From: an uncultured bacterium
GTDB lineage: Bacteria > Elusimicrobiota > Elusimicrobia > Elusimicrobiales > Elusimicrobiaceae
DNA: 64,000 nt
Direction: 5' to 3'
Assembly: GCA_949291515.1 (NCBI GenBank)
Contig: CASEVY010000007.1
Span: 1 to 64,000 of the forward strand
Position numbers and translations under genes: made by a program. The first letter of the stretch is position 1, and every line of letters starts with the position of its first letter. Shown here piece by piece: positions 1-64,000 of the stretch. The notes beneath the pieces were generated by a model. The model worked only from the letters and a program-made list of their open reading frames with translations. It ran no database searches and was not told the DNA's origin.

Positions 1-132
1 CTCCTTAGATTTGCCTTCGCTCGCCAATACCTTCGTCAACGCAGCCGTCAACGTCGTCTTGCCGTGGTCTACGTGTCCTATAGTTCCCACGTTTACGTGC
101 GGCTTGCTCCTTGAAAACTTCTCCTTTGCCAT
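1..132 (-). CDS. tuf: Elongation factor Tu, N-terminal fragment (cut by window edge)
   Basis: The 44 visible codons on the minus strand begin [20 protein letters not shown] and run into [12 protein letters not shown], which is the EF-Tu amino terminus including the G1 P-loop (GHVDHGKT). The protein delivers aminoacyl-tRNA to the ribosome as a GTPase. The start is the ATG at 130-132, preceded by a purine-rich stretch. The rest of the gene lies outside the window. It sits directly downstream of tRNA-Cys, tRNA-Gly and tRNA-Thr on the same strand, an arrangement comparable to the tRNA-tufB clusters known in other bacteria, so co-transcription is likely. Confidence 0.97.
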
Positions 133-166
133 ATTTGTCTCCTATATGTTTTTAATTAAATCCAAA

Positions 167-239
167 AGCTGGGAATGGGAATCGAACCCACGACCTTCTC
201 CTTACCATGGAGATGCTCTACCAGCTGAGCTATCCCAGC
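167..239 (-). tRNA. tRNA-Thr (anticodon GGT)
   Basis: The minus strand folds into a full cloverleaf: acceptor GCTGGGA pairs with TCCCAGC, the D arm is GCTCAGCTGGTAGAGC, the anticodon stem is TCTCC/GGAGA around loop ATGGTAA, and the T arm contains GGTTCGATTCC. The anticodon GGT reads ACC. The discriminator base is T and no CCA is encoded. It is the third tRNA of the cluster and lies about 35 nt upstream of tuf. Confidence 0.97.
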
Positions 240-259
240 AAAAATCCGTAAATATTTCC

Positions 260-330
260 AGCGGGCGAAGGGAATCGAACCCTCGTCATCAGTTTGGAAA
301 ACTGAGGTTCTACCATTGAACTACGCCCGC
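260..330 (-). tRNA. tRNA-Gly (anticodon TCC)
   Basis: The minus strand has acceptor GCGGGCG/CGCCCGC, anticodon stem TCAGT/ACTGA with loop TTTCCAA (anticodon TCC), and a T arm with GGTTCGATTCC. The discriminator is T and CCA is not encoded. It lies between tRNA-Cys and tRNA-Thr in the tuf-leading cluster. Confidence 0.97.
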
Positions 331-401
331 AATGGTTATTCCTATTATATCAAATTAAAGCGCAAAAGACACTTGCCACTATTTACCTGGCATTAAAATG
401 C

Positions 402-473
402 AGGCGCGAGGGAGAATCGAACTCCCGAATAGCAGTTTTGCAGACTGCCGCCTTACCACTTGGCCATCGCGCC
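402..473 (-). tRNA. tRNA-Cys (anticodon GCA)
   Basis: The minus strand has acceptor GGCGCGA/TCGCGCC, anticodon stem GCAGT/ACTGC with loop CTGCAAA (anticodon GCA), and a T arm with AGTTCGATTCT. The discriminator is T and CCA is not encoded. It is the first gene after a sigma70-like promoter at 499-528 and so probably opens the tRNA-tuf transcript. Confidence 0.97.
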
Positions 474-498
474 GTGCATATTTATCTTTTCTTCAATT

Positions 499-528
499 AT
501 TATATTATAATTTGCGCGTCCTTGTAAA
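499..528 (-). promoter_or_regulatory. Promoter of the tRNA-Cys/Gly/Thr-tuf transcript
   Basis: On the minus strand TTTACA (528 to 523) and TATAAT (504 to 499) are separated by 18 nt, placing transcription start near 492, about 18 nt before the tRNA-Cys 5' end. The spacing and the perfect -10 box are seen directly. Use by sigma70 is inferred. Confidence 0.6.
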
Positions 529-534
529 CCGTTT

Positions 535-1596
535 TTACAACAGACTAACTTTATATACGCTTAATGAGCAGTACTCCCCGCCCGCTTTGATAACGGTTGA
601 GGGGAACTCCTTATGGTTGGGGCTGTCGGGAAAATGCTGCGTTTCCAAACAAAACGCCCCGTGCTCTTTATATACCACTCCGCCTTTGCCCCTGTCTTTT
701 CCGTTTAAAAAATTGCAGCTGTAAAAATGAACCGAAGGCTGATTGGTATAAATTTCCAGCTTAAGACCGCTTTCCTCATTCTCGGCTATCGCGCCCAAAA
801 ATAAATTGCGCCCTTTATATTCGTCGCAGACATAACTGTGGTCGTATCCGCCACCAATGCGAAGCTGCTCGGCCTCCGCGTTTATATCCGCGCCAATTTT
901 CTTTAAAACCCGAAAGTCAAAAGGGGTTCCTTCCACCTTATCCATTGCCCCCTGCGGTATCAGATTGCCGTTCAGAGGGAGATACCGCTGTGCGTTTATT
1001 TGCAGCCTATGTGTCAATACGTTTTTTTCGTGGCTGCCCAAATTGAAAAACGCGTGATTGGTTATATTTATAATACTGTCTTTGGAGCATTGGGCGTGCG
1101 TTTCAAACATTAGGGCGTTTTCCTCGGTGAGAGTATAAATCACATTTATTCTAAAATCGCCGGGATATCCGTCCAAACCGTCTGGCAAGACGCATTCCAA
1201 AGCGGCGAAATTATCGCCGACTTCGGTAAAAGTCCAAACTTGTTCGTTAAGGCCCTTAAAGCCGCCGTGCAGATGATTCGCCCCGTTGTTTACGCTTAAA
1301 TTATATTTTTTGCCGCCAAGTTCAAATCTGCCGCCCGCGATACGCCCGGCATAGCGGCCTACCACCGCGTTAAAATAGCGTTCGTTTGACTTTCTATAAT
1401 TTTCCAAACTGTCGTGGCCTATAACTATATCGTAAAACTTACCTTCTTTATTGGGAACCGAAAAAGATACTATCCTGGCGCCGTAATTGCTTATTTGCAC
1501 CGTAACGCCTTTGGAATTTTTTAAAGTCGCCAATTTACACTCGGCGCCGTCTATATAACCTCTAAAATTTTCGTCCTTCAAAAGATAATCCGCCAT
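535..1596 (-). CDS. galM: Aldose 1-epimerase (mutarotase)
   Basis: This is a 353-residue galactose-mutarotase-fold protein that interconverts alpha and beta anomers of hexoses in the cytoplasm. The family signature is visible as NHAFFNLGSH in the middle (catalytic His region), NGANHLHGGFKG earlier, and GGGYDHSYV and ETQHFPDSPNH towards the C-terminus. The reading frame is open further upstream, but the start is taken as the ATG at 1596 because it follows a good GGAGG site and gives the usual family length with MADYLL as the first residues. The extra upstream stretch has no family match and overlaps the promoter of the opposite-strand RNA. The gene stands alone, downstream of no obvious sugar operon. 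Confidence 0.93.
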   Translation of the reverse strand: MADYLLKDENFRGYIDGAECKLATLKNSKGVTVQISNYGARIVSFSVPNKEGKFYDIVIGHDSLENYRKSNERYFNAVVGRYAGRIAGGRFELGGKKYNLSVNNGANHLHGGFKGLNEQVWTFTEVGDNFAALECVLPDGLDGYPGDFRINVIYTLTEENALMFETHAQCSKDSIINITNHAFFNLGSHEKNVLTHRLQINAQRYLPLNGNLIPQGAMDKVEGTPFDFRVLKKIGADINAEAEQLRIGGGYDHSYVCDEYKGRNLFLGAIAENEESGLKLEIYTNQPSVHFYSCNFLNGKDRGKGGVVYKEHGAFCLETQHFPDSPNHKEFPSTVIKAGGEYCSLSVYKVSLL

Positions 1597-1706
1597 AGAA
1601 CCCTCCGCATATCGGCATTGTAGCATAAAACAAAAAGCCTTAAAACAGAATATACTCAATTTATCGGGCAGCTTTTTAACAATCTTTAAAAAACTTCTTT
1701 TGGGCC

Positions 1707-1734
1707 TTGACATTTCTTTTTTTGAGCGTATTAT
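1707..1734 (+). promoter_or_regulatory. Promoter of the structured RNA at 1741
   Basis: A perfect TTGACA at 1707-1712 is followed after 16 nt by TATTAT at 1729-1734. Transcription would start near 1741, exactly where the first base-paired helix of the RNA begins. The region is divergent from galM, so the two genes are back to back. Confidence 0.65.
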
Positions 1735-1740
1735 ATCCTT

Positions 1741-2124
1741 ACGGGCAGTGATAACAAGAGGGTTCTGAAGGAACGGAACCAGTTCTCACTCCTACATAAG
1801 GAGACTGCCCGTTTTGAAAATTTACTGTTGTTTGACCGGGTGGTGTTTTCCGGCGGGGCGGTGTTATGAGTGTAGACGCTGCCGGACGTGAGGACGCCGG
1901 ATGCGGACATAAAATCCCCTGAGCGGGTGTGCGCATGAGACGGTCGGACAGTAGGGCCGGGTGCCAAAGAAGGTGTGGTCCGTCGTTATGGGCGGCGAAC
2001 GCGAAGGTAAAGGCATCTGCGCCGAGGAGAAGGTATGGAGGATAGCTCCAGTTGTAGAAGCGGGCGTTAATCGTTTTAAAGGTAATGGATAATTACAAAG
2101 TAACGGTTAAGGCCCGCTTTTTTT
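1741..2124 (+). ncRNA. Structured non-coding RNA of unrecognised family (about 384 nt)
   Basis: No plausible protein is encoded here, but the strand has a promoter at 1707-1734 and ends in an intrinsic terminator at 2060-2124. A perfect 9-bp helix joins 1741-1749 with 1804-1812 and encloses smaller hairpins (CTCCT/AGGAG at 1790-1804 among them). Further local helices include CCGG-CGT/ACG-CCGG near 1882-1900, GACGG/CCGTC at 1939-1943 with 1980-1984, and TGGAG/CTCCA at 2036-2050. It is much richer in G and C than other intergenic DNA here. I looked for the signatures of RNase P RNA, tmRNA, SRP RNA, group I and II introns, T-boxes and common riboswitches and found none. The function is unknown. 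It is not a leader, because the next real plus-strand gene starts at 10697. Confidence 0.7.
2060..2124 (+). terminator. Long intrinsic terminator of the structured RNA
   Basis: Arms 2060-2075 and 2102-2117 pair over 16 positions with one mismatch and one G-T pair. They enclose a second small hairpin (GTAAT 82-86 with ATTAC 92-96 of the 2000s) and are followed by seven T residues. This is an unusually long, two-tier terminator. Confidence 0.85.
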
Positions 2125-2224
2125 GCGCCGTTTTTTAAAATAGCGGCCGACTCTTTTAGTGGCGCAAATCTAGCCACAATATCGCCTGCCATCAAACGAG
2201 ATTTTTAAGCACAAAGACAAGAAT

Positions 2225-2254
2225 AAAAAAGCCCCGCCGAAAAGCGGGGCTTTT
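2225..2254 (-). terminator. Terminator of the efflux operon
   Basis: GCCCCGC (2231-2237) and GCGGGGC (2244-2250) form a 7-bp stem with a 6-nt loop and A/T tracts on both sides, so it can act in either direction. It lies 24 nt past the stop of the RND pump gene. Confidence 0.85.
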
Positions 2255-2277
2255 GTTGGCTTTTTCTTTGAAGAATC

Positions 2278-5200
2278 CTAGGCGGAAGCTTCCTCTCCTG
2301 TATTCTTCTGGCGGAAAATCACTCTCTTTACCCAGCCGCCGAAGTCGTCGAACAATGAGTACGCCACCGGCGCCATCAGCAAAGTTATCAGCAAAGCCAA
2401 AGTCTGCCCGCCGATTATTACTATTGCCAAACTGCGTCTTAATCCCGAGCCAGCGCCAGTACCCAAAGCGGTAGGTATCATACCCGCTATAATAGTTACG
2501 GTTGTCATCAAAATAGGGCGCAGCCTTACTTTGTTGGCTTCCATTATGGCTTTATATTTGTCATAGCCCGCATGACGTAAAGTATTGGTATAGTCCACCT
2601 GCAATATAGCGTTCTTGCTTACTATACCCATCAACATAAACATTCCCAACAAACTGAAGATGTTTAAAGTCTCGCCCGTAAAAGCCAGCGTCAGCAGCGC
2701 AAACGGTATCGTAAGCGGTATTGCCGTCAACACTACGAACGGGTGTACATAGCTTTCAAACTGCGCGGCCAATATCATATAGATGAACAATATCGCCAAG
2801 GCGAAAGCCATTATAAAGCTCGACAACATCTTGCCCATTTCGCTCGACTGGCCTTCCAAGCCCGAAGTATAGTTCGCAGGCGCTTTTAACTCCTTAAATG
2901 CCGCGTCTATTATGCTTATGGCCTTGTTCATATCCATATTGCCGGACGTATTGGCCTCTATCGTAATTTGTCTTTGCCTGTTCATACGATTTATCTGAGA
3001 AGGCCCAAAACCCTGTTCTATCGTGGCTACGCTGTCAAGACGGACAAGGACGTCTTCCCCGTTTTGCTTGGCGGGTATCATCATAGAAGCGATTACGTCT
3101 TTATTGTTTCTATAATCTTCGTCGGCGCGGACTCTTATTTCATAAAGTTCGTTGCCTTCCTTATACTTGGAAATATCTTCCTCGCCGCCTACCAAGGTGC
3201 GCAAGGTCGAGGCGATATCGCTTACTTTTACGCCCAAGTCGTGCGCTTTGTCGCGGTCGATGGATACCCTGTATTCGGGTTTGGCGAAATCGAAGTCCAA
3301 ATCCAAGTCTATAATGCCGGGAGTATCCTTAACTTTGTCGTATACGGCATTGGCGTAAGACAAAAGCTCGTTCATATCGGGACCGGAAATTACATACTGT
3401 ATTTTTGCCATTCCGCCGCCCGGCGATCCGCTGATGATAAAGGCTTGGCTCTTAACATCGTCATATTTGGCTAAGATGCTTCTGGTGGCGTCGATATACT
3501 CAAATATCGAATAGCCTTTGCCCCTTTTCTTAAGGTCTTCAAGTTCCAGGATAAAGTATCCCCTGTTCGTGGAAGAACCGGTATTGACGATACTGTCCGC
3601 CGATACGCCTACCCCCATAAACAGCTTGTCTATATATGGCATACGCTTAAGTTCGCCTTCGACCTGTTTCATAAAAGCGTCCATCTGAGGATAACTCGTA
3701 CCGTCCGGGGCCTTTAGGTTTATCTGATATTGCCCCGAATCGTCTTCCGGCATAAAGTCTACGCCCACCATTCCGCCCGCCAAAATAAATATCGGCGAAA
3801 TCGCAAGCAATATAGACAAAACCACCATCAGCAATTTATGGCCCATCGCGAACTTAAGACATACCATATATACCTTGTTGATGGCATTGTTTACGCCGTC
3901 CACCATTTTGTCGGCGCGCGATTTTACGCGCTCCGCTTTCAAAAACTTGCTGCACAGCATAGGCGTAAGAGTCAGCGCTATTATACCGCTGATCGTAATG
4001 GCGTAGGCGACCGTCAAGCCGTAACTTCTTACGAAACGCCCCACAATACCGGTCATAAACGCCAAAGGCACGAAAATTACCACCAAAGAAGCCGTCGTCG
4101 CTATTACCGCAAACGATATCTCCCTGGATCCGTCGACAGCGGCCTGCAGCGCGCTCTTGCCGTATTCCTGCATATGGCGGTGTATGTTTTCAAGCATAAT
4201 AATGGCGTCGTCGATAACTATACCCACCGCCACCGTCAAGCCCAGCAGCGTCATATTGTTCAAAGTAAAATCGCTTAGGTACATTAAAAAGAAAGTACCT
4301 ATAATGGACGTCGGTATAGCCATAGCCGATATTACCGTAGAACGTAAATCGCCCATGAACATAAACACCACTATAGCGGCCAAAAATGCGCCGACTACCA
4401 AGTGCTCCATTACCGCAAAGAAAGACTCTTCTATATAGCTTGACGTATCGGAAATGGTATAAATCTCCACGCCTTGCGGCAATAAGGGCTTTATCCTTTC
4501 CAGCCTTTCCTTTATAGAACTGATTACCGCCAAAGTGTTGGTGCCAGATTGCTTCTTGATGTTTAACGAGACGCTCCTCTTCCCGTTTATGTAAGTGGCG
4601 CTCCTTTCGTATTCGCCGGAGTCTTCCACGCGCCCGATATCCGATATTTTTATCGGCACGCCGTTTACCGTGGCCACTACAATATCGTCAAAACTTTTAA
4701 CGCTGTCTATACGGCCAAGCACTCTCAGGTTAAAATCGTTGGCGACGTTTTCCACGCGTCCGCCCGGTATCTCTATATTCTGCTCCACTATCGCCGATTT
4801 TACCGCGCCGACCGAAACCCCCAAAGACGCCAACTTCAAAGGATTGATTATCACGTGTATCTCGCGCTCGCGTCCGCCGACTATATCCACAGACCCTATA
4901 CCGCTTACGTTTTCGATGTTTTCCTTAACCTGCTTTTTTGCAAGCTCGGTCAAACTTATAATATCCATATCGCCCGTAACCACCACGTTCAAAATGGCAG
5001 CCGCGCCTACGTCCAATTTGGATATTACAGGCGAATCGATGCCGTCGGGCAATTCCTTTTCTATCTTGTTTACGTTATCGCGAACTTCCTGCGCGGCGAC
5101 GTCCGGATCCTTTTCCAAATCGAACTTGATTATGATAAAAGACGCGCCTTCCATCGTCTGCGAAGTTATGGTATCTATACCCGATATTACGTTTACCGCC

Positions 5201-5466
5201 TCTTCCACTTCTTTGGTAATGGAAGTCTCTATTTCCTCGGGGCTTGAGCCTTGCAAAGTAGTCTGCACGGTAACGTAAGGGAAGTCCACGTCCGGATACA
5301 TATCAACGCCCATGCGGCTGTATCCTATAAGACCAAGTACTATCAGCACCAAAGAGAACATAACGGTGGTTACCGGCCTTCTTATAAATAAGGCCGATAT
5401 GCCGCCGCCGATATTGCTTTGGCCGCTTTGCTCTGCGTGTTTAATTGTTTCTTTGTTTTCTTCCAT
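2278..5466 (-). CDS. RND (HAE1/AcrB-type) multidrug efflux transporter
   Basis: This 1062-residue inner-membrane pump is the length expected for an AcrB-like RND protein. It would use proton influx to export hydrophobic compounds through a trimeric complex with the adaptor and channel encoded just upstream. Visible features are TM1 after RRPVTTVMFS (about residues 29-50), a large periplasmic loop, the TM4 motif AVGIVIDDAI with the two proton-relay aspartates at D419 and D420, a second six-TM half, and a cytoplasmic tail. The gene is last in a four-gene operon (tetR, outer-membrane factor, adaptor, pump) with an 11-nt gap to the adaptor gene. Substrates cannot be read from the sequence. Confidence 0.95.
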   Translation of the reverse strand: MEENKETIKHAEQSGQSNIGGGISALFIRRPVTTVMFSLVLIVLGLIGYSRMGVDMYPDVDFPYVTVQTTLQGSSPEEIETSITKEVEEAVNVISGIDTITSQTMEGASFIIIKFDLEKDPDVAAQEVRDNVNKIEKELPDGIDSPVISKLDVGAAAILNVVVTGDMDIISLTELAKKQVKENIENVSGIGSVDIVGGREREIHVIINPLKLASLGVSVGAVKSAIVEQNIEIPGGRVENVANDFNLRVLGRIDSVKSFDDIVVATVNGVPIKISDIGRVEDSGEYERSATYINGKRSVSLNIKKQSGTNTLAVISSIKERLERIKPLLPQGVEIYTISDTSSYIEESFFAVMEHLVVGAFLAAIVVFMFMGDLRSTVISAMAIPTSIIGTFFLMYLSDFTLNNMTLLGLTVAVGIVIDDAIIMLENIHRHMQEYGKSALQAAVDGSREISFAVIATTASLVVIFVPLAFMTGIVGRFVRSYGLTVAYAITISGIIALTLTPMLCSKFLKAERVKSRADKMVDGVNNAINKVYMVCLKFAMGHKLLMVVLSILLAISPIFILAGGMVGVDFMPEDDSGQYQINLKAPDGTSYPQMDAFMKQVEGELKRMPYIDKLFMGVGVSADSIVNTGSSTNRGYFILELEDLKKRGKGYSIFEYIDATRSILAKYDDVKSQAFIISGSPGGGMAKIQYVISGPDMNELLSYANAVYDKVKDTPGIIDLDLDFDFAKPEYRVSIDRDKAHDLGVKVSDIASTLRTLVGGEEDISKYKEGNELYEIRVRADEDYRNNKDVIASMMIPAKQNGEDVLVRLDSVATIEQGFGPSQINRMNRQRQITIEANTSGNMDMNKAISIIDAAFKELKAPANYTSGLEGQSSEMGKMLSSFIMAFALAILFIYMILAAQFESYVHPFVVLTAIPLTIPFALLTLAFTGETLNIFSLLGMFMLMGIVSKNAILQVDYTNTLRHAGYDKYKAIMEANKVRLRPILMTTVTIIAGMIPTALGTGAGSGLRRSLAIVIIGGQTLALLITLLMAPVAYSLFDDFGGWVKRVIFRQKNTGEEASA

Positions 5467-5477
5467 AATTATAAGCC

Positions 5478-6374
5478 TTATTTGTTTTCTATCTTGATTT
5501 TACTGCCGTCTTTAATGCCGAAAACTATTTTAATTACTTCCTCGCCTTCTTGCACGCCGGAAGAAATTTCATAAACGTCGGAAGATTTTAAACCGACCTT
5601 TACTTCCCTCTTGGACACCGTATCCCCGCCTTCGTTTACCACATAGACGTAATCGGCCGTTGTGCCGTCGTCTAAAGTTTCGCTCTGCACGCTGGTAATT
5701 TTAAGAGCGGGCACATTTTTCTTTTCCTCAAGCACCAGCTTGACTTTGGCAAACATACCGGATTTTAAAGAACCGTCGGCATTTTCAGCCCTAAGTTCAA
5801 CCGTTACCACCCTGCTTTGCGAATCGACTACCGGGCTTATCTTATATACCTTCGCGGGGAATTGCCTCTCCCCAAACGCTTCGACCGTAAAAGAAGCGCT
5901 TTGCCCCAAATGTATCTTGCCGATATAGCGCTCAGGTATGTCAACCACAACACGCACTTCCTCTTGGTTCACCACCAAAGCTACCGGGGTGGTCTTTGTT
6001 ACGTTCGCGCCGGGATCCAAATATGTTCTGCCGATAACGCCGTTAATCGTGGACGGGACCAATACCGGTTCGTATACCGCGCCGACTTCGTCGCGTTCTA
6101 TCAAAGCCAAACTTTGGTTGCGTTTTACCTTATCGCCCTCTTTTAACACATTCTCCAGCAGTTTGCCGTCGACGCGCGGGAATATTACCGCTTCTTCCCA
6201 AGCCTTGACGCTGCCGTTTAACAACAAATCGGATTTGACGTCTTTTAAAGTTACCGTTTCCGTTTCCACCGTAAAACGGTCCGTCTCCAACTGTTCCAAA
6301 GCGCTCTTTTCGCTCTTCCCCGAGCACGCGCCCAAAATCACAGCCGACATTATTATAGCCGTTATTTTTTTCAT
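5478..6374 (-). CDS. RND periplasmic adaptor (membrane fusion lipoprotein)
   Basis: The 298-residue protein starts with a lipoprotein signal peptide ending LGAC (Cys17), so it should be anchored in the inner-membrane outer leaflet. The body matches HlyD/AcrA-type adaptors: a barrel-sandwich segment around VFPRVDGKLLENVLKEGDKVKRNQSLALIE, a beta-barrel segment with PVVDSQSRVVTVELRAENADGSLKSGMFA, and a membrane-proximal C-terminus. It is short, and the alpha-hairpin between the lipoyl halves appears minimal or absent. It overlaps the channel gene by 4 nt (ATGA), supporting translational coupling. It bridges the RND pump and the TolC-like channel. Confidence 0.92.
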   Translation of the reverse strand: MKKITAIIMSAVILGACSGKSEKSALEQLETDRFTVETETVTLKDVKSDLLLNGSVKAWEEAVIFPRVDGKLLENVLKEGDKVKRNQSLALIERDEVGAVYEPVLVPSTINGVIGRTYLDPGANVTKTTPVALVVNQEEVRVVVDIPERYIGKIHLGQSASFTVEAFGERQFPAKVYKISPVVDSQSRVVTVELRAENADGSLKSGMFAKVKLVLEEKKNVPALKITSVQSETLDDGTTADYVYVVNEGGDTVSKREVKVGLKSSDVYEISSGVQEGEEVIKIVFGIKDGSKIKIENK

Positions 6375-7768
6375 ATTTTCGCTACCTCTTTTCCTACTGC
6401 ATAATTCAAATTAGACAATGCCGTAAAAGCGTCATGCACCGCTTGTACGTACTGCAATTCCGCGTCATGCAAAAGCAGGGCGGAATCGTCCAAATCCAAA
6501 CGGCTGGCAAGCCCGTTTCTGTATCTTATGTTGGTTCTCTCCAAGTTCTTGCGCGCTTCGGCTATCGTGCCTTTCGTCGCTTTTATCCTGTTTTTTGCCT
6601 CGTTCAAGTTAAGCCAACAGCGCTTGACTTCTATCCTGATATTGCGCTCCGTATCGCGCGCCTGCAAGACGGCTTGGTCATAGGCGAGTTCTCTCTGCTT
6701 CACTATCGAAGACACCCTAAAACCCTCAAACAACGGTATGCTTACCCTTAAGCCGACATTGCTGCCCCAAGAAGAATTGTCGTTCTCTACAGGTATCATT
6801 ATATGATCGGACGTGCCGGTATACGACACATTCGCGAAAGCCGCTATCGAACCGTAATGATCGGCCTTCGCGATTTTAATGTTTTCGTCCGCGATCTGCA
6901 CGCTCAAATCCGATATGACAAGCTCGGGGCGGTTTTCCTTCGCCATTTTGTAAAGCTCGTCCAAAGACGGTATTTCCACCTTTAAAATATCCTTAAGCTG
7001 CCAAGTAAGAGAAAGCGGATCCTGAGGGTCTTTGTTAAGTACGCGCCTTAAAGTCAGCAGGCCCAGTTCATAGCTGTTTTCCGCTTCTATTAAAGGCGGT
7101 TCGCTGTTGGACACTTTTACCTTTTGGTTTAATACGTCCAAATCGCTGGCCAAACCCTGTTTGTATTTTGAGGTTATCTCCTTAAGATGGTCTTTGGCAA
7201 TGTTTAAATTCTCCTGCTGAACCTGTATCAAAGCGTGAGAAAGAATTATCCCGAAACATAAAGTCGTTACCAAATCTTTGATATTGTTGCGCGTTTCCTC
7301 AAGTTCCAGATATCCGCTCTGAGATGCATACTGCGCCGCCTTTATCCCCGCTTTTACAGCACCGCCTTTCCATAATATAAGGCTGCCTTCAACACTCGCG
7401 CTGGCGGCATTATCAAGACTCATCTTAAAAGCGCCCATCGAAGTTATTATCTCCTGCGCCCTCAAAGCTCTGGTATAGCTGCCGCTTGCCGTTATCTGAG
7501 GATACACCGACGACCAATACTGCCTTACCTGCTGGGCGTAAATCTCCGCGTTTTTGGCCGCTATCTGTATGGTGGAATTATCCTTCATCGCGATTGCCAC
7601 CGCCTCCTCCATAGTAATAGCGCCCTCTTGGTCGGTATCCTTAAGAGCAAACAAGTCTACACCGCCGCTCTGCTTCTTTACCCCGTTTGACGCCGCGCTT
7701 AAAGGAAGCGGCGCAAAGATGTTTGCCGCCATGCTCAATATAAGAGCAAGGCTTATAGTCCTTTTCAT
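6371..7768 (-). CDS. TolC-family outer-membrane efflux channel
   Basis: The 465-residue protein has a signal peptide (MKRTISLALILSMAANIF, cleaved near LSAAS) followed by two OEP-type repeats rich in long amphipathic helices. Each repeat carries the family pattern of a helix, a short beta-barrel insert and a second helix, for example SGSYTRALR and NVSYTGTSD in the barrel strands. It would form the trimeric outer-membrane duct for the RND pump encoded downstream. The gene lies 4 nt after tetR and overlaps the adaptor gene by 4 nt. A short EF-hand-like stretch (DTDQEGAITMEEAVAIA) near residue 45 is typical of OEP amino-termini and is probably not a calcium site. Confidence 0.92.
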   Translation of the reverse strand: MKRTISLALILSMAANIFAPLPLSAASNGVKKQSGGVDLFALKDTDQEGAITMEEAVAIAMKDNSTIQIAAKNAEIYAQQVRQYWSSVYPQITASGSYTRALRAQEIITSMGAFKMSLDNAASASVEGSLILWKGGAVKAGIKAAQYASQSGYLELEETRNNIKDLVTTLCFGIILSHALIQVQQENLNIAKDHLKEITSKYKQGLASDLDVLNQKVKVSNSEPPLIEAENSYELGLLTLRRVLNKDPQDPLSLTWQLKDILKVEIPSLDELYKMAKENRPELVISDLSVQIADENIKIAKADHYGSIAAFANVSYTGTSDHIMIPVENDNSSWGSNVGLRVSIPLFEGFRVSSIVKQRELAYDQAVLQARDTERNIRIEVKRCWLNLNEAKNRIKATKGTIAEARKNLERTNIRYRNGLASRLDLDDSALLLHDAELQYVQAVHDAFTALSNLNYAVGKEVAKI

Positions 7769-7772
7769 TAAA

Positions 7773-8369
7773 TCACTTCTCCTTATAATCTATAGCCGCA
7801 AGTACGGCCTTCGCCATATCCTTGGGATATGACGGCCAAAATTTTAAATCGCCGCCGTGGCTGTGCAATACCAAATGCGCTATGTTGGCGAAAATCAAAT
7901 GCATCGCCATATCCTTGCCTTTCTTATTGATACGGCCCGCTTTGTATTCCCGCTCCAATATGTCCGATATTATCGCCATATTGGCTTTCCGCATGGAAAC
8001 AAACCGCTTCTCCAATTCCGGATTGGACAATAAATAACTGCTGACGTGAACCACAAAAGAAAGAACTTCCTTGCGTTTGACATCTATTATGTATTCCGAA
8101 AATATGAAAGCCAATATATCTTCCAAAACGGCGCCGGTCGAAACGAATTTCTTGAGTTTGTCGTTGTTGACTATCGAAGACTCCTCTATCAAATTGTAAC
8201 AAAGGTCTTCCTTATCCTTAAAATAATAATAAAGCACCGGTTTCGTAACGCCGCAGGCGTCGGCTATTTCCCGCATGGAAATATCCTTTAAACCCTTTTC
8301 CGCCATAAGCATAAAGGCCGCTTTCTTTATTTTTTCCTTCATATTCTCTTCGTGCTTTTTCTCTTTCAT
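7773..8369 (-). CDS. TetR-family transcriptional repressor of the efflux operon
   Basis: The 198-residue protein has a TetR helix-turn-helix at about residues 25-55 (GLKDISMREIADACGVTKPVLYYYFKDKEDL), followed by an all-helical ligand-binding domain. It is the first gene of the efflux operon, 4 nt before the channel gene. A quasi-palindrome overlaps its promoter start point (8375-8394), so autoregulation of the whole operon is the natural inference. The inducing ligand is unknown. The start at 8369 is the only ATG that gives a complete N-terminal arm before the HTH. Confidence 0.92.
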   Translation of the reverse strand: MKEKKHEENMKEKIKKAAFMLMAEKGLKDISMREIADACGVTKPVLYYYFKDKEDLCYNLIEESSIVNNDKLKKFVSTGAVLEDILAFIFSEYIIDVKRKEVLSFVVHVSSYLLSNPELEKRFVSMRKANMAIISDILEREYKAGRINKKGKDMAMHLIFANIAHLVLHSHGGDLKFWPSYPKDMAKAVLAAIDYKEK

Positions 8370-8374
8370 TTTTA

Positions 8375-8423
8375 TTTACCTACCGGTAAGTATATTTTAC
8401 AACAATATCGTTTTCTATGTCAA
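8375..8423 (-). promoter_or_regulatory. Efflux operon promoter and TetR-type operator
   Basis: On the minus strand TTGACA (8423 to 8418) and TAAAAT (8399 to 8394) are 18 nt apart, placing the start near 8387. A 20-bp inverted repeat centred between 8384 and 8385 (core TACCGGTA, 8 of 10 positions symmetric) covers the start point and ends 5 nt before the tetR ATG. A bound repressor would block open-complex formation. The ribosome binding site of tetR is weak and lies inside the operator. Confidence 0.7.
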
Positions 8424-8463
8424 AAAGATTGCTATTTTACGACGGGAAAGCGCCTCCTCCGAA

Positions 8464-8497
8464 AAAATATCCCGTTTGTATCAAAACGGGATATTTT
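8464..8497 (-). terminator. Terminator after mtnP
   Basis: AAAATATCCCGTTT and AAACGGGATATTTT form a long inverted repeat with a short loop, flanked by A/T tracts, 24 nt downstream of the mtnP stop. It is symmetrical and could work on both strands. Confidence 0.75.
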
Positions 8498-8520
8498 AAT
8501 TTTTTATTGCCGCCGGCTTA

Positions 8521-9366
8521 TTATTTAAGGATAAGTTCTATCTTTTTCAGCTGAGCTTTATTAACTTTTTTGTGCGGCGCGCAGACGGAAGAGTACATTG
8601 TTTCGCTGCAGGCTCCGCATCTTTTAAGTTTTGCTATCGCCGGTACGGCCGACAATATAAGTTTCTTGGCGGATATTTCGTTGGTTTTCATCGTTTCGTT
8701 TACTTTGGCGGCGGTAACTTCCTCGCCTTCTTTCCAAGCGTCGAAATCCGTCACCATCGCGCAAAAGCCGTAGGCTAAACCCGCCTCGCGCGCGAGCTTG
8801 GCTTCAGGGCAGCTTGTCATACCTATAAGCGACCAACCCATCTTCCTGTGGAATTCGCTTTCCGCCTTTGTCGAAAAGGCAGGGCCTTCCATACATACCA
8901 GCACTCCGCCTCGAGCCGATTTTATCTTCAGCTTTTTGGCTTGCTTGTGCAGTTCGGCCTGCACACATTCGCAAAATGGCTTAGCGAAAGACACGTGCCC
9001 CACTATCCCGTTGCCGAAGAAACTCTGCACTCTGCCAGCGGTTTTATCGACAATTTGATCCGGGAAAACCAAAGTTTTCGGCGGGAGATTTTCCTTCAAA
9101 GAACCCACCGCGCTAAAGGACAAAATCACCTTCGCGCCCAGTTTCTTTAAAGCGTAGATATTTGCCCTGTAAGGCACTTCCGACGGCAAATATATATGCT
9201 TTCTGTTATGGCGGGCCAAAAAGCCGACTTTAACGCCGCCTATTTCGCCCGTTATTATTTTATCGGACGGATTGCCGAAAGGCGTCTTTACCGCAACTTC
9301 TTTTTTATTCTTCATCTCGGCAAGATTATATAGCCCGCTGCCGCCGATAATGGCTATGTCTATCAT
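8521..9366 (-). CDS. mtnP: S-methyl-5'-thioadenosine phosphorylase
   Basis: This 281-residue cytoplasmic enzyme of the PNP/MTAP superfamily cleaves methylthioadenosine with phosphate to adenine and methylthioribose-1-phosphate. MTAP signatures include IIGGSGLY at the start (phosphate loop), [24 protein letters not shown]-independent core [14 protein letters not shown], and [20 protein letters not shown] followed by VTDFDAW. Those motifs favour MTA over inosine or guanosine as substrate. The C-terminal tail contains a CGAC pair. The gene overlaps glyA by 4 nt and is translated after it. MTA is the by-product of aminopropyl transfer from decarboxylated SAM, which ties this gene to the polyamine enzymes elsewhere in the window. 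Confidence 0.9.
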
Positions 9367-10610
9367 AAAGCACCCCCATAAAGAGGATATTGCTTGAGAA
9401 ATTCTTTAACTTCGCCCGCGATTTTGGAAAGTTCCGCCTCATTCTCGCAATTGTTTATCGCTCTGTCGATAAAGGCGGCGATTTTTGCCACATCGTCCTC
9501 TTTCATTCCGCGCGTGGTTACGGCGGGCGTACCCAGCCTTATTCCGCTGGTTATCATAGGTTTTTGCGGATCGTAAGGAATGGTGTTTTTATTGCACGTT
9601 ATGCCGGCTTTATCCAAGGCGGCTTCGGCCTGTTTGCCGGTTATGTTTTTGCTTCTCAAATCTACGCTTAAGACATGGCAGTCCGTCCCGCCCGCCACTA
9701 TGCGATAGCCCAGCTTCTGCAAAGCCGCGCAAAGAGCTTGCGCGTTCAACTTAACTTGATGCTGATAAACTTTAAATTCCGGTTTTAAAGCCTCTCCGAA
9801 ACATACTGCTTTGGCCGCTATTATATGCATTAAAGGCCCGCCCTGTGTACCGGGGAAAACAGTAGAGTTCACTTTCTTTAAATATTTCTCCTTACATAAA
9901 ATCAAGCCGCCCCTTGGGCCTCTTAATGTTTTATGCGTGGTGGTGGTTACCAAATCGGCATAAGGCACTGGAGAAGGATATTCCCCGGCCGCGATAAGCC
10001 CCGCGTAATGAGCCACGTCGCAGACCAAAAACGCGCCGACGCTGTCGGCTATTTCCCGAAGTTTCGCCCAATCGAAAATCCTGGAATAGTTCGACGCGCC
10101 CGCCATTATCAGCTTGGGGCGCGCTTCAAGCGCCGTTTTGGCGGCTTCGTCATAGTCGATCTCTTCGGTGTCTTGGCGGACGTTCATCTCAACTATCTTA
10201 AAATACTTGCCGCTGAAGTTTAACGGGTGGCCGTGCGTCAGATGGCCGCCGTGCGATAAGTTTAAGCCCAAGACCGTATCGCCCGGCTCGATAAGCGAAA
10301 GATAAGCCGCTATATTGGCCTGCGTGCCGCTGTGAGGCTGGACATTGGCGCCTTCCGCTTTAAAAAGTTCCTTGGCTCTTTCTATGGCTAATGTTTCCAC
10401 CTTGTCCACAAACTCGCAGCCGCCGTAATATCTTTTGGAGGGATATCCCTCGGCATATTTGTTGGTAAGTATCGAACCTTGCGCCTGCATTACGGCGGGC
10501 GAGGCAAAATTTTCAGACGCGATCAGCTCTATCCTGTTTTGTTGGCGGTCGTATTCCTCCATAATGGCGTTATAGACGGCAGGGTCTTCTTTCTTAATGG
10601 CTTCGTACAT
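9363..10610 (-). CDS. glyA: Serine hydroxymethyltransferase
   Basis: The 415-residue PLP enzyme interconverts serine and glycine with tetrahydrofolate, supplying one-carbon units. Family motifs are [45 protein letters not shown], and the PLP lysine in [14 protein letters not shown]. The start is the ATG at 10610, because GGAGG sits 5 nt upstream. A TTG four codons earlier would place the Shine-Dalgarno sequence inside the gene. The gene heads a two-gene operon with mtnP, and its stop overlaps the mtnP start. Confidence 0.96.
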
Positions 10611-10696
10611 AAAAACCTCCAAAAATTTTACAAGTTTCCCGTTATTATTTAATATAATTATTATAAGAAATTATAGCATAGGAGAGTGTAAAGAAA

Positions 10697-11782
10697 ATGG
10701 AAAAAAAGACGCAAAAAAGTTTCCTAAACGAAACCATAAAACATATAGACATCAAAAAACACAACGTAGTAAAATTAGTTGACGATATGGCCGATATGGC
10801 TTATACCTCCAGAGATTTAAACCGCGCCGCAAACATCTACGACAAAATGCTTAAAGACAAAAATTGCTGCATCTTCGTCTGCATCGCGGGTTCCTTAATC
10901 TCCGCCGGCCTTAAAAAAATGATTGTAGATATGATTGACAACAATATGGTTGACGCCATTATTTCCAACGGCGCGAATATCGTGGATCAGGACTTTTTTG
11001 AAGCTTTGGGTTACAAACACTATAAAGGCGATCAGCATTATGCCGACGATAACCTCCTGCGCGAATTACATATAGACAGAATTTACGACACCTACATCAA
11101 CGAAGACGAACTTAAAGTCTGCGACGAAACCGTAAAAATCATCGCCGACAGCCTCGAACCCAGGCCTTACTCCTCCAGAGAGTTCATCTACGAAATGGGC
11201 AAATGGCTGGATAAAAACAAAAAAGGCAAAGACAGCGTAATCTATCACGCTTACAAAAAAGGCGTACCGATATTCGTGCCCGCTTTCTCCGATTGCTCCG
11301 CCGGGTTCGGATTCGTGGCCCATCAAACGGAACACCCCGAAGCGCATGTTTCTTTGGACAGCGCAAAAGACTTCCTCGAACTTACCAAAATCAAAATCAA
11401 CTCCAAAGACAGCGGCCTTTTGATGTTCGCCGGCGGCGTTCCCAAGAACTTTGTACAGGATACCGTAGTAGCCGCGGAAATACTCGGCGCCGATACGCCT
11501 ATGCATAAATACGCCGTACAGATTACCGTCGCGGACGAAAGAGACGGCGCCCTTTCCGGCTCCACTCTTAAGGAAGCCTCCAGCTGGGGTAAAGTTTCAA
11601 CCTCCTTGGAGCAGATGGTATACAGCGAAGTAACCTTGGCCGCTCCTTTAATAGTAGGATACGGCTACCATAAGAAAAACTGGAAAAACAGAAAACCCAA
11701 AAATTACGCAAAATTCTTACAGGACGAAGACAAGAAAAACGCCGCGCTCGCTAAGAAAAAATGCTGTTCCTGCAAGAAATAA
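10697..11782 (+). CDS. Deoxyhypusine synthase-like protein
   Basis: The 361-residue protein belongs to the deoxyhypusine synthase (DS) family. The catalytic lysine context of eukaryotic DHS (SWGKI) is present as SSWGKV, with K299 as the expected imine-forming residue. The NAD-binding segments are recognisable (IAGSLISAGL, DAIISNGANIVDQDF, FAGGVPKNFVQD, ITVADERDGALSGS). In eukaryotes and archaea the enzyme transfers a butylamine group from spermidine to eIF5A. Bacteria lack eIF5A, and some bacterial relatives act on free polyamines, so a homospermidine-synthase-type role is plausible but unproven. It has an unusual C-terminal tail rich in lysine and cysteine (KKKCCSCKK). GGAG lies upstream, and the gene diverges from glyA. 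Confidence 0.88.
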   Translation: MEKKTQKSFLNETIKHIDIKKHNVVKLVDDMADMAYTSRDLNRAANIYDKMLKDKNCCIFVCIAGSLISAGLKKMIVDMIDNNMVDAIISNGANIVDQDFFEALGYKHYKGDQHYADDNLLRELHIDRIYDTYINEDELKVCDETVKIIADSLEPRPYSSREFIYEMGKWLDKNKKGKDSVIYHAYKKGVPIFVPAFSDCSAGFGFVAHQTEHPEAHVSLDSAKDFLELTKIKINSKDSGLLMFAGGVPKNFVQDTVVAAEILGADTPMHKYAVQITVADERDGALSGSTLKEASSWGKVSTSLEQMVYSEVTLAAPLIVGYGYHKKNWKNRKPKNYAKFLQDEDKKNAALAKKKCCSCKK

Positions 11783-11793
11783 AATATAAACGT

Positions 11794-12615
11794 ATGAAAA
11801 AATTATTTCTGTGCTTAGTTTTGCTCACCTGCCCGATAGCTTTCAGCTTCGGGCAGTTGAGCGTTTCCGGCGTTACCGGGAACAATGATTATTCCGCGGT
11901 AAGGGCAAGTTACAATTTATCCTTGCCTTTAACGCCTATGTCCATTACGCCAAAATTCGCCATGTACGAACAAAACGGAATGAACACAATGTACCAATAC
12001 GGTTTGGCGGCTAATATCACTACTCCGTTTTACGACTTGCTGCAAGTCGGCGCCGAAGGCGGATATACTCCAAAAGCCAACGATTACTCCAATTACTTTT
12101 GGGACGTGCACGCCGCGCTGAGCCTGCAAAACTTTCTGTTTAAGTTCATTCCGCTTGAGGAAGTAAAAGCGGGCGTGGGATATAAGACGATATACCATTC
12201 TTTCTATTCGCCCGATACGGACGTAACCGAACAGGATATTTATATGTTCCTGTACCAAAAAACGGGCGGGTTTGACGCGTCGCTGACCTATACCAAGGCT
12301 TTGGATTTCTCCGGCGATAAAGTAGGCGTTCCGCTGTGGCTCGATATTCCCGGTTTTACCGCCGTATATGAAGGATACTTGGACCATTCATTGACTTTGG
12401 ACGCGGGTTATACCTACAAATTTATCCGCCCTTATGCCGGGTACACGTTTATCAAGACGGACAATTATCCCTCCACCGACAGCGCAAGGCTGGGCGTTAT
12501 ACTAAACGTGTTTATGGTTGACGTCAACGCTTCCGTGGAGTGGTTTAACTTCACGCAGAACACGAGCGACAGGCAGACTTTCTTCTCGTTGACGGCGGGC
12601 ATTTCGATATTATGA
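11794..12615 (+). CDS. Secreted outer-membrane beta-barrel-like protein of unknown function
   Basis: The 273-residue protein begins with a signal peptide (MKKLFLCLVLLTCPIAFSFG) followed by alternating beta-strand patterns with aromatic girdles, such as YNLSLPLTPMSITPKFAMY, AGVGYKTIYHSFY, DASLTYTKALDF and LTLDAGYTYKFIRPYAGYTFI. It ends in a strand with a hydrophobic terminus ([11 protein letters not shown]), as expected for an outer-membrane barrel. The start at 11794 is preferred over an upstream in-frame ATG inside the previous gene because it begins the signal peptide. It follows the DHS-like gene by 11 nt and overlaps the next gene by 4 nt. I do not recognise a named family. Confidence 0.75.
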   Translation: MKKLFLCLVLLTCPIAFSFGQLSVSGVTGNNDYSAVRASYNLSLPLTPMSITPKFAMYEQNGMNTMYQYGLAANITTPFYDLLQVGAEGGYTPKANDYSNYFWDVHAALSLQNFLFKFIPLEEVKAGVGYKTIYHSFYSPDTDVTEQDIYMFLYQKTGGFDASLTYTKALDFSGDKVGVPLWLDIPGFTAVYEGYLDHSLTLDAGYTYKFIRPYAGYTFIKTDNYPSTDSARLGVILNVFMVDVNASVEWFNFTQNTSDRQTFFSLTAGISIL

Positions 12616-13046
12616 ACACGGCGGAACAGAGCAAGACCTTATCTCTTATGATGCTGACGCAGAGGATTATTCTCGCGCTGGCTTTCATCTTTTTGGCGCT
12701 GGGCGAAACTTTGCATTTAAACGCTTTTGTCCAAAACGCGATAGATATCGGCTTGCCTTTCGCCCGCATACTCTGCACAGCCGCGGTAATAATAACTTTT
12801 ATAGCTGCGTTGTTTATTATCTTGGGACTGTTCTTTAGAACCTCAAGCATTGTAATGGCGGTGCTTACATTGTTCTCCGGTTTCTTCTTTTTTGCGGGCA
12901 GCTTTAATAAGGTAAACATAGTAGGCACGCTGTTTGCACTTGCGCTGCTGGCGGGTTTTATAATAAACGGCGCAGGCAAATGGAGTTTGGATTCCTATCT
13001 TAAAAAGAAAAGGGAAAGAGAAAACAAAAGAATCTTATTTAGATAA
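12612..13046 (+). CDS. DoxX-like four-helix membrane protein
   Basis: The 144-residue protein has about four hydrophobic helices (roughly residues 18-38, 50-75, 80-97 and 100-120). Its pattern [18 protein letters not shown], then GLPFARIL, resembles the DoxX family. DoxX proteins in other bacteria have been linked to thiol stress or quinone-linked oxidation, but nothing here shows the substrate. The C-terminus is a basic cytoplasmic tail ([10 protein letters not shown]). It is the last gene of a three-gene operon with the DHS-like and beta-barrel genes, overlapping the latter by ATGA, and a terminator follows immediately. Confidence 0.7.
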
Positions 13047-13077
13047 AGAAACCCCCGAAAGCATCGGGGGTTTCTTT
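13046..13077 (+). terminator. Terminator after the DoxX-like gene
   Basis: GAAACCCCCGA and TCGGGGGTTTC form an 11-bp stem followed by TTTT, immediately after the stop codon. Confidence 0.9.
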
Positions 13078-13128
13078 TACCCCTTTTCCTTCCCGCGTTT
13101 GCAAGCTATCCTTATTAGAGAGGAAATT

Positions 13129-13872
13129 ATGAAAAAAATAGTTTTAATCAGACACGGCCAAAGCCAATATAATCTTGAAAACCGCTTCACCGGTTGGTAC
13201 GACTGTCCGCTCAGCGAACAAGGCGTTTTGGAGGCAAAGAAAGCCGCACGCCTGCTTAAAGAAAACGACTTTATGTTTGACGCGGCTTATACGTCTTTGC
13301 TTAAAAGAGCCATAGACACTCTTAATATTATACTTGCGCAACTTGATCAGGAATGGATACCCGTAAGCAAAACTTGGCGCCTGAACGAAAAACATTACGG
13401 CGCTTTGCAGGGCCTGAACAAAAGGCAAACGGCTGAGAAATACGGAGAAGAGCAAGTGCGTCTTTGGAGAAGAGGCTTCGACGTGCGCCCCGCTCCACTC
13501 GATATGGACGACGACCGCTCTCCCATCAGGGACAGACGTTATGAAAATATTCCCAAACAATATCTTCCTCTTACGGAATCTTTAAAAGACGCAATCGCGC
13601 GCTGCCTGCCATATTGGCAAGAGGAAATATTCCCCGCTTTAAAAAGAAACAGCCAAATAATCGTAGCCGCCCACGGAAACAGTTTAAGGGGAATAGTAAA
13701 ATATCTTAAAAACATAAGCGACGAGGATATCGCTTCTTTCAATCTTCCCACGGCCGTGCCATACGTATTTGAATTCGACGAGAATTTAAATTACGTACAA
13801 GATTATTTTTTGGGCGACGACGCGGAAATAAAAGAGCGTATGCGCCAGGTCGCGAAACAAGGCGGCAAATAA
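13129..13872 (+). CDS. gpmA: 2,3-bisphosphoglycerate-dependent phosphoglycerate mutase
   Basis: The 247-residue glycolytic enzyme interconverts 3- and 2-phosphoglycerate through a phosphohistidine. The RHGQS motif with His9, the [15 protein letters not shown] segment, the substrate loop [15 protein letters not shown] and the second histidine in AAHGNSLRG are all present. The length matches the dPGM family (E. coli about 250). The start at 13129 follows AGAGGAAATT. An upstream TTG would add ten unrelated residues. The gene is followed at 13950 by an unrelated protease gene with its own promoter. Confidence 0.96.
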
Positions 13873-13877
13873 TTTAT

Positions 13878-13911
13878 GGGACTTTCTGTCCCTGCCGATT
13901 GGGACTTTCTG
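13878..13911 (+). repeat. Paired GGGACTTTCTG repeats upstream of the first metalloprotease
   Basis: An 11-bp direct repeat occurs at 13878-13888 and 13901-13911, just upstream of the -35 box of the protease gene. The first copy also forms a GGGAC/GTCCC hairpin through 13892. The second protease gene has looser GGGWCT boxes at 15523, 15532 and 15546 in the equivalent place. These could be operator boxes, though this is an inference from position only. Confidence 0.5.
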
Positions 13912-13914
13912 CTC

Positions 13915-13943
13915 TTGTTGACGTATGGATAGTTATATATCCT
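13915..13943 (+). promoter_or_regulatory. Leaderless-type promoter of metalloprotease 1
   Basis: TTGTTG (13915-13920), a 17-nt spacer and TATCCT (13938-13943) are followed after only 6 nt by the ATG at 13950. This places the expected start of transcription at or next to the start codon. There is no Shine-Dalgarno sequence. The same layout and the same flanking bases occur before the paralogue at 15595. Confidence 0.55.
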
Positions 13944-13949
13944 ATATTT

Positions 13950-15503
13950 ATGAGAATGATATCGCATTGGGCAGCTTTCATTATATTGCTTTCAAACGCA
14001 GTGTGCGTTTGGGCGGCGGATCCGCATGCGCTGGACCCTGCTGTGAAGGAGGGAGAAACCTTTGCGATTGATATATTGGCAAAAAAAGAACCTCTCAAAT
14101 ATAAGATAGAAAACCACTCCTCCAAATCGGTTGAAGATTATAAAATCTCCGAGGACTATCAAAAATGGTTTAACAATGTTTTACAACAATTGGCCGAGCC
14201 GCAATCTTCGGAGCTGGAGAACATAACGGATATCCTTCAATTCGGCGCCAGCGGCGAGGCCTATATCAAAACGGAAAAAGACGCGGATATAATATTCCAT
14301 TTTTACGAAACGCCGGAAGAGATTTTTGAAGTATGTTCTCCGGGTGCGGGAGCATGCTTCAAATTTAAAGACGGAGCAATGACAATCCACGCGTTATACC
14401 CGAAGGAAAATGTCCGTTTCTATTCCTATCTGGTTCACGAGATCGGCCATTCCTTAAGGTTGGAAGACCTTTACGAGGAACATCTCCCGTCTACGGGCGG
14501 CAAATACGGATCCGGCATACGCAAATCCATAATGAAAGATTCTTTCTACCTTACCTGCGACGACGCCGATGCCGTGGTAAACGCGATATATTTGGCAAAG
14601 AAACTATCCGAAGAGGATTCGCCCGATTTGGAATTCACTTCTTTCTGCGATAAAAACATATCCTATAAAAACGCTCAGCAGAAAGACCGAGCCCCAATGA
14701 TAATAGACTACGACGGATACAGAACAATTTATACTTATTGCAAAGACGGAAGAACACAAAGCATAACACAAATACATCCGTCAAATTATGACGATCTCGT
14801 TAAAATAATTCAAGAACCGACGCAATGCGATTTCAGCTATTTGGAGCAGCCGCCGTTAAACATATCCGACAAAATAAAATATCGCGTGGCGGATTTTAAA
14901 ACGGACAAAACAATCTCTTTAGGAGGAGAAATTCCGGCGCTGCACGGCTCGAAAAACACCTATATCCCCATACCCTACAGCAACGGCTTGAAAATCTATG
15001 TAAACATAGACGGCAAAGATATTCCCGGCTATATAAAAGTGCTCGATTCCGACAATAATGTAGTATATCTCTTTGCATATCTTAAAGAAGGATACAATTT
15101 GGTTTACGATTCTCATCTGTCCGGTAAAAACGTGCCTTCTTCATACGCTACTTTATTTGTCTATGAAAGAAACAGCCCCGACAATTTCTACGCGTACAGA
15201 AACCCGCCGAACCCGAAAAAACAATGCTACTCTCCGCAGATAAAATGCGTCGAAATGAAAATCCTGCTCGAAAAATATTCCGATCATTTTATCGGCCAAG
15301 GCGGAATGAAATATCCGCGGCTCGGCGGATTTTCCAACAAGAACAGGCTTCAAAATCAAAGGGACGCTATGTCTTGGGAGAAGTTCCTCTTAAAAAACTA
15401 CACTCCATTATCTGTATCCGAGGAAAAATTAAAGAGAATATTAAGCGATCATTGGGAAGAGTTAAAAGAAAATCCAAAAATCAGATATCCCAAAGACAAA
15501 TAA
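13950..15503 (+). CDS. Secreted metzincin-like zinc metalloprotease, copy 1
   Basis: The 517-residue protein has a signal peptide (about residues 1-23) and a zinc-protease core. HEIGHSLRLED at 163-173 supplies H163, E164 and H167. An aspartate at 173 stands where metzincins have the third ligand, as in snapalysin-type enzymes. A serine-Ile-Met turn follows at 193-195 (candidate Met-turn), then CDDADAVVNAIYL at 203-215, which resembles the helix after the Met-turn in matrixins. Cysteine pairs (C129/C136) suggest disulfides outside the cytoplasm. The remaining 300 residues are probably beta-rich and end with a conserved GGFSN segment. I do not recognise a named family. The start at 13950 matches the start of the paralogue exactly. 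Confidence 0.75.
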   Translation: MRMISHWAAFIILLSNAVCVWAADPHALDPAVKEGETFAIDILAKKEPLKYKIENHSSKSVEDYKISEDYQKWFNNVLQQLAEPQSSELENITDILQFGASGEAYIKTEKDADIIFHFYETPEEIFEVCSPGAGACFKFKDGAMTIHALYPKENVRFYSYLVHEIGHSLRLEDLYEEHLPSTGGKYGSGIRKSIMKDSFYLTCDDADAVVNAIYLAKKLSEEDSPDLEFTSFCDKNISYKNAQQKDRAPMIIDYDGYRTIYTYCKDGRTQSITQIHPSNYDDLVKIIQEPTQCDFSYLEQPPLNISDKIKYRVADFKTDKTISLGGEIPALHGSKNTYIPIPYSNGLKIYVNIDGKDIPGYIKVLDSDNNVVYLFAYLKEGYNLVYDSHLSGKNVPSSYATLFVYERNSPDNFYAYRNPPNPKKQCYSPQIKCVEMKILLEKYSDHFIGQGGMKYPRLGGFSNKNRLQNQRDAMSWEKFLLKNYTPLSVSEEKLKRILSDHWEELKENPKIRYPKDK

Positions 15504-15559
15504 AATCTAGCCGAACTATTTTGGGTCTAAAGGGACTGTTCTTTTAGGTCTTTATGCCC

Positions 15560-15588
15560 TTGTTTCCTTCAAAATAGTTATATATTCT
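15560..15588 (+). promoter_or_regulatory. Leaderless-type promoter of metalloprotease 2
   Basis: TTGTTT (15560-15565), 17 nt, TATTCT (15583-15588), then 6 nt (ATATTT) to the ATG at 15595. The stretch TAGTTATATAT plus CTATATTTATGAG is shared with the first copy, so promoter and gene were duplicated together. There is no Shine-Dalgarno sequence. Confidence 0.58.
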
Positions 15589-15594
15589 ATATTT

Positions 15595-17130
15595 ATGAGG
15601 ATAATATCACATTTGATTCTTTGTACAATATTTCTTTCAAGCACGATAGGCGCTTGGGCGGTTCCGCACGCGTTGGACGATTACTATAATGAACAGAAAC
15701 TTTTCGCCATAGACGTCCTCGCCGAGAAACGGCCGCTGACCTACAAAATAAAAGATCCTGATAATCCGGCAAACGATTACAATATCCCGGGCGATTATCA
15801 GAAATGGTTTAACAATGTTCTTATCCGGCTCAAAGAGAAGCAAAGAAGCGAATTGTCCGGCATATTGGATATTTTGGAATTCGGTGCGACAAACGCGGCC
15901 TATGCAGTCGACACTCAAAATCCTTTAATTACATTCCACTTCCGCAAAACCGGCAAAGAAATTTACTCCTCATGCGGACGAGGCGCCGCGGCGTGTTTCA
16001 AATTTCACTTAAACAAAATGCAGATTTACGCTTTAGCCCCCAATAGCGAAACCGCCTATTATTATTCGGACTTAATACACGAAATAGGCCATTCTTTAAG
16101 AATGGAGGACCTCTATGACAACCAATTGCCCTCAACGGCAGGCAAATACGGATCCGGCGTAAAACCATCAATAATGCTTTACAACAAAGAACTCTCTTGC
16201 GATGACGCCGACGCCTTGGTAAACGCCATATATCTTACAAAAAAGTTGGCAAATCCGGCTTTTCCCGATTTGGTGTTCACTTCTTTTTGCGACCAAAACA
16301 TAACCTTTAAAAATGCGTGCCAGCAAAACAGAAAACCTATGGTTATAGACGATGAAGGCAAAAGAACCATTTATACATACTGCAAAAGCGGAGAGATAAA
16401 AGAGATAAGGCAAATAAACCCGGTCAATTACGACAATCTGATAAAAACACTGCAGGAGCCGTCCGAGTGTCAAATGGCGCAAGCTCCGTCATACGCTTTG
16501 AATGTGGACGAAAATGAATCTTACTATATAGCGGATTTTAAAACGGGCGATATCTTGTCCTCAAAAAAGGTGCAGTCCTCGCAAGTGCCCGATGGCAAAA
16601 ACATATATATAGCCATACCCGACAGCGCGGGCCTGCAAATTGAGGTAAAAACCGACGGCAGGAAAATACCCGGCTACGTGAAAATCAAAGATTCAAAAGG
16701 CCGCCTGGTTTACCTTTTAGCTTATTTAAAAGAAGGATATAACTTGGTATATGACGCCTATCTTTCCGGCGACGTTCTCCCTTCCGCCGAAGCCTCATTG
16801 TTTATATACGAGAGAAACAATAAAAGCAACTATTATGTATACAGGAACCCGCCCTGGCCTGAAATACAATGCCCGTCTAGCGAACAGGAATGTAAGAAAA
16901 TGAGTAATATCTTGGAAAATTATGCCCACGATTTATCTAAAGAAGGTTTAAAATATCCACCTTTTGGCGGATTTTCCAACGGAACCAATAAAAATAATAT
17001 CGACAATGCTTCTTCCTGGGAAAATTTTCTGCTGAAAAAGTATCCGCCTCTCAACGTCTTTATCGAGAAAGCGAAAACGGATTTGAAATTCGATGTCCAA
17101 ACCCAAAAGAAAATAAAACTTCCTCTTTAA
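15595..17130 (+). CDS. Secreted metzincin-like zinc metalloprotease, copy 2
   Basis: The 511-residue protein is a full-length paralogue of the preceding gene. It keeps the signal peptide (residues 1-22, MRIISHLILC start), the zinc motif with H162, E163, H166 and candidate ligand D172, the Ser-Ile-Met turn at 192-194, the CDDADALVNAIYL helix, and the conserved cysteines. The two copies differ widely at the sequence level yet conserve the active-site block, GDYQKWFNNVL-type and LPST-GKYGSG segments, and the C-terminal GGFSN/SWE-FLLK-Y-PL block. This argues that both are functional and not recently duplicated. Substrates are unknown. Confidence 0.75.
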   Translation: MRIISHLILCTIFLSSTIGAWAVPHALDDYYNEQKLFAIDVLAEKRPLTYKIKDPDNPANDYNIPGDYQKWFNNVLIRLKEKQRSELSGILDILEFGATNAAYAVDTQNPLITFHFRKTGKEIYSSCGRGAAACFKFHLNKMQIYALAPNSETAYYYSDLIHEIGHSLRMEDLYDNQLPSTAGKYGSGVKPSIMLYNKELSCDDADALVNAIYLTKKLANPAFPDLVFTSFCDQNITFKNACQQNRKPMVIDDEGKRTIYTYCKSGEIKEIRQINPVNYDNLIKTLQEPSECQMAQAPSYALNVDENESYYIADFKTGDILSSKKVQSSQVPDGKNIYIAIPDSAGLQIEVKTDGRKIPGYVKIKDSKGRLVYLLAYLKEGYNLVYDAYLSGDVLPSAEASLFIYERNNKSNYYVYRNPPWPEIQCPSSEQECKKMSNILENYAHDLSKEGLKYPPFGGFSNGTNKNNIDNASSWENFLLKKYPPLNVFIEKAKTDLKFDVQTQKKIKLPL

Positions 17131-17131
17131 A

Positions 17132-17160
17132 CTACCCCCCGCCAAGGGGGGTATTATTTT
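17132..17160 (+). terminator. Terminator between metalloprotease 2 and comEC
   Basis: TACCCCCC and GGGGGGTA form an 8-bp stem with a short GCCAA loop and an ATTTT tail. It lies between convergent genes and may serve both. Confidence 0.8.
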
Positions 17161-17174
17161 AAAGGGAACATCTT

Positions 17175-19043
17175 TTAATTAAAAGCCGTTATTATTCCTT
17201 CGCGGGAATAGGCTTTCATATTGCCGGCAAAATCAAAGCCTTTATATTCGAAACTTAAATTGTCGCTTTTGGCGGGGGTATATTTTTCTCCGCCCTTACC
17301 GTAATACCAAGCCCGTTCCGCAGACACTCCGCAATATTTTTCACCAAATACCGCCGGGTATACTTCCGCACCGCTTGCGGCCAAAATAGCGGCTGACGCG
17401 GAGGGCAATTCTCCTTGCGGCAAATAAATCTTCTTTATTTCAATGCCGTCAATATCCGTCAAAGCGTACAAAGCGCTTTTATATCTGCCGGAAGCGAAAA
17501 TGCAGTCTATCTCTTTGGAACCCGATGCAAGCACGGCGGATTTAAGCGTTTTTGGGCTTATCCCAGCGCCAAGCACGATTATTTTATTTTTCTCTTTTAC
17601 GAACAAAGAAAAATTGTACCGCCCCTTAAGTACGGCGGACACATCGTCGGAAGCAAAGAAGCCGCAGAGCAAACACGCTCCGCATATTGCGGCGCATAAT
17701 CCCAAAAATCTTTTTTTGTTTTTAAACAGCGGGAAATTAAAAACCGCGAATAAAGCTGTATAATATGCGGCCACATATCCGCTTTTCCAAGCCGGAGCGG
17801 TTATACCCGCCAAAGGGGTATTGGCGAAAGCCTCTACCAGAAAACTAAATATCGACAACAATATCTTTAAAGGAAAGCGCACCGCCTCAAATATAAACCC
17901 GCTGTGCAAAAAGGATACGAACCATAAAAGAAAAGCCCCGCCCATAATCAATCCGCTTAAAGGGACCAAAAATATATTGGATAAAACTGCGGCAAAAGAT
18001 ATTTTATGGAAACCGTTTGTAAAAATAGGGACTAGAGCCATCTGTGCGCTTAATGAAATAAAAAACAGTTCCGCCGCCCATGCGGCCGTCTTTGGCAGGC
18101 GCGCGGCAAAATTAAAGTTGCAGACGAAATATACAATCGCCAAAGTCGCCAAAAACGACATTTGGAATCCGACGTCAAAAATACTCTGCGGATTAAAAAG
18201 CAAAATAAGCAATGCGGCTATTATGAACCCTTGCAGCACTCCGCTCTTCCTGCCCAAAAGCAGCCCGATGGTTGCGGCGAAAGTCATAATATAAGCCCTT
18301 ATCAAAGGCGCGTCCGCGCCCGCTATCAAAGTATACAGCAAAGCTACGCTTAAAGCCGCGGCGGCAGGCAAAAAACGACCCGCAAAGAACAAAGAGCAAA
18401 GGAAGTAGACCATAAGAGTAACAAATCCCACATTCCCGCCGGAAGCCACCAAAAGGTGAATGGCCCCGCTGTCCTGAAATGCGGCATAAAGCCCTTTGTC
18501 TATATCGCCTTTTTCCCCTATGGCGATACCGCTTAATATGGCCGAGAGATTAACGTCGAAGCTGTCGCCAAACACTTTAAGCATATCGGCGCGTATATCG
18601 GATATAACCCGCCAAAACAAAGGCGCTCTTTGTAAACTTTGCGCTTCGCTTGCGTCTATTTGGCTGAATATATGCCGTCTTGCCAAATATTCTTTCCAAT
18701 TAAAAGAGCCGTAATTGTTATCCGAAAAGACTTCCCCCAAAACGCCCTTCGCGGACAATGTTTCCCCTTTTACTATCGTAGGGCAATCCTTGCAATAGAT
18801 ATAGGCCCGCCCTTTTGTTTTTTCGCCGTTTACGGAAAGTATTTCCCCTACGAATACCGTTTTGTCTTTGCGGACGAAAGGATAAGAATCCGCTTTAACA
18901 ACGATATTCCGCTCCGACGCCGAGGCAAGAAAAGAAGCGTCGCCTTTCTCCGGCGAAGGCACCGGCAAAAAAAGCGACAAAACAAAAGCGTAAACAAGCA
19001 GGATTAAAAAAAGCGGTCTTTTGTAGAAATCCGAAGTCATCAA
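17175..19043 (-). CDS. comEC: ComEC/Rec2-family DNA uptake channel
   Basis: The 622-residue polytopic membrane protein matches ComEC. It has an N-terminal TM, an extracytoplasmic OB-like domain (about 45-135, with a CKDC pair), then the competence domain with the signature GIAIGEKGDIDKGLYAAFQ, DSGAIHLLVASGGNVG and about ten TM helices. The SGLH of many ComEC proteins reads SGGN here. The C-terminal 150 residues keep the outline of the metallo-beta-lactamase-like domain (VLGAGISPKTL, GSKEIDCIFASG), but the metal-binding HxHxDH motif is absent, so nuclease activity of that domain is unlikely. It overlaps recR by 4 nt and forms the end of a dnaX-recR-comEC operon. Confidence 0.87.
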   Translation of the reverse strand: MMTSDFYKRPLFLILLVYAFVLSLFLPVPSPEKGDASFLASASERNIVVKADSYPFVRKDKTVFVGEILSVNGEKTKGRAYIYCKDCPTIVKGETLSAKGVLGEVFSDNNYGSFNWKEYLARRHIFSQIDASEAQSLQRAPLFWRVISDIRADMLKVFGDSFDVNLSAILSGIAIGEKGDIDKGLYAAFQDSGAIHLLVASGGNVGFVTLMVYFLCSLFFAGRFLPAAAALSVALLYTLIAGADAPLIRAYIMTFAATIGLLLGRKSGVLQGFIIAALLILLFNPQSIFDVGFQMSFLATLAIVYFVCNFNFAARLPKTAAWAAELFFISLSAQMALVPIFTNGFHKISFAAVLSNIFLVPLSGLIMGGAFLLWFVSFLHSGFIFEAVRFPLKILLSIFSFLVEAFANTPLAGITAPAWKSGYVAAYYTALFAVFNFPLFKNKKRFLGLCAAICGACLLCGFFASDDVSAVLKGRYNFSLFVKEKNKIIVLGAGISPKTLKSAVLASGSKEIDCIFASGRYKSALYALTDIDGIEIKKIYLPQGELPSASAAILAASGAEVYPAVFGEKYCGVSAERAWYYGKGGEKYTPAKSDNLSFEYKGFDFAGNMKAYSREGIITAFN

Positions 19044-19633
19044 ATTTTCGTTCGGCCTTTTAAGGAATGTGCTAAAGTAAGTTCGTCGATATAGTCTATA
19101 TGCCCGCCCAAAGGCAATCCGTAGCCCAAGCGGCTTATCTTGCCGACGAGGCCGCGCAAAATATCGGCAAGATACAAAGATGTGCTTTCGCCTTCCGTAT
19201 CGGGATTTGTGGCGATAATCACTTCCCTTATTTCCTGTTCGGAATTTTCTATGCGGGAAACAAGTTCTTTAATCTTCAAATCGTCTGCGCCGCGTCCGTC
19301 TATGGCGGAAATCGAACCGTGCAGCACGTGATATACGCCGTTATAGCTGCCCGTCTTTTCTATTGCTTCTATATCTTTAGGTTCCTCTACTACGCACAAA
19401 AGGCCGAAATCTCTGCTGCTGTCGGAACATATATCGCAGAGATTGCCCTCGCTGTAAGAGAAGCATATCGGACAATAATGGACATTGGCCCTCATCTTTA
19501 AAAGCGCTTCGGTAAATTCCGCGACTTCGCTTTCCGGCGCCCTGAGAAAATGCAAAGCGAATCGCTCCGCCTGACGCGGCCCTACGCCCTGCAGTCTTCT
19601 AAAGCATTTTATAAGCCTTTCCAAACTTTTCAT
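19040..19633 (-). CDS. recR: Recombination protein RecR
   Basis: The 197-residue protein has the RecR order: N-terminal helix-hairpin-helix (LIKCFRRLQGVGPRQAERFALHFL), zinc finger with C54, C57, C66 and C69, a Toprim domain (LCVVEEPKDIEAIEKTGSYNGVYHVLHG, ATNPDTEGESTSLYL), and a C-terminal Walker B-like tail (SRLGYGLPLGGHIDYIDELTLAHSLKGR). With RecO and RecF it loads RecA at gaps. It starts 2 nt after the dnaX stop, a very common dnaX-recR arrangement, although the usual ybaB gene is not between them here. Confidence 0.96.
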   Translation of the reverse strand: MKSLERLIKCFRRLQGVGPRQAERFALHFLRAPESEVAEFTEALLKMRANVHYCPICFSYSEGNLCDICSDSSRDFGLLCVVEEPKDIEAIEKTGSYNGVYHVLHGSISAIDGRGADDLKIKELVSRIENSEQEIREVIIATNPDTEGESTSLYLADILRGLVGKISRLGYGLPLGGHIDYIDELTLAHSLKGRTKI

Positions 19634-19635
19634 AT

Positions 19636-21570
19636 TTATCCGTTTATTATTTGCCCGTCAAAAATATCCAAAATCTCGTTTACTTTGGGCCCTGCGGAGG
19701 AGTCCGATACGGCCTCATTCTGCCGGCATTCGCTATAATCTCCGTCTAAAAAAGCCTCTTCCCGGCTGATTATATTATCCTTGTTTACCGCCTTCGCGGA
19801 GGGTTCTTTTTCCGACGGTGTCGGTAAAGGGCTTTTTTCTTTCTCCGCAGCAGGGGCGAAATCTTTCAAAAGAGAATCGTCTTCTTTATTGGGAGATAAT
19901 ATCAATTTGAATTTTATTTTCCGGCCGCACAATTTCAAAGCCGTTTTCTCCAGGTCGGACATACGGTTTCGAATGATATCTCTTAGGAAAGAATCCCGCT
20001 CCCTGAAAGCAAAGGTCCATTCGTCTTTCTGCGGGAAGGACACCTTCGCCGCTTTTACCGCTTCGCAAACAAAAGGATAGTTTTCTTCCAATTCCTGTTT
20101 AAAAGAAGGCCAAACCTCCAAAGGAGAGGAAAAATCCAAGGGATTATCTTTTAGTGTTAATGGCGCCGGGGAAGTTTTCTCGTTTAAGGGCGAGGCTTTA
20201 ATTTCTTCCGAGTTATTAGCCTGCTCGATTTTCTCTGCTGGAGCAGGGGTTTTTCTAAGCACTTCTGCGGCTTTCGGCATAGCGGGAGCTTCCGATGAGA
20301 AAATCTCCCTCTTTATTTCGTCAAAGGTTTTGCTTTTGTGCAAAGTGGCCGCGCAAGCCGATGCGGCAGTATCATTTAGGCTTTTTTTTTCCGACTCGAC
20401 AGTAACGGAACCTTGTTCCAGCGCTTCCAATCTGGCTATAAGAGAGTCTATGTCTATGCTGTTCTGCATAACGGTAAATAGTCCGACTTCCGCCGCCAAT
20501 GCCGGCGTATCGGAAAACTTAACTTCGTCAGCCAGCTTTGATATTTTACGCGTCAGCGCCGCTATATGTGAAGGCGCAGTACGTTTTAAAACTTCTTTTG
20601 CTCCTGGGTAAGGCTCTTTGCCGCTGTTAAGAGAAAGATAAAAAATCTCGCCAAATGCGTTTTTTATGTCTTTGAGCAAACTAAGAGAATCAAACCCTTC
20701 CGCCCTTACTTTTTCAAATACCCCGTGCAGGCGCGCGCCGTCTTTGTCGACTATGGCCTCTATACTGTCTTTTACCAAATCCTGCGGCAAAATGCCCAAC
20801 ATCTGCGAAACCAAATCTTTATTTACCTTGCCCCCTGAAAAGGCTATCGCCCTATCAAATATGGTAAGGGCGTCCCTTAAAGCGCCGCCCGCGCTTTTTG
20901 CTATTATCGAGGCGGCCTCCTCGTCTAATTCTATATTCTCCGCGCCGGCCAAATCCAACAGATGGGCAGATATTTCATCTTCTGTTATAGGTTTGAATCG
21001 GAAGGTCTGACATCGGGAAGAAATCGTCAAAGGAACTTTATGCAGTTCGGTAGTCGCCAAAATAAACACGACGTGCGCTGGCGGCTCTTCTATGGTTTTA
21101 AGCAAAGCGTTAAAGGAAGAAGATGAAAGCATATGGACTTCGTCCAAAATAAAAACTTTGTATCTGTCCCTGCCCGCGGCCAAAGCGACGGTATCTATTA
21201 TCGCCTCGCGCACCTTTTCGACTTGGGTATTGCTTGCCGCGTCCAGCTCCAAAACGTCCATATCGCTTGAGGACGCTATCTCCAAACATTGCGGACATTT
21301 CCCGCACGGGTTTGGCGTCGGCTTGCCGTTGCCGCCGCCTGTACAGTTTAACGCTTTGGCCAATATTCTTGCCGTAGTGGTCTTCCCGCAGCCGCGCGGC
21401 CCGTAAAACAGATAGGCGTGCGCTATCCTGCCGGATTTTATAGCGTTCTTAAGAGTGGTCGATACGCTTTCCTGCCCGACGACTTCCTCAAAACTTTGAG
21501 GCCTGTACTTATTTGCGAGGCTTATATAACCGCTTTGCCCCGTTGAGATATTTTCCTCTGTCATTGCCAT
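19636..21570 (-). CDS. dnaX: DNA polymerase III subunit gamma/tau
   Basis: The 644-residue clamp-loader ATPase has YRPQSFEEVVGQE, Walker A GPRGCGKTT (57-65), a zinc module (C76, C89, C92, C95; the first spacing is four residues longer than in E. coli), Walker B VFILDEVHML, SRC sensor TISSRCQTFRFK, then collar domain III. After about residue 380 it has a long low-complexity acidic/proline linker and a C-terminal tau-like domain. No frameshift slip sequence was obvious. The first ATG at 21570 lacks a clear Shine-Dalgarno sequence, and the ATG two codons later is equally possible. Confidence 0.95.
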   Translation of the reverse strand: MAMTEENISTGQSGYISLANKYRPQSFEEVVGQESVSTTLKNAIKSGRIAHAYLFYGPRGCGKTTTARILAKALNCTGGGNGKPTPNPCGKCPQCLEIASSSDMDVLELDAASNTQVEKVREAIIDTVALAAGRDRYKVFILDEVHMLSSSSFNALLKTIEEPPAHVVFILATTELHKVPLTISSRCQTFRFKPITEDEISAHLLDLAGAENIELDEEAASIIAKSAGGALRDALTIFDRAIAFSGGKVNKDLVSQMLGILPQDLVKDSIEAIVDKDGARLHGVFEKVRAEGFDSLSLLKDIKNAFGEIFYLSLNSGKEPYPGAKEVLKRTAPSHIAALTRKISKLADEVKFSDTPALAAEVGLFTVMQNSIDIDSLIARLEALEQGSVTVESEKKSLNDTAASACAATLHKSKTFDEIKREIFSSEAPAMPKAAEVLRKTPAPAEKIEQANNSEEIKASPLNEKTSPAPLTLKDNPLDFSSPLEVWPSFKQELEENYPFVCEAVKAAKVSFPQKDEWTFAFRERDSFLRDIIRNRMSDLEKTALKLCGRKIKFKLILSPNKEDDSLLKDFAPAAEKEKSPLPTPSEKEPSAKAVNKDNIISREEAFLDGDYSECRQNEAVSDSSAGPKVNEILDIFDGQIING

Positions 21571-21665
21571 ACCATTATGATATTAAATTAAAATTCCTTT
21601 TCAAATCGATTAAGCGCAAATAAGGCTCTCCGCCAAAAGCTATGCTGTTGTGCGGCTTTCATATT

Positions 21666-22343
21666 TTAACTGTGCAGATATGTGGGGTCTATCAAGCCGG
21701 GTATCAACTGGGCTATACCTTGTATCACGAACTGTACCGCAATGGCGCAAAGTATTAAACCCATAGTCCTGGAGACTATCTGCATACCGTTATTCTTAAG
21801 TATCCTAAACACCCAGCGCGACATATACAAAGCCAGCCCTATCACGAAACACGCCGCCGCCAAAGCGAATATCATTCCTATTACCGTAAGGAAGTTATGC
21901 GGTTTCTGAGCATACAAAATAACCGTTGTAATCGCACCCGGACCGGCAAATATCGGCATAGCCAAAGGAACTATCAGACTGCTTAATCGTTCCGTAGCCT
22001 GCTTGAAAGAATTTGTTGTTGAGGCTTTAGTTTCCAGACCTTCGTTATCGAATTTCGGCTTGCCGTGCAGCATACGGAAGCCTATCGTCATAATAAGGAT
22101 GCCTCCCGCTATTCTGAAAGCCGGTATGCTTATGCCGAACAGGCTTAAAAACGGCTGCCCTATAAAAAAGAAAAACGCGCAAATTATGAATATCGACAAA
22201 GCCAAAAGTTTTGCGATATTTTTCTGTACGTCCGTGGAATCCTGATTTACGTGTTCAAGATATATCGGCACGTTGCCGATGGGGTTCAATATGGCCAGCA
22301 CAGCTATAAAGAAGTTCAATATTAAAGGAAAATCTATTGACAT
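21666..22343 (-). CDS. MarC-family integral membrane protein
   Basis: The 225-residue protein has about six TM helices and MarC (UPF0056) hallmarks: AVLAILNPIGNVPIYL at the start, PAFRIAGGILIMTIGFRML, and VPLAMPIFAGPGAITTVILYA in the middle. The family is widespread, but its transport role is not firmly known. Family members were once linked to antibiotic resistance without confirmation. It stands alone between dnaX and tRNA-Val on the minus strand. Confidence 0.92.
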   Translation of the reverse strand: MSIDFPLILNFFIAVLAILNPIGNVPIYLEHVNQDSTDVQKNIAKLLALSIFIICAFFFFIGQPFLSLFGISIPAFRIAGGILIMTIGFRMLHGKPKFDNEGLETKASTTNSFKQATERLSSLIVPLAMPIFAGPGAITTVILYAQKPHNFLTVIGMIFALAAACFVIGLALYMSRWVFRILKNNGMQIVSRTMGLILCAIAVQFVIQGIAQLIPGLIDPTYLHS

Positions 22344-22362
22344 TTTTTTGCCTTTTATAATA

Positions 22363-22434
22363 TGGGCAGTACAGGGTTCGAACCTGTGACCTTCCGCGTG
22401 TGAGGCGGACGCGCTACCACTGCGCCAACTGCCC
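22363..22434 (-). tRNA. tRNA-Val (anticodon CAC)
   Basis: The minus strand folds as GGGCAGT acceptor with ACTGCCC, a D arm with GCGCAGTGGTAGCGC, anticodon stem CCGC/GCGG with loop CTCACAC (anticodon CAC, reads GUG), and a T arm with GGTTCGAACCC. The discriminator is A and CCA is not encoded. It lies 19 nt upstream of marC on the same strand. Confidence 0.96.
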
Positions 22435-22581
22435 GTACTTACTTTAAAAGCTGTAAGTTCTTAATATATTTTACCATAAATATAAAAGCCTTTCCATATT
22501 CTCCTTTTTGCCAAAAACTCCTTTTTCCCGAGTATTATTATACGCTCTGCGGCCATTTTCTTTTATTTATATAATTATGTT

Positions 22582-24600
22582 ATGGGTATATTCAAATTAC
22601 ATTCGCCTTTCCGCCCTTCCGGCGATCAGCCTAAAGCTATAGAGCGCCTTACGGCCAATATACAAAACGGCGTAGCGCGCCAAACTTTGCTGGGCGTTAC
22701 CGGGTCCGGAAAAACTTTTACGATGGCAAATGTAATCGAAAAGCTGGAAAGGCCGGTATTGATAATGTCGCCAAACAAAGTGTTGGCCGCACAGCTTTAC
22801 GGCGAGTTTAAACAATTTTTCCCAGAAAACGCCGTGGAATATTTTATTTCTTATTACGACTATTATCAGCCTGAAGCCTATATCCCCCAAACCGATTTGT
22901 ATATAGAAAAAGACGCCGCCATAAACGACCATATAGAAAAGCTGCGCCTTAAGGCGACGAACTCCCTCTTAAGCAGAAAAGACACGATTGTAGTGGCGTC
23001 GGTATCTTCCATTTACAATATAGGATCGCCGGAAAGTTTCCAAAAGCTGAGAATACATCTTAAAATCGGGGAAAATCTTACCAGGACCGATTTCACCAAG
23101 CATCTTATCAAGATACAATACGAGCGCAACGAAACGGAATTTATACAAGGCAATTTTAGGATACGTGGCCCGTTTGTGGACGTCTTTCCGCCATACTCGC
23201 AAAACGCTTTGCGCGTAAGGATAGAGGGGCCCATCATTAAGTCTATACAGGAAATACACCCGATTACCGGCGACGCTGTAAACGAAATTGAGGAAGTTTG
23301 GCTTTCGCCCGCAAAGCAATTTGTATCGGAAGACGAAAAGATGGAAGAAGCGCTTAACTCCATACGTTTGGAATGCGCCGAACGCGTAAAATTTTTTGAG
23401 CAGGCGAACAAACTGCTGGAAGCCCAACGCATAAAGCAGCGCACCGCTTACGATTTGGAAATGCTGGAACAAACGGGCTTTTGCCCCGGTATAGAAAACT
23501 ACTCCCGCCAGCTGGAACTTCGCGCGCCCGGCAGCAGGCCGAACTGCTTGTTTGATTACTTTAAACGCTATGACGATTTTATCGTATTTATAGACGAATC
23601 GCACGTAGCCGTACCGCAAATACGCGGTATGTACAACGGCGACAGAGCCCGCAAACAAATGCTTATAGACTTCGGTTTCCGCCTGCCCAGCGCCTTGGAC
23701 AACAGGCCTTTGCGCTTTGAAGAATTTGAAAGACTGCTGCCCTCGACCGTTTTCGTATCCGCAACGCCGGGCCCTTATGAATTGAGCATAAGCGGCAACA
23801 ATATAGTGGAGCAGATTATCCGCCCTACCGGGCTGGTGGATCCGCCGGTCAAACTGCTGCCCGCGGAGGGACAAATAAACGATCTGCTGCTGCGGATAGA
23901 AGATAAAACCCGCAGGAAACAAAGGAGCCTCGTCCTCGCGCTGACCAAAAAAACTGCTGAAGATTTATCCGTTTATCTTTTGGAAAAGGGCGTAAAGGCA
24001 AGATATCTGCACAGCGATATAGATTCTTTGGAGAGAATAGAAATCCTTAAAGATTTTTCGCGCGGCGTTTTTGACGTTCTTGTCGGCATAAATCTTTTAA
24101 GGGAAGGCATAGATATCCCGCAAGTCGGACTTGTGGCGATACTTGAGGCCGACAATGAAGGCTTTTTAAGAAATCAAACCACGCTGATCCAAATCGCGGG
24201 CCGCGCGGCAAGGAACGTAGAAGGGGAAGTGCTGCTCTACGCGCAAAGAAAGACTCCTTCCATCAAGTACGCCATGGACGAAATGGACCGAAGACGCGCC
24301 TTGCAGCAAGCCTATAACAAAGAGCACAATATCCAGCCCAAAACGATACAAAAGGCGGAAGTGGAACTTAAAGAATTTGAGCAGGAAAGCCAGTCCGGCG
24401 CATTATCTATGATACACACTTTAAGCGAAGTTGCTCCGCAAGCCAAGAACCTGCCGACATTGATTAAGGAAACGGAACGGCAAATGCTGGACGCGGCTGA
24501 CAATTTAAACTTCGAACTCGCCGCGCAGCTGCGCGACAGACTGTTCGAACTTAAAGATATGGCCGTAAAAACTCCGAAAAAAAGCCGCCAAAAAAGGTAA
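22582..24600 (+). CDS. uvrB: Excinuclease ABC subunit B
   Basis: The 672-residue helicase-like protein verifies DNA damage in nucleotide excision repair with UvrA and UvrC. It has Walker A GVTGSGKT (38-45), the beta-hairpin segment YFISYYDYYQPEAYIP, domain 4 interaction residues, motif III FVSATPGPYE, the helicase C domain with HSDIDSLERIEILKDF and VGINLLREGIDIPQVGLVAILEAD, QIAGRAARN, and the C-terminal UvrC-binding UVR motif (LRDRLFELKDMA). Length and all motifs are standard. It is followed after 9 nt by birA and probably shares its transcript. Confidence 0.97.
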   Translation: MGIFKLHSPFRPSGDQPKAIERLTANIQNGVARQTLLGVTGSGKTFTMANVIEKLERPVLIMSPNKVLAAQLYGEFKQFFPENAVEYFISYYDYYQPEAYIPQTDLYIEKDAAINDHIEKLRLKATNSLLSRKDTIVVASVSSIYNIGSPESFQKLRIHLKIGENLTRTDFTKHLIKIQYERNETEFIQGNFRIRGPFVDVFPPYSQNALRVRIEGPIIKSIQEIHPITGDAVNEIEEVWLSPAKQFVSEDEKMEEALNSIRLECAERVKFFEQANKLLEAQRIKQRTAYDLEMLEQTGFCPGIENYSRQLELRAPGSRPNCLFDYFKRYDDFIVFIDESHVAVPQIRGMYNGDRARKQMLIDFGFRLPSALDNRPLRFEEFERLLPSTVFVSATPGPYELSISGNNIVEQIIRPTGLVDPPVKLLPAEGQINDLLLRIEDKTRRKQRSLVLALTKKTAEDLSVYLLEKGVKARYLHSDIDSLERIEILKDFSRGVFDVLVGINLLREGIDIPQVGLVAILEADNEGFLRNQTTLIQIAGRAARNVEGEVLLYAQRKTPSIKYAMDEMDRRRALQQAYNKEHNIQPKTIQKAEVELKEFEQESQSGALSMIHTLSEVAPQAKNLPTLIKETERQMLDAADNLNFELAAQLRDRLFELKDMAVKTPKKSRQKR

Positions 24601-24609
24601 AATTTATAT

Positions 24610-25173
24610 ATGGATTTTAAATTCACAGTAAACAGAACCGTAGTTCTTGAAGAAACAACCTCCACCCAAGACGTGGCAAAAGAGCTCGCCTCTCTCTGTA
24701 AAGAGGACGGCGTTTTAATCATTACCAAAACACAAACCGCGGGGCGAGGCCGTTTCGAAAGAGTTTGGGAATCAAAAGAAGGCGGACTCTACTTCAGCCT
24801 GATACTGCGCCCCCACGCAAAAACAATGCCGCTGGAGCAATTAAGCATAAAAGCGGGCAGAGCCGTCGCCCAAACGCTTAAAGAGCTTTATAACATCAAA
24901 AGCAAAATAAAACTGCCCAACGACGTTTTGGCCTTCGACGGGAAAGACTATAAAAAAATATCCGGCATTCTTATCGAAACGTCAACTCAGGCAGACGGCA
25001 GACTGGATTGGATAGCTTTGGGGATAGGTATAGACACCAATAATATTCCGTCAAAAAAGCTAAACGCCGCAAGCGTAAAACAATTGACCAAAAAGCAGAT
25101 CGACAATAAAGAACTGCTGCATAAATTTTTGGAAAACTTCTCCAAAGAATACGTCGGCTGGAACATCGCCTGA
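24610..25173 (+). CDS. birA: Biotin--[biotin carboxyl carrier protein] ligase, single-domain
   Basis: The 187-residue enzyme activates biotin with ATP and attaches it to a carrier-protein lysine. The GRGR biotin loop is at 45-48 (TAGRGRFERVW), the substrate motif KLPNDV at 101-106 (usually KWPNDV), and the catalytic lysine K116 lies in KISGILIE. It lacks the N-terminal winged-helix DNA-binding domain of E. coli BirA and is also short at the C-terminal SH3-like cap, so it should not act as a repressor. It follows uvrB by 9 nt and is ended by a terminator. No biotin genes are nearby. Confidence 0.9.
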   Translation: MDFKFTVNRTVVLEETTSTQDVAKELASLCKEDGVLIITKTQTAGRGRFERVWESKEGGLYFSLILRPHAKTMPLEQLSIKAGRAVAQTLKELYNIKSKIKLPNDVLAFDGKDYKKISGILIETSTQADGRLDWIALGIGIDTNNIPSKKLNAASVKQLTKKQIDNKELLHKFLENFSKEYVGWNIA

Positions 25174-25206
25174 CATTTCCCGCCGAAAAGTTTAAAAACC
25201 GTAAAA

Positions 25207-25234
25207 TAAAAAGCCGCCTTAAAGGCGGCTTTTA
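25207..25234 (+). terminator. Terminator after birA
   Basis: AAAAGCCGCC and GGCGGCTTTT form a 10-bp stem around a TTAAA loop. It lies between convergent genes birA and the receiver gene and looks bidirectional. Confidence 0.88.
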
Positions 25235-25259
25235 TTATATCCGTTTAATTGAAAAGAGA

Positions 25260-25637
25260 TTACGCGTCGCCCATAATGCGTTTTACTTTCTCCACCAAAA
25301 CGCTGGTCCTAAACGGCTTAAGGCAGAAATCCTTTACCTGCGGATTGCCGGTAAACATCTTCTCCGATTCTTCCAAAGCGGAAACTATCATTATGGAAGC
25401 GCCTTGCAAATCTTCGTCCTTAGCCATGGCCGAGGCTATCGCTTTGCCGTCATAGCCGGGCAGCATTACATCCAGCAAGACCAAGTGCGGCCTTACCTTC
25501 CTTATCAAATCAATTGCGTTGCGGCCGTTGTCGCAGAGATATACCTCATACCCGCTGCGGCTTAATATCATATTTAACAATTCAAGGATATCTCTTTCGT
25601 CTTCAATGATAACTATTCTTTTCTTTAACTGTGCCAT
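25260..25637 (-). CDS. Single-domain response regulator (receiver protein)
   Basis: The 125-residue protein is a stand-alone CheY-like receiver. The acidic pair at ED (12-13), the phospho-acceptor aspartate in LLDVMLPGYDG (D56), a threonine/serine switch in IVSAL, and the conserved lysine in CLKPF are present. There is no output domain and no adjacent histidine kinase, so it probably acts by protein contact in a pathway encoded elsewhere. It is divergent from tilS across a 66-bp AT-rich gap. Confidence 0.92.
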   Translation of the reverse strand: MAQLKKRIVIIEDERDILELLNMILSRSGYEVYLCDNGRNAIDLIRKVRPHLVLLDVMLPGYDGKAIASAMAKDEDLQGASIMIVSALEESEKMFTGNPQVKDFCLKPFRTSVLVEKVKRIMGDA

Positions 25638-25703
25638 ATTTCCCCCATGTTGTTAAATTTATATAATTATTAAATAAATTATACTTTTTTTGGAATAAAT
25701 TTC

Positions 25704-26447
25704 ATGGATAAAAACAATTTCCAAGCGACAACCTGGCAAACGCTGATAAAATTTGAAAAGCAAAACGCGTTCTTCAAGCCGAAAATCGGCGTTCTTATAG
25801 GACTGTCTGGCGGGGCCGATTCCGTAGCTTTGGCTCATTTCGTCAAACAACTCAGCCTAAAAAAACAATTCCCCGTTTACGCCTGCCACGTTCACCACGG
25901 CCTGCGGGAGGCCGCCGACAAAGACGCCGCTTTCGCCGAGAAAACGACTAAGGAACTTGATATCCCGTTCATTCTGAAAAAAGTAAACGTAAAAACTTTG
26001 GCAAAAAAGGAAAATCTTAGCGTAGAACACGCCGCAAGAAAAGCGCGCTATGAAGCCCTTAGCCAGGCGGCTCAAAAGTACGGCTGCAAAAAAATTGCTT
26101 TGGCCCACCACTTGGACGATAACGCCGAAACTTTTCTGTTAAATATTTTACGCGGCACAAAAGCCAAGGGCCTGTTGGGCATACCGATTAGAAGGCCTTT
26201 GGGCAAATTGGAAATAATAAGGCCGTTTCTATGCATAACCCGCGCAGAAGTAAACGCTTACGTCAAGGAACACGAGCTTTCATTCATCGACGATGAAACC
26301 AATTTCGATCAGGTCTACACCCGCAACTGGGTGCGCGGAACTTTACTGCCCTTGCTTGAGCAAAAGCAGCCTCAAATCCGCAGGCACATTAATGATATTT
26401 CTCAGGATTTATATAATTATATAAGCCCTAAAACAGCAGATAAATAA
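25704..26447 (+). CDS. tilS: tRNA(Ile)-lysidine synthetase, minimal form
   Basis: The 247-residue N-type ATP pyrophosphatase converts the wobble cytidine of the AUA-reading tRNA-Ile to lysidine. The PP-loop SGGADS (35-40), HVHHGLREAADKD, and ALAHHLDDNAETFLLNILRG motifs are diagnostic of TilS. The protein ends shortly after the catalytic domain (IDDETNFDQVYTRNWVRGTLLPLL) and lacks the C-terminal TilS substrate-binding domains of E. coli-type enzymes. Short forms exist in some lineages. The 3' end overlaps the convergent membrane-protein gene by 20 nt. Confidence 0.93.
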   Translation: MDKNNFQATTWQTLIKFEKQNAFFKPKIGVLIGLSGGADSVALAHFVKQLSLKKQFPVYACHVHHGLREAADKDAAFAEKTTKELDIPFILKKVNVKTLAKKENLSVEHAARKARYEALSQAAQKYGCKKIALAHHLDDNAETFLLNILRGTKAKGLLGIPIRRPLGKLEIIRPFLCITRAEVNAYVKEHELSFIDDETNFDQVYTRNWVRGTLLPLLEQKQPQIRRHINDISQDLYNYISPKTADK

Positions 26448-26991
26448 GCAAGGCCAATGCCGCGCCGCCCGCCATAAACAAACTTAATACCGCGGGCACC
26501 AGCGAAAGTACAAGCGTAAAGAAAGTCCTCACTTTCGAAAGGCCATAAGCCTTATTCATCATATACAGAATAAAACAAAGCTGTAAAACCGCAACTATTA
26601 TTACCGCGAAAACTTTAAGCGCGGCCAAAGCGGGCAATAGCGCCTGCATCAAAGCGAAGCTGACCAGAAGCGTCAAAGAAAACTGCGAAAGCCCGATAAG
26701 CGTAAACAAGCCCGCCGCACTGCCTTTGCCGGTGGAAAGCTCCAACAGCAAATGCGCGCTTGAAGCCACAAAAAAACCTATACAGATATCGGCGAACAAT
26801 ACTCCGAAAAACGCAAAAGTAAAGCCGAAATTACTCATTCCGCCCGCACCCAAAGCCAACATTATCATTATGCTTAAAGAGCCCGTAACATACCCCAAAA
26901 ACGCCATAAAAAGGGAGCGCGTTTTTATTATGTCGTCAACGGCTTTGGAAGGTTCCGTAATAAAATCGTAAACCGTATTGATAAAATTCAT
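26428..26991 (-). CDS. Yip1-like integral membrane protein of unknown function
   Basis: The 187-residue protein begins with an amphipathic segment (VYDFITEPSKAVDDII) followed by five hydrophobic helices, a layout resembling bacterial Yip1-domain proteins. No catalytic residues are evident. It lies 9 nt downstream of sppA on the same strand, so the two are probably co-transcribed and may work together at the membrane. The 3' end overlaps tilS on the other strand. Confidence 0.65.
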   Translation of the reverse strand: MNFINTVYDFITEPSKAVDDIIKTRSLFMAFLGYVTGSLSIMIMLALGAGGMSNFGFTFAFFGVLFADICIGFFVASSAHLLLELSTGKGSAAGLFTLIGLSQFSLTLLVSFALMQALLPALAALKVFAVIIVAVLQLCFILYMMNKAYGLSKVRTFFTLVLSLVPAVLSLFMAGGAALALLIYLLF

Positions 26992-27000
26992 AAAACCGCC

Positions 27001-28071
27001 TTAATACGTCCACAAGTACGAAACTTTCGGCGTGGTAAAATCTTCTATCTTGGAAGACAGCCCCAACTTGTTTTCCATAGACGCGCCGCTCATATAAATC
27101 AAATCCATAAAATTGTTAGGCCGCACCGACACCAGCTTAATATCTTTTATTCCCGTCAGTTCGGACAAAAGGGCCTGCGCCGTCTCTTCCCCGCCCAAAG
27201 CGTCTATCATACCTATCTCCTTTGCGCGCGCGCCGGTAAACACGCGCCCGTCGGCATATATCGGCAGCATCTGCTCGTCTACGTTAGGGCGGCCTTGTCT
27301 GACGGCCTGATAAAATTGCTGATAGGTTTCGTTTATCATTTCCTGCAGGAGTGCGGCTTCCTCTTCCGTCATCGGGCGATAAGCCGAACCGATGTCTTTG
27401 TGCTTGCCCGATTTGACGGGCGTTACTTTTATGCCCAACTTATCAAACAAACCCTCTATATTGTTCGCCTGCATAATTACGCCGATGGAACCAGTCATCG
27501 TGCCGGGCTGGGCGACTATTTTGTCGGCCGCCATCGCCACGTAAAATCCGCCGCTGGCCGCGACGTCCCTAAACAGGGCGACCACCGGCTTGCCCTTGGA
27601 TTTGAAAAACAAAATCGAATTATAAATATCCTGTACCGCGGCCACCGTTCCGCCAGGCGAATTTATATCAAGCAAAAGAGCCTTCACTTCCTTCTTCTCG
27701 GCAAGCTCCCTTATCCTTTTGGATATGGCCGAAGCGCTGTTTTGCTTGGAAAAAAATCCGTTATCGCCCCCCTCTTGTATAATACCCCTGATTTTTATTA
27801 CCGCGGCGCCTTCTTCCGCAGACAGCTTTTTAAAGAATGATTCCCCCTTCTCGGAAGCGGCTGCGCCTTCCCCCTTATCAGCTTTGGCCAAACGAACCGT
27901 TTTGCCAGGCGTAAGCGCCAAATACAGACCGCTGATCATAGATAAAGTAAAAACCGCGGTCAAAACGGTCAGCCAAATCTTCATCGCGCGGCCTTCTTTT
28001 TTAGTTCCAGCTTCTTTAGGCTGCTCTTCCGCCGGCAGAGCCTGAATCGGATTTTCTTTATTTTCTTCCAT
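27001..28071 (-). CDS. sppA: Signal peptide peptidase SppA (Ser-Lys membrane protease)
   Basis: The 356-residue protein has one N-terminal TM helix (about 31-53) and a single ClpP-fold S49 domain, like the short Bacillus form. The serine nucleophile is S173 (AASGGFY) and the general-base lysine is K225 (SGKHKD), a spacing of 52 that matches Bacillus SppA. INSPGGTV, PGTMTGSIGVI and ADGRVFTGARAKEIGMIDALGG are standard family blocks. It degrades cleaved signal peptides in the membrane. The start at 28071 opens MEENKENPIQ, and the next gene downstream is the Yip1-like protein. Confidence 0.94.
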   Translation of the reverse strand: MEENKENPIQALPAEEQPKEAGTKKEGRAMKIWLTVLTAVFTLSMISGLYLALTPGKTVRLAKADKGEGAAASEKGESFFKKLSAEEGAAVIKIRGIIQEGGDNGFFSKQNSASAISKRIRELAEKKEVKALLLDINSPGGTVAAVQDIYNSILFFKSKGKPVVALFRDVAASGGFYVAMAADKIVAQPGTMTGSIGVIMQANNIEGLFDKLGIKVTPVKSGKHKDIGSAYRPMTEEEAALLQEMINETYQQFYQAVRQGRPNVDEQMLPIYADGRVFTGARAKEIGMIDALGGEETAQALLSELTGIKDIKLVSVRPNNFMDLIYMSGASMENKLGLSSKIEDFTTPKVSYLWTY

Positions 28072-28170
28072 TAAAAATGCCCCCAGTCAAAGGTTGTTGA
28101 TATTATATTACCGTCAAATTTAATTATATCAATAAAATGATACAATTTACTTAAGCAAAAGGGAGGGCTT

Positions 28171-29055
28171 ATGTTTGAAGGAGTTTATACGGCGCTTATA
28201 ACGCCTTTTAAAAATTCGAAAATAGATTTTGACGCCCTTGGCGCAATTATAGAACGCCAAATCAAAGGCGGAGTACACGGCTTTGTACTTTTGGGCACTA
28301 CGGCGGAAACGCCGGCTTTGTCCTTTGAGGAAAAGAAGCAAATTCTGGATTTCGCCTGCCCGATAATAGCGGGCCGCGCCAAAACGATAATAGGGGCGGG
28401 TTCAAACAATACGCAAACCACTCTAAAAAACGTCGAACTTGCCTCCGCTTACAATCCCGACGCGCTTTTAATAGTAACCCCCTACTACAATAAGCCCAAC
28501 TTAAGCGGAATGATACAACATTTCTCTTTGGCCGCGCAGGCGGGCAAGCCGATAGTTTTATATCATATCCCCGGCAGAACGGGACAAAAATTAAGCCAAG
28601 ATTTTCTGGGCGCCCTGCTTGAAGCGGTGCCGCAGATAAAGGCGGTAAAGGAATCTGATTACGATATAACGCATATAGTGAAAACAGCCGTATCTTTTAC
28701 CCCGAAAAGAATAGAATACATCTGCGGCAACGACGACCTTTGGCCCGTCTTCTTGGGCTTGGGCGCGCGCAGCCTGATAACGGCGGCGGGCAACTCGATG
28801 GCGCCCGCGATGGTAAAAATTTACAATTTGTTTAGCGAGGGCAAAACTAAGGAGGCTATGGAAGTTTTCAGAGCGGCGTGGCCGATAATAAACGGCAGTT
28901 TTATAGAGGTTAATCCCACCTGCTCAAAATATCTGCTTTCCAAACTGGGGTTATGCTCGCAAGAGGTGCGCCTGCCTTTGGGCGAAATTTCGCCTAAGAC
29001 CAAAGCCGCGCTGGATTTGATGTTCGAAAATTATCCGAAGGAATTTTTTATATGA
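28171..29055 (+). CDS. dapA: 4-hydroxy-tetrahydrodipicolinate synthase
   Basis: The 294-residue aldolase condenses pyruvate with aspartate semialdehyde, the first committed step of DAP/lysine synthesis. The Schiff-base lysine is K160 (KAVKESD), Tyr131 lies in VLYHIPGRTG, and the GTTAETPALS loop replaces the common GTTGE form. The length equals the usual 290-300. A GGGAGGG ribosome site precedes the ATG. It is the first gene of an operon dapA-lysC-asd-dapB-Mur ligase, joined by 4-nt or zero-nt spacings. Confidence 0.95.
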   Translation: MFEGVYTALITPFKNSKIDFDALGAIIERQIKGGVHGFVLLGTTAETPALSFEEKKQILDFACPIIAGRAKTIIGAGSNNTQTTLKNVELASAYNPDALLIVTPYYNKPNLSGMIQHFSLAAQAGKPIVLYHIPGRTGQKLSQDFLGALLEAVPQIKAVKESDYDITHIVKTAVSFTPKRIEYICGNDDLWPVFLGLGARSLITAAGNSMAPAMVKIYNLFSEGKTKEAMEVFRAAWPIINGSFIEVNPTCSKYLLSKLGLCSQEVRLPLGEISPKTKAALDLMFENYPKEFFI

Positions 29056-29780
29056 AAAAGATTTCCGTATTGAAATTCGGCGGGAACACCCTCGCCAATA
29101 AAGAGAAAATACTTCTCGCCGTCAATTTGATAAAACAAAGGGTGGAGCAAGGCATTCTGCCCGTAGTTGTGGCTTCCGCCAACGGCAATATGACCGATAT
29201 TCTGCTCGATAATGCCTATTCTTTAAGCAAAAACCCGAACAAACGCGAACTTGATATGCTGATAACCACCGGGGAAAGAATAAGCGTAGCACTGCTGTCA
29301 ATCGCATTAAACGACATAAACTTGCCGGCAGTATCTTTGACGGGCTCGCAAATAGGGCTGACGACAACGCCAGAACACGCCGGCGCGGACATAAAATGCA
29401 TAACCAGCGACCGCCTTCAAAAGGAATTGGACAAAGGCCATATCCCAATAATAGCGGGATTCCAGGGTATAGGCGAAAACAAGGAAATTACCACTCTTAA
29501 AAGGGGCGGCAGCGACGTTTCGGCGGTGTTCATCGCCAGCCAGCTCGGCGCCGACCATGTCGAAATGATAAAAGACGTCGACGGCGTATACACCAAAGAC
29601 CCCAACAAAAACAAAGACGCCGAGAAACTTAACCTTATGGATTTTGACGTTATGTACAAACTCGCGCTTGAAGGCGCAAATGTTCTGCACCCCGACGCCA
29701 TAAAATTGGCTAAAGAGAAGAACGTGGAAATCAGAATAATATACTATAAAACGGGAGAAGTGGGGACGATTATAAGATGA
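29052..29780 (+). CDS. lysC: Aspartate kinase lacking ACT regulatory domains
   Basis: The 242-residue amino-acid kinase phosphorylates aspartate, feeding DAP and threonine/methionine pathways. KFGGN at the start, TTGERISVALLS, GFQGIGENKEITTLKRGGSD and MIKDVDGVYTKDP are clear aspartokinase motifs. The protein stops right after the catalytic fold, whereas aspartokinases normally carry two C-terminal ACT domains for feedback inhibition (around 400 residues or more). The stop is immediately followed by asd in the same operon (4-nt overlap), so the gene is compact and not frameshifted. The enzyme would be insensitive to lysine or threonine through ACT domains. Confidence 0.9.
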   Translation: MKKISVLKFGGNTLANKEKILLAVNLIKQRVEQGILPVVVASANGNMTDILLDNAYSLSKNPNKRELDMLITTGERISVALLSIALNDINLPAVSLTGSQIGLTTTPEHAGADIKCITSDRLQKELDKGHIPIIAGFQGIGENKEITTLKRGGSDVSAVFIASQLGADHVEMIKDVDGVYTKDPNKNKDAEKLNLMDFDVMYKLALEGANVLHPDAIKLAKEKNVEIRIIYYKTGEVGTIIR

Positions 29781-30652
29781 AAAGCATAGCTGTTTTGGGA
29801 GCGGCCGGCAAAGTCGGCCAGCTGATGTTGAAAGAGCTTTCGCGCATGGACGCGAAAGCGGAAGTACAAGCCTACGGCAGGGACGAAAAACCCTCGCACT
29901 GCGATATAGCCATTCTATGCACCGACGATCCGGTAAGTGAAGTCTTGGCAAAAGAACTTAAAGACAAAGCGGGCTTTATAATAGATATGTCGGCAAAGTT
30001 CAGGAACGATCCTGCAGTGCCGCTTGTCATACCGGAAATCAACGCCGATACCATCACCAAAGACACCCGCCTGATAGCCAGCCCCAACTGCACCACCACG
30101 GGCTTGGTAATGGCTTTAAACCCATTAAAAAAGAAATATACTCTTAAGGAAGTTTTCTTCTGCTCTTATCAGGCGATAAGCGGCGGCGGCAAAAAGCTGA
30201 TAGAGGATTTTAATACCGAAGGTTCTTTGTATCAGGCAAACTGCGTGCCTTTGATAGGCTCCATTCAGCCTAGCGGATTTACTTCCGAAGAACTTAAAGG
30301 CATAAACGAAACGCGCAAAATACTGCGTCTGCCCGATATCAAAGTCCGCCCGCACACCGTGCGCGTGCCGGTTATGGTCAGCCACAGTCTTGGCGTTACG
30401 CTTAGGGCAGAACAGGATTTCGATATGAACGGCATACAGGATTTGTTCGCCTCGCAAAGCGGAGTAATATGCGACGGCAAAATATACACCCCCAAAGAAG
30501 TCGCCGGCAAAGACGAAGTGTTCATCAGCAGAATAAGACGCGACTATGAGGACAAAAATATTCTGCACTTCTGGATAACCTTTGACAATCTTCTAAAAGG
30601 CGCCGCGCTTAACGGCAGACAGATAGCGCAGTATCTGTTGGAGAATTTTTAA
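29777..30652 (+). CDS. asd: Aspartate-semialdehyde dehydrogenase
   Basis: The 291-residue NADPH-dependent enzyme reduces aspartyl phosphate to the semialdehyde used by DapA. It has an N-terminal Rossmann glycine motif (LGAAGKVGQ), the catalytic cysteine C105 in SPNCTT, SYQAISGGGKKLI, and RVPVMVSHS near the histidine. It is shorter than E. coli Asd (about 370) and than typical Gram-positive forms (about 330-350), mainly through a compact N-terminal domain. The start overlaps lysC by ATGA, and dapB begins immediately after the stop. Confidence 0.93.
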   Translation: MKSIAVLGAAGKVGQLMLKELSRMDAKAEVQAYGRDEKPSHCDIAILCTDDPVSEVLAKELKDKAGFIIDMSAKFRNDPAVPLVIPEINADTITKDTRLIASPNCTTTGLVMALNPLKKKYTLKEVFFCSYQAISGGGKKLIEDFNTEGSLYQANCVPLIGSIQPSGFTSEELKGINETRKILRLPDIKVRPHTVRVPVMVSHSLGVTLRAEQDFDMNGIQDLFASQSGVICDGKIYTPKEVAGKDEVFISRIRRDYEDKNILHFWITFDNLLKGAALNGRQIAQYLLENF

Positions 30653-31321
30653 ATGACGGATATCATCATCAACGGCGCGCAAGGCAAAATGGGCAGCCTT
30701 ATAAAACAAATTATCGAGGAGCAATACCAAGGCAAAGCCCGTATAGCTCAGCTTAGGGATAAAGACACCGCACAGCCCGCGCCAAAAGCGGACGTGATTA
30801 TAGATTTTTCTCTGCCTTCGGGCGCTTTGGCGGCTTATCAAACGGCGAAGGAAATCAAGGCCGCGCTTCTATGCGGCACCACCAATTTGGACGAGGCTTT
30901 CCTCTCCCGCCTTAAAGCGGAAAAAGAAATACCTGTGTTTTACAGCGCGAACGTAAGCATAGGCGTGTTTTTATTCGGCAAGCTGCTGCAAGAGGCGTGC
31001 GCTATCTTTAAAGATTACGAACCTAAAATGCACGAAGCGCACCACGCTCAAAAAAAAGACGCGCCCAGCGGCACCGCAAAAGCATTGGCAAAACTGATAG
31101 ACTTCCCGCAGGAGAAAATTACCTTTGAGCGTGTCGGGACTGTCCCCGGCACCCATATATTGAATTTACAGTCGCATAACGGCGACGAAGTCATATCCTT
31201 AACGCACAAAGCTCTGGACAGACGGCTCTTCGCCGCGTCCGCCGTAAAGATAGCCTTATGGCTGGCGGGCAAAAAGCCGGGCTTTTACGATATGAAAGAT
31301 TTTACGGAGAACTTATTATGA
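30653..31321 (+). CDS. dapB: 4-hydroxy-tetrahydrodipicolinate reductase
   Basis: The 222-residue NAD(P)H enzyme catalyses the second DAP step. The N-terminal GAQGKMG Rossmann loop, DVIIDFSLPSG, LLCGTTNL, and the catalytic block EAHHAQKKDAPSGTA (with the HH and K characteristic of DapB) are all present, followed by a short C-terminus. It is slightly shorter than typical 240-270 residue DapB proteins. The start directly abuts the asd stop, and the 3' end overlaps the next ATG by 4 nt. Confidence 0.94.
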   Translation: MTDIIINGAQGKMGSLIKQIIEEQYQGKARIAQLRDKDTAQPAPKADVIIDFSLPSGALAAYQTAKEIKAALLCGTTNLDEAFLSRLKAEKEIPVFYSANVSIGVFLFGKLLQEACAIFKDYEPKMHEAHHAQKKDAPSGTAKALAKLIDFPQEKITFERVGTVPGTHILNLQSHNGDEVISLTHKALDRRLFAASAVKIALWLAGKKPGFYDMKDFTENLL

Positions 31322-32724
31322 AAATTCACTTTGTAGGAATCGGAGGAATCGGAATGAGCGCCCTTGCGCAACTGCACGCGATGGCGGGCGACGAAGTCAC
31401 CGGTTCCGATAGATTAATCAATAAAGGCTTTACCGATTTGCCAGTTTGGACGGAACTTAAAAAACTGGGCGTAAAATTATACCCTCAAGACGGCAGCGGC
31501 ATAGACGAAAACACCAATGCCGTCATATTGACTTCCGCCATAGAGCCCGACAATATAGAAATACAGGCGGCAAAAAAATATTCCATACCGATATTGCACC
31601 GTTCCGACCTTTTGGCCAAACACGTAAAAGAGTCTTATACAATAGCCATATCGGGCACCAGCGGCAAGAGCACCACCACCGCCATGCTGTTTGAAATCTT
31701 AAGAAAAGCCGGCAAAGAGCCCTCTTTAATTACGGGCGGCGTTCTGCTTTCCCTGCAGGCGGAGGGATACTTTGGCAATGTATATAAGGGAAAAAGCGAT
31801 ATTTTGGTAATAGAGGCCGACGAATCCGACGGCACTTTGGTAAACTACCACCCCAAAATAGGTGTAATGTTAAATCTGGCAAAAGACCATAAAGAGCTTA
31901 ATATCCTTAAAGGATACTTCCAAAAATTCAGCATAAACTGCGGGCAATTCATAATCAACGCGGAAGAAGATAATTTAAAGGAAATCGGCGGCAAGTGCAA
32001 AACTTTCGGCCTTAAAACGGGCGACTTGACGGCCGAGAATTTAAAGCTGGACGGATTCGGCTCCGATTTTACCGTACGCGGCCAAAAATTCCGCATAAAT
32101 CTGCCCGGCGAACATTACGTAAAAGACGCCTTGGGCGCCATATCGGCGGCTTTGGAAATGGGCGTATCTTTGCAGCAATGCGCCAAGGCTTTGGAAGAAT
32201 TTAAAGGCGTTTACAGACGTTTTAACACCATAGGCAAAGCAAACGGCATAGAAGTCATTGACGACTTCGCACACAATCCGCATAAGCTGGCGGCCACTTT
32301 AAAAGCGGCCCATCTTAGAGGAAAACGCGTTTTGGCCTTCTTCCAGCCGCACGCTTTCACTTCGGTACAGCTGCTGCTTAAAGAGTTCATAGAAGAATTT
32401 ACCAAACAGATAAAAAAGGAAGACACCCTCTGGCTCAGCGAGATATATTACGCAGGCGGGACTATTCCCGAACATATCTCCAGCAAACTGATATACGAAG
32501 GCTTAAAACATAACGGCGTACCGGTAAAATTTCTGCCCTGCAGGAATGAAACCGCAGCCGATATCGCGGCCAGCGCAAAACCTGGCGATGTTGTGCTGGT
32601 AATGGGCGCGCGCGACCCGACATTGACGGACTTCGCCAAACAGATATTCAAGGCGATAGAGGAGAAAGACTACTCCAAAAAGCCGTGCAGGCAATGCCTG
32701 ATGAACGTGGGCAAAAAGTTCTAA
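31318..32724 (+). CDS. Divergent Mur ligase (MurC/Mpl-like)
   Basis: The 468-residue protein has the three Mur-ligase domains. The N-terminal FVGIGGIGMSALA is typical of MurC/Mpl. The ATP P-loop is GTSGKST, unusual because nearly all Mur ligases have GT(N/H)GKTT. IEADESDGTL, DDFAHNPHKL and QPHAFTSVQ are MurC/Mpl-like but altered. The C-terminus has MGARDPTLTDFAKQI and a cysteine pair (PCRQC). It probably joins an amino acid or peptide to a UDP-muramyl-type substrate, but MurC, Mpl or another ligase activity cannot be chosen. It ends the DAP operon, with its ATG overlapping dapB by 4 nt, and is followed by a terminator. Confidence 0.8.
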   Translation: MKIHFVGIGGIGMSALAQLHAMAGDEVTGSDRLINKGFTDLPVWTELKKLGVKLYPQDGSGIDENTNAVILTSAIEPDNIEIQAAKKYSIPILHRSDLLAKHVKESYTIAISGTSGKSTTTAMLFEILRKAGKEPSLITGGVLLSLQAEGYFGNVYKGKSDILVIEADESDGTLVNYHPKIGVMLNLAKDHKELNILKGYFQKFSINCGQFIINAEEDNLKEIGGKCKTFGLKTGDLTAENLKLDGFGSDFTVRGQKFRINLPGEHYVKDALGAISAALEMGVSLQQCAKALEEFKGVYRRFNTIGKANGIEVIDDFAHNPHKLAATLKAAHLRGKRVLAFFQPHAFTSVQLLLKEFIEEFTKQIKKEDTLWLSEIYYAGGTIPEHISSKLIYEGLKHNGVPVKFLPCRNETAADIAASAKPGDVVLVMGARDPTLTDFAKQIFKAIEEKDYSKKPCRQCLMNVGKKF

Positions 32725-32725
32725 C

Positions 32726-32756
32726 AAAAGCCGGCTTTTTACGAAGCCGGCTTTTA
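32726..32756 (+). terminator. Terminator of the DAP operon
   Basis: AAAAGCCGGC and GCCGGCTTTT form a 10-bp stem around TTTTTACGAA, directly after the Mur ligase stop. Confidence 0.85.
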
Positions 32757-32809
32757 AGTGTGACGTTCAGCCCTGCCGCGCGTAGTATTATTGAGGGCGG
32801 TTAATTGTT

Positions 32810-33313
32810 ATGGATTTTGACGCTGTTTACAAAGAAATGTTCAAACCCGTTTACGCTTATATATTGCTGCGCGCGCAAGACGAAAATTTGGCGCAGGATT
32901 TGGCGTCAAAAACCTGGCAGAAAGTATTTGACAAACAGGCTTGCTACAATCCCGACAAAGGCGGTTTAAGACAATGGCTTTTTACCATTGCCAGAAATGA
33001 GGTCAACAGCCATTTCCGTCTGTATTACGTGAGGAAAGTCCTTTCGCTTTCCGCTTTTGAAGACGATTTTAAAAGCACGGAAGAAAATCCTGAAACCGCC
33101 GCGGAACAAAAAGAGTTGGAAGAAAAACTCAAGCAAGCTATGGGCAAACTTAAAAGCAACTACCGCGATATTTTGGCTTTAAAGTTTTACTCCGGCTTGT
33201 CAAACGGGGAAATCGCCCAAATGCTGAAGATAAGCGAAAGCAATGCGGGTACCATAATTAACAGAGCGGTAAACAAATTAAGGATTTTATTGGAGGCGGA
33301 AAATGTCGCCTGA
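32810..33313 (+). CDS. ECF-type RNA polymerase sigma factor
   Basis: The 167-residue protein has sigma region 2 at the N-terminus (YKEMFKPVYAYILLRAQDENLAQDLASKTWQKVF, then GGLRQWLFTIARNEVNSHFR) and region 4 near the C-terminus (NYRDILALKFYSGLSNGEIAQMLKISESNAGTIINRAVNKLRILL). It belongs to the extracytoplasmic-function type. The stop overlaps the next gene by 11 nt, which encodes a likely anti-sigma factor, and the third gene is a thiol-redox fusion. Its regulon probably includes its own operon. Confidence 0.93.
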   Translation: MDFDAVYKEMFKPVYAYILLRAQDENLAQDLASKTWQKVFDKQACYNPDKGGLRQWLFTIARNEVNSHFRLYYVRKVLSLSAFEDDFKSTEENPETAAEQKELEEKLKQAMGKLKSNYRDILALKFYSGLSNGEIAQMLKISESNAGTIINRAVNKLRILLEAENVA

Positions 33314-33800
33314 AGAAAAAATAGAGCAATTGTATAAAAACGCCGATTTCGACAAAAACGGCTTTGCGCAGAATAAAATTTACTCCAATATAAACAAGCG
33401 CAAAAACGGCGCGCGCGCATTATGGCTCCTGGCCGGAGCGGCGGCCGCTATGGCGGCGCTTGTGTTTTGGCCGCACGCGGACGAGCTTCAAAACCCGCAA
33501 GCGCAGAAGGAAAACCAAAAGACACCTTCGGCAAACGCCGAGATAACACAAGAAGAATGTATAGACCTTTCCACCAGATATTGGTTTGAGCAGGCCGCCG
33601 AACAAGGCAAACTGATAATGGCAAATTGCCCCAAGGAAGTGCTGAACGATTATAACAATAACTTGATTTACAGTTTAAACCAAAAATTGGAACAATCCAA
33701 CCAAAAACTGACGCAAGCGGAAAAGAAGAAACTTGACGACTGCGGCGAAAAATTTAAAATGAAAGTACATCCCATAATGTCTTACGATGTACGATGTTAG
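33303..33800 (+). CDS. Putative transmembrane anti-sigma factor
   Basis: The 165-residue protein has a short cytoplasmic N-terminus (about 38 residues), one TM helix (about 39-55, ALWLLAGAAAAMAALVFW) and a periplasmic domain with cysteines at ECIDLS, NCPKEV, DDCGEK and the C-terminal VRC. The topology and the 11-nt overlap with the ECF sigma gene support an anti-sigma role. The N-terminal segment is too short for a canonical zinc-binding anti-sigma domain and lacks its HxxxCxxC motif. Periplasmic cysteines next to a thioredoxin-DsbD gene suggest thiol or redox sensing, which is an inference. Confidence 0.6.
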   Translation: MSPEEKIEQLYKNADFDKNGFAQNKIYSNINKRKNGARALWLLAGAAAAMAALVFWPHADELQNPQAQKENQKTPSANAEITQEECIDLSTRYWFEQAAEQGKLIMANCPKEVLNDYNNNLIYSLNQKLEQSNQKLTQAEKKKLDDCGEKFKMKVHPIMSYDVRC

Positions 33801-33812
33801 GAGAAAACAATA

Positions 33813-35060
33813 ATGCTAAAAAGAATATTGCTGCTTACCATATTCGCTTTAAGCGCTTTACGCCTTTCGGCTTTCGCCGAACAAAGCCAACCGCTTGAAG
33901 CCGCCTTGTTTACCGCGCCTTGGTGCGGACATTGCCAAAGGCTAAAGAAAGAGTATTTAGACGAGTTTAAGAAACAATATAAAGATACGGTAAAACTCGT
34001 CGAATACGACATAAGCCAAGCGGGCGTAAACATAATTTTCAGCGATACCGTTGCGGAATACGGCATCGACGTCAATTCCGCAGGCGTGCCTTGTTTAGTG
34101 GTAGGCAAAAGCATTTTGATGGGATACCCATCAGACATTAAAACGGGTGCGGACGAGGCCATAAAAAAAGCAATCGCAAACAATGAGCGAACTTACTTCG
34201 GCACAAAATCTTATATAGAACAATGCAAAGCCGATGAGCTTAACTCCGAATCGCAAAACGCCGCCTCCTGCGAAAACGACGAAATCGCACCCGGCGTCAG
34301 CAAGGAAGAAACCTTAAATATGTTTGAACAAATTACCTTCTGGGCCATAATCGCGGCGGGCTTGATAGACGGCATAAATCCCTGCGCTTTTGCGGTAATA
34401 GTATTTTTTGTTTCGTTCCTCGCGGTATATAAATACGATAGGAAAGAAGTCATTTTGGTCGGCGCGGCCTATTGCTTGGCGGTATTCCTAGCTTACATAG
34501 CGATAGGGTTGGGTTTGTTTAATTTCCTCTATGCGATGAGTTCTTTTTACTACGTAATGATGATATTTAAATGGCTGACGATAGCGCTCTGCGCGCTGTT
34601 TTTGCTGCTCAGCTTGTACGATTTCATCATTTACCAAAAGACCAAAGACCACAATAAAATACTTCTGCAGCTGCCAAAAAGCTATAAAGAGTATATCCAC
34701 AAAGTTATGCGTTTCTTCTTAAGGGATAAACAAAAAAGCACGACAAGGCTGGTTTTGGCGGCTTTGGCCGTAGGGTTTGTGGTATCTTTGGTGGAAGCGG
34801 TATGTACGGGGCAAGTCTATTTGCCGACTATCGCGCTTATACTTAAAGAGGCCGACGCGCATTTCGTTAGAGCGATGTTATATCTTATAATTTACAATTT
34901 GATGTTCATCGTGCCGCTGATAGTAATATTGGCTTTAAGCGTAATGGGCTATGAGTCGAAAGGATTTAACGATTTCCTAAAGAAACATCTTGGCCTTACA
35001 AAGCTGGCTTTATGTTTGCTGTTCTTGGGCCTGCTGATACTGCTGATAACGAATATGTAA
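33813..35060 (+). CDS. Thioredoxin-DsbD (CcdA-like) fusion, periplasmic thiol relay
   Basis: The 415-residue protein joins a signal peptide and thioredoxin/glutaredoxin-like domain with a CxxC active site (C38/C41 in APWCGHCQ) and a cis-Pro (GVPCLVVG) to a six- to eight-TM DsbD/CcdA-type domain from about residue 172. The membrane cysteines are C191 (GINPCAFAV) and C331 (VEAVCTGQ), at the positions used for thiol relay. The domain order is opposite to that of DsbD, where the C-terminal domain is the thioredoxin. It would move reducing equivalents from cytoplasmic thioredoxin to the periplasm. It lies 12 nt after the putative anti-sigma gene, and a terminator follows. Confidence 0.85.
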   Translation: MLKRILLLTIFALSALRLSAFAEQSQPLEAALFTAPWCGHCQRLKKEYLDEFKKQYKDTVKLVEYDISQAGVNIIFSDTVAEYGIDVNSAGVPCLVVGKSILMGYPSDIKTGADEAIKKAIANNERTYFGTKSYIEQCKADELNSESQNAASCENDEIAPGVSKEETLNMFEQITFWAIIAAGLIDGINPCAFAVIVFFVSFLAVYKYDRKEVILVGAAYCLAVFLAYIAIGLGLFNFLYAMSSFYYVMMIFKWLTIALCALFLLLSLYDFIIYQKTKDHNKILLQLPKSYKEYIHKVMRFFLRDKQKSTTRLVLAALAVGFVVSLVEAVCTGQVYLPTIALILKEADAHFVRAMLYLIIYNLMFIVPLIVILALSVMGYESKGFNDFLKKHLGLTKLALCLLFLGLLILLITNM

Positions 35061-35077
35061 TCTTAATTCTGATGATT

Positions 35078-35106
35078 ACCCCCGACTTGCGTCGGGGGTT
35101 TTTTAT
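35078..35106 (+). terminator. Terminator after the thioredoxin-DsbD gene
   Basis: ACCCCCGAC and GTCGGGGGT form a 9-bp stem with a TTGC loop followed by TTTTTT. It lies between convergent genes. Confidence 0.9.
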
Positions 35107-35131
35107 GTTTAACGAGAATGGCGGAAAAGTT

Positions 35132-35902
35132 TTAAATATTTTCCAAATCTTTTTCGCTCATATCGTCCCTGATGCCGAAACGGGTAAGAGAAAAATCATA
35201 TTTTATCGGATCTTCTGGACAAAGTTTCGCCAAGGAAGCGGAAATTTCAAGTGCGGTTTTCATATCGGCCTGATTGCGTTTTGTAAGCCCAAGCATTTTG
35301 CCGACTCTGTGCATATGAACGTCCAAAGGCACTATCAGCCGGGAAGCGGGTATATCGCGCCAACAACCGGGGTCGACTTCGTCTTTGCGCACACACCAAC
35401 GCAAACATAAATTGAGCCTTTTTAAAGCGCTGTTCTTCGCGGGATTGGGGATAAGAGTGTCCATTTTGCCGTAACTTCTGAGTTTTGCGGCAAAAGCACG
35501 CTCGGCAAACAAGAAATCGCCTCTTTCCTTATAGTAAGAAAGGAACATCTTTTCCAAACTGCCGTATTCTTTTAAAACGGCCTTTAGCGCCAAGAGAAGA
35601 TTTATAAGTTCCTCTTCGGCGGTAAAACGATATTTAAAGCCTTTAAACAGTTTGCGCAAAGACGAAGGCGAAACATTCAAAATAAAAGTTTTGGGCGAAG
35701 GCCCCAAAATTGATAAAATCTTATCAACGGTTTTAATTATCTGCTTTACGTTGCCGTAAGCAAAACTCGCGGCGATTAAAGCGACCAGTTCCTTATCCGC
35801 GTCGTTTTTGTATTTATGGACAAACTGGAGCGGATCGGGCGATATAAGTTCAAATTTATTGTATTTATGATAGATATTATCCAAACATTTACGCGTTATC
35901 AT
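35132..35902 (-). CDS. TIGR02757/DUF2400 family protein
   Basis: The 256-residue protein matches the DUF2400 family in its blocks KNDADKELVALIAASFAYGNVKQI, FNAEEELINLLLALK-type region, PNPAKNSALKRLNLCLRWCVRKDEVDPG, and LIVPLDVHMHRVGKMLGLTKR. These proteins are thought to have a HhH-GPD-like (DNA glycosylase) fold, but no activity is established. The gene is monocistronic, divergent from murE across a 35-bp AT-rich gap, and convergent with the thioredoxin-DsbD gene. Confidence 0.85.
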   Translation of the reverse strand: MITRKCLDNIYHKYNKFELISPDPLQFVHKYKNDADKELVALIAASFAYGNVKQIIKTVDKILSILGPSPKTFILNVSPSSLRKLFKGFKYRFTAEEELINLLLALKAVLKEYGSLEKMFLSYYKERGDFLFAERAFAAKLRSYGKMDTLIPNPAKNSALKRLNLCLRWCVRKDEVDPGCWRDIPASRLIVPLDVHMHRVGKMLGLTKRNQADMKTALEISASLAKLCPEDPIKYDFSLTRFGIRDDMSEKDLENI

Positions 35903-35937
35903 AAATAAATTTTAGCAATTTGTTACTATATAGATAT

Positions 35938-37410
35938 ATGACACTTGACGAATTATTCGGGCAATACAACAAAAATTTACCGAAAACGGAAGTCAAAGGC
36001 TTAAGCCAAAACTCCAAAGAGATCGGCAAAGACTGGGTATTCTTCGCGGTAAAAGGGCACACCGTCGACGGGCACGAATATATACCTTCCGCTTTGGCAA
36101 AAGGCGCCTGCGCGATAGTAACGCAGGAAGATTTGGAAGAGGTTTATCCGGTACCCGTAATCAAGGTGGATAATATAGACCAAGCTATGGCCGATGCCGC
36201 ATGCGCTTTTTACGACAATCCATCAAAAGATTTGAATATGATAGGGATTACGGGCACAAAAGGCAAGACTAGCATATCGTATTTGATAGAGAGCATACTC
36301 TTTGAAGCCAAACGCAAGCCCGCGGTTATGGGAACTATCAATTACCGCGTCAACGGCCAAAAGATAAGCAAAGCGCCAAACACTACGCCCGCGCCTCTGC
36401 TTTTGCAGAATATACTTTATCAAGCCAAAGAGGCAGGCTGCGCAGACGCGGTTATGGAAGTGTCGTCCCATGCGCTGGAATATCAGCGCGTGCGCGGAAT
36501 AGATTTTAATATAGCGGTTTTTACCAATCTGCAGAGAGATCATTTGGATTTTCATTCCACTTTCGACAATTACTTCGCCGCAAAGCGGAAATTGTTTGAA
36601 AATCTTATCTCGCCCGCCAATACGAAACAAAAGAAAAGCGCCATTATCAATATAGACGATCCATATGGTGAAAAGCTGGCCGAAATGTTAAAAAACAAAG
36701 TCAAGCTGGTAACTTACAGTCTTACAAAGCCGGCGGACTTTACGGCAAGCGACATAAAGACTTCTCTTGACGGAGTAAGTTTTAAAATCAACGGCGAACC
36801 CGCCAAGATAAACCTTTTGGGCGCACACAATGTTTACAATGCTTTGGCGGCGGTGGCCGCGGCGGCAAGAATGGGCATACACATAAAAACGGCCATAAAA
36901 GGCCTTGGCGCATTAAAGGGCGTGCCGGGCAGAATGGAACGCGTGGACTTGGGGCAAAACTTTTATTTATTTGTTGACTTCGCCTACACCAACGAGGCTC
37001 TGCTGAGAGCTTATGACGCCGTCGCCCCATTCAAAAAAGGACGGATAATAACGGTCTTCGGCTGCGGCGGGCAGCGCGATACAACAAAACGCCCTTTAAT
37101 GGGCGAAAGCGCCTCAAAAAACAGCGATTTGGTGCTGATAACAAAAGATAATCCGCGCAAGGAAGATCCAAACAATATCTTCGCCGATATTTTAAGAGGT
37201 ATGCCTTTTGCCGATAATTTCAACATAATACCTGACAGACGCCAAGCGATTTGCGAAGCGGTTAAAACGGCTCAAAAAGACGATATAGTGATAATAGCGG
37301 GCAAGGGACACGAGGATTATCAGATACTGCCCAGCGGCACTATACATTTTTCCGACAGGGAGGAAGCCGAAAAGGCTTTAAAACAATATGTTTTCGCCAA
37401 AGCGGTTTAA
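35938..37410 (+). CDS. murE: UDP-N-acetylmuramoyl-tripeptide synthetase (meso-DAP-adding)
   Basis: The 490-residue Mur ligase adds the third stem-peptide residue. The P-loop GTKGKTS, NLQRDHLDFH, and VDFAYTNEALLRAYDAV are MurE features. DNPR at 404-407 is the motif that in characterised enzymes recognises meso-diaminopimelate. This agrees with the dapA/dapB operon next door. The start is the ATG at 35938, whereas an upstream TTG in frame overlaps the divergent gene's promoter. No clear ribosome site precedes it. The 3' end overlaps murD by 23 nt. Confidence 0.94.
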   Translation: MTLDELFGQYNKNLPKTEVKGLSQNSKEIGKDWVFFAVKGHTVDGHEYIPSALAKGACAIVTQEDLEEVYPVPVIKVDNIDQAMADAACAFYDNPSKDLNMIGITGTKGKTSISYLIESILFEAKRKPAVMGTINYRVNGQKISKAPNTTPAPLLLQNILYQAKEAGCADAVMEVSSHALEYQRVRGIDFNIAVFTNLQRDHLDFHSTFDNYFAAKRKLFENLISPANTKQKKSAIINIDDPYGEKLAEMLKNKVKLVTYSLTKPADFTASDIKTSLDGVSFKINGEPAKINLLGAHNVYNALAAVAAAARMGIHIKTAIKGLGALKGVPGRMERVDLGQNFYLFVDFAYTNEALLRAYDAVAPFKKGRIITVFGCGGQRDTTKRPLMGESASKNSDLVLITKDNPRKEDPNNIFADILRGMPFADNFNIIPDRRQAICEAVKTAQKDDIVIIAGKGHEDYQILPSGTIHFSDREEAEKALKQYVFAKAV

Positions 37411-38758
37411 AGGGAAAAAAGCCTGCGTGCTTGGTATGGGCAAAAGCGGAATAAGCTGCGCGAGGCTGTTAAAAAGACAGGGCTTTAAAGTCCTGATAAG
37501 CGACAGCAGGATTATCCCCATACCTACAGGCCTTGACGGAATAGAGACGGAAACGGGCGGCCATTCCGACGCGGTTTACGATTGCGATTTTATAATCAAG
37601 AGCCCTGGCATAGCACCCAATAATCCAGTCTTAAAAAAATTAAAGAGATTAAAAAAACCCGTTTTCAGCGAGCTTGAAACCGCCTGCGCTTTTATCCCCA
37701 AAAACTGTAAGATATTCGCAATAACCGGCACAAACGGCAAAACAACCACTACGGTAATGTTAAGCGAAATTATGAAAGCGCATTGCCTTAACGAAAAAAA
37801 GAACCGCAAAGTTTATACCGTCGGCAATATCGGCAAGCCGTTTTCTTCCGTAGCGGATTTTATAGAACCGGGCAGCATTATAGTTACGGAAGTATCCAGT
37901 TATCAATTGGAAGACAGCACCTATTTTAAACCTTTCGTCAGCGCATTGCTTAATATTACTCCCGACCACGAAGAACATCACGGCAGCCTAAAAAAATATA
38001 TTGAGGCTAAGGGTAAAATTTTCGCCTGCCAAAACGCAGCCGGCTCTTTCATTACCAACGGGGCCGACCCTGTATGCGTTAAATTTATGAAAAAGGCAAA
38101 GTGCAAAGTGTTCAGCTTCTCCTCAACGCCGCACCATAGCGTAAGAGTGGACGCTTTCTTTGACGGCGACGAAATGATTTTCGCGAACGGCTGCCATATC
38201 AAGCCGCCAAAACTTTTGCTCGGCATACATAATATAGAAAACGCGATGGCCGCCTCTTTAATGGCATTTGCAGCAAAAGTAAAACAGCAAGACGTACAGG
38301 ACGGATTTAACACTTTTAACTGTCTTGAGCACCGTATAGAACTCTTCTGCGAATACAAAGGCATTAAGTGCTACAATGATTCCAAGGCAACAAATATAGA
38401 CTCCACCGTGACTGCGCTCAAGGCTTTGCAAAGCGATAATAAAATATGGATTATTCTGGGCGGACGCGGCAAAGGCGCGCCCTATAAGCCGCTTATCCCT
38501 TTCCTAAACAAATTCTGCAAGCACGCGGTATTGATAGGGGAAGATTCCGCCAATATAAAACAACAACTTTCAGGACGTTTCCCCGCGACGGAAAAAGGCG
38601 ATTTGAAAACCGCGGTAGAATACATTTTTTCTAAGGCGCAAAAAGGCGATATAATGCTCCTTTCACCCGCTTGCGCATCTTTTGACCAGTTCAAAGATTT
38701 CGAACACCGCGGGGAAGTATTCAAGCAAATAGTAAAAGACTATATAAAAAGGCATTGA
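37388..38758 (+). CDS. murD: UDP-N-acetylmuramoylalanine--D-glutamate ligase
   Basis: The 456-residue Mur ligase adds D-glutamate to UDP-MurNAc-L-Ala. It has the MurD N-terminal Rossmann motif (VLGMGKSGISCARLL), SPGIAPNNP, the ATP loop GTNGKTTT, EVSSYQLEDS, NITPDHEEHHG, HRIELFCEYKGIKCYNDSKATNIDST and LSPACASFDQFKDFEHRGEVF, all diagnostic. The start lies inside murE, and the two are translationally coupled. mraY, ftsW and murG do not follow, so the division-cell-wall cluster is split in this genome. Confidence 0.95.
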   Translation: MFSPKRFKGKKACVLGMGKSGISCARLLKRQGFKVLISDSRIIPIPTGLDGIETETGGHSDAVYDCDFIIKSPGIAPNNPVLKKLKRLKKPVFSELETACAFIPKNCKIFAITGTNGKTTTTVMLSEIMKAHCLNEKKNRKVYTVGNIGKPFSSVADFIEPGSIIVTEVSSYQLEDSTYFKPFVSALLNITPDHEEHHGSLKKYIEAKGKIFACQNAAGSFITNGADPVCVKFMKKAKCKVFSFSSTPHHSVRVDAFFDGDEMIFANGCHIKPPKLLLGIHNIENAMAASLMAFAAKVKQQDVQDGFNTFNCLEHRIELFCEYKGIKCYNDSKATNIDSTVTALKALQSDNKIWIILGGRGKGAPYKPLIPFLNKFCKHAVLIGEDSANIKQQLSGRFPATEKGDLKTAVEYIFSKAQKGDIMLLSPACASFDQFKDFEHRGEVFKQIVKDYIKRH

Positions 38759-38993
38759 ACTGCGCCTTGTCAAAAATTTATCCTTACTCGGAAGGGTTTC
38801 TCCTCAAAAATCATATGCGCAAAAATACTTTTTAACAGCCATTACTCCGCCAAATCGGCGGCATCATATGTTTAAAAGATAAATGGCAAGCTCTGGCGGC
38901 GCGTGCTTCCGCAAAAGACCATGATTGGCAAAAACTTTTGCACAAATAGCCGAGTTTTACATTTAACCGTAAATATCGCCGGTTTTTTATTAG

Positions 38994-39025
38994 ACAAAAA
39001 AAACGGCCTCTTAAAAGAGGCCGTC
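38994..39025 (-). terminator. Terminator of tRNA-Gly(GCC)
   Basis: On the minus strand GACGGCCTC and GAGGCCGTT form a stem around TTTTAA and end in a T tract (A tract on the plus strand at 38996-39003). It lies 5 nt after the tRNA 3' end. Confidence 0.85.
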
Positions 39026-39029
39026 TAAA

Positions 39030-39103
39030 TGGAGCGGGCGAAGAGAATCGAACTCTCGTCTCAACCTTGGCAAGGTCGCGTTCTACCATTGAACCACGCC
39101 CGC
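39030..39103 (-). tRNA. tRNA-Gly (anticodon GCC), CCA encoded
   Basis: The minus strand folds with acceptor GCGGGCG/CGCCCGC, anticodon stem CGACC/GGTTG with loop TTGCCAA (anticodon GCC), and T arm GAGTTCGATTCTC. The discriminator is T and is followed by CCA (39032-39030). It is the only one of the five tRNA genes in the window that encodes CCA. Confidence 0.97.
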
Positions 39104-39153
39104 GTAAATCCGTATAAATATTATACCATAAAGCAAAAACCTTTTGCAAAAAT

Positions 39154-39912
39154 TTAATCAAATATTTGCGCGGCCGCGGCTTGCGTGGCCGGTATTTCGG
39201 AAAGGATTTGCTTTAAAGTCTGATTCTTCAAATACGGAGCAAGCGTCGTATTTGACGCCAAAAGCTGTTTCGTTCTCGCGGGATTGCCAAGATAATATTT
39301 ACCCGCGGGGCTGTTGAATATATAAGACATCAGCTTACTTTTGAGGAGGCTTCTTAAAAGCATTTCGTTCTTCAAGACGCCTTGCACTGCCGGGCCGTTT
39401 ACGAATTTGTCTATAGCGAAACTCTGTGAAGCTATAAGATCATAAGATTTAAGATAATTAGAAGTCATTTCGTAAACATCCTTACGGGAAATAAATCCTT
39501 TAAGCACGTCATCGTTATCAAAAACGACCTCGATAACCTGCGGAGTACTTAAGTTCGTCATAACCGTATTTGACAGGGAAAACGGCGTCGCGCCAACGCT
39601 CTCCAATTCCTGCGGGGTCATCATCACGATATTGCTTATATTCACCGATACAATCGCCGTACCGATATTGCTGAATTTGCCGCGCATACCTTCGCCCGTT
39701 TGAGCGCTTTGCGCCAAATCCTGATATGAAACTTCATCGCGTTCGACAAATTCAAGTTTATCGGATTCAAATGATTTCAGCTGCTCTTGCGTTATGGCGT
39801 CTTCCGGCGACTGCGCCTTCTTGGCATACCACATTACCGGCAAAAGCAATAACAGTGCAAAAACCGCCACGCCCGCCACTTGAAGAATATATGTCTGTTT
39901 TTCTTTATCCAT
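39154..39912 (-). CDS. Membrane-anchored hypothetical protein
   Basis: The 252-residue protein has one N-terminal TM helix (about 11-29, LQVAGVAVFALLLLLPVMW) followed by a soluble extracytoplasmic domain with alternating polar and hydrophobic segments. No cysteines or catalytic motifs are seen, and the composition is rich in N, S and L in the C-terminal half. I do not recognise the family. It lies upstream of tRNA-Gly on the same strand and is divergent from yjbQ across a 56-bp gap. Confidence 0.6.
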   Translation of the reverse strand: MDKEKQTYILQVAGVAVFALLLLLPVMWYAKKAQSPEDAITQEQLKSFESDKLEFVERDEVSYQDLAQSAQTGEGMRGKFSNIGTAIVSVNISNIVMMTPQELESVGATPFSLSNTVMTNLSTPQVIEVVFDNDDVLKGFISRKDVYEMTSNYLKSYDLIASQSFAIDKFVNGPAVQGVLKNEMLLRSLLKSKLMSYIFNSPAGKYYLGNPARTKQLLASNTTLAPYLKNQTLKQILSEIPATQAAAAQIFD

Positions 39913-39968
39913 AAGATTATTTTAACATAAAATGATATTATTTTTTAAACCCCATAAGGAGCAAAGTG

Positions 39969-40385
39969 ATGAAATCCCATACCGAATATATTACTTTAAG
40001 AACGTCCGAAAGATACCAAATAGTAAACATAACCGACCAAGTGCAGGAAGCATTGGAAAAGAGCGGCATACAGGAAGGGTTATGTCTGGTAAATTCAATG
40101 CATATAACTTCCAGTGTTTTCATAAACGACAATGAACGCGGCCTTCATCAAGATTTTATAAAATGGGTTGAGAAGCTCGCCCCATACGATCCCAACGGAT
40201 ATCAGCATAACCTGACGGGCGAAGACAATGGCGACGCGCATTTAAAACGTACGATTATGGGCAGGGAAGTGGTTATAGCGGTAACCAACGGCAGGCTCGA
40301 CTTCGGCCCGTGGGAGGAAATATTCTACGGCGAGTTTGACGGCCAAAGGAACAAGAGAATCCTTATAAAAATCATAGGAGAATAA
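39969..40385 (+). CDS. YjbQ/UPF0047 family protein
   Basis: The 138-residue protein matches the YjbQ family: [86 protein letters not shown], with the conserved histidines. Some relatives have weak thiamine-phosphate synthase activity, and the true role is uncertain. The ATG at 39969 is preferred over an adjacent GTG because the AAGGAG site then sits 7 nt away. It starts a three-gene operon with the thioesterase and lipoprotein genes. Confidence 0.92.
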
Positions 40386-40386
40386 A

Positions 40387-40797
40387 GTGAAAAGAAAAAT
40401 CTACTATCACGATACCGATTGCGGCGGAGTAGTCTATTACGCCAACTACTTAAAATTTTTTGAGGAAGGCCGCACCGACTTTATGGAACAGGCCGGTTTC
40501 AGCGTACCCGAGCTGGCCCAAAAGAACAGCCTTATGATGGTGCATCATCAGGAAGTATGGTATAAACACCCCGCCAAATACGGCGACGTATTGGACGTGG
40601 AAACTTATGCCGTTGAACTTTCCCCCGTAAGGATAGTATTTGAATGTTTCGTCAAGAAAGAGGACGGGACTTTGCTTGTTCAAGGCGTTACGGACGTAGT
40701 ATGCGTAAATCGGGAAGGCCAGCTTTCCAATTGGCCGCAAGACGTTATGAACGCTATTTCAATCTCGCCCAGAAAAATTAAAGTGAGGAGGTTCTGA
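40387..40797 (+). CDS. YbgC/FadM-type acyl-CoA thioesterase
   Basis: The 136-residue hotdog-fold enzyme hydrolyses acyl-CoA thioesters. The motif YYHDTDCGGVVYYANYLKFFEEGRTDF with the catalytic aspartate (HDTDCGG) is diagnostic. In E. coli YbgC is tied to Tol-Pal, but no tol genes occur here. It starts with GTG at 40387, 1 nt after the yjbQ stop, and the stop overlaps the next gene by 1 nt (TGATG). Confidence 0.92.
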   Translation: MKRKIYYHDTDCGGVVYYANYLKFFEEGRTDFMEQAGFSVPELAQKNSLMMVHHQEVWYKHPAKYGDVLDVETYAVELSPVRIVFECFVKKEDGTLLVQGVTDVVCVNREGQLSNWPQDVMNAISISPRKIKVRRF

Positions 40798-41213
40798 TGC
40801 GATATCTGTTTTTGGCCGTATTAACTTTAACTTTAAGCGCCTGCTTTACTCCCAACGGGAACAGGGTCTCTTTCAGCAGCCTAAACCCGCAGACGGATAT
40901 TTCGCCCGCAAGTCCCGCTTCTTCCTATGAGATGTATTCTTGGTACAACGGTCAGGACTGGGCTTACGCCATATTTGAAAACGGCGTTAAGATATCTTCT
41001 ACGTTTCAAGAGATTACTCAAGACGACGACACCATAGTCGGAACTCGCTACGTTTTGGATAAACTCCTGGAAATGCCCCGCGGCACAAAAGTGTATTGGA
41101 ATTTAAAAAGGATACAAGGTTTTCAAATGCCGAGCCAAGAGACGGTAAACGACATTGTACGTTCCGCCAAGAAGGCGGGCGTAACGGTGGAAGTTATCGC
41201 TTGGCCCAACTAA
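40797..41213 (+). CDS. Small lipoprotein of unknown function
   Basis: The 138-residue protein has a lipoprotein signal peptide with lipobox LSAC (Cys16) and a mature domain that looks alpha/beta (YSWYNGQDWAYAIFENGVKISSTFQEI, VYWNLKRIQGFQMPSQETVNDIVRSAKKAGVTVEV). The mature part has no cysteines. It overlaps the YbgC-like gene by 1 nt and is the last gene of the operon. I do not recognise a named family. Confidence 0.65.
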   Translation: MRYLFLAVLTLTLSACFTPNGNRVSFSSLNPQTDISPASPASSYEMYSWYNGQDWAYAIFENGVKISSTFQEITQDDDTIVGTRYVLDKLLEMPRGTKVYWNLKRIQGFQMPSQETVNDIVRSAKKAGVTVEVIAWPN

Positions 41214-41223
41214 AAACGGATAT

Positions 41224-41251
41224 AAAGCCCCGCTTTTAGGCGGGGTTTTTG
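41224..41251 (+). terminator. Terminator after the lipoprotein gene
   Basis: CCCCGC and GCGGGG form a short GC stem around TTTTAG, followed by TTTTT. Confidence 0.8.
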
Positions 41252-41397
41252 TTTTAAAACTATTTGCCTATATTTTAAATTAGCTATGGGCAGACTTTCA
41301 AGAAACAGCACGCCGCTTTTTCGGCAATCTGTTTTTGCTTTTAACTTGCTTTTGTCCGCTTTTGCTGTAGGCAATAAATATCCCCCACAGAACAAAT

Positions 41398-41428
41398 AAA
41401 AACCCCGCTTTTAAGCGGGGTTTTTGTT
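41398..41428 (-). terminator. Terminator of the ATP synthase operon
   Basis: AAAAACCCCGCTT and AAGCGGGGTTTTT form a 13-bp inverted repeat with a TT centre, immediately downstream of the atpC stop. It could also act on the plus strand. Confidence 0.85.
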
Positions 41429-41845
41429 TTAAAACTTAGGTTCTTTCTTCTTAACTTTCAACATCAGCAAAGCCTTCTTTATTTCCATCTCCGCCAGCTC
41501 TATATCTATATCGGCGTCGTGTTTGCTTAAAGAGGCCTTGGCCTGAGCCAATTTCTGCTTGGCCGCTTCTTCGTCGATTTCTTCGGCCAAGGCGGCGTCC
41601 TCGGCAAAAACGCGGACATTATCGTGGTCGATTTCCGCCAAGCCGCCCATCACCGCGAAGGTTTCTTCCTTATCGCCCTCTTTATAACGCAATACTCCAA
41701 AATTCAGCTTCGCCACGTATTGGATATGGCCCGGCAATACGCCCATCTCGCCGTTATAGGCGGGCAGAGCGACAAAGTCCACTTCCTTATCCAATACCGG
41801 CCGCTGAGGCGTTATAATTTGCAGTTTAAGTTTCTTTCCCGCCAT
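41429..41845 (-). CDS. atpC: ATP synthase epsilon subunit
   Basis: The 138-residue F1 subunit begins LKLQIITPQRPVLDKEVDFVALPAYNGEMGVLPGH (beta-sandwich domain) and ends in the helical-hairpin C-terminal domain. It is part of the rotor stalk and can inhibit ATP hydrolysis. It is the last gene of the atp operon, 2 nt after atpD. Confidence 0.95.
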   Translation of the reverse strand: MAGKKLKLQIITPQRPVLDKEVDFVALPAYNGEMGVLPGHIQYVAKLNFGVLRYKEGDKEETFAVMGGLAEIDHDNVRVFAEDAALAEEIDEEAAKQKLAQAKASLSKHDADIDIELAEMEIKKALLMLKVKKKEPKF

Positions 41846-41847
41846 AA

Positions 41848-44183
<2,336 letters not shown>

Positions 44184-44195
44184 ATTTCCTTATCC

Positions 44196-45122
44196 TTATT
44201 TCGCGTTCCTGGCTTCCAATACTTTTACGTAATCGGCTATGCCTTTCTCCAAGGTATAATCGGGAGTGTAGCCGATTTTCTCCGTAGTATAGCTGATGTC
44301 GGCCTGAGTCTTCATCTGATAGAAGCTGTAAGGATTATCGATATAATCGGGCGCCAAGTTCAGCCTCAGTTCGTTATTGAGGCATTTGACTATATCGTTA
44401 AAATTGCGCGGTATGCCCGTACCTACGTTTACCACGCACGATTCCTTTGCGTTATTCAAAGCGCACATATTCGCTTTTATCACGTCCTTAATATAGACGA
44501 AATCGCGCTCCTGCTCGCCCATCTTGAATATCTTGGGGCGGTAGCCCTGCTTCATCTGATTGTAAAGCTGATACATCATACTCGCCGTCTTGCCTTTATA
44601 GTATTCGCCGGGCCCGTATACGTTAAAGTATCTAAGCCCCACTATTACCATATCCCTGTTCTCGGCGGCAAATTCCCGCGCGACATTATCCATTATCGCT
44701 TTGGAAAAGCCGTAAATATTTTCCGGCTTCGGCGTTTGGCTGACTTTCATCGGGCATTCACCGTTGCCGTAAGTCGCCGCGGAAGAAGCATAAACGACCC
44801 TCTTAATATCATTGGCCGCCGCATAATAAAGAACATTCTTAAAAGCCTCCACGTTCACCTCCATCATCAATTTCTGATCGTGGATATTCGTATCGGTTAT
44901 CGCCGCCTCGTGGAAGATGCCGTCAAAATAAGCCTCGCCCGGCATTTCCTCAAATACGTTCGCGGCGATTACGTCGCCTTTAAATCCCAATAAATTTTTA
45001 AAATGGCCGGACGAAAAATCGTCGACAACCGTTACGCTGTGTCCTTGATTTTGCAACTCAAAAGCCAAATTGCTTCCTATAAAGCCGGCGCCGCCGGTTA
45101 TTAAATATTTCTTCTGCGTCAT
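44196..45122 (-). CDS. hldD: ADP-L-glycero-D-manno-heptose 6-epimerase, inside the atp operon
   Basis: The 308-residue extended SDR has the NAD motif TGGAGFIGSN, catalytic Y137/K141 (YGFSK), and HldD-type blocks: FHEAAITDT, LRYFNVYGPGEYYKGKTASM, MYQLYNQMKQG, and QERDFVYIKDV. It epimerises ADP-D-glycero-D-manno-heptose for the inner core of LPS. It is embedded between atpA (0 nt gap) and atpG (12 nt gap), so it must be transcribed with ATP synthase. HldD is normally found among LPS genes. Confidence in HldD over a generic UDP-sugar epimerase rests on these blocks. Confidence 0.85.
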   Translation of the reverse strand: MTQKKYLITGGAGFIGSNLAFELQNQGHSVTVVDDFSSGHFKNLLGFKGDVIAANVFEEMPGEAYFDGIFHEAAITDTNIHDQKLMMEVNVEAFKNVLYYAAANDIKRVVYASSAATYGNGECPMKVSQTPKPENIYGFSKAIMDNVAREFAAENRDMVIVGLRYFNVYGPGEYYKGKTASMMYQLYNQMKQGYRPKIFKMGEQERDFVYIKDVIKANMCALNNAKESCVVNVGTGIPRNFNDIVKCLNNELRLNLAPDYIDNPYSFYQMKTQADISYTTEKIGYTPDYTLEKGIADYVKVLEARNAK

Positions 45123-46649
45123 TTATTTGCTCTCCTTAAACAGAGGTTTAAATTCTTCCAATACGGCGATCATCTTCTTTTCCAAGTCTTCGTTGATGCC
45201 GCTATTACCGTTGTCGGAAATTTCTTTCAAAACTTCCGGATGAGACGCCTTTGCAAACGCCAAAAGTTCGTTTTGATAGTCCAAAACTTTATTTACCGCG
45301 ATATCGTCGACATAGCCCCTCGTTCCCGCAAACAGAGTAAGCACCTGCTCCGGCACCATCATCGGGCTGTACTGCGGCTGTTTTAAAAGCTCTTTCATTC
45401 TTTGGCCGCGGGCAAGCTGGAACTGCGATTCCTTATCCAGCTCGGACCCAAACTGCGCGAACGATTCCAACTCCTGATACTGCGCCAAATCGATTCTCAG
45501 CGTTCCGGACACTTTGCGCATTGTCTTCTTCTGCGCGCTGCCGCCGACACGCGAGACCGAAAAACCCACGTCTATCGCCGGCTTCACGCCGGAGCGGAAC
45601 AAGTTCGCGTCCAGATAAATTTGCCCGTCCGTAATCGATATTACGTTCGTGGGAATATAGGCCGAGATATCGTTGGCCTGCGTTTCTATTATCGGCAAAG
45701 CCGTAAGAGAGCCGCCGCCGTTTTCGTCGTTAAGTTTACACGCTCTTTCCAAAAGTCTGGAATGCAAATAAAACACATCGCCCGGATACGCTTCCCTGCC
45801 TGGCGGCCTTCTTAACAGCAAAGACATTTCCCTGTACGCCTGAGCGTGCTTGGAAAGATCGTCATATACTATAAGCACGTCTTTCCCTTTCCACATAAAA
45901 TATTCGCCCATCGCACAGCCCGCGTAAGGCGCGGCGTAGAGCAAAGAGGCCGGGTCCGACGCGTTCGCCGCCACTACTATCGTATAAGGCATAGCGCCAA
46001 AATCAGTCAGAGTCTGCACCACCTGCGCTACCGTGCTCTGCTTTTGGCCGATAGCGACATATATGCAGATTACTCCTTCGTTTTGCTGCTTTTGATTGAT
46101 TATCGTGTCTATAGCGATGGCAGTCTTGCCCGTTTGTCTGTCGCCGATGATAAGTTCCCTTTGGCCCTTGCCTATCGGCACCATAGAGTCCACCGCCTTC
46201 AATCCCGTTTGCAAAGGCTGTTTTACCGGCTGGCGTTCAACTACGCCGGGCGCCACTATTTCCATAGGGCGGGTTTCCGTAGTCTTTATCGGGCCTTTGC
46301 CGTCAAGCGCTTCGCCCAACGGGTTTACAACTCTGCCCAACAGCGCTTCGCCTACCGGTATGCTGATTACCTTGCCCGTACGTTTTACCTGCTCGCCTTC
46401 TTTCACGGCCGTATCCGATCCCATAAGCACGCAGCCGATATTGTCGTACTCCAGGTTCATTACCATACCTTTTACGCCGCTCTGAAAATCCAACAACTCG
46501 CCCGATACCGCTTTGTTCAGCCCGTATATCCTGGCGATTCCGTCGCCCACGCTTATCACCGTGCCGACTTCGTCAGTCTGCGTTTGGGGTACAAAATTCT
46601 CTATCTTCTCTTTGATGATTGTCGTTATCTCATCAGGTCTTATACCCAT
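45123..46649 (-). CDS. atpA: ATP synthase alpha subunit
   Basis: The 508-residue non-catalytic F1 subunit starts [19 protein letters not shown], has Walker [52 protein letters not shown], and ISVTDGQIYL-type [18 protein letters not shown], then [10 protein letters not shown]. It follows atpH by 4 nt, and its stop abuts the hldD ATG. Confidence 0.97.
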
Positions 46650-46653
46650 ATTT

Positions 46654-47184
46654 CTACCTTTCCGTTAAAATTTTTGACATCTGTTTAAGCCGGCCCTGCG
46701 CGCTGCCGTCTATCAAAACATCGCCGCAGCGTATCATTATTCCGCTTAAAAGACTTTCGTCCAATTTGTATTCCAGCGCCAAGGCGCTGTCGAAATATTT
46801 GCTAAGCGCCGCGCTTAGACCGCTCTTTGCCGTTTCGTCAAGCTCGGCCGCGCTTATTACGCTTACTCTCTTTATTCCCAGGCGCGCGTCAAGAAGAGCG
46901 GAAAGTTCTTTCTCTATTTCGCCCGCCAAATAGTACCTGCCCGACGCTATCAACAACTTGACAAACGCGCCCGCCACGTCGCTATTAGGATACGCCTTTG
47001 AAGCCGCTTCCAGCTTGACGCGCGCGGGTATCGTAGGGTTATTGATATAATATTCTGCCACCTTCAGCGCAGACAATGCCGCTTTAAACAGCTCATAATT
47101 GCTCTGCGCTTGTGCGTTGTCTTTGGCTACCCCGTCGTATGCCTTGGCATATCTCTGCGCCAATACCGTCGTGTTCGCTTTCAT
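46654..47184 (-). CDS. atpH: ATP synthase delta subunit
   Basis: The 176-residue F1 delta/OSCP subunit has the N-terminal [13 protein letters not shown] helix and the C-terminal beta/alpha domain [31 protein letters not shown]. It joins the peripheral stalk to F1. It overlaps atpF by 4 nt. Confidence 0.93.
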
Positions 47185-47675
47185 TTGACTTTTATATCCT
47201 TAAGCAAATCTTCTATCAGCTGCTCGTTTACGGATTTGTCCGCCTCTTTGCCGATTACCTTTTTCGCAGCAAGCATAGTGGTATCTACCAGTTCTTTTCT
47301 CACCGCGGCTATCGCTTTCTGCGTTTCCGCTTCGATTTCCGTCTTGGCTTGGCTGATAAGATTTTGCGCTTCGTCTTTGGCTTGCGCTATTATCGTCTGG
47401 CGCTGCTGCTCGCCCGCTTCAGACGCCTCTTTTATCCTCTTTGAGCTTTCTTTGGCAGTATCCGCCAAGGTCTGCTCCAACTGCTTTTTGATGGTTTCAG
47501 CGTCTTCTTTGGCTTTGCGCGCGCCGGAAATATCTTCCGCTATTTGCTTCTCCCGGTCGTCTAACATCTTCATCATCGGCTTCCAGGCGAATTTGGCCAG
47601 CAGAAAAGCAAGCAGAAGAAAATTCACTATCGTCCAAAACATTAACCCTATATCGGGTTTTATTAACGCGTCCAT
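47181..47675 (-). CDS. atpF: ATP synthase b subunit
   Basis: The 164-residue peripheral-stalk subunit has one N-terminal TM helix (about 9-27, GLMFWTIVNFLLLAFLLAKF) and a long charged coiled coil rich in Ala, Lys, Glu and Gln. It follows atpE by 13 nt. Only one b-type gene is present, so the stalk is a homodimer. Confidence 0.94.
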   Translation of the reverse strand: MDALIKPDIGLMFWTIVNFLLLAFLLAKFAWKPMMKMLDDREKQIAEDISGARKAKEDAETIKKQLEQTLADTAKESSKRIKEASEAGEQQRQTIIAQAKDEAQNLISQAKTEIEAETQKAIAAVRKELVDTTMLAAKKVIGKEADKSVNEQLIEDLLKDIKVK

Positions 47676-47688
47676 ACGTCCCTTTTTT

Positions 47689-47913
47689 CTATAATACCAT
47701 CATCAGGCAGATTACCAACGCGAAGAACGTCGCGCCTTCTACCAATGCCGCCGCGATAATCATTGTGATTCTCGCCACCGCCGCGATTTCGGGCTGTCTG
47801 CCGGAGGCTTCCAATGCCGCCGCGCCTATCTTGCCGATACCAAAGCCCGCGCCTATTACCGCCAAGCCCGCGCCAAATCCTGCTCCTATATATTTAAGCA
47901 CTTCAAGTTCCAT
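47689..47913 (-). CDS. atpE: ATP synthase c subunit
   Basis: The 74-residue two-helix proteolipid has the glycine-rich first helix AGFGAGLAVIGAGFGIGKIG, the polar loop SGRQPE, and the carboxylate E59 in LVEGATFFALV. The glutamine of Na+-binding c subunits (GxGQG) is isoleucine here (I26), and the residue after E59 is glycine, not serine, so proton coupling is predicted. Confidence 0.95.
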   Translation of the reverse strand: MELEVLKYIGAGFGAGLAVIGAGFGIGKIGAAALEASGRQPEIAAVARITMIIAAALVEGATFFALVICLMMVL

Positions 47914-47934
47914 TTTTTACTCCTCCGTATTTAC

Positions 47935-48684
47935 TTAATGTGAATGCATTTGCAAGCCCGCAAATATAGCCGTAAGCAATGTAAATACATACGCCTGTAT
48001 CGCGGCGACAAGCAATTCAAGTATACTTACAAAAAGCGTCATCGCCAATACGGGCCCCGCAGTGCCGTAGCCTGAAGCTATGCTGCGTTCGCCCATTATA
48101 AATATAAATGAAAACAGTCCTATAAGCACTATGTGCCCCGCCGTCATATTCGCGAAAAGACGGACGGCCAATACAAATACCTTTATTATTAAACTTAAAA
48201 TCTCCAACGGAAACAAAAGCGGAACAAGCCACCCCGGAACCCCGCCGGGAATAAACGTCTTAAGACATCCGATCGGCCCATTCTCCTTTATGCTCAAACC
48301 CATAATCAAAACCAAACTCAGCAAAGCCATTCCGCCCGTTATGGAAATATTGGAGGTTATCGTCCTGGAACCGGGCAGCATTCCTATATAGTTCGCCGTC
48401 AAAAGAAATATCAGCAGCGTACAGAAAAACGGCGTCAGCTTCCGCCCTTCCTTCTCCCCTAAATTAGGAATAGCGATCTCGTCGCGTACGAACGTGACGA
48501 ACATCTCCAAAAACGTTTTTACGCGCCCGCTCCGTTTCCTGACGAATATCGCCAAAAATATCAATAAAAACACACTGATGAAAAACATATATACCGAATG
48601 CTGCGTGATTGGCAATTGTATGCCAAAAAGACTTATGTTAAAACTGTGGTCCAATATATGATGCGCCAGAAGCTCTTCTATCAT
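47935..48684 (-). CDS. atpB: ATP synthase a subunit
   Basis: The 249-residue polytopic Fo subunit contains the family signature around the essential arginine (VFVLAVRLFANMTAGHIVLIGLFSF) and the final helix LVAAIQAYVFTLLTAIF. It forms the half-channels beside the c ring. It overlaps atpZ by 4 nt. Confidence 0.95.
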   Translation of the reverse strand: MIEELLAHHILDHSFNISLFGIQLPITQHSVYMFFISVFLLIFLAIFVRKRSGRVKTFLEMFVTFVRDEIAIPNLGEKEGRKLTPFFCTLLIFLLTANYIGMLPGSRTITSNISITGGMALLSLVLIMGLSIKENGPIGCLKTFIPGGVPGWLVPLLFPLEILSLIIKVFVLAVRLFANMTAGHIVLIGLFSFIFIMGERSIASGYGTAGPVLAMTLFVSILELLVAAIQAYVFTLLTAIFAGLQMHSH

Positions 48685-48896
48685 TTCTTCGTCCCTTTAT
48701 ACACGTACGCCTTCGCCGATCGTACCATTATATATATCGCCAACGCAAAGGCCGCTACGCTGCCCGTCAATATAAATACGGGAATTGTATCAAACTTCTT
48801 ATCCAAATAATATCCGCCGAAAGCTCCTATACACATTATAACGGCGAACTGTATGCCCAAACCGGCTATTAAAATATGGTCTTCTTTTCTTATCAT
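48681..48896 (-). CDS. AtpZ/AtpI-like small membrane protein
   Basis: The 71-residue protein has two TM helices (ILIAGLGIQFAVIMCIGAFGGYYLDKKF and VFILTGSVAAFALAIYIMV), typical of the AtpZ/AtpI proteins at the head of atp operons, which assist c-ring assembly or carry ions. The ATG is followed immediately by basic/acidic residues RKED. It starts 37 nt after the stop of the glycosyltransferase gene upstream. Confidence 0.85.
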   Translation of the reverse strand: MIRKEDHILIAGLGIQFAVIMCIGAFGGYYLDKKFDTIPVFILTGSVAAFALAIYIMVRSAKAYVYKGTKK

Positions 48897-48933
48897 ACTA
48901 TACCCGGCTCGGCGAAACGGAGCCTTATTTCCA

Positions 48934-50112
48934 TTATACTATCTTTTTAAAAACTTCGGCATGGTTTTTAAGCTCCCGCGTTATTAGAAAATGCTCTTTT
49001 ACATACTCGTGCCCGTTTGTGGCGAGCCTTAAAGACAGGGCTTTATCCATAAGCAGGCGCTTAACGTTAAAAATAAAACCGGCTTTATCACCGCAGAGAA
49101 GCCCTGTTTTATTGTTGATTATTTGGCACCTTATACCGCCCACGTCGCTGGCCGCGACGGGTTTCTTCTTCCACAAGGCTTCCGTTATGGACAGGCCGAA
49201 ACTCTCGCTGAAACTCTTTTGCACTACAACGTCCGCCGCGCTTTGCAGCGCCGCAATTTCGTAATCGCGCCTGTTTATCGATAATAAAATTATGTCTTTG
49301 CGATTGCCTGCGTAAAGTTTTAATTCCTCATAGAGAGCCGCGGCATTTACGTCGTCGGGAGCAAAACCGCCGGCATATACCAATGTGGAAGGAATTTCAG
49401 AAGAAACTTCCTTAAATACGTCTATCAGACCGAAAGGATCTTTTACCCTGTCAAAACGCGATACCTGCAAAATTATAGGCTTACCGAGAGGAATATCATA
49501 CTCTTTCAGGACTTTAAGGCTCTCTTCTCGTTCGACAAAAGTATTCTTTACGGAACAGGGGTCTATCGAAGGCAATATATAGTCTGCTTCTCTGTTCAAA
49601 CGACGGTGGCTTTGCGCAGACGGAAAGATAACCGCGTCGCAACATTCAATATACGGTTTTAAAAAATCCCACACTTCCTTGTTCGCGCGCGATATGTCGA
49701 AATGGCATCGGTACACCTTCTTTATCCCTTTTATTTTGGACGCGGCTATCAATGCGTGGAAATCGTGCATATACAAAATATCGCAGTCCGAAGGAACCTC
49801 CAAACAAGCCGCGGCCTCGGCGAAACGTTCCAACTCTGCCTTGCTTACGCAGTTCATACTCAGGCAAAGCGCGTCGCTAATCTTCTTGCTGAGCACAAAA
49901 AAATCATGCCCCGCTTCTATCTTCCGCCAGGAGCACTCAACGCCCAATTCCCTAAAATAACCATCTAGCGTGGCGGCAAGTTCGCTTACCCCGCTGCCGT
50001 AAAGCGCGGGCGTAAGCATTGTAAGGCGAAAAGATCCAAGATCTTTGTATAAATCTTTCAGCGCCGTTACCGCTATGCCGTACCTGCCATTCAGTATGGA
50101 AAGTTTGTCCAT
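48934..50112 (-). CDS. GT4 glycosyltransferase, TreT-like (trehalose synthase candidate)
   Basis: The 392-residue GT-B enzyme has the TreT-type KVYRCHFDISRANKEVWDFLKPYI region (compare WRCHID in trehalose glycosyltransferring synthases), GKPIILQVSRFDRVKDP, and the GT4 E-x7-E motif in SESFGLSITE. TreT makes trehalose from NDP-glucose and glucose. The evidence is similarity of pattern only. The gene is divergent from a GH13 enzyme, which suggests alpha-glucan or compatible-solute metabolism. The atp operon starts 37 nt after its stop with only a weak hairpin between, so read-through is possible. Confidence 0.75.
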   Translation of the reverse strand: MDKLSILNGRYGIAVTALKDLYKDLGSFRLTMLTPALYGSGVSELAATLDGYFRELGVECSWRKIEAGHDFFVLSKKISDALCLSMNCVSKAELERFAEAAACLEVPSDCDILYMHDFHALIAASKIKGIKKVYRCHFDISRANKEVWDFLKPYIECCDAVIFPSAQSHRRLNREADYILPSIDPCSVKNTFVEREESLKVLKEYDIPLGKPIILQVSRFDRVKDPFGLIDVFKEVSSEIPSTLVYAGGFAPDDVNAAALYEELKLYAGNRKDIILLSINRRDYEIAALQSAADVVVQKSFSESFGLSITEALWKKKPVAASDVGGIRCQIINNKTGLLCGDKAGFIFNVKRLLMDKALSLRLATNGHEYVKEHFLITRELKNHAEVFKKIV

Positions 50113-50201
50113 AACACAATTGTAGAAATTTTTGCCCCGTTTTGCTTAATTTATGGACTTTTTTTTAATAAAGTGATATAACATAGTTAATCGAGGTTTT
50201 T

Positions 50202-51668
50202 ATGCGTACAAATCCCCATATTTTAGAAATTAACGCCCATAACTGGCTCAGACAGCTTAGAGAGAGCCTCGGGCGCGACAATCTTACTCTGGCCGACGTG
50301 CCGGAGGAGGCCCTTTTTGAAATCAAATCCCACGGATTTGACGCCATTTGGCTTATGGGCGTTTGGCAGGAAAGCCCCGCTTCGCGCGCCATAGCAAGGG
50401 AAGATAAAGCCATTAACGATTATCTATCCATCACGGTGCCGAATTACGATAAACAAGATATCGTCGGCTCGCAATATGCCATCTACGACTACAGCGTAAA
50501 CAAAGACTTCGGCGGGAACGACGCTTTGCTTTCCCTTAAAAACAGATTAAACGATTTCGGCATAAAACTTATTTTGGACTTCGCGGGAAATCATTTGGCG
50601 AAAGACAATCCTCTGACTTTGACGGATAAGGACATTTTCGTCCATTGTGAAGAAGAGCCAAAAGCAAAAGATTTGTTCTTCCAAACCTCGAACGGATCTT
50701 GGATAGCGCACGGGAAAGACCCTTATTTCCCGTCCTGGACAGACACCGCCCAGATAAATCAGTTTAACCCTAAAGCCAGAGCTTTCCTTAAGGATACCAT
50801 TTTTAAAATAGTCCCCCTCTGCGACGGCCTGCGCTGCGATATGGTAATGCTGATGCTTAATAAGGTCTTCCGCGATACTTGGGGGAATTTCATCAAGGAA
50901 GAAATGCCCTCGGAAGAATTTTGGCCGCAGATAATAAATGAAGTAAAAAACTTATATCCGTCCTTCACTTTCCTCGCGGAAGTGTATTGGGGACTAGAGT
51001 GGGAAGTACAGGAACTGGGTTTTGATTATACCTATGACAAAATCCTTTACGACAGACTCCGCCTTTCCACCGCGCAAGACATTCAGGGACATCTTAATGC
51101 GGAACATCTATACCAAAAAAGATCTCTGCGATTTATAGCCAACCACGACGAGGAAGCCCCTCTTACCGCTTTCGGGAGAGAAAAATCAATGGCGGCGGCC
51201 GTTGCCGCTTACACCTTAATCGGGGCAAGGCTCTTTACGATATCGCAGCTATATGGAGAAGAAAAACGCCTCCCTATCCAGTATACCCGCGGGATACGAA
51301 CAAAAGACGAGCAAATGCTCGGGTTCTATAAACAGTTTTTGGAAATTATAAACAATCCGTGCTTCCACGGCGGACAGTGGACGATAAAAAATCCTAAAGC
51401 GGCAGACGAGGAAGATTCTTCTTTCAAAAATATTCTTTGTTGGGCGTGGACCCAGCAAACGACGCAGAAGATTATCGTCATAAATTACAGCGAAATTCCC
51501 TCAAAATGCATAATGCCTTTGGATAAAGTGCCTTCGTCAGAAAATATGATTTTGAAAGAGCATTTCAAAAGGAATGAAACGATACTGCCCAGCGTACAGG
51601 CGAAGAAAGAAGGGCTGTTGTTAGAACTGAAGCCTTTCGAAACGAAAATTTTCTCCGTGGATTTTTAA
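50202..51668 (+). CDS. GH13 alpha-amylase-family glycosidase
   Basis: The 488-residue TIM-barrel enzyme has all GH13 regions: I DFAGNH (D127-H131), II GLRCDM with nucleophile D213, III FLAEVYWG with acid E260, and IV FIANHDEE with N314, H315 and D316. It has no signal peptide, so it acts in the cytoplasm. The substrate (starch, trehalose, sucrose or small glucans) is not readable. It is divergent from the TreT-like gene and 3 nt upstream of the GT8 gene. The region between domains B and C is short for an amylase. Confidence 0.88.
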   Translation: MRTNPHILEINAHNWLRQLRESLGRDNLTLADVPEEALFEIKSHGFDAIWLMGVWQESPASRAIAREDKAINDYLSITVPNYDKQDIVGSQYAIYDYSVNKDFGGNDALLSLKNRLNDFGIKLILDFAGNHLAKDNPLTLTDKDIFVHCEEEPKAKDLFFQTSNGSWIAHGKDPYFPSWTDTAQINQFNPKARAFLKDTIFKIVPLCDGLRCDMVMLMLNKVFRDTWGNFIKEEMPSEEFWPQIINEVKNLYPSFTFLAEVYWGLEWEVQELGFDYTYDKILYDRLRLSTAQDIQGHLNAEHLYQKRSLRFIANHDEEAPLTAFGREKSMAAAVAAYTLIGARLFTISQLYGEEKRLPIQYTRGIRTKDEQMLGFYKQFLEIINNPCFHGGQWTIKNPKAADEEDSSFKNILCWAWTQQTTQKIIVINYSEIPSKCIMPLDKVPSSENMILKEHFKRNETILPSVQAKKEGLLLELKPFETKIFSVDF

Positions 51669-51671
51669 CAG

Positions 51672-52619
51672 ATGCAAGCCCCACAGCAGAAAAAACCTCT
51701 AGCAATAGTAATGGCAACAGACGATAAAGCCGCCTTCGCGGCAGGCAGCGCTCTGTTAAGCCTGAAAGAAAATTCTCCTCTGCTGTTTAAAAAAGCAGAT
51801 ATTATAGTCTACTATCAGAATTTGTCACAACAAAACAGAAAAGCGCTGCGCGCGACGGGAAGAGTTTTCTTTAAAGAATATCGGCTCAATTTTTCAACCT
51901 CGGCAATACGCACCATACGCAGATACAGCCAGCTTACGCTTGCAAGATACGAATGTTTTTTCCTGCTGAAAGAGTATCGGCAAATCCTCTGGCTGGACAG
52001 CGATATCTTGGTAAGAAAAGAACTTATCAACATTCTTAAATTCAAAAAAGCCGGCTTTGCAATAGCGCACGACGATAATATCGCCGCGTGCAACTTCGCA
52101 AAAGCGGTGCGCGGCTTCGATATGATGAGAAGGAATTTCAACGCGGGAATACTTCTCTTCAGCGACAATATGGCAAACCCCATAAAAATAGGCGCTTGGT
52201 GCTACCAGCAGACGAAAATCTTGGCACCCCTTTTGCTCTGGGCCGATCAGGGTATTTTGAATTTGGCACTGCAAAAGTTTTCGATAAAACCTGCTGTCCT
52301 GCCAAGAAAATTTAACTCCCACCCGGTACTATCTCCGATAAAAACGGAAAACGCCATAGTCCTGCACGCCATGGGCGATTATAAATTTTGGGATAATTAC
52401 CCTTTCCCGGATTGGAATAAATTCTATAATCAATGGCTGGCCCTGGGCGGAGCGGAAGTAACTATCCAAAATTACAATAAGAAGTACCTTTTATTGTTCA
52501 AATTAAAGCTCTTTTTGGAAAAAATACCCTTTATATGGTGGTTTTTTCAAAAAGCACTTAAAATTAAATTCGCCTTGTCAAATAAAAAAACATTAAAAAA
52601 ACAAGGATTAAGAAGGTAA
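51672..52619 (+). CDS. GT8-family glycosyltransferase
   Basis: The 315-residue protein has a GT-A fold with the DxD motif LDSDIL (109-111), FNAGILLF, DQGILNLAL and HAMGDYKFW in the GT8 order. GT8 enzymes add galactose, glucose or galacturonate, often to LPS cores, or prime glycogen. The C-terminal 60 residues are basic and hydrophobic and may associate with the membrane. It starts 3 nt after the GH13 gene, so the two are coupled, and lepB follows after 4 nt. Confidence 0.85.
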   Translation: MQAPQQKKPLAIVMATDDKAAFAAGSALLSLKENSPLLFKKADIIVYYQNLSQQNRKALRATGRVFFKEYRLNFSTSAIRTIRRYSQLTLARYECFFLLKEYRQILWLDSDILVRKELINILKFKKAGFAIAHDDNIAACNFAKAVRGFDMMRRNFNAGILLFSDNMANPIKIGAWCYQQTKILAPLLLWADQGILNLALQKFSIKPAVLPRKFNSHPVLSPIKTENAIVLHAMGDYKFWDNYPFPDWNKFYNQWLALGGAEVTIQNYNKKYLLLFKLKLFLEKIPFIWWFFQKALKIKFALSNKKTLKKQGLRR

Positions 52620-52623
52620 AAAT

Positions 52624-53595
52624 ATGGAACTTACTTTATTGATAACCGGCATAATAGCCTTCATTTTTGCGAAAGTGTCAAAAAAACTGAAAAAGAAAAA
52701 TATTTTCGGAAACAAAACCGCTTTCGCCATTTGGAACACTCTATTTGCTTTAATAGGCGGCGGCCTGATAATATATATCCTCAATTTTATGGCCAAGAAC
52801 GGAATCCAAGGCGGACTTTCACCAAAAACTTTCGCATTGATAACTACGATAACTATCGCTTGGGCTGCATACAATTTTACATCTGCAGGAAAAGCCGATA
52901 AAAAAAAGGAAGAAAAAATATTTTCCTTTAATCTGGAATGGGCTGAAACCGTTTACTTTGCGGCTTTCTTCGCGGCGGTAGTAATGTTCCTGTTCCTGCA
53001 AGCCTTCAAAATCCCCTCCGCATCTATGAGAAACACCTTGAAAGAAGGGGATAATCTGTTCGTGAATAAAATAACTTACGGCATAAAATTGCCGTTTATG
53101 AAAAACCGCCTGATAAAATTCAATGATATAAAAAGAGGAGATATTATTGTCTTCCGTTTCCCGGCCGAAAATAAAGAGCAAATAAACTGCGGGGAATCAC
53201 AGTACGGCAGAGATTTCGTAAAAAGAGTTATCGGTCTGCCCGGCGATGTAGTCGAAGTAAAAAACAAACAGGTTTTCATTAACGGGGAACTTATGCCCGA
53301 ACAGCCTTATGAACTCTATCAAGACGTGGAAAGGTTTGCGGAAGAGGAGCTCCCATACTCTAGAGAGGAATACCAAAAACTTTGGGAAAACCGCAATTTG
53401 GAAAAAGCCCTCGGAATATATATCAGGGATTATTTCGGCCCGGTAACCGTCCCTGAAGGAACTTATTTGGGAATAGGCGACAATAGGGATTCTTCCTGCG
53501 ATTCACGCTTTTGGGGCCCAATACCTGAGGAAAATATTAAAGGAAAAGCCTGGTTTATTCATTGGCCGCTAAACAGAATCGGATTAGTTAAATAA
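52624..53595 (+). CDS. lepB: Signal peptidase I
   Basis: The 323-residue membrane serine protease removes signal peptides. It has two or three N-terminal hydrophobic segments (about 4-17, 36-55, 70-86), then a TM at about 108-126, followed by the catalytic domain. The nucleophile is S134 in IPSASM, and the general base is K200 in DFVKRVIGLPGD. GDNRDSSCDSRFWGPI is the conserved box E. The N-terminal TM region is longer than in Gram-positive enzymes and similar to E. coli LepB. It ends a three-gene transcript with the GH13 and GT8 genes and is followed by a terminator. Confidence 0.95.
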   Translation: MELTLLITGIIAFIFAKVSKKLKKKNIFGNKTAFAIWNTLFALIGGGLIIYILNFMAKNGIQGGLSPKTFALITTITIAWAAYNFTSAGKADKKKEEKIFSFNLEWAETVYFAAFFAAVVMFLFLQAFKIPSASMRNTLKEGDNLFVNKITYGIKLPFMKNRLIKFNDIKRGDIIVFRFPAENKEQINCGESQYGRDFVKRVIGLPGDVVEVKNKQVFINGELMPEQPYELYQDVERFAEEELPYSREEYQKLWENRNLEKALGIYIRDYFGPVTVPEGTYLGIGDNRDSSCDSRFWGPIPEENIKGKAWFIHWPLNRIGLVK

Positions 53596-53602
53596 TTACA
53601 AT

Positions 53603-53633
53603 AAAAGCCCTCGTTGAAACCGAGGGCTTTTAT
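53603..53633 (+). terminator. Terminator after lepB
   Basis: AAAAGCCCTCG and CGAGGGCTTTT form an 11-bp stem around TTGAAAC. The A/T tracts on each side let it work in both directions. Confidence 0.88.
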
Positions 53634-53871
53634 TTTATATGGCAAAAACAGCCTTCCGCTTTATTTAATATCACAAAGAATTTCCCCCCCCCTTACCTTT
53701 ATTATCAAATTAGTATTTTTAAGCAAACTGCCAAATGTCTTTCACTCTACCTTTTTACAAAGGCCATATTGCCAAGATATCATTCATATTTATATATCCT
53801 TTATAAAACGTATAAACTAATCTATGAAAATGGCAAAAAGACCTAATCAATAGCATTGAAAACATTGTTAA

Positions 53872-53887
53872 GTTTTCATGTGAAAAC
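53872..53887 (+). other. parS-type centromere site 1
   Basis: GTTTTCATGTGAAAAC differs from the classical bacterial parS core (TTTCACGTGAAA) mainly at the centre, where CATGTG replaces CACGTG. It lies 13 nt beyond the stop of the grpB-like gene and about 840 bp upstream of parA. Confidence 0.8.
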
Positions 53888-53900
53888 ACTGCCTTGGTGA

Positions 53901-54428
53901 TTATTTTTTAGGTATATATTTTTCCATATACCATTTAACAGCCTTTGCCTCTATATTTTTGATATATCCGTCTTTACCCAAGCAATAGCCTTCAATATTG
54001 TCGGGGAATTGCTTCGCTAAAGATTTTTTTAAAGAAACATAAAAAGAAGCCTCTTCCGAATGCTCTTTAAGATAATCCCTGAACGCTAAATGCCTTATTA
54101 TATCCTTCTCGCTATAAATATCAAAAATATGAATATGAAAAGAGATTTCCCCCTCCTTCCTATAATATCGGCGTCTTGATATCCCAAATTCCCCCATACA
54201 TTCATATCCTAAAGCCTCAAAGGCGTCGTCCCTTTCATCAACCGCATCAATATTTTTCACTACAGGCATAATATCAATAATAGGCTTCGAGCTTAAACCT
54301 TCTATAGATGTGCTGCCTATATGATATATCTCTACAACAAGGTCTTTTAGTACATTTTTTATAAAGGTAGATTCTTCTTTATATATTCTTGGCCATAATG
54401 GATTATAAGGGACTATTTTTATTTGCAT
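53901..54428 (-). CDS. GrpB/UPF0157-like nucleotidyltransferase-fold protein
   Basis: The 175-residue protein matches the GrpB family: IVPYNPLWPRIYKEE at the start, VEIYHIGSTSIEGLSSKPIIDIMPVVKN, FEALGYECMGEFGISRRRYYRK, IHIFDIYSEKDIIRHLAFRDYLKEH. The GSTS..G.K..IDI core is that of the nucleotidyltransferase superfamily. Function is unknown. It is more AT-rich than its neighbours, monocistronic, convergent with lepB, and flanked by parS-type sites, so it may be a later insertion in the partition region. Confidence 0.88.
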   Translation of the reverse strand: MQIKIVPYNPLWPRIYKEESTFIKNVLKDLVVEIYHIGSTSIEGLSSKPIIDIMPVVKNIDAVDERDDAFEALGYECMGEFGISRRRYYRKEGEISFHIHIFDIYSEKDIIRHLAFRDYLKEHSEEASFYVSLKKSLAKQFPDNIEGYCLGKDGYIKNIEAKAVKWYMEKYIPKK

Positions 54429-54523
54429 AAATATCTCCTAAAAATATTATACCACAAACAAGCGTTTTTCTCTTTTATAAAATACCGTTATATATTAGAC
54501 AACATTATTACAGCCTAACAATT

Positions 54524-54539
54524 GTTTTCATGTGAAAAC
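54524..54539 (+). other. parS-type centromere site 2
   Basis: An exact copy of GTTTTCATGTGAAAAC in the same orientation as the other three copies, 188 bp before the parA start. Confidence 0.8.
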
Positions 54540-54650
54540 TATACTCCAGGCATATATTCCTCCAGGATTAATAATCATATACGAGCACCAAAAGCATAGA
54601 GTTTTATAAAGCATTAAAATTTAATCTTAATTGACACTTGAAAAGAATAT

Positions 54651-54666
54651 GTTTTCATGTGAAAAC
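54651..54666 (+). other. parS-type centromere site 3, next to the parA promoter
   Basis: An exact copy of the 16-bp site in the same orientation. It ends 11 bp before the -35 box of the parA promoter, so ParB binding or spreading could repress parAB. Confidence 0.8.
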
Positions 54667-54677
54667 TCCAAAAAATA

Positions 54678-54706
54678 TTGACTTAGCCTCATTTTTTATA
54701 TTAAAT
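54678..54706 (+). promoter_or_regulatory. Promoter of parAB
   Basis: TTGACT (54678-54683), a 17-nt spacer and TTAAAT (54701-54706) place the start near 54713. An AATAGGAG ribosome site (ending 54720) precedes the ATG at 54727. Confidence 0.55.
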
Positions 54707-54726
54707 ATTGTTAATAGGAGATTATA

Positions 54727-55563
54727 ATGGGTGAAATAGTTTGTATTGCCAACCAGAAAGGCGGCGTGGGCAAAACCACGACTGCCGTAAACTTATCTTA
54801 TGCTCTTGCCTGTTTGGGGCAGGAAGTCCTCCTTGTAGACTTTGATCCGCAAGGAAACGCCACTTCCGGCTTGGGAATAGAGGTAAAAGACGACGATAAA
54901 ACCGTTTATCACTTCTTAACAAAAACAGCCTCTTTCAAGGAAGTTGTGCGCCAAACAAGCAATGAAATGCTGGATATTCTCCCCTCCAACAAGGATTTGG
55001 CGGGCGCAGAAGTTGAGTTAGTAAACATTAACGGACGCGAGAAATTCCTAAAAGAGCAGCTTGCCACCATAAAGAAGATGTATAATTTTATCATTATAGA
55101 TTGTCCGCCTTCTTTAAGCCTTCTTACAATAAACGCTTTAGTAGCTGCGGACAATGTCCTTACGGCCATACAATGTGAATATTATGCTATGGAAGGCCTG
55201 GCGCGTTTTATAAATACTACCACAAAAGTAAAACAGTTTTTAAGCCCTCAGCTTAAAATAGACGGCGGCATACTTACAATGTACGACGGAAGAATGAATT
55301 TGGCCAATCAAGTAAAAGACGAAGTTTCCAAATTCTATGGCGATAAAGTGTATAAAACGCCCATTCCCCGCAATATCAGACTGGCGGAGGCGCCCGGATT
55401 TGGACAAAGCATATTTGAATATGAACCTTCTTGCAAAGGAACAAAAGCCTATATGGATTTGGCGATAGAGTTCTTGATAAGAAGGGGGGCAAAAGCGGAA
55501 GATTTCGAAAATATGCAATATTTGAATTCTTCCAAAAATTCCGATTTTGACTTTGGAGGATAA
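54727..55563 (+). CDS. parA: Chromosome-partition ATPase ParA (Soj)
   Basis: The 278-residue deviant Walker ATPase has KGGVGKTTTA at 11-20, VDFDPQGNATSGLG (Walker A'), IIDCPPSLSLLTINAL (Walker B), and FGQSIFEYEPSCKGTKAY at the C-terminus. It lacks the N-terminal DNA-binding domain of plasmid type Ia ParA proteins, so it is the chromosomal type. With ParB it moves parS regions. parB follows 8 nt later. Confidence 0.96.
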   Translation: MGEIVCIANQKGGVGKTTTAVNLSYALACLGQEVLLVDFDPQGNATSGLGIEVKDDDKTVYHFLTKTASFKEVVRQTSNEMLDILPSNKDLAGAEVELVNINGREKFLKEQLATIKKMYNFIIIDCPPSLSLLTINALVAADNVLTAIQCEYYAMEGLARFINTTTKVKQFLSPQLKIDGGILTMYDGRMNLANQVKDEVSKFYGDKVYKTPIPRNIRLAEAPGFGQSIFEYEPSCKGTKAYMDLAIEFLIRRGAKAEDFENMQYLNSSKNSDFDFGG

Positions 55564-55571
55564 TTAACCGT

Positions 55572-56441
55572 ATGAGAAAAGCATTAGGCAAAGGATTAGA
55601 CGCACTGTTAAGCGGCGCCGTAGAAGAAAATAACGAAAATTCGGCAACGGGGGGTGTACAAAAAATACTGCTTGACAAAATTATCCCCAACAGATACCAG
55701 CCCCGAAAAACCTTTAATGAAGAATCTTTACAAGGTCTTGCCGAATCTATTAAACAACATGGCCTTACGCAACCGGTAGTAGTAGTTTATGACGCAGGTA
55801 TGGATAAATACGAACTGGTAGTGGGTGAAAGGCGATTCCGCGCTTCCCAGCTGGCCGGATTTACGGAAATAGATTGTATCGTACACGCCAAACTGGACGA
55901 TAAACAAATGTGCGCCCTAGCACTTATAGAAAACATTCAAAGGGAAGACCTAAACCCCATAGAAACCGCTTTGGGATACAAAAGCCTTATGCAGAAGTTT
56001 ATGATATCACAAACGGAATTGGGGGAATACTGCGGCAAGTCAAAAGCCGCCGTTTCAAACTCGCTGAGGCTGCTTAACCTGGAGCCTGAAATACAGGAAT
56101 CCATAAAAAACGGAGAAATAAGCGAAGGGCACGGCAGGGCTTTGCTTATGATTGCGGATAACAAAAAGAGAGAAATATTATTTAAAAAGATATTATCCTC
56201 GAAGATGTCCGTGCGCCAGGCTGAAGAGGCAGCCAAAAACGCTTCTTCAGAAGAGGTTAAAACCAAACCTCAAAAAACTCCTGATACTCTCGCTTTTGAA
56301 GCCTCTTTACAGGAGGCGCTGGGGACAAAAGTCGAACTTAAATACGGCTCAAAACCAAGTAAAGGGAAGCTGATTTTGCATTACAATTCCTTAGAAGAAT
56401 TGGAGCAAATATCCCAAAGACTCAAAAATAAAATGTTATAA
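55572..56441 (+). CDS. parB: Chromosome-partition protein ParB (Spo0J)
   Basis: The 289-residue protein has the N-terminal CTP-binding ParB/Srx domain (IIPNRYQPRKTFNEESLQGLAESIKQHGLTQPVVV, then GERRFRAS at 85-92), the DNA-binding HTH (SQTELGEYCGKSKAAVSNSLRLL) that recognises parS, and a C-terminal dimerisation domain. It should bind the four parS-type sites in this locus and spread. A terminator follows. Confidence 0.96.
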   Translation: MRKALGKGLDALLSGAVEENNENSATGGVQKILLDKIIPNRYQPRKTFNEESLQGLAESIKQHGLTQPVVVVYDAGMDKYELVVGERRFRASQLAGFTEIDCIVHAKLDDKQMCALALIENIQREDLNPIETALGYKSLMQKFMISQTELGEYCGKSKAAVSNSLRLLNLEPEIQESIKNGEISEGHGRALLMIADNKKREILFKKILSSKMSVRQAEEAAKNASSEEVKTKPQKTPDTLAFEASLQEALGTKVELKYGSKPSKGKLILHYNSLEELEQISQRLKNKML

Positions 56442-56456
56442 ATAATAATCCTCCGC

Positions 56457-56488
56457 AAACACGGCCTTAAAAAAGGCCGTGTTTTTTT
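56457..56488 (+). terminator. Terminator of parAB
   Basis: AAACACGGCCTT and AAGGCCGTGTTT form a 12-bp stem with an AAAA loop followed by TTTTTT. Confidence 0.9.
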
Positions 56489-56637
56489 GTTCCCTTCAAA
56501 ACTGCCGCATTTTATTTATGCAAAGAAACTCTATTTAAATGCGGGTAAATCAATGATGAACATTTAACGCCAAATCTAACTTTAAAGTTAAAAAAGAAAT
56601 TTTAAAAAGGTTTATAAAAAAATCAAAATTTGAATTT

Positions 56638-56653
56638 GTTTTCATGTGAAAAC
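56638..56653 (+). other. parS-type centromere site 4
   Basis: An exact copy of GTTTTCATGTGAAAAC in the same orientation as the other three, located 197 bp after the parB stop. Confidence 0.8.
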
Positions 56654-56960
56654 GAAATTTTCTAAAAAAACACGCCTTTTTCATCACTTTTCAACATTCT
56701 CTCCGTCGAAGAATATTAAAAACCTTTAATTTTGGCTTTAGCCGCCATTTTGTTCCCAAAACGAATCAATGGGGCAGAGGCCATAGAAAAAATCAAATAA
56801 GGGCCATTATTGGATAAAATCGATTGTTTTAAGCCTTTTCAACTTGTTAAATTGCGGATTTTAAAGAACTTTTAACAAATATGTTAGGCGCACTAACTTT
56901 TTGGGGCAGAAATAATCAAAATAACAATTAAGCGCTTAAACCGCGGATCATAGTGAGTTT

Positions 56961-56999
56961 TAAAAAATAAAAAAGAGGACGTCTTTTGTGACATCCTCT
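56961..56999 (-). terminator. Terminator of the agmatinase operon
   Basis: On the minus strand AGAGGATGTC and GACGTCCTCT form a 10-bp stem (one G-T pair) with loop ACAAAA, followed by a T-rich tail. It lies 45 nt after the speB stop. Confidence 0.82.
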
Positions 57000-57043
57000 C
57001 TTAATTAAAAACATTAAGAAAACAATTTTCTTAATTTTTAAAA

Positions 57044-57928
57044 CTATTTATTTTTTTTGCTTACCGTCAAGTATCCCATAAGGCGGTAAACCATTTTGGA
57101 AACATTAAACTCCGATATGTGACTGCCTTTTATCGGCGCCGTTTCCACGACGTCAATAGCGACTATCTTTTTATTCATGCAAACGGCCTTAAACAGCGCC
57201 ATCGCGTCATACCAAGTAAATCCGCCGGGCTGAGGCGTACCAGTACCAGGTACTACCGATGGGTCAAAACCGTCTACGTCTATCGTGATATAAACCAAAT
57301 CGCTAAGGCTTTTTAAAACCTTGGGAGTAAGTTTCTTTATATCAAGATTATCATGCATAAAATACGTAGTCACATTTCCGCTGTTGACGTTTTGCTTCTC
57401 CTCGCTGCCGACGGAACGTATTCCCACCTGTACAACCTTTACTTCTTTCGACGCGGGATATAAAGCACATGCGTGAGAACGTTTGTCGCCAAAATAAGAT
57501 TCCCTTAAATCGGCGTGTGCATCGAAGTGGAGAACCGAAAGTTTCTTGCCGTATTTTCTTATATACGGCGCTATCAAAGCCTGGGAAATGGAATGTTCTC
57601 CGCCCAGATAAAACGGGAAGGCTTTATGCTTGGAGATATAATTCTCCACATATTTTTCTATGCGGTCAAAAACCGCTTTCTCGCTTCCTTTGCAATTTAT
57701 GGGGGGGAGAGTATGTATACCCTGCTTGTAAGTTTCTATACCGAGTTCCTCGTCCCAAAATTCTATTTGGGGCGAAGCCTCAATAATAGCGGCGGGGCCC
57801 AACTTCGTCCCGCCGCCATAAGAAACCGTACGCTCATAAGGTACAGATATTACTGCAAAGCGGCTCTCTTCTAGGGAAGGCTGGCCGTCTTCCACCGCAA
57901 GAAAATGCGTCGCGTGTTCAGGATGCAT
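57044..57928 (-). CDS. speB: Agmatinase
   Basis: The 294-residue ureohydrolase converts agmatine to putrescine and urea. The manganese-binding motifs LGGEHSIS, HFDAHADLRESY and ITIDVDGFDPSVVPGTGTPQPGG are complete. The reading frame is open further upstream inside the preceding gene, but the ATG at 57928 is chosen because AAGG precedes it, it falls 2 nt after the decarboxylase stop, and it opens MHPEHATHFL in the family manner. The pairing with arginine decarboxylase supports agmatinase over arginase or other ureohydrolases. Confidence 0.93.
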   Translation of the reverse strand: MHPEHATHFLAVEDGQPSLEESRFAVISVPYERTVSYGGGTKLGPAAIIEASPQIEFWDEELGIETYKQGIHTLPPINCKGSEKAVFDRIEKYVENYISKHKAFPFYLGGEHSISQALIAPYIRKYGKKLSVLHFDAHADLRESYFGDKRSHACALYPASKEVKVVQVGIRSVGSEEKQNVNSGNVTTYFMHDNLDIKKLTPKVLKSLSDLVYITIDVDGFDPSVVPGTGTPQPGGFTWYDAMALFKAVCMNKKIVAIDVVETAPIKGSHISEFNVSKMVYRLMGYLTVSKKNK

Positions 57929-57930
57929 AA

Positions 57931-58482
57931 TTACCTTACGAATACCGCCGCCGCTACTACAGTCGTCCATAAACCGTCGACGCATATCGCCGATTGGGTT
58001 ATGTTCGTACTCTTTACGATTTTACCGCTCATCTTCCAGATTTCTTCTTTCTGGTTCCAAGTGGTGTTATTGTCAAACTCTATGCCTAAGGTCGTCGAAA
58101 GCATCATCGCGGCCAAGTCTTCGGCGTAATCGCCCGCTTTTTGATCGGCCTCGCCGAAGCTGTGATGCTCGGATATATATCCGTGCGTATTTTTATCCTT
58201 CGGAATAGCCAAACCCACCGAAGCGGATATCAAGCGCCTGTTTTCGTTGCTGGTGTTCCTGCTGATTACGCAGTGAAGTATCTGCCCGGCGTGTAAATGC
58301 TCCAGCCCTTTGCTGACTGAAACCACTTTACATTTCGGCGGGAAAATACTTGATACCGGCACCAAGTTGAATTTAGCTATTTTCGCGTCTCTAAGAGCTT
58401 CTTCAAAGCTCGCGAGTTTTTCTTTATGTCTGCCTACACCTTTAGTAAGGAATATCTCCCTTGGAACAAATGGTTCGTACAT
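57931..58482 (-). CDS. pdaD: Pyruvoyl-dependent arginine decarboxylase
   Basis: The 183-residue proenzyme decarboxylates arginine to agmatine. Self-cleavage at S44/S45 in LVPVSSIFP creates the pyruvoyl group, matching the archaeal enzyme (S52/S53). Other family blocks are GRHKEKLASFEEALRDA and HGYISEHHSFGEADQKAGDYAEDLA. The start at 58482 follows AGAGAGAATAAAAA, a purine-rich site. It forms a two-gene operon with speB. Confidence 0.93.
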   Translation of the reverse strand: MYEPFVPREIFLTKGVGRHKEKLASFEEALRDAKIAKFNLVPVSSIFPPKCKVVSVSKGLEHLHAGQILHCVISRNTSNENRRLISASVGLAIPKDKNTHGYISEHHSFGEADQKAGDYAEDLAAMMLSTTLGIEFDNNTTWNQKEEIWKMSGKIVKSTNITQSAICVDGLWTTVVAAAVFVR

Positions 58483-58583
58483 TTTTTATTCTCTCTGTTA
58501 AGTGATATTACCCTGAAAACAGGGGCATTATTTTTATAAAATAAATTATAACAAAAAATATAATGTAAGTGTAAAGGATTATT

Positions 58584-60632
58584 ATGAACAAAATTTTGTT
58601 TCTTACCGCTTTGCTTTTTACGACGGTGAATTTACACGCTGCGGAGGGTGATATGCCTTATAATATGTTCAATGAAAACGGAGTCTTGCATTTCGATTAT
58701 AAAGCGGAGGATTTGGCCCCGCGCGAAAAAGCCGCCAGAGCACAACTCGAAAAAGATTTGCAAGCCATTATAAATATAGACAAAAAAGACAGAACTTTCG
58801 AAAATACTTATCTCGCCTATGATAAAGCCTTCGACGCATATTCCGATTCGCTCGGACAGGCCGGCTTCTTGGCTTATGTATCGCAGGACGAAAAACTAAG
58901 AAACGCGGCCCTCGCACTCGAGCAAGAAGTAAGCAATTACCTTATAGAAGTCGCAACCCGCCGCGATATTTATCAGGCGTTTAAAGATTACGCCGACACC
59001 AATCCCCAACTCGGCCCGATAGAAGCCAAAATGCTTAAAGACACTATGATAGGTTTTAAGAAAAGCGGTCTTACCCTTAACGACAAAGATTTGGAAATTT
59101 TTAAGGAATTAAACAAACAAAAAGCCAAAAATTCGATAGAGTTTTCCAAAAATATCCGAGAATATAAAGACAGCCTCGAAGTAACAAAGGAACAACTCGA
59201 CGGTATGGGCGAAGATTATATCAACAAACTAAACAAAACGCCCGACGGGAAATATATCGTCACGCTGGATTATCCGGATTATGTCCCCTTTATGCTCAAC
59301 GCCAAAGACGAAGACGCGCGCAAAGCCCTGGAGTTTAAATATTCAAGACGCGGCGGAAAAGAGAATATAAAACTCTTTGAAGATACTCTTGCCTTAAGAT
59401 ACCAAACTGCGAAATTGCTCGGCTATAAAAACCACGCCGAAAACCGCCTCGACACCAGAATGGCAAAAACGCCGGAAAACGTCGAAAAATTCCTAAAAGA
59501 CTTGGAAAAGAAATTAAGAAAACTCGCCAAAGCCGAGGAAAAAGAACTCCTTAAATTTAAAGAAGAAAAAACCGGCGTAAAGGCTGAAGGCTTCCACGCT
59601 TGGGATAGCGGATACTGGACAAATCTGCACAAAAAAGAATATTATGACGTCGATCAGGAAAAGATAAAAGAATATTTCCAAACCGATATCGTAATAGCCA
59701 ATATGTTCGAGATTTTCGGAAATCTCTTCGGCGTCAAATTTGAACCGGCAGATATTCCGACCTGGCATAAAGACGTCAAAAGCTATAAAGTACTTGACAC
59801 CCAAGACGGCCATATTATCGGCTACATCTATATGGATTTGTACCCCAGAGACGGCAAATACAAACACGCCGCCTGTTTTGATTTGGTCGACGGAGAATTA
59901 AAAGACGACGGAACCTATCAGCAGCCCTTTACCGCCATCGTTGCCAATTTAAACCCGCCGAGCAAAGACGCGCCCTCGCTGCTCAAACACGACGAGGTGG
60001 AAACTCTCTTCCACGAGTTCGGGCACGTCCTGCATAATGTTTTGACCAAGGCCAAATACTCCTCCATTTCTGGTACTTCCGTCAGCAGGGATTTTGTGGA
60101 AGTGCCTTCCCAAATACTTGAAAATTGGGCTTGGGATCCTTCCGTAATAAAAAAGATGTCGAAGCATTACAAAACGGGCCAGCCGCTCGACGACGAAACA
60201 ATAAACAAAATGATAGCGTCTAAAAATCATTTCTCGGGAAGTTTCTACATAAGGCAGAACTTCCTCGCGCAAATCGATATGCTGTATCATACCGCGACTA
60301 AACCCGTAGACTCAACCAAAATGTGGGAGAAATACTCAAAGAAAATAAGAATGATACCGATGACCAAAGACACTTATCCGCAAGCCAGCTTCGACCACCT
60401 TATGGGCGGTTACGACGCGGGCTATTACGGTTATCTGTGGGCGGAAGTAATAGCTTTGGATTTCTTCTCAGAGTTCCAAAAACAAGGACTGTTCAACCCG
60501 GAAATCGGCAAAAAGTTCCGTAAGGAAATTTTGGAGCCGGGCGGCAGTTACGAGGAAGAAACACTCGTCAAAAACTTCCTCGGCAGGGAAGTTTCCAACG
60601 AGCCTTTCCTTAAAAACATAGGCTTAAAATAA
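58584..60632 (+). CDS. M3-family zinc peptidase (oligopeptidase/peptidyl-dipeptidase), secreted
   Basis: The 682-residue enzyme has a signal peptide (MNKILFLTALLFTTVNLHA) and a thimet-type fold. The zinc motif HEFGH is at 477-481 with a downstream helix, preceded by LLKHDEVETLFHE and followed by SRDFVEVPSQILENW and HLMGGYDAGYYGYLWAEVIALDFFSEFQ, which are Dcp/oligopeptidase A-type blocks. It cleaves short peptides, probably in the periplasm. Oligoendopeptidase versus dipeptidyl carboxypeptidase cannot be decided by eye. It is divergent from the arginine decarboxylase operon and monocistronic. Confidence 0.92.
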   Translation: MNKILFLTALLFTTVNLHAAEGDMPYNMFNENGVLHFDYKAEDLAPREKAARAQLEKDLQAIINIDKKDRTFENTYLAYDKAFDAYSDSLGQAGFLAYVSQDEKLRNAALALEQEVSNYLIEVATRRDIYQAFKDYADTNPQLGPIEAKMLKDTMIGFKKSGLTLNDKDLEIFKELNKQKAKNSIEFSKNIREYKDSLEVTKEQLDGMGEDYINKLNKTPDGKYIVTLDYPDYVPFMLNAKDEDARKALEFKYSRRGGKENIKLFEDTLALRYQTAKLLGYKNHAENRLDTRMAKTPENVEKFLKDLEKKLRKLAKAEEKELLKFKEEKTGVKAEGFHAWDSGYWTNLHKKEYYDVDQEKIKEYFQTDIVIANMFEIFGNLFGVKFEPADIPTWHKDVKSYKVLDTQDGHIIGYIYMDLYPRDGKYKHAACFDLVDGELKDDGTYQQPFTAIVANLNPPSKDAPSLLKHDEVETLFHEFGHVLHNVLTKAKYSSISGTSVSRDFVEVPSQILENWAWDPSVIKKMSKHYKTGQPLDDETINKMIASKNHFSGSFYIRQNFLAQIDMLYHTATKPVDSTKMWEKYSKKIRMIPMTKDTYPQASFDHLMGGYDAGYYGYLWAEVIALDFFSEFQKQGLFNPEIGKKFRKEILEPGGSYEEETLVKNFLGREVSNEPFLKNIGLK

Positions 60633-60644
60633 CAGTTTTAAAAC

Positions 60645-60678
60645 AAAAAAGGGGGGATAAATATCCTCCCTTTTTTTA
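60645..60678 (+). terminator. Terminator after the M3 peptidase gene
   Basis: GGGGGGATA and TATCCTCCC form a stem (one G-T pair) with an AA centre, with an A tract before and seven T after. Confidence 0.85.
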
Positions 60679-61027
60679 TAACCTTTGCAATTTGACATTT
60701 TCCTTATTTTAAAAACAGAAAGCTAGTAAAAACTTTTTTCGGAGGGTGCCCATCGACAGAAAATTCCTGTTTGGCAATTTTTCAATTTCCTAAAATTATC
60801 CCTCTTCCAAAATAACCTGTAAACTTTTAAATATTTCCGCGCTATACCTGCAGCGGCACAAAATATTATTTTATTTTTACAAGATAAACCTCAACAGATT
60901 TTAGGCGAATTGGCAGGCAGGCCGACAAAGCGTATTATCTTTATTTTCCAAATCCGCCGTATTGCCGCTTGCAGAAAAACCTATCCTTTCAGAATTGCGC
61001 GCGGTAGCAAAGTCTTTTCCTAGACGG

Positions 61028-61057
61028 AAAAAGCCCCCGCTTTGACGGGGGCTTTTT
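61028..61057 (-). terminator. Terminator of the oxidative-stress operon
   Basis: AAAAAGCCCCCG and CGGGGGCTTTTT form a 12-bp inverted repeat around CTTTGA. It lies 21 nt after the rubredoxin stop. Confidence 0.88.
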
Positions 61058-61078
61058 ATCGTTTGTATCACGCTTAAA

Positions 61079-61234
61079 TTACTGAGCCGAGAATTGATCC
61101 TTCCCTACCCCGCATACCGGGCAAACCCAAGTTTCCGGCAAGTCGGCCCATTTCGTGCCCGCCGCTATACCGTTTGCCGGATCGCCGACTTCCTCGTCGT
61201 ATACATATCCGCATACATTGCACACGTATTTCAT
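61079..61234 (-). CDS. Rubredoxin
   Basis: A 51-residue one-iron electron carrier reads [19 protein letters not shown], then the central part, then [18 protein letters not shown]. The four iron-ligand cysteines are in two C-x2-C-G pairs (5/8 and 38/41). It passes electrons from NAD(P)H to the flavodiiron protein, desulfoferrodoxin and rubrerythrin. It overlaps the flavin-reductase gene by ATGA and is the last gene of the operon. Confidence 0.96.
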
Positions 61235-61758
61235 TTTACTCCTCCTTGATATTCTTTAAAAGTAGTGGCGCCTTTGGGCGTTTTGCCCTTAAGCACCGTT
61301 TGATAATAATCGTAAGTCAAAGGTTTGCACAAATCGCAAAGGACTTCCGCTTCTTTTATCGGACCGATAAACATTGTATGAGTGCCTAAATCTATACTCT
61401 GTTTTACCTCAACCGACAGAACCGCCAAAGTGTTTTCCGTAACTACGGGCAAACCCTCTCCGTTTACTTTATATTGCACTTTGGAGAACTTATCGAAGTC
61501 CCTCCCGCTTCTGAAACCGAAAATGCCTATAAACGGCATTTGAGCCGTTTCCATAAGCGGCTGAACGCATAACTTCTTAGACGACATTATATAATCGTGC
61601 GTAAGAGAGTTCTTGTTTAAAGCCACAGCAAGCTGCTCCGGCTCCGCCGTTACTTGAAAGACGGAATTGGCTATAAGACCGTTAAACTTCCCGTCTTTCT
61701 CGCCGCTGACGATAAACAGTCCGTAAGATAAATCCGACAAGGCTTTGGGGTCTATCAT
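61231..61758 (-). CDS. Flavin reductase-like (flavoredoxin-type) FMN protein
   Basis: The 175-residue protein belongs to the flavin-reductase-like FMN-binding superfamily: [31 protein letters not shown] at the N-terminus, [13 protein letters not shown]-type region, [14 protein letters not shown], and [15 protein letters not shown]. In sulfate reducers and clostridia such proteins pair with flavodiiron enzymes or rubredoxin. It sits between fprA and rubredoxin with 1-nt and 4-nt overlaps, indicating a shared electron-transfer chain. Confidence 0.85.
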
Positions 61759-62954
61759 TATTTATTGTTCTCCAATACTTTTTTGCCGACGGCCATACCG
61801 AGGGCGAAACATTCTTTCATTTTTTCTTCCGTCGGGACGAATCTGCTCTTTACGGTGGGTGCGGCTATTTCGATATTGAGCTTTTCTTTCATAATCGTTT
61901 CAAGCTCGTTTAAAGCACCGTCGCTCCAACCGTAGGAGCCGAACGCCGCGCCGACCAAATTCTGTTTTTTCAAGCCTTTGAAATAGGTTATCAAATCGCC
62001 TAAAGAAGGATACAACTCCTGATTTAATACGGGCGAACCCAGCACCAAACCAGCGCTGTCCAACAGTTCCGTGGCGGCGTCGCTTCTGTGCGCGGCGTGC
62101 AAAGACATCTGTTTTACTTCCACGCCCGCCGCTATCAAACCGTCGGTTACGGAAGCGGCCATCTTCTCCGTGCTGCCCCACATAGTATCGTATATTACCA
62201 ATACTTTATTTTTGTTCTTCTGCGCCGCAAATTCCGCGTACATATTTATTATCTTTGAAGGGTCTTTGCGCCATATCGGGCCGTGGTCCGGGCAGATTAT
62301 GCTCGGTTTTATGCCCAATTTGGTTACCTGCCCCAAAAAGGCCGTCACTATCTTGGAATAGGGCAATATGATATTGGCGTAATATTTTTTGGCTTCATAG
62401 AGCCACTCCTTTTCGCAGACCTCATCGTCAAAACGTTTGCAGCTGGCATAATGCATACCGAAAATATCGTTGCAGAAAAGAACATTTTCTTTCTTTAAAA
62501 GGCATATCATACTGTCCGGCCAATGCAGCATTCTGGATTCTATAAAAGTCAAACTGTCGCCGCCCAGGTCTATACTGCCGCCGTTTGCTATGGCTTCCAC
62601 CGGCAGATCTTCACCTAAATGGGCCTTCAAATTAGCCGTACCCATTACTGATGCGTACACGTGTTCCGGCGCCATATCGGCTATCGCCATTTTTAAAGAA
62701 CCGCTGTGGTCCAGCTCCGCGTGATTGGATATGATTATGTCGATTTTCTTAGGATCTATAACGCTTTTTATCCTTGAAAGCATTTCGTGGTAGAACTCTT
62801 TCTTGACGGTGTCTATAAGCGTTACTTTATCGTCCAATATCAAAAAAGCGTTGTACGTAGTGCCTTTATTAGTCGAATATCCGTGGAAATCCCTAACATT
62901 CCAATCTATCGCGCCTACCCAATATATCTTTTCCGTAACTTTTATCGCCTGCAT
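61758..62954 (-). CDS. Flavodiiron protein (A-type oxygen or NO reductase)
   Basis: The 398-residue protein joins a beta-lactamase-like diiron domain to a flavodoxin domain. The iron ligands are visible as H78, E80, D82, H83, H144 and D163, plus the later histidine in CPDHGPIWR. The FMN loop is VIYDTMWGSTEKMA. It reduces O2 to water, or NO, with electrons from rubredoxin. Lengths and motifs match FprA/ROO. It overlaps the flavin-reductase gene by TAATG. Confidence 0.95.
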   Translation of the reverse strand: MQAIKVTEKIYWVGAIDWNVRDFHGYSTNKGTTYNAFLILDDKVTLIDTVKKEFYHEMLSRIKSVIDPKKIDIIISNHAELDHSGSLKMAIADMAPEHVYASVMGTANLKAHLGEDLPVEAIANGGSIDLGGDSLTFIESRMLHWPDSMICLLKKENVLFCNDIFGMHYASCKRFDDEVCEKEWLYEAKKYYANIILPYSKIVTAFLGQVTKLGIKPSIICPDHGPIWRKDPSKIINMYAEFAAQKNKNKVLVIYDTMWGSTEKMAASVTDGLIAAGVEVKQMSLHAAHRSDAATELLDSAGLVLGSPVLNQELYPSLGDLITYFKGLKKQNLVGAAFGSYGWSDGALNELETIMKEKLNIEIAAPTVKSRFVPTEEKMKECFALGMAVGKKVLENNK

Positions 62955-62978
62955 ATTCCCTATCCCTTATATTCTTGA

Positions 62979-63362
62979 TTATTTCTTCTCGGCCGACCAC
63001 AACCCGTGCAGATTGCAGTATTCTCTTGCTTTTACCACGCGGCCGTTAAAACTGAATTTAGCTTCCGGCTTGTCGCCCGGTTTTAAATATTTGCGCCCGA
63101 TTTTCCCGTCGTCCGTAATCACTTCTATGAATTCTATATAATGCTCCGCCAGCATCGGGTGCGCCGCGGAACCTACTTTAACCAAAATACCGTCTTCTAC
63201 ATATTCTATCACTGGAACGTGTTTTTCCAAAGCGCCGTCGCTGCTGCCTTCTTTCATTTTAATCATCGGCTTGCCGCAGCATACCAACTCGCCGCCGCCG
63301 ACATGAACCACTTCCACGATATTGCCGCACACCGGGCATTTATATACTTCGTTCAATTCCAT
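62979..63362 (-). CDS. dfx: Desulfoferrodoxin (two-iron superoxide reductase)
   Basis: The 127-residue protein has an N-terminal desulforedoxin domain with C9, C12, C28 and C29 and a C-terminal superoxide reductase centre with H48, H68, H74, C116 and H119 ([25 protein letters not shown]). It reduces superoxide to peroxide in the cytoplasm without oxygen release. The gene starts 1 nt after tpx stops, and fprA follows. Confidence 0.96.
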
Positions 63363-63363
63363 A

Positions 63364-63879
63364 TTATTCCCCCTTAATTAAATCGTTAACTTTATCCAAA
63401 ACGGCTTTATAATCAGGTTCGTTTGACACTTCCTCTACAAATTGGATATATCTTATCACGCCTTGCGCGTCTATTATAAATACGGCGCGAGTAAGCAGAC
63501 ACAACCCTTTTATAAAAACCCCGTAATCTTTGGAAAAAGAAGTGTTTTTATAATCGGAAAGGGTCTGTACGTTTTTTATACCCTGCGCGGCGCACCATCT
63601 GCTTTGCGCGAAAGGCAAATCGCGGCTGACAGTAAGCACTTTAACCTTATCGCCGAGTTTTCCCGCCTCTTGATTAAAGCGAGCGGTTTCCAAAGAACAT
63701 GTTGGCGTATCAAGAGAAGGAACCGTAGATAAAATAACGATGCGTCCCTTAAAGTCTTTAAGGGACACATCGCTTAAATCATTGGCGCTGAGCGTAAAAT
63801 CAGGCGCTGCGAAACCGATTTTAAGTTCTTCGCCGCATAAAGAGAATTTATTCCCGTTAAGGGTTATTTCTCTTGCCAT
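63364..63879 (-). CDS. tpx: Thiol peroxidase (peroxiredoxin)
   Basis: The 171-residue Tpx-type peroxiredoxin has the peroxidatic C61 in PSLDTPTCS and resolving C96 in SRWCAAQG, as in atypical two-cysteine Tpx. It removes peroxide produced by desulfoferrodoxin and flavodiiron protein. The start is the ATG at 63879, 5 nt after the rubrerythrin stop. An upstream in-frame start four codons earlier would overlap it. It lies between the rubrerythrin and dfx genes. Confidence 0.94.
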
Positions 63880-63884
63880 ATTAT

Positions 63885-64000
63885 TTACCAATTCTCGCAG
63901 AGAAGCTCAAAATAAGCCTGGGCGTGCGCGCAAGCGGGGCATTTTTCCGGCGCTTCCTTGCCTTCGTGCAGGTATCCGCAGTTCATACATCTCCATACAA
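63885..64000 (-). CDS. rbr: Rubrerythrin, C-terminal part (cut by window edge)
   Basis: The last 38 codons on the minus strand read VWRCMNCGYLHEGKEAPEKC, then PACAHAQAYFELLCENW, a rubredoxin-like zinc/iron domain with C-x2-C pairs. This is the C-terminus of rubrerythrin, a peroxide reductase. The diiron four-helix domain lies beyond the window. It is the first visible gene of the oxidative-stress operon. Confidence 0.9.
   Translation of the reverse strand, partial: VWRCMNCGYLHEGKEAPEKCPACAHAQAYFELLCENW

Follow-up and report, generated by a model that had tools for sequence, protein, structure and literature searches.

The window analysed here is a stretch of 64,000 nucleotides from an uncultured bacterium of the Elusimicrobiaceae. 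Between a reverse-strand gene, named aldose 1-epimerase-like on sequence grounds, and a convergent RND pump gene, it contains a segment for which a stand-alone structured RNA of no recognised family had been proposed. The locus raises the question of whether such an RNA gene is present, whether it belongs to a class already described, and what its product might do. The gene is delimited by the following features:

1707 to 1734, plus strand: sigma70-type promoter TTGACA-16-TATTAT (consensus scan; kept in homologues)
1741 to 2124, plus strand: structured RNA gene, whole transcript (fold z-score -6.1; homologues in 16/18 genomes of the genus)
2056 to 2124, plus strand: intrinsic terminator with T7 (fold; homologues)

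The promoter lies where the original prediction had placed it and matches the consensus at 11 of 12 positions (TTGACA 1707-1712, a spacer of 16 nt, TATTAT 1729-1734); the 5' end of the RNA at 1741 is deduced from it. The terminator with seven T was likewise recovered in the fold: its tiered stem is long (2056-2121), and T7 occupies 2118-2124. Consensus scans for promoters and terminators by themselves give approximately chance counts, and both calls are convincing because the whole layout is conserved in relatives: TTGACA and a TA-rich -10 element occur with equal spacing in each of the 15 homologues with a covered 5' end, and a long GC-rich stem with a T run is found at the 3' end of all homologues. 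At the tip of the terminator (2082-2096), nearly all types share a conserved GGAUA (or GGUUAA-like) loop, which is unusual for a plain terminator. Downstream, at 2227-2254, lies a strong inverted repeat, rich in GC and flanked on either side by T/A tracts; it is likely a two-way terminator between the RNA gene and the convergent RND gene.

The RNA was detected in 16 of the 18 genomes of the window's genus (gut and rumen Elusimicrobiaceae), at one place per genome; the two remaining genomes have completeness values of 83% and 64%. A DNA search yielded copies whose identities were 96, 95, 81 and 74%. Elsewhere in the genus it gave short hits within one 3' segment, and the loci concerned proved to be full genes with the same layout. 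This layout is constant despite low overall identity and a length that varies with the type: 384-390 nt for that of the window, 392-419 nt for others and 573-577 nt for one.

The plus strand of 1741-2124 has a minimum free energy of -159.3 kcal/mol, compared to -124.0 +/- 5.8 for 100 dinucleotide shuffles, none of which was as low (z -6.1); the reverse strand is less structured (z -3.8). The fold is composed of the following elements, all on the plus strand:

1741 to 1812, plus strand: 5' three-way-junction domain (covariation in alignment A4)
1741-1749 with 1804-1812, plus strand: helix P1, perfect, 5' strand ACGGGCAGT and 3' strand ACTGCCCGT
1758-1765 with 1776-1787, plus strand: helix P2, with a 4-nt RNUU-like bulge at 1781-1784
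1789-1792 with 1800-1803, plus strand: helix P3, part of the 5' three-way junction
1829-1838 with 1941-1950 (1829 to 1950), plus strand: P4, a long-range helix enclosing the central hairpins (direct count)
1858 to 1882, plus strand: central hairpin H1, 7 bp with an 11-nt loop UAUGANUGNAG (alignment A5, 100% of cells paired)
1903 to 1934, plus strand: central hairpin H2 with an asymmetric AAAU/U internal loop (A5, 97.6-100% of cells paired)

P1 is the perfect 9-bp helix with which the RNA had been said to begin, and further helices with covariation are P2, P3, P4, H1 and H2. In the 5' domain 94.8% of the cells are paired (80.0% when shuffled, 35-47% with partners slid), and in the central hairpins 99.1%, both percentages leaning towards structure since the sequences were aligned manually and with knowledge of that structure. 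Changes on both sides of a pair, in 12/22 pairs of the three-way junction and in 9/16 pairs of the central hairpins, occur across types of low sequence identity and are the stronger evidence. For P4, a direct count over 14 sequences gave 120 paired cells out of 124; with the 3' strands exchanged among sequences 62% were paired, and 0 of 2000 exchanges reached the observed value. Compensatory changes are thus present in three separate parts of the molecule (5' domain, central hairpins, P4), which supplies the covarying base pairs that had been named as a check. In many relatives H2 is capped by a GNRA or UACG loop. In several types the linker after the 5' domain (1812-1825) shows a UUUGAAAA-like stretch, and the segment that links the central domain to the 3' module is type-specific. 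Taken together, the comparison indicates an RNA gene with a structure under selection, which belongs to a family not described before. The alternative outcome, that relatives encode a conserved protein here, did not materialise, as shown by the compensatory changes and the lack of a common protein of ordinary length.

Searching the window against Rfam at gathering score returned tRNAs only, with no match at 1741-2124, and lax thresholds gave nothing meaningful at the RNA gene; lax matches at 2195-2334 were weak, mostly driven by the neighbouring terminator at 2227-2254, and were discarded. The divergent homologues matched no family either, apart from nearby tRNAs. The expectation that no known family, in particular no RNase P RNA, tmRNA, SRP RNA or 6S RNA, would be recognised was thus borne out with covariance models. 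RNase P RNA (RF00010; contig C8:56859-57184, 188.8 bits) and tmRNA (RF00023; contig C7:374804-375152, 129.1 bits) are located elsewhere in the genome and their models do not match the locus. The Rfam models available for ROOL, GOLLD, OLE and ModT matched neither the window copy nor the homologues. A reading as a CsrA sponge was dropped on inspection, as GGA motifs are few in the other types. The open literature searched contained nothing relevant on structured RNAs in Elusimicrobia.

In the genome, which is approximately 95% complete, SRP RNA (RF00169, RF01854) and 6S RNA (RF00013) were not found, while RNase P RNA and tmRNA score normally. The RNA could accordingly be a strongly diverged SRP or 6S RNA of this lineage, and the missing matches to RF00169, RF01854 and RF00013 would fit this; however, at this completeness, and with RF00013 matching only 5 of 14 control genomes, the absence of these RNAs is weakly shown. 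Moreover, a housekeeping RNA should have homologues in sister genera, where none was recognised, and with lax thresholds, too, the SRP and 6S models matched none of six scanned homologue loci. The bacterial SRP models also found nothing in the window, and the fold is multi-domain instead of the single long rod with a central bubble typical of 6S RNA, the model of which did not match the homologues. Such an origin is hardly credible.

Two models built from hand alignments (R1, 5' domain; R2, central hairpins) were applied across the phylum. Within the genus they gave 13 (R1) and 14 (R2) strong matches, one per genome; two further copies, L119 and L132, were assigned from a weak R2 match combined with their position at the same tRNA cluster. 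In this search, which covered 341 genomes of 100 genera, no other genus of the phylum gave a convincing match, also with looser filters. Matches below approximately 25 bits outside the genus (inspected: L101, L116-L118 and L158-L162) lacked the layout of promoter, mini-ORF and terminator and lay mostly in coding-like sequence. DNA searches beyond the genus gave short chance matches only, and the RNA was not found in the tRNA-cluster neighbourhoods of sister genera. The suggestion that the RNA might be lineage-restricted therefore holds among the genomes searched, and a whole RNA family can evidently be confined to one genus.

Most homologues are located near a tRNA-Thr/Gly/Cys cluster, from which the RNA in the window is directed away; one type adjoins tRNA-Ala, upstream of a radC-like gene. 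This proximity to tRNA genes, together with the size and the multi-domain fold, is also reported for ROOL and GOLLD (PMC12286853), and the homologue records name Elusimicrobia, several of them from rumen or abomasum samples. An ornate RNA of this sort, borne by phages or other elements and forming RNA-only cages, might thus be considered. In addition to the unmatched Rfam models, however, viral contigs, phages and plasmids contained no match, and the RNA occupies one place per genome in nearly all members of the genus, among housekeeping-like neighbours, so that we regard this as very improbable. The gene downstream is inconsistent, namely the convergent RND pump gene in the window and radC-like or pilin-like genes elsewhere. 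Because there is no common downstream gene, the RNA is not the leader of one gene, and a reading as an attenuator was dropped for the same reason.

One claim of the original prediction had to be revised. The RNA was thought to have no coding capacity, but a short frame preceded by a Shine-Dalgarno sequence had been missed:

2025 to 2029, plus strand: Shine-Dalgarno sequence AGGAG, predicted unpaired in the window copy (P 0.96)
2035 to 2070, plus strand: mini-ORF of 11 codons, MEDSSSCRSGR (ATG 2035, stop TAA 2068-2070)
2036 to 2050, plus strand: hairpin UGGAG-GAUAG-CUCCA at the start of the mini-ORF (stem invariant in 14 homologues; L119 and L132 lack it)

The Shine-Dalgarno sequence, the ATG and the early stop are kept in 16/16 homologues. 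Every copy consists of AGGAG, a gap of 5, 6 or 8 nt, ATG, 8-12 codons and a stop, the latter at or within the 5' arm of the terminator. The peptides (MEDSSSCRSGR, MEDSSSCKSGR, MEESSSCRSGR, MEENSNRTSGR, MEDNSSMQAGWL, MEDNSSCR, MEDNSSCS, MEENSTSAG, MEENSSNAG, MDASSSIS and MEASSSIG) follow the pattern [ED][DEA][NS]S[SNT] after the ATG and are alike over the first 5-6 residues only, the remainder being variable in length and sequence. A longer frame common to the main types was not found. Taken by itself, the short SD-ATG pattern can arise by chance: five unrelated genomes have it, and these five matches outside the Elusimicrobia coincided with no model match. As judged from sequence, the RNA shares with dual-function RNAs a conserved translatable frame with a Shine-Dalgarno sequence inside a structured RNA.

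The first codons overlap the conserved hairpin in 14/16 copies, and peptide conservation may partly be RNA conservation. The RNA might then be purely non-coding, with AGGAG, ATG and hairpin forming a protein- or RNA-binding element or a mimic of an mRNA start that holds the 30S subunit without making a peptide. This would agree with the UGGAG/CUCCA stem being invariant in 14 copies, with the unconserved residues past position 6 and with the predicted pairing of the Shine-Dalgarno sequence in some folds (mostly paired in L007, L008, L010 and L053; P unpaired 0.10-0.24). However, the two most divergent copies, L119 and L132, have lost the hairpin, yet retain the Shine-Dalgarno sequence, the ATG, the acidic, serine-rich start and the early stop, and the variation of the SD-ATG spacing stays inside the range used by ribosomes. 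In addition, Ser5 is encoded by TCC in 14 copies but by AGT in the two without hairpin. The persistence of the frame despite the lost hairpin and the changed codon points to translation, and we consider a purely non-coding RNA rather unlikely.

Conversely, the peptide might itself be the product, with the structured 300-500 nt acting as a regulatory 5' leader (a switch or thermosensor) of a micropeptide mRNA. The Shine-Dalgarno sequence and frame conserved in all copies and the complex leader with a terminator directly after the stop would be in line with this. Nevertheless, a peptide of 8-12 residues is very short and variable past residue 6, and the peptide of a described dual-function RNA is longer (VcdP, 29 residues, PMC8672173). 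A role as a micropeptide mRNA is therefore quite doubtful. In our view, docking or sensing of the ribosome is a more probable role of the mini-ORF than the making of a peptide product, because the peptide is so short and varies after residues 5-6.

On the whole, with its own promoter and terminator, covariation and no match in Rfam, the proposal of a stand-alone structured RNA of no recognised family is upheld. The one site per genome, the strong promoter, the three-way junction, the covarying central domain, the Shine-Dalgarno sequence with its frame and the terminator can be read from the sequence; abundance, action in trans and engagement of ribosomes we infer. The RNA would be made constitutively and in quantity, its fold would serve in trans as a scaffold to which a protein or another RNA binds, and the Shine-Dalgarno sequence and mini-ORF of the 3' module would load a ribosome. 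With somewhat better than even confidence, we regard it as a stand-alone, genus-restricted, undescribed structured RNA, probably an abundant trans-acting scaffold with a ribosome-engaging 3' module. A bolder version, which we put forward only tentatively, is a new chromosomal class of ornate RNA whose 3' mini-ORF is a handle for ribosomes, so that the scaffold is held on them or senses them. To our knowledge, this mode of action has no parallel among large structured RNAs. Nearly every sequenced member of the genus has this elaborate fold combined with a conserved start site; we know of few large structured RNAs without known function, and those studied gave unexpected biology.

The systems nearest in kind are the ornate RNAs ROOL, GOLLD and OLE (PMC12286853) and ModT (PMC11706538); dual-function RNAs (e.g. 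PMC8672173) are nearest in carrying a frame. ROOL and GOLLD are large RNAs with several structured domains and an unknown function, and they often lie close to tRNA islands (PMC12286853). The Elusimicrobiaceae RNA is similarly large, multi-domain and tRNA-proximal, but it is smaller than these, chromosomal in nearly every member of the genus and has a mini-ORF before the terminator. OLE is a large, conserved, structured bacterial RNA (PMC12286853), and these properties are shared by the RNA described here, which in contrast has no Rfam match, another architecture and no neighbour genes in common with OLE. ModT, or raiA-motif RNA, stands alone, is structured and acts in trans (PMC11706538). The Elusimicrobiaceae RNA is likewise stand-alone and structured, whereas it lacks an Rfam match, is confined to a single genus and possesses a conserved Shine-Dalgarno sequence with a short 3' frame. 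ModT, in contrast, occurs in thousands of species. The dual-function small RNAs SgrS, RNAIII and VcdRP are regulatory RNAs that also contain a short frame open to translation (PMC8672173, PMC4021124), that of VcdRP encoding the 29-residue VcdP. A short frame also appears to be embedded in the Elusimicrobiaceae RNA, but compared to the longer peptides of these RNAs it comprises 8-12 codons, is placed at the 3' end and is combined with a far more elaborate, covarying fold.
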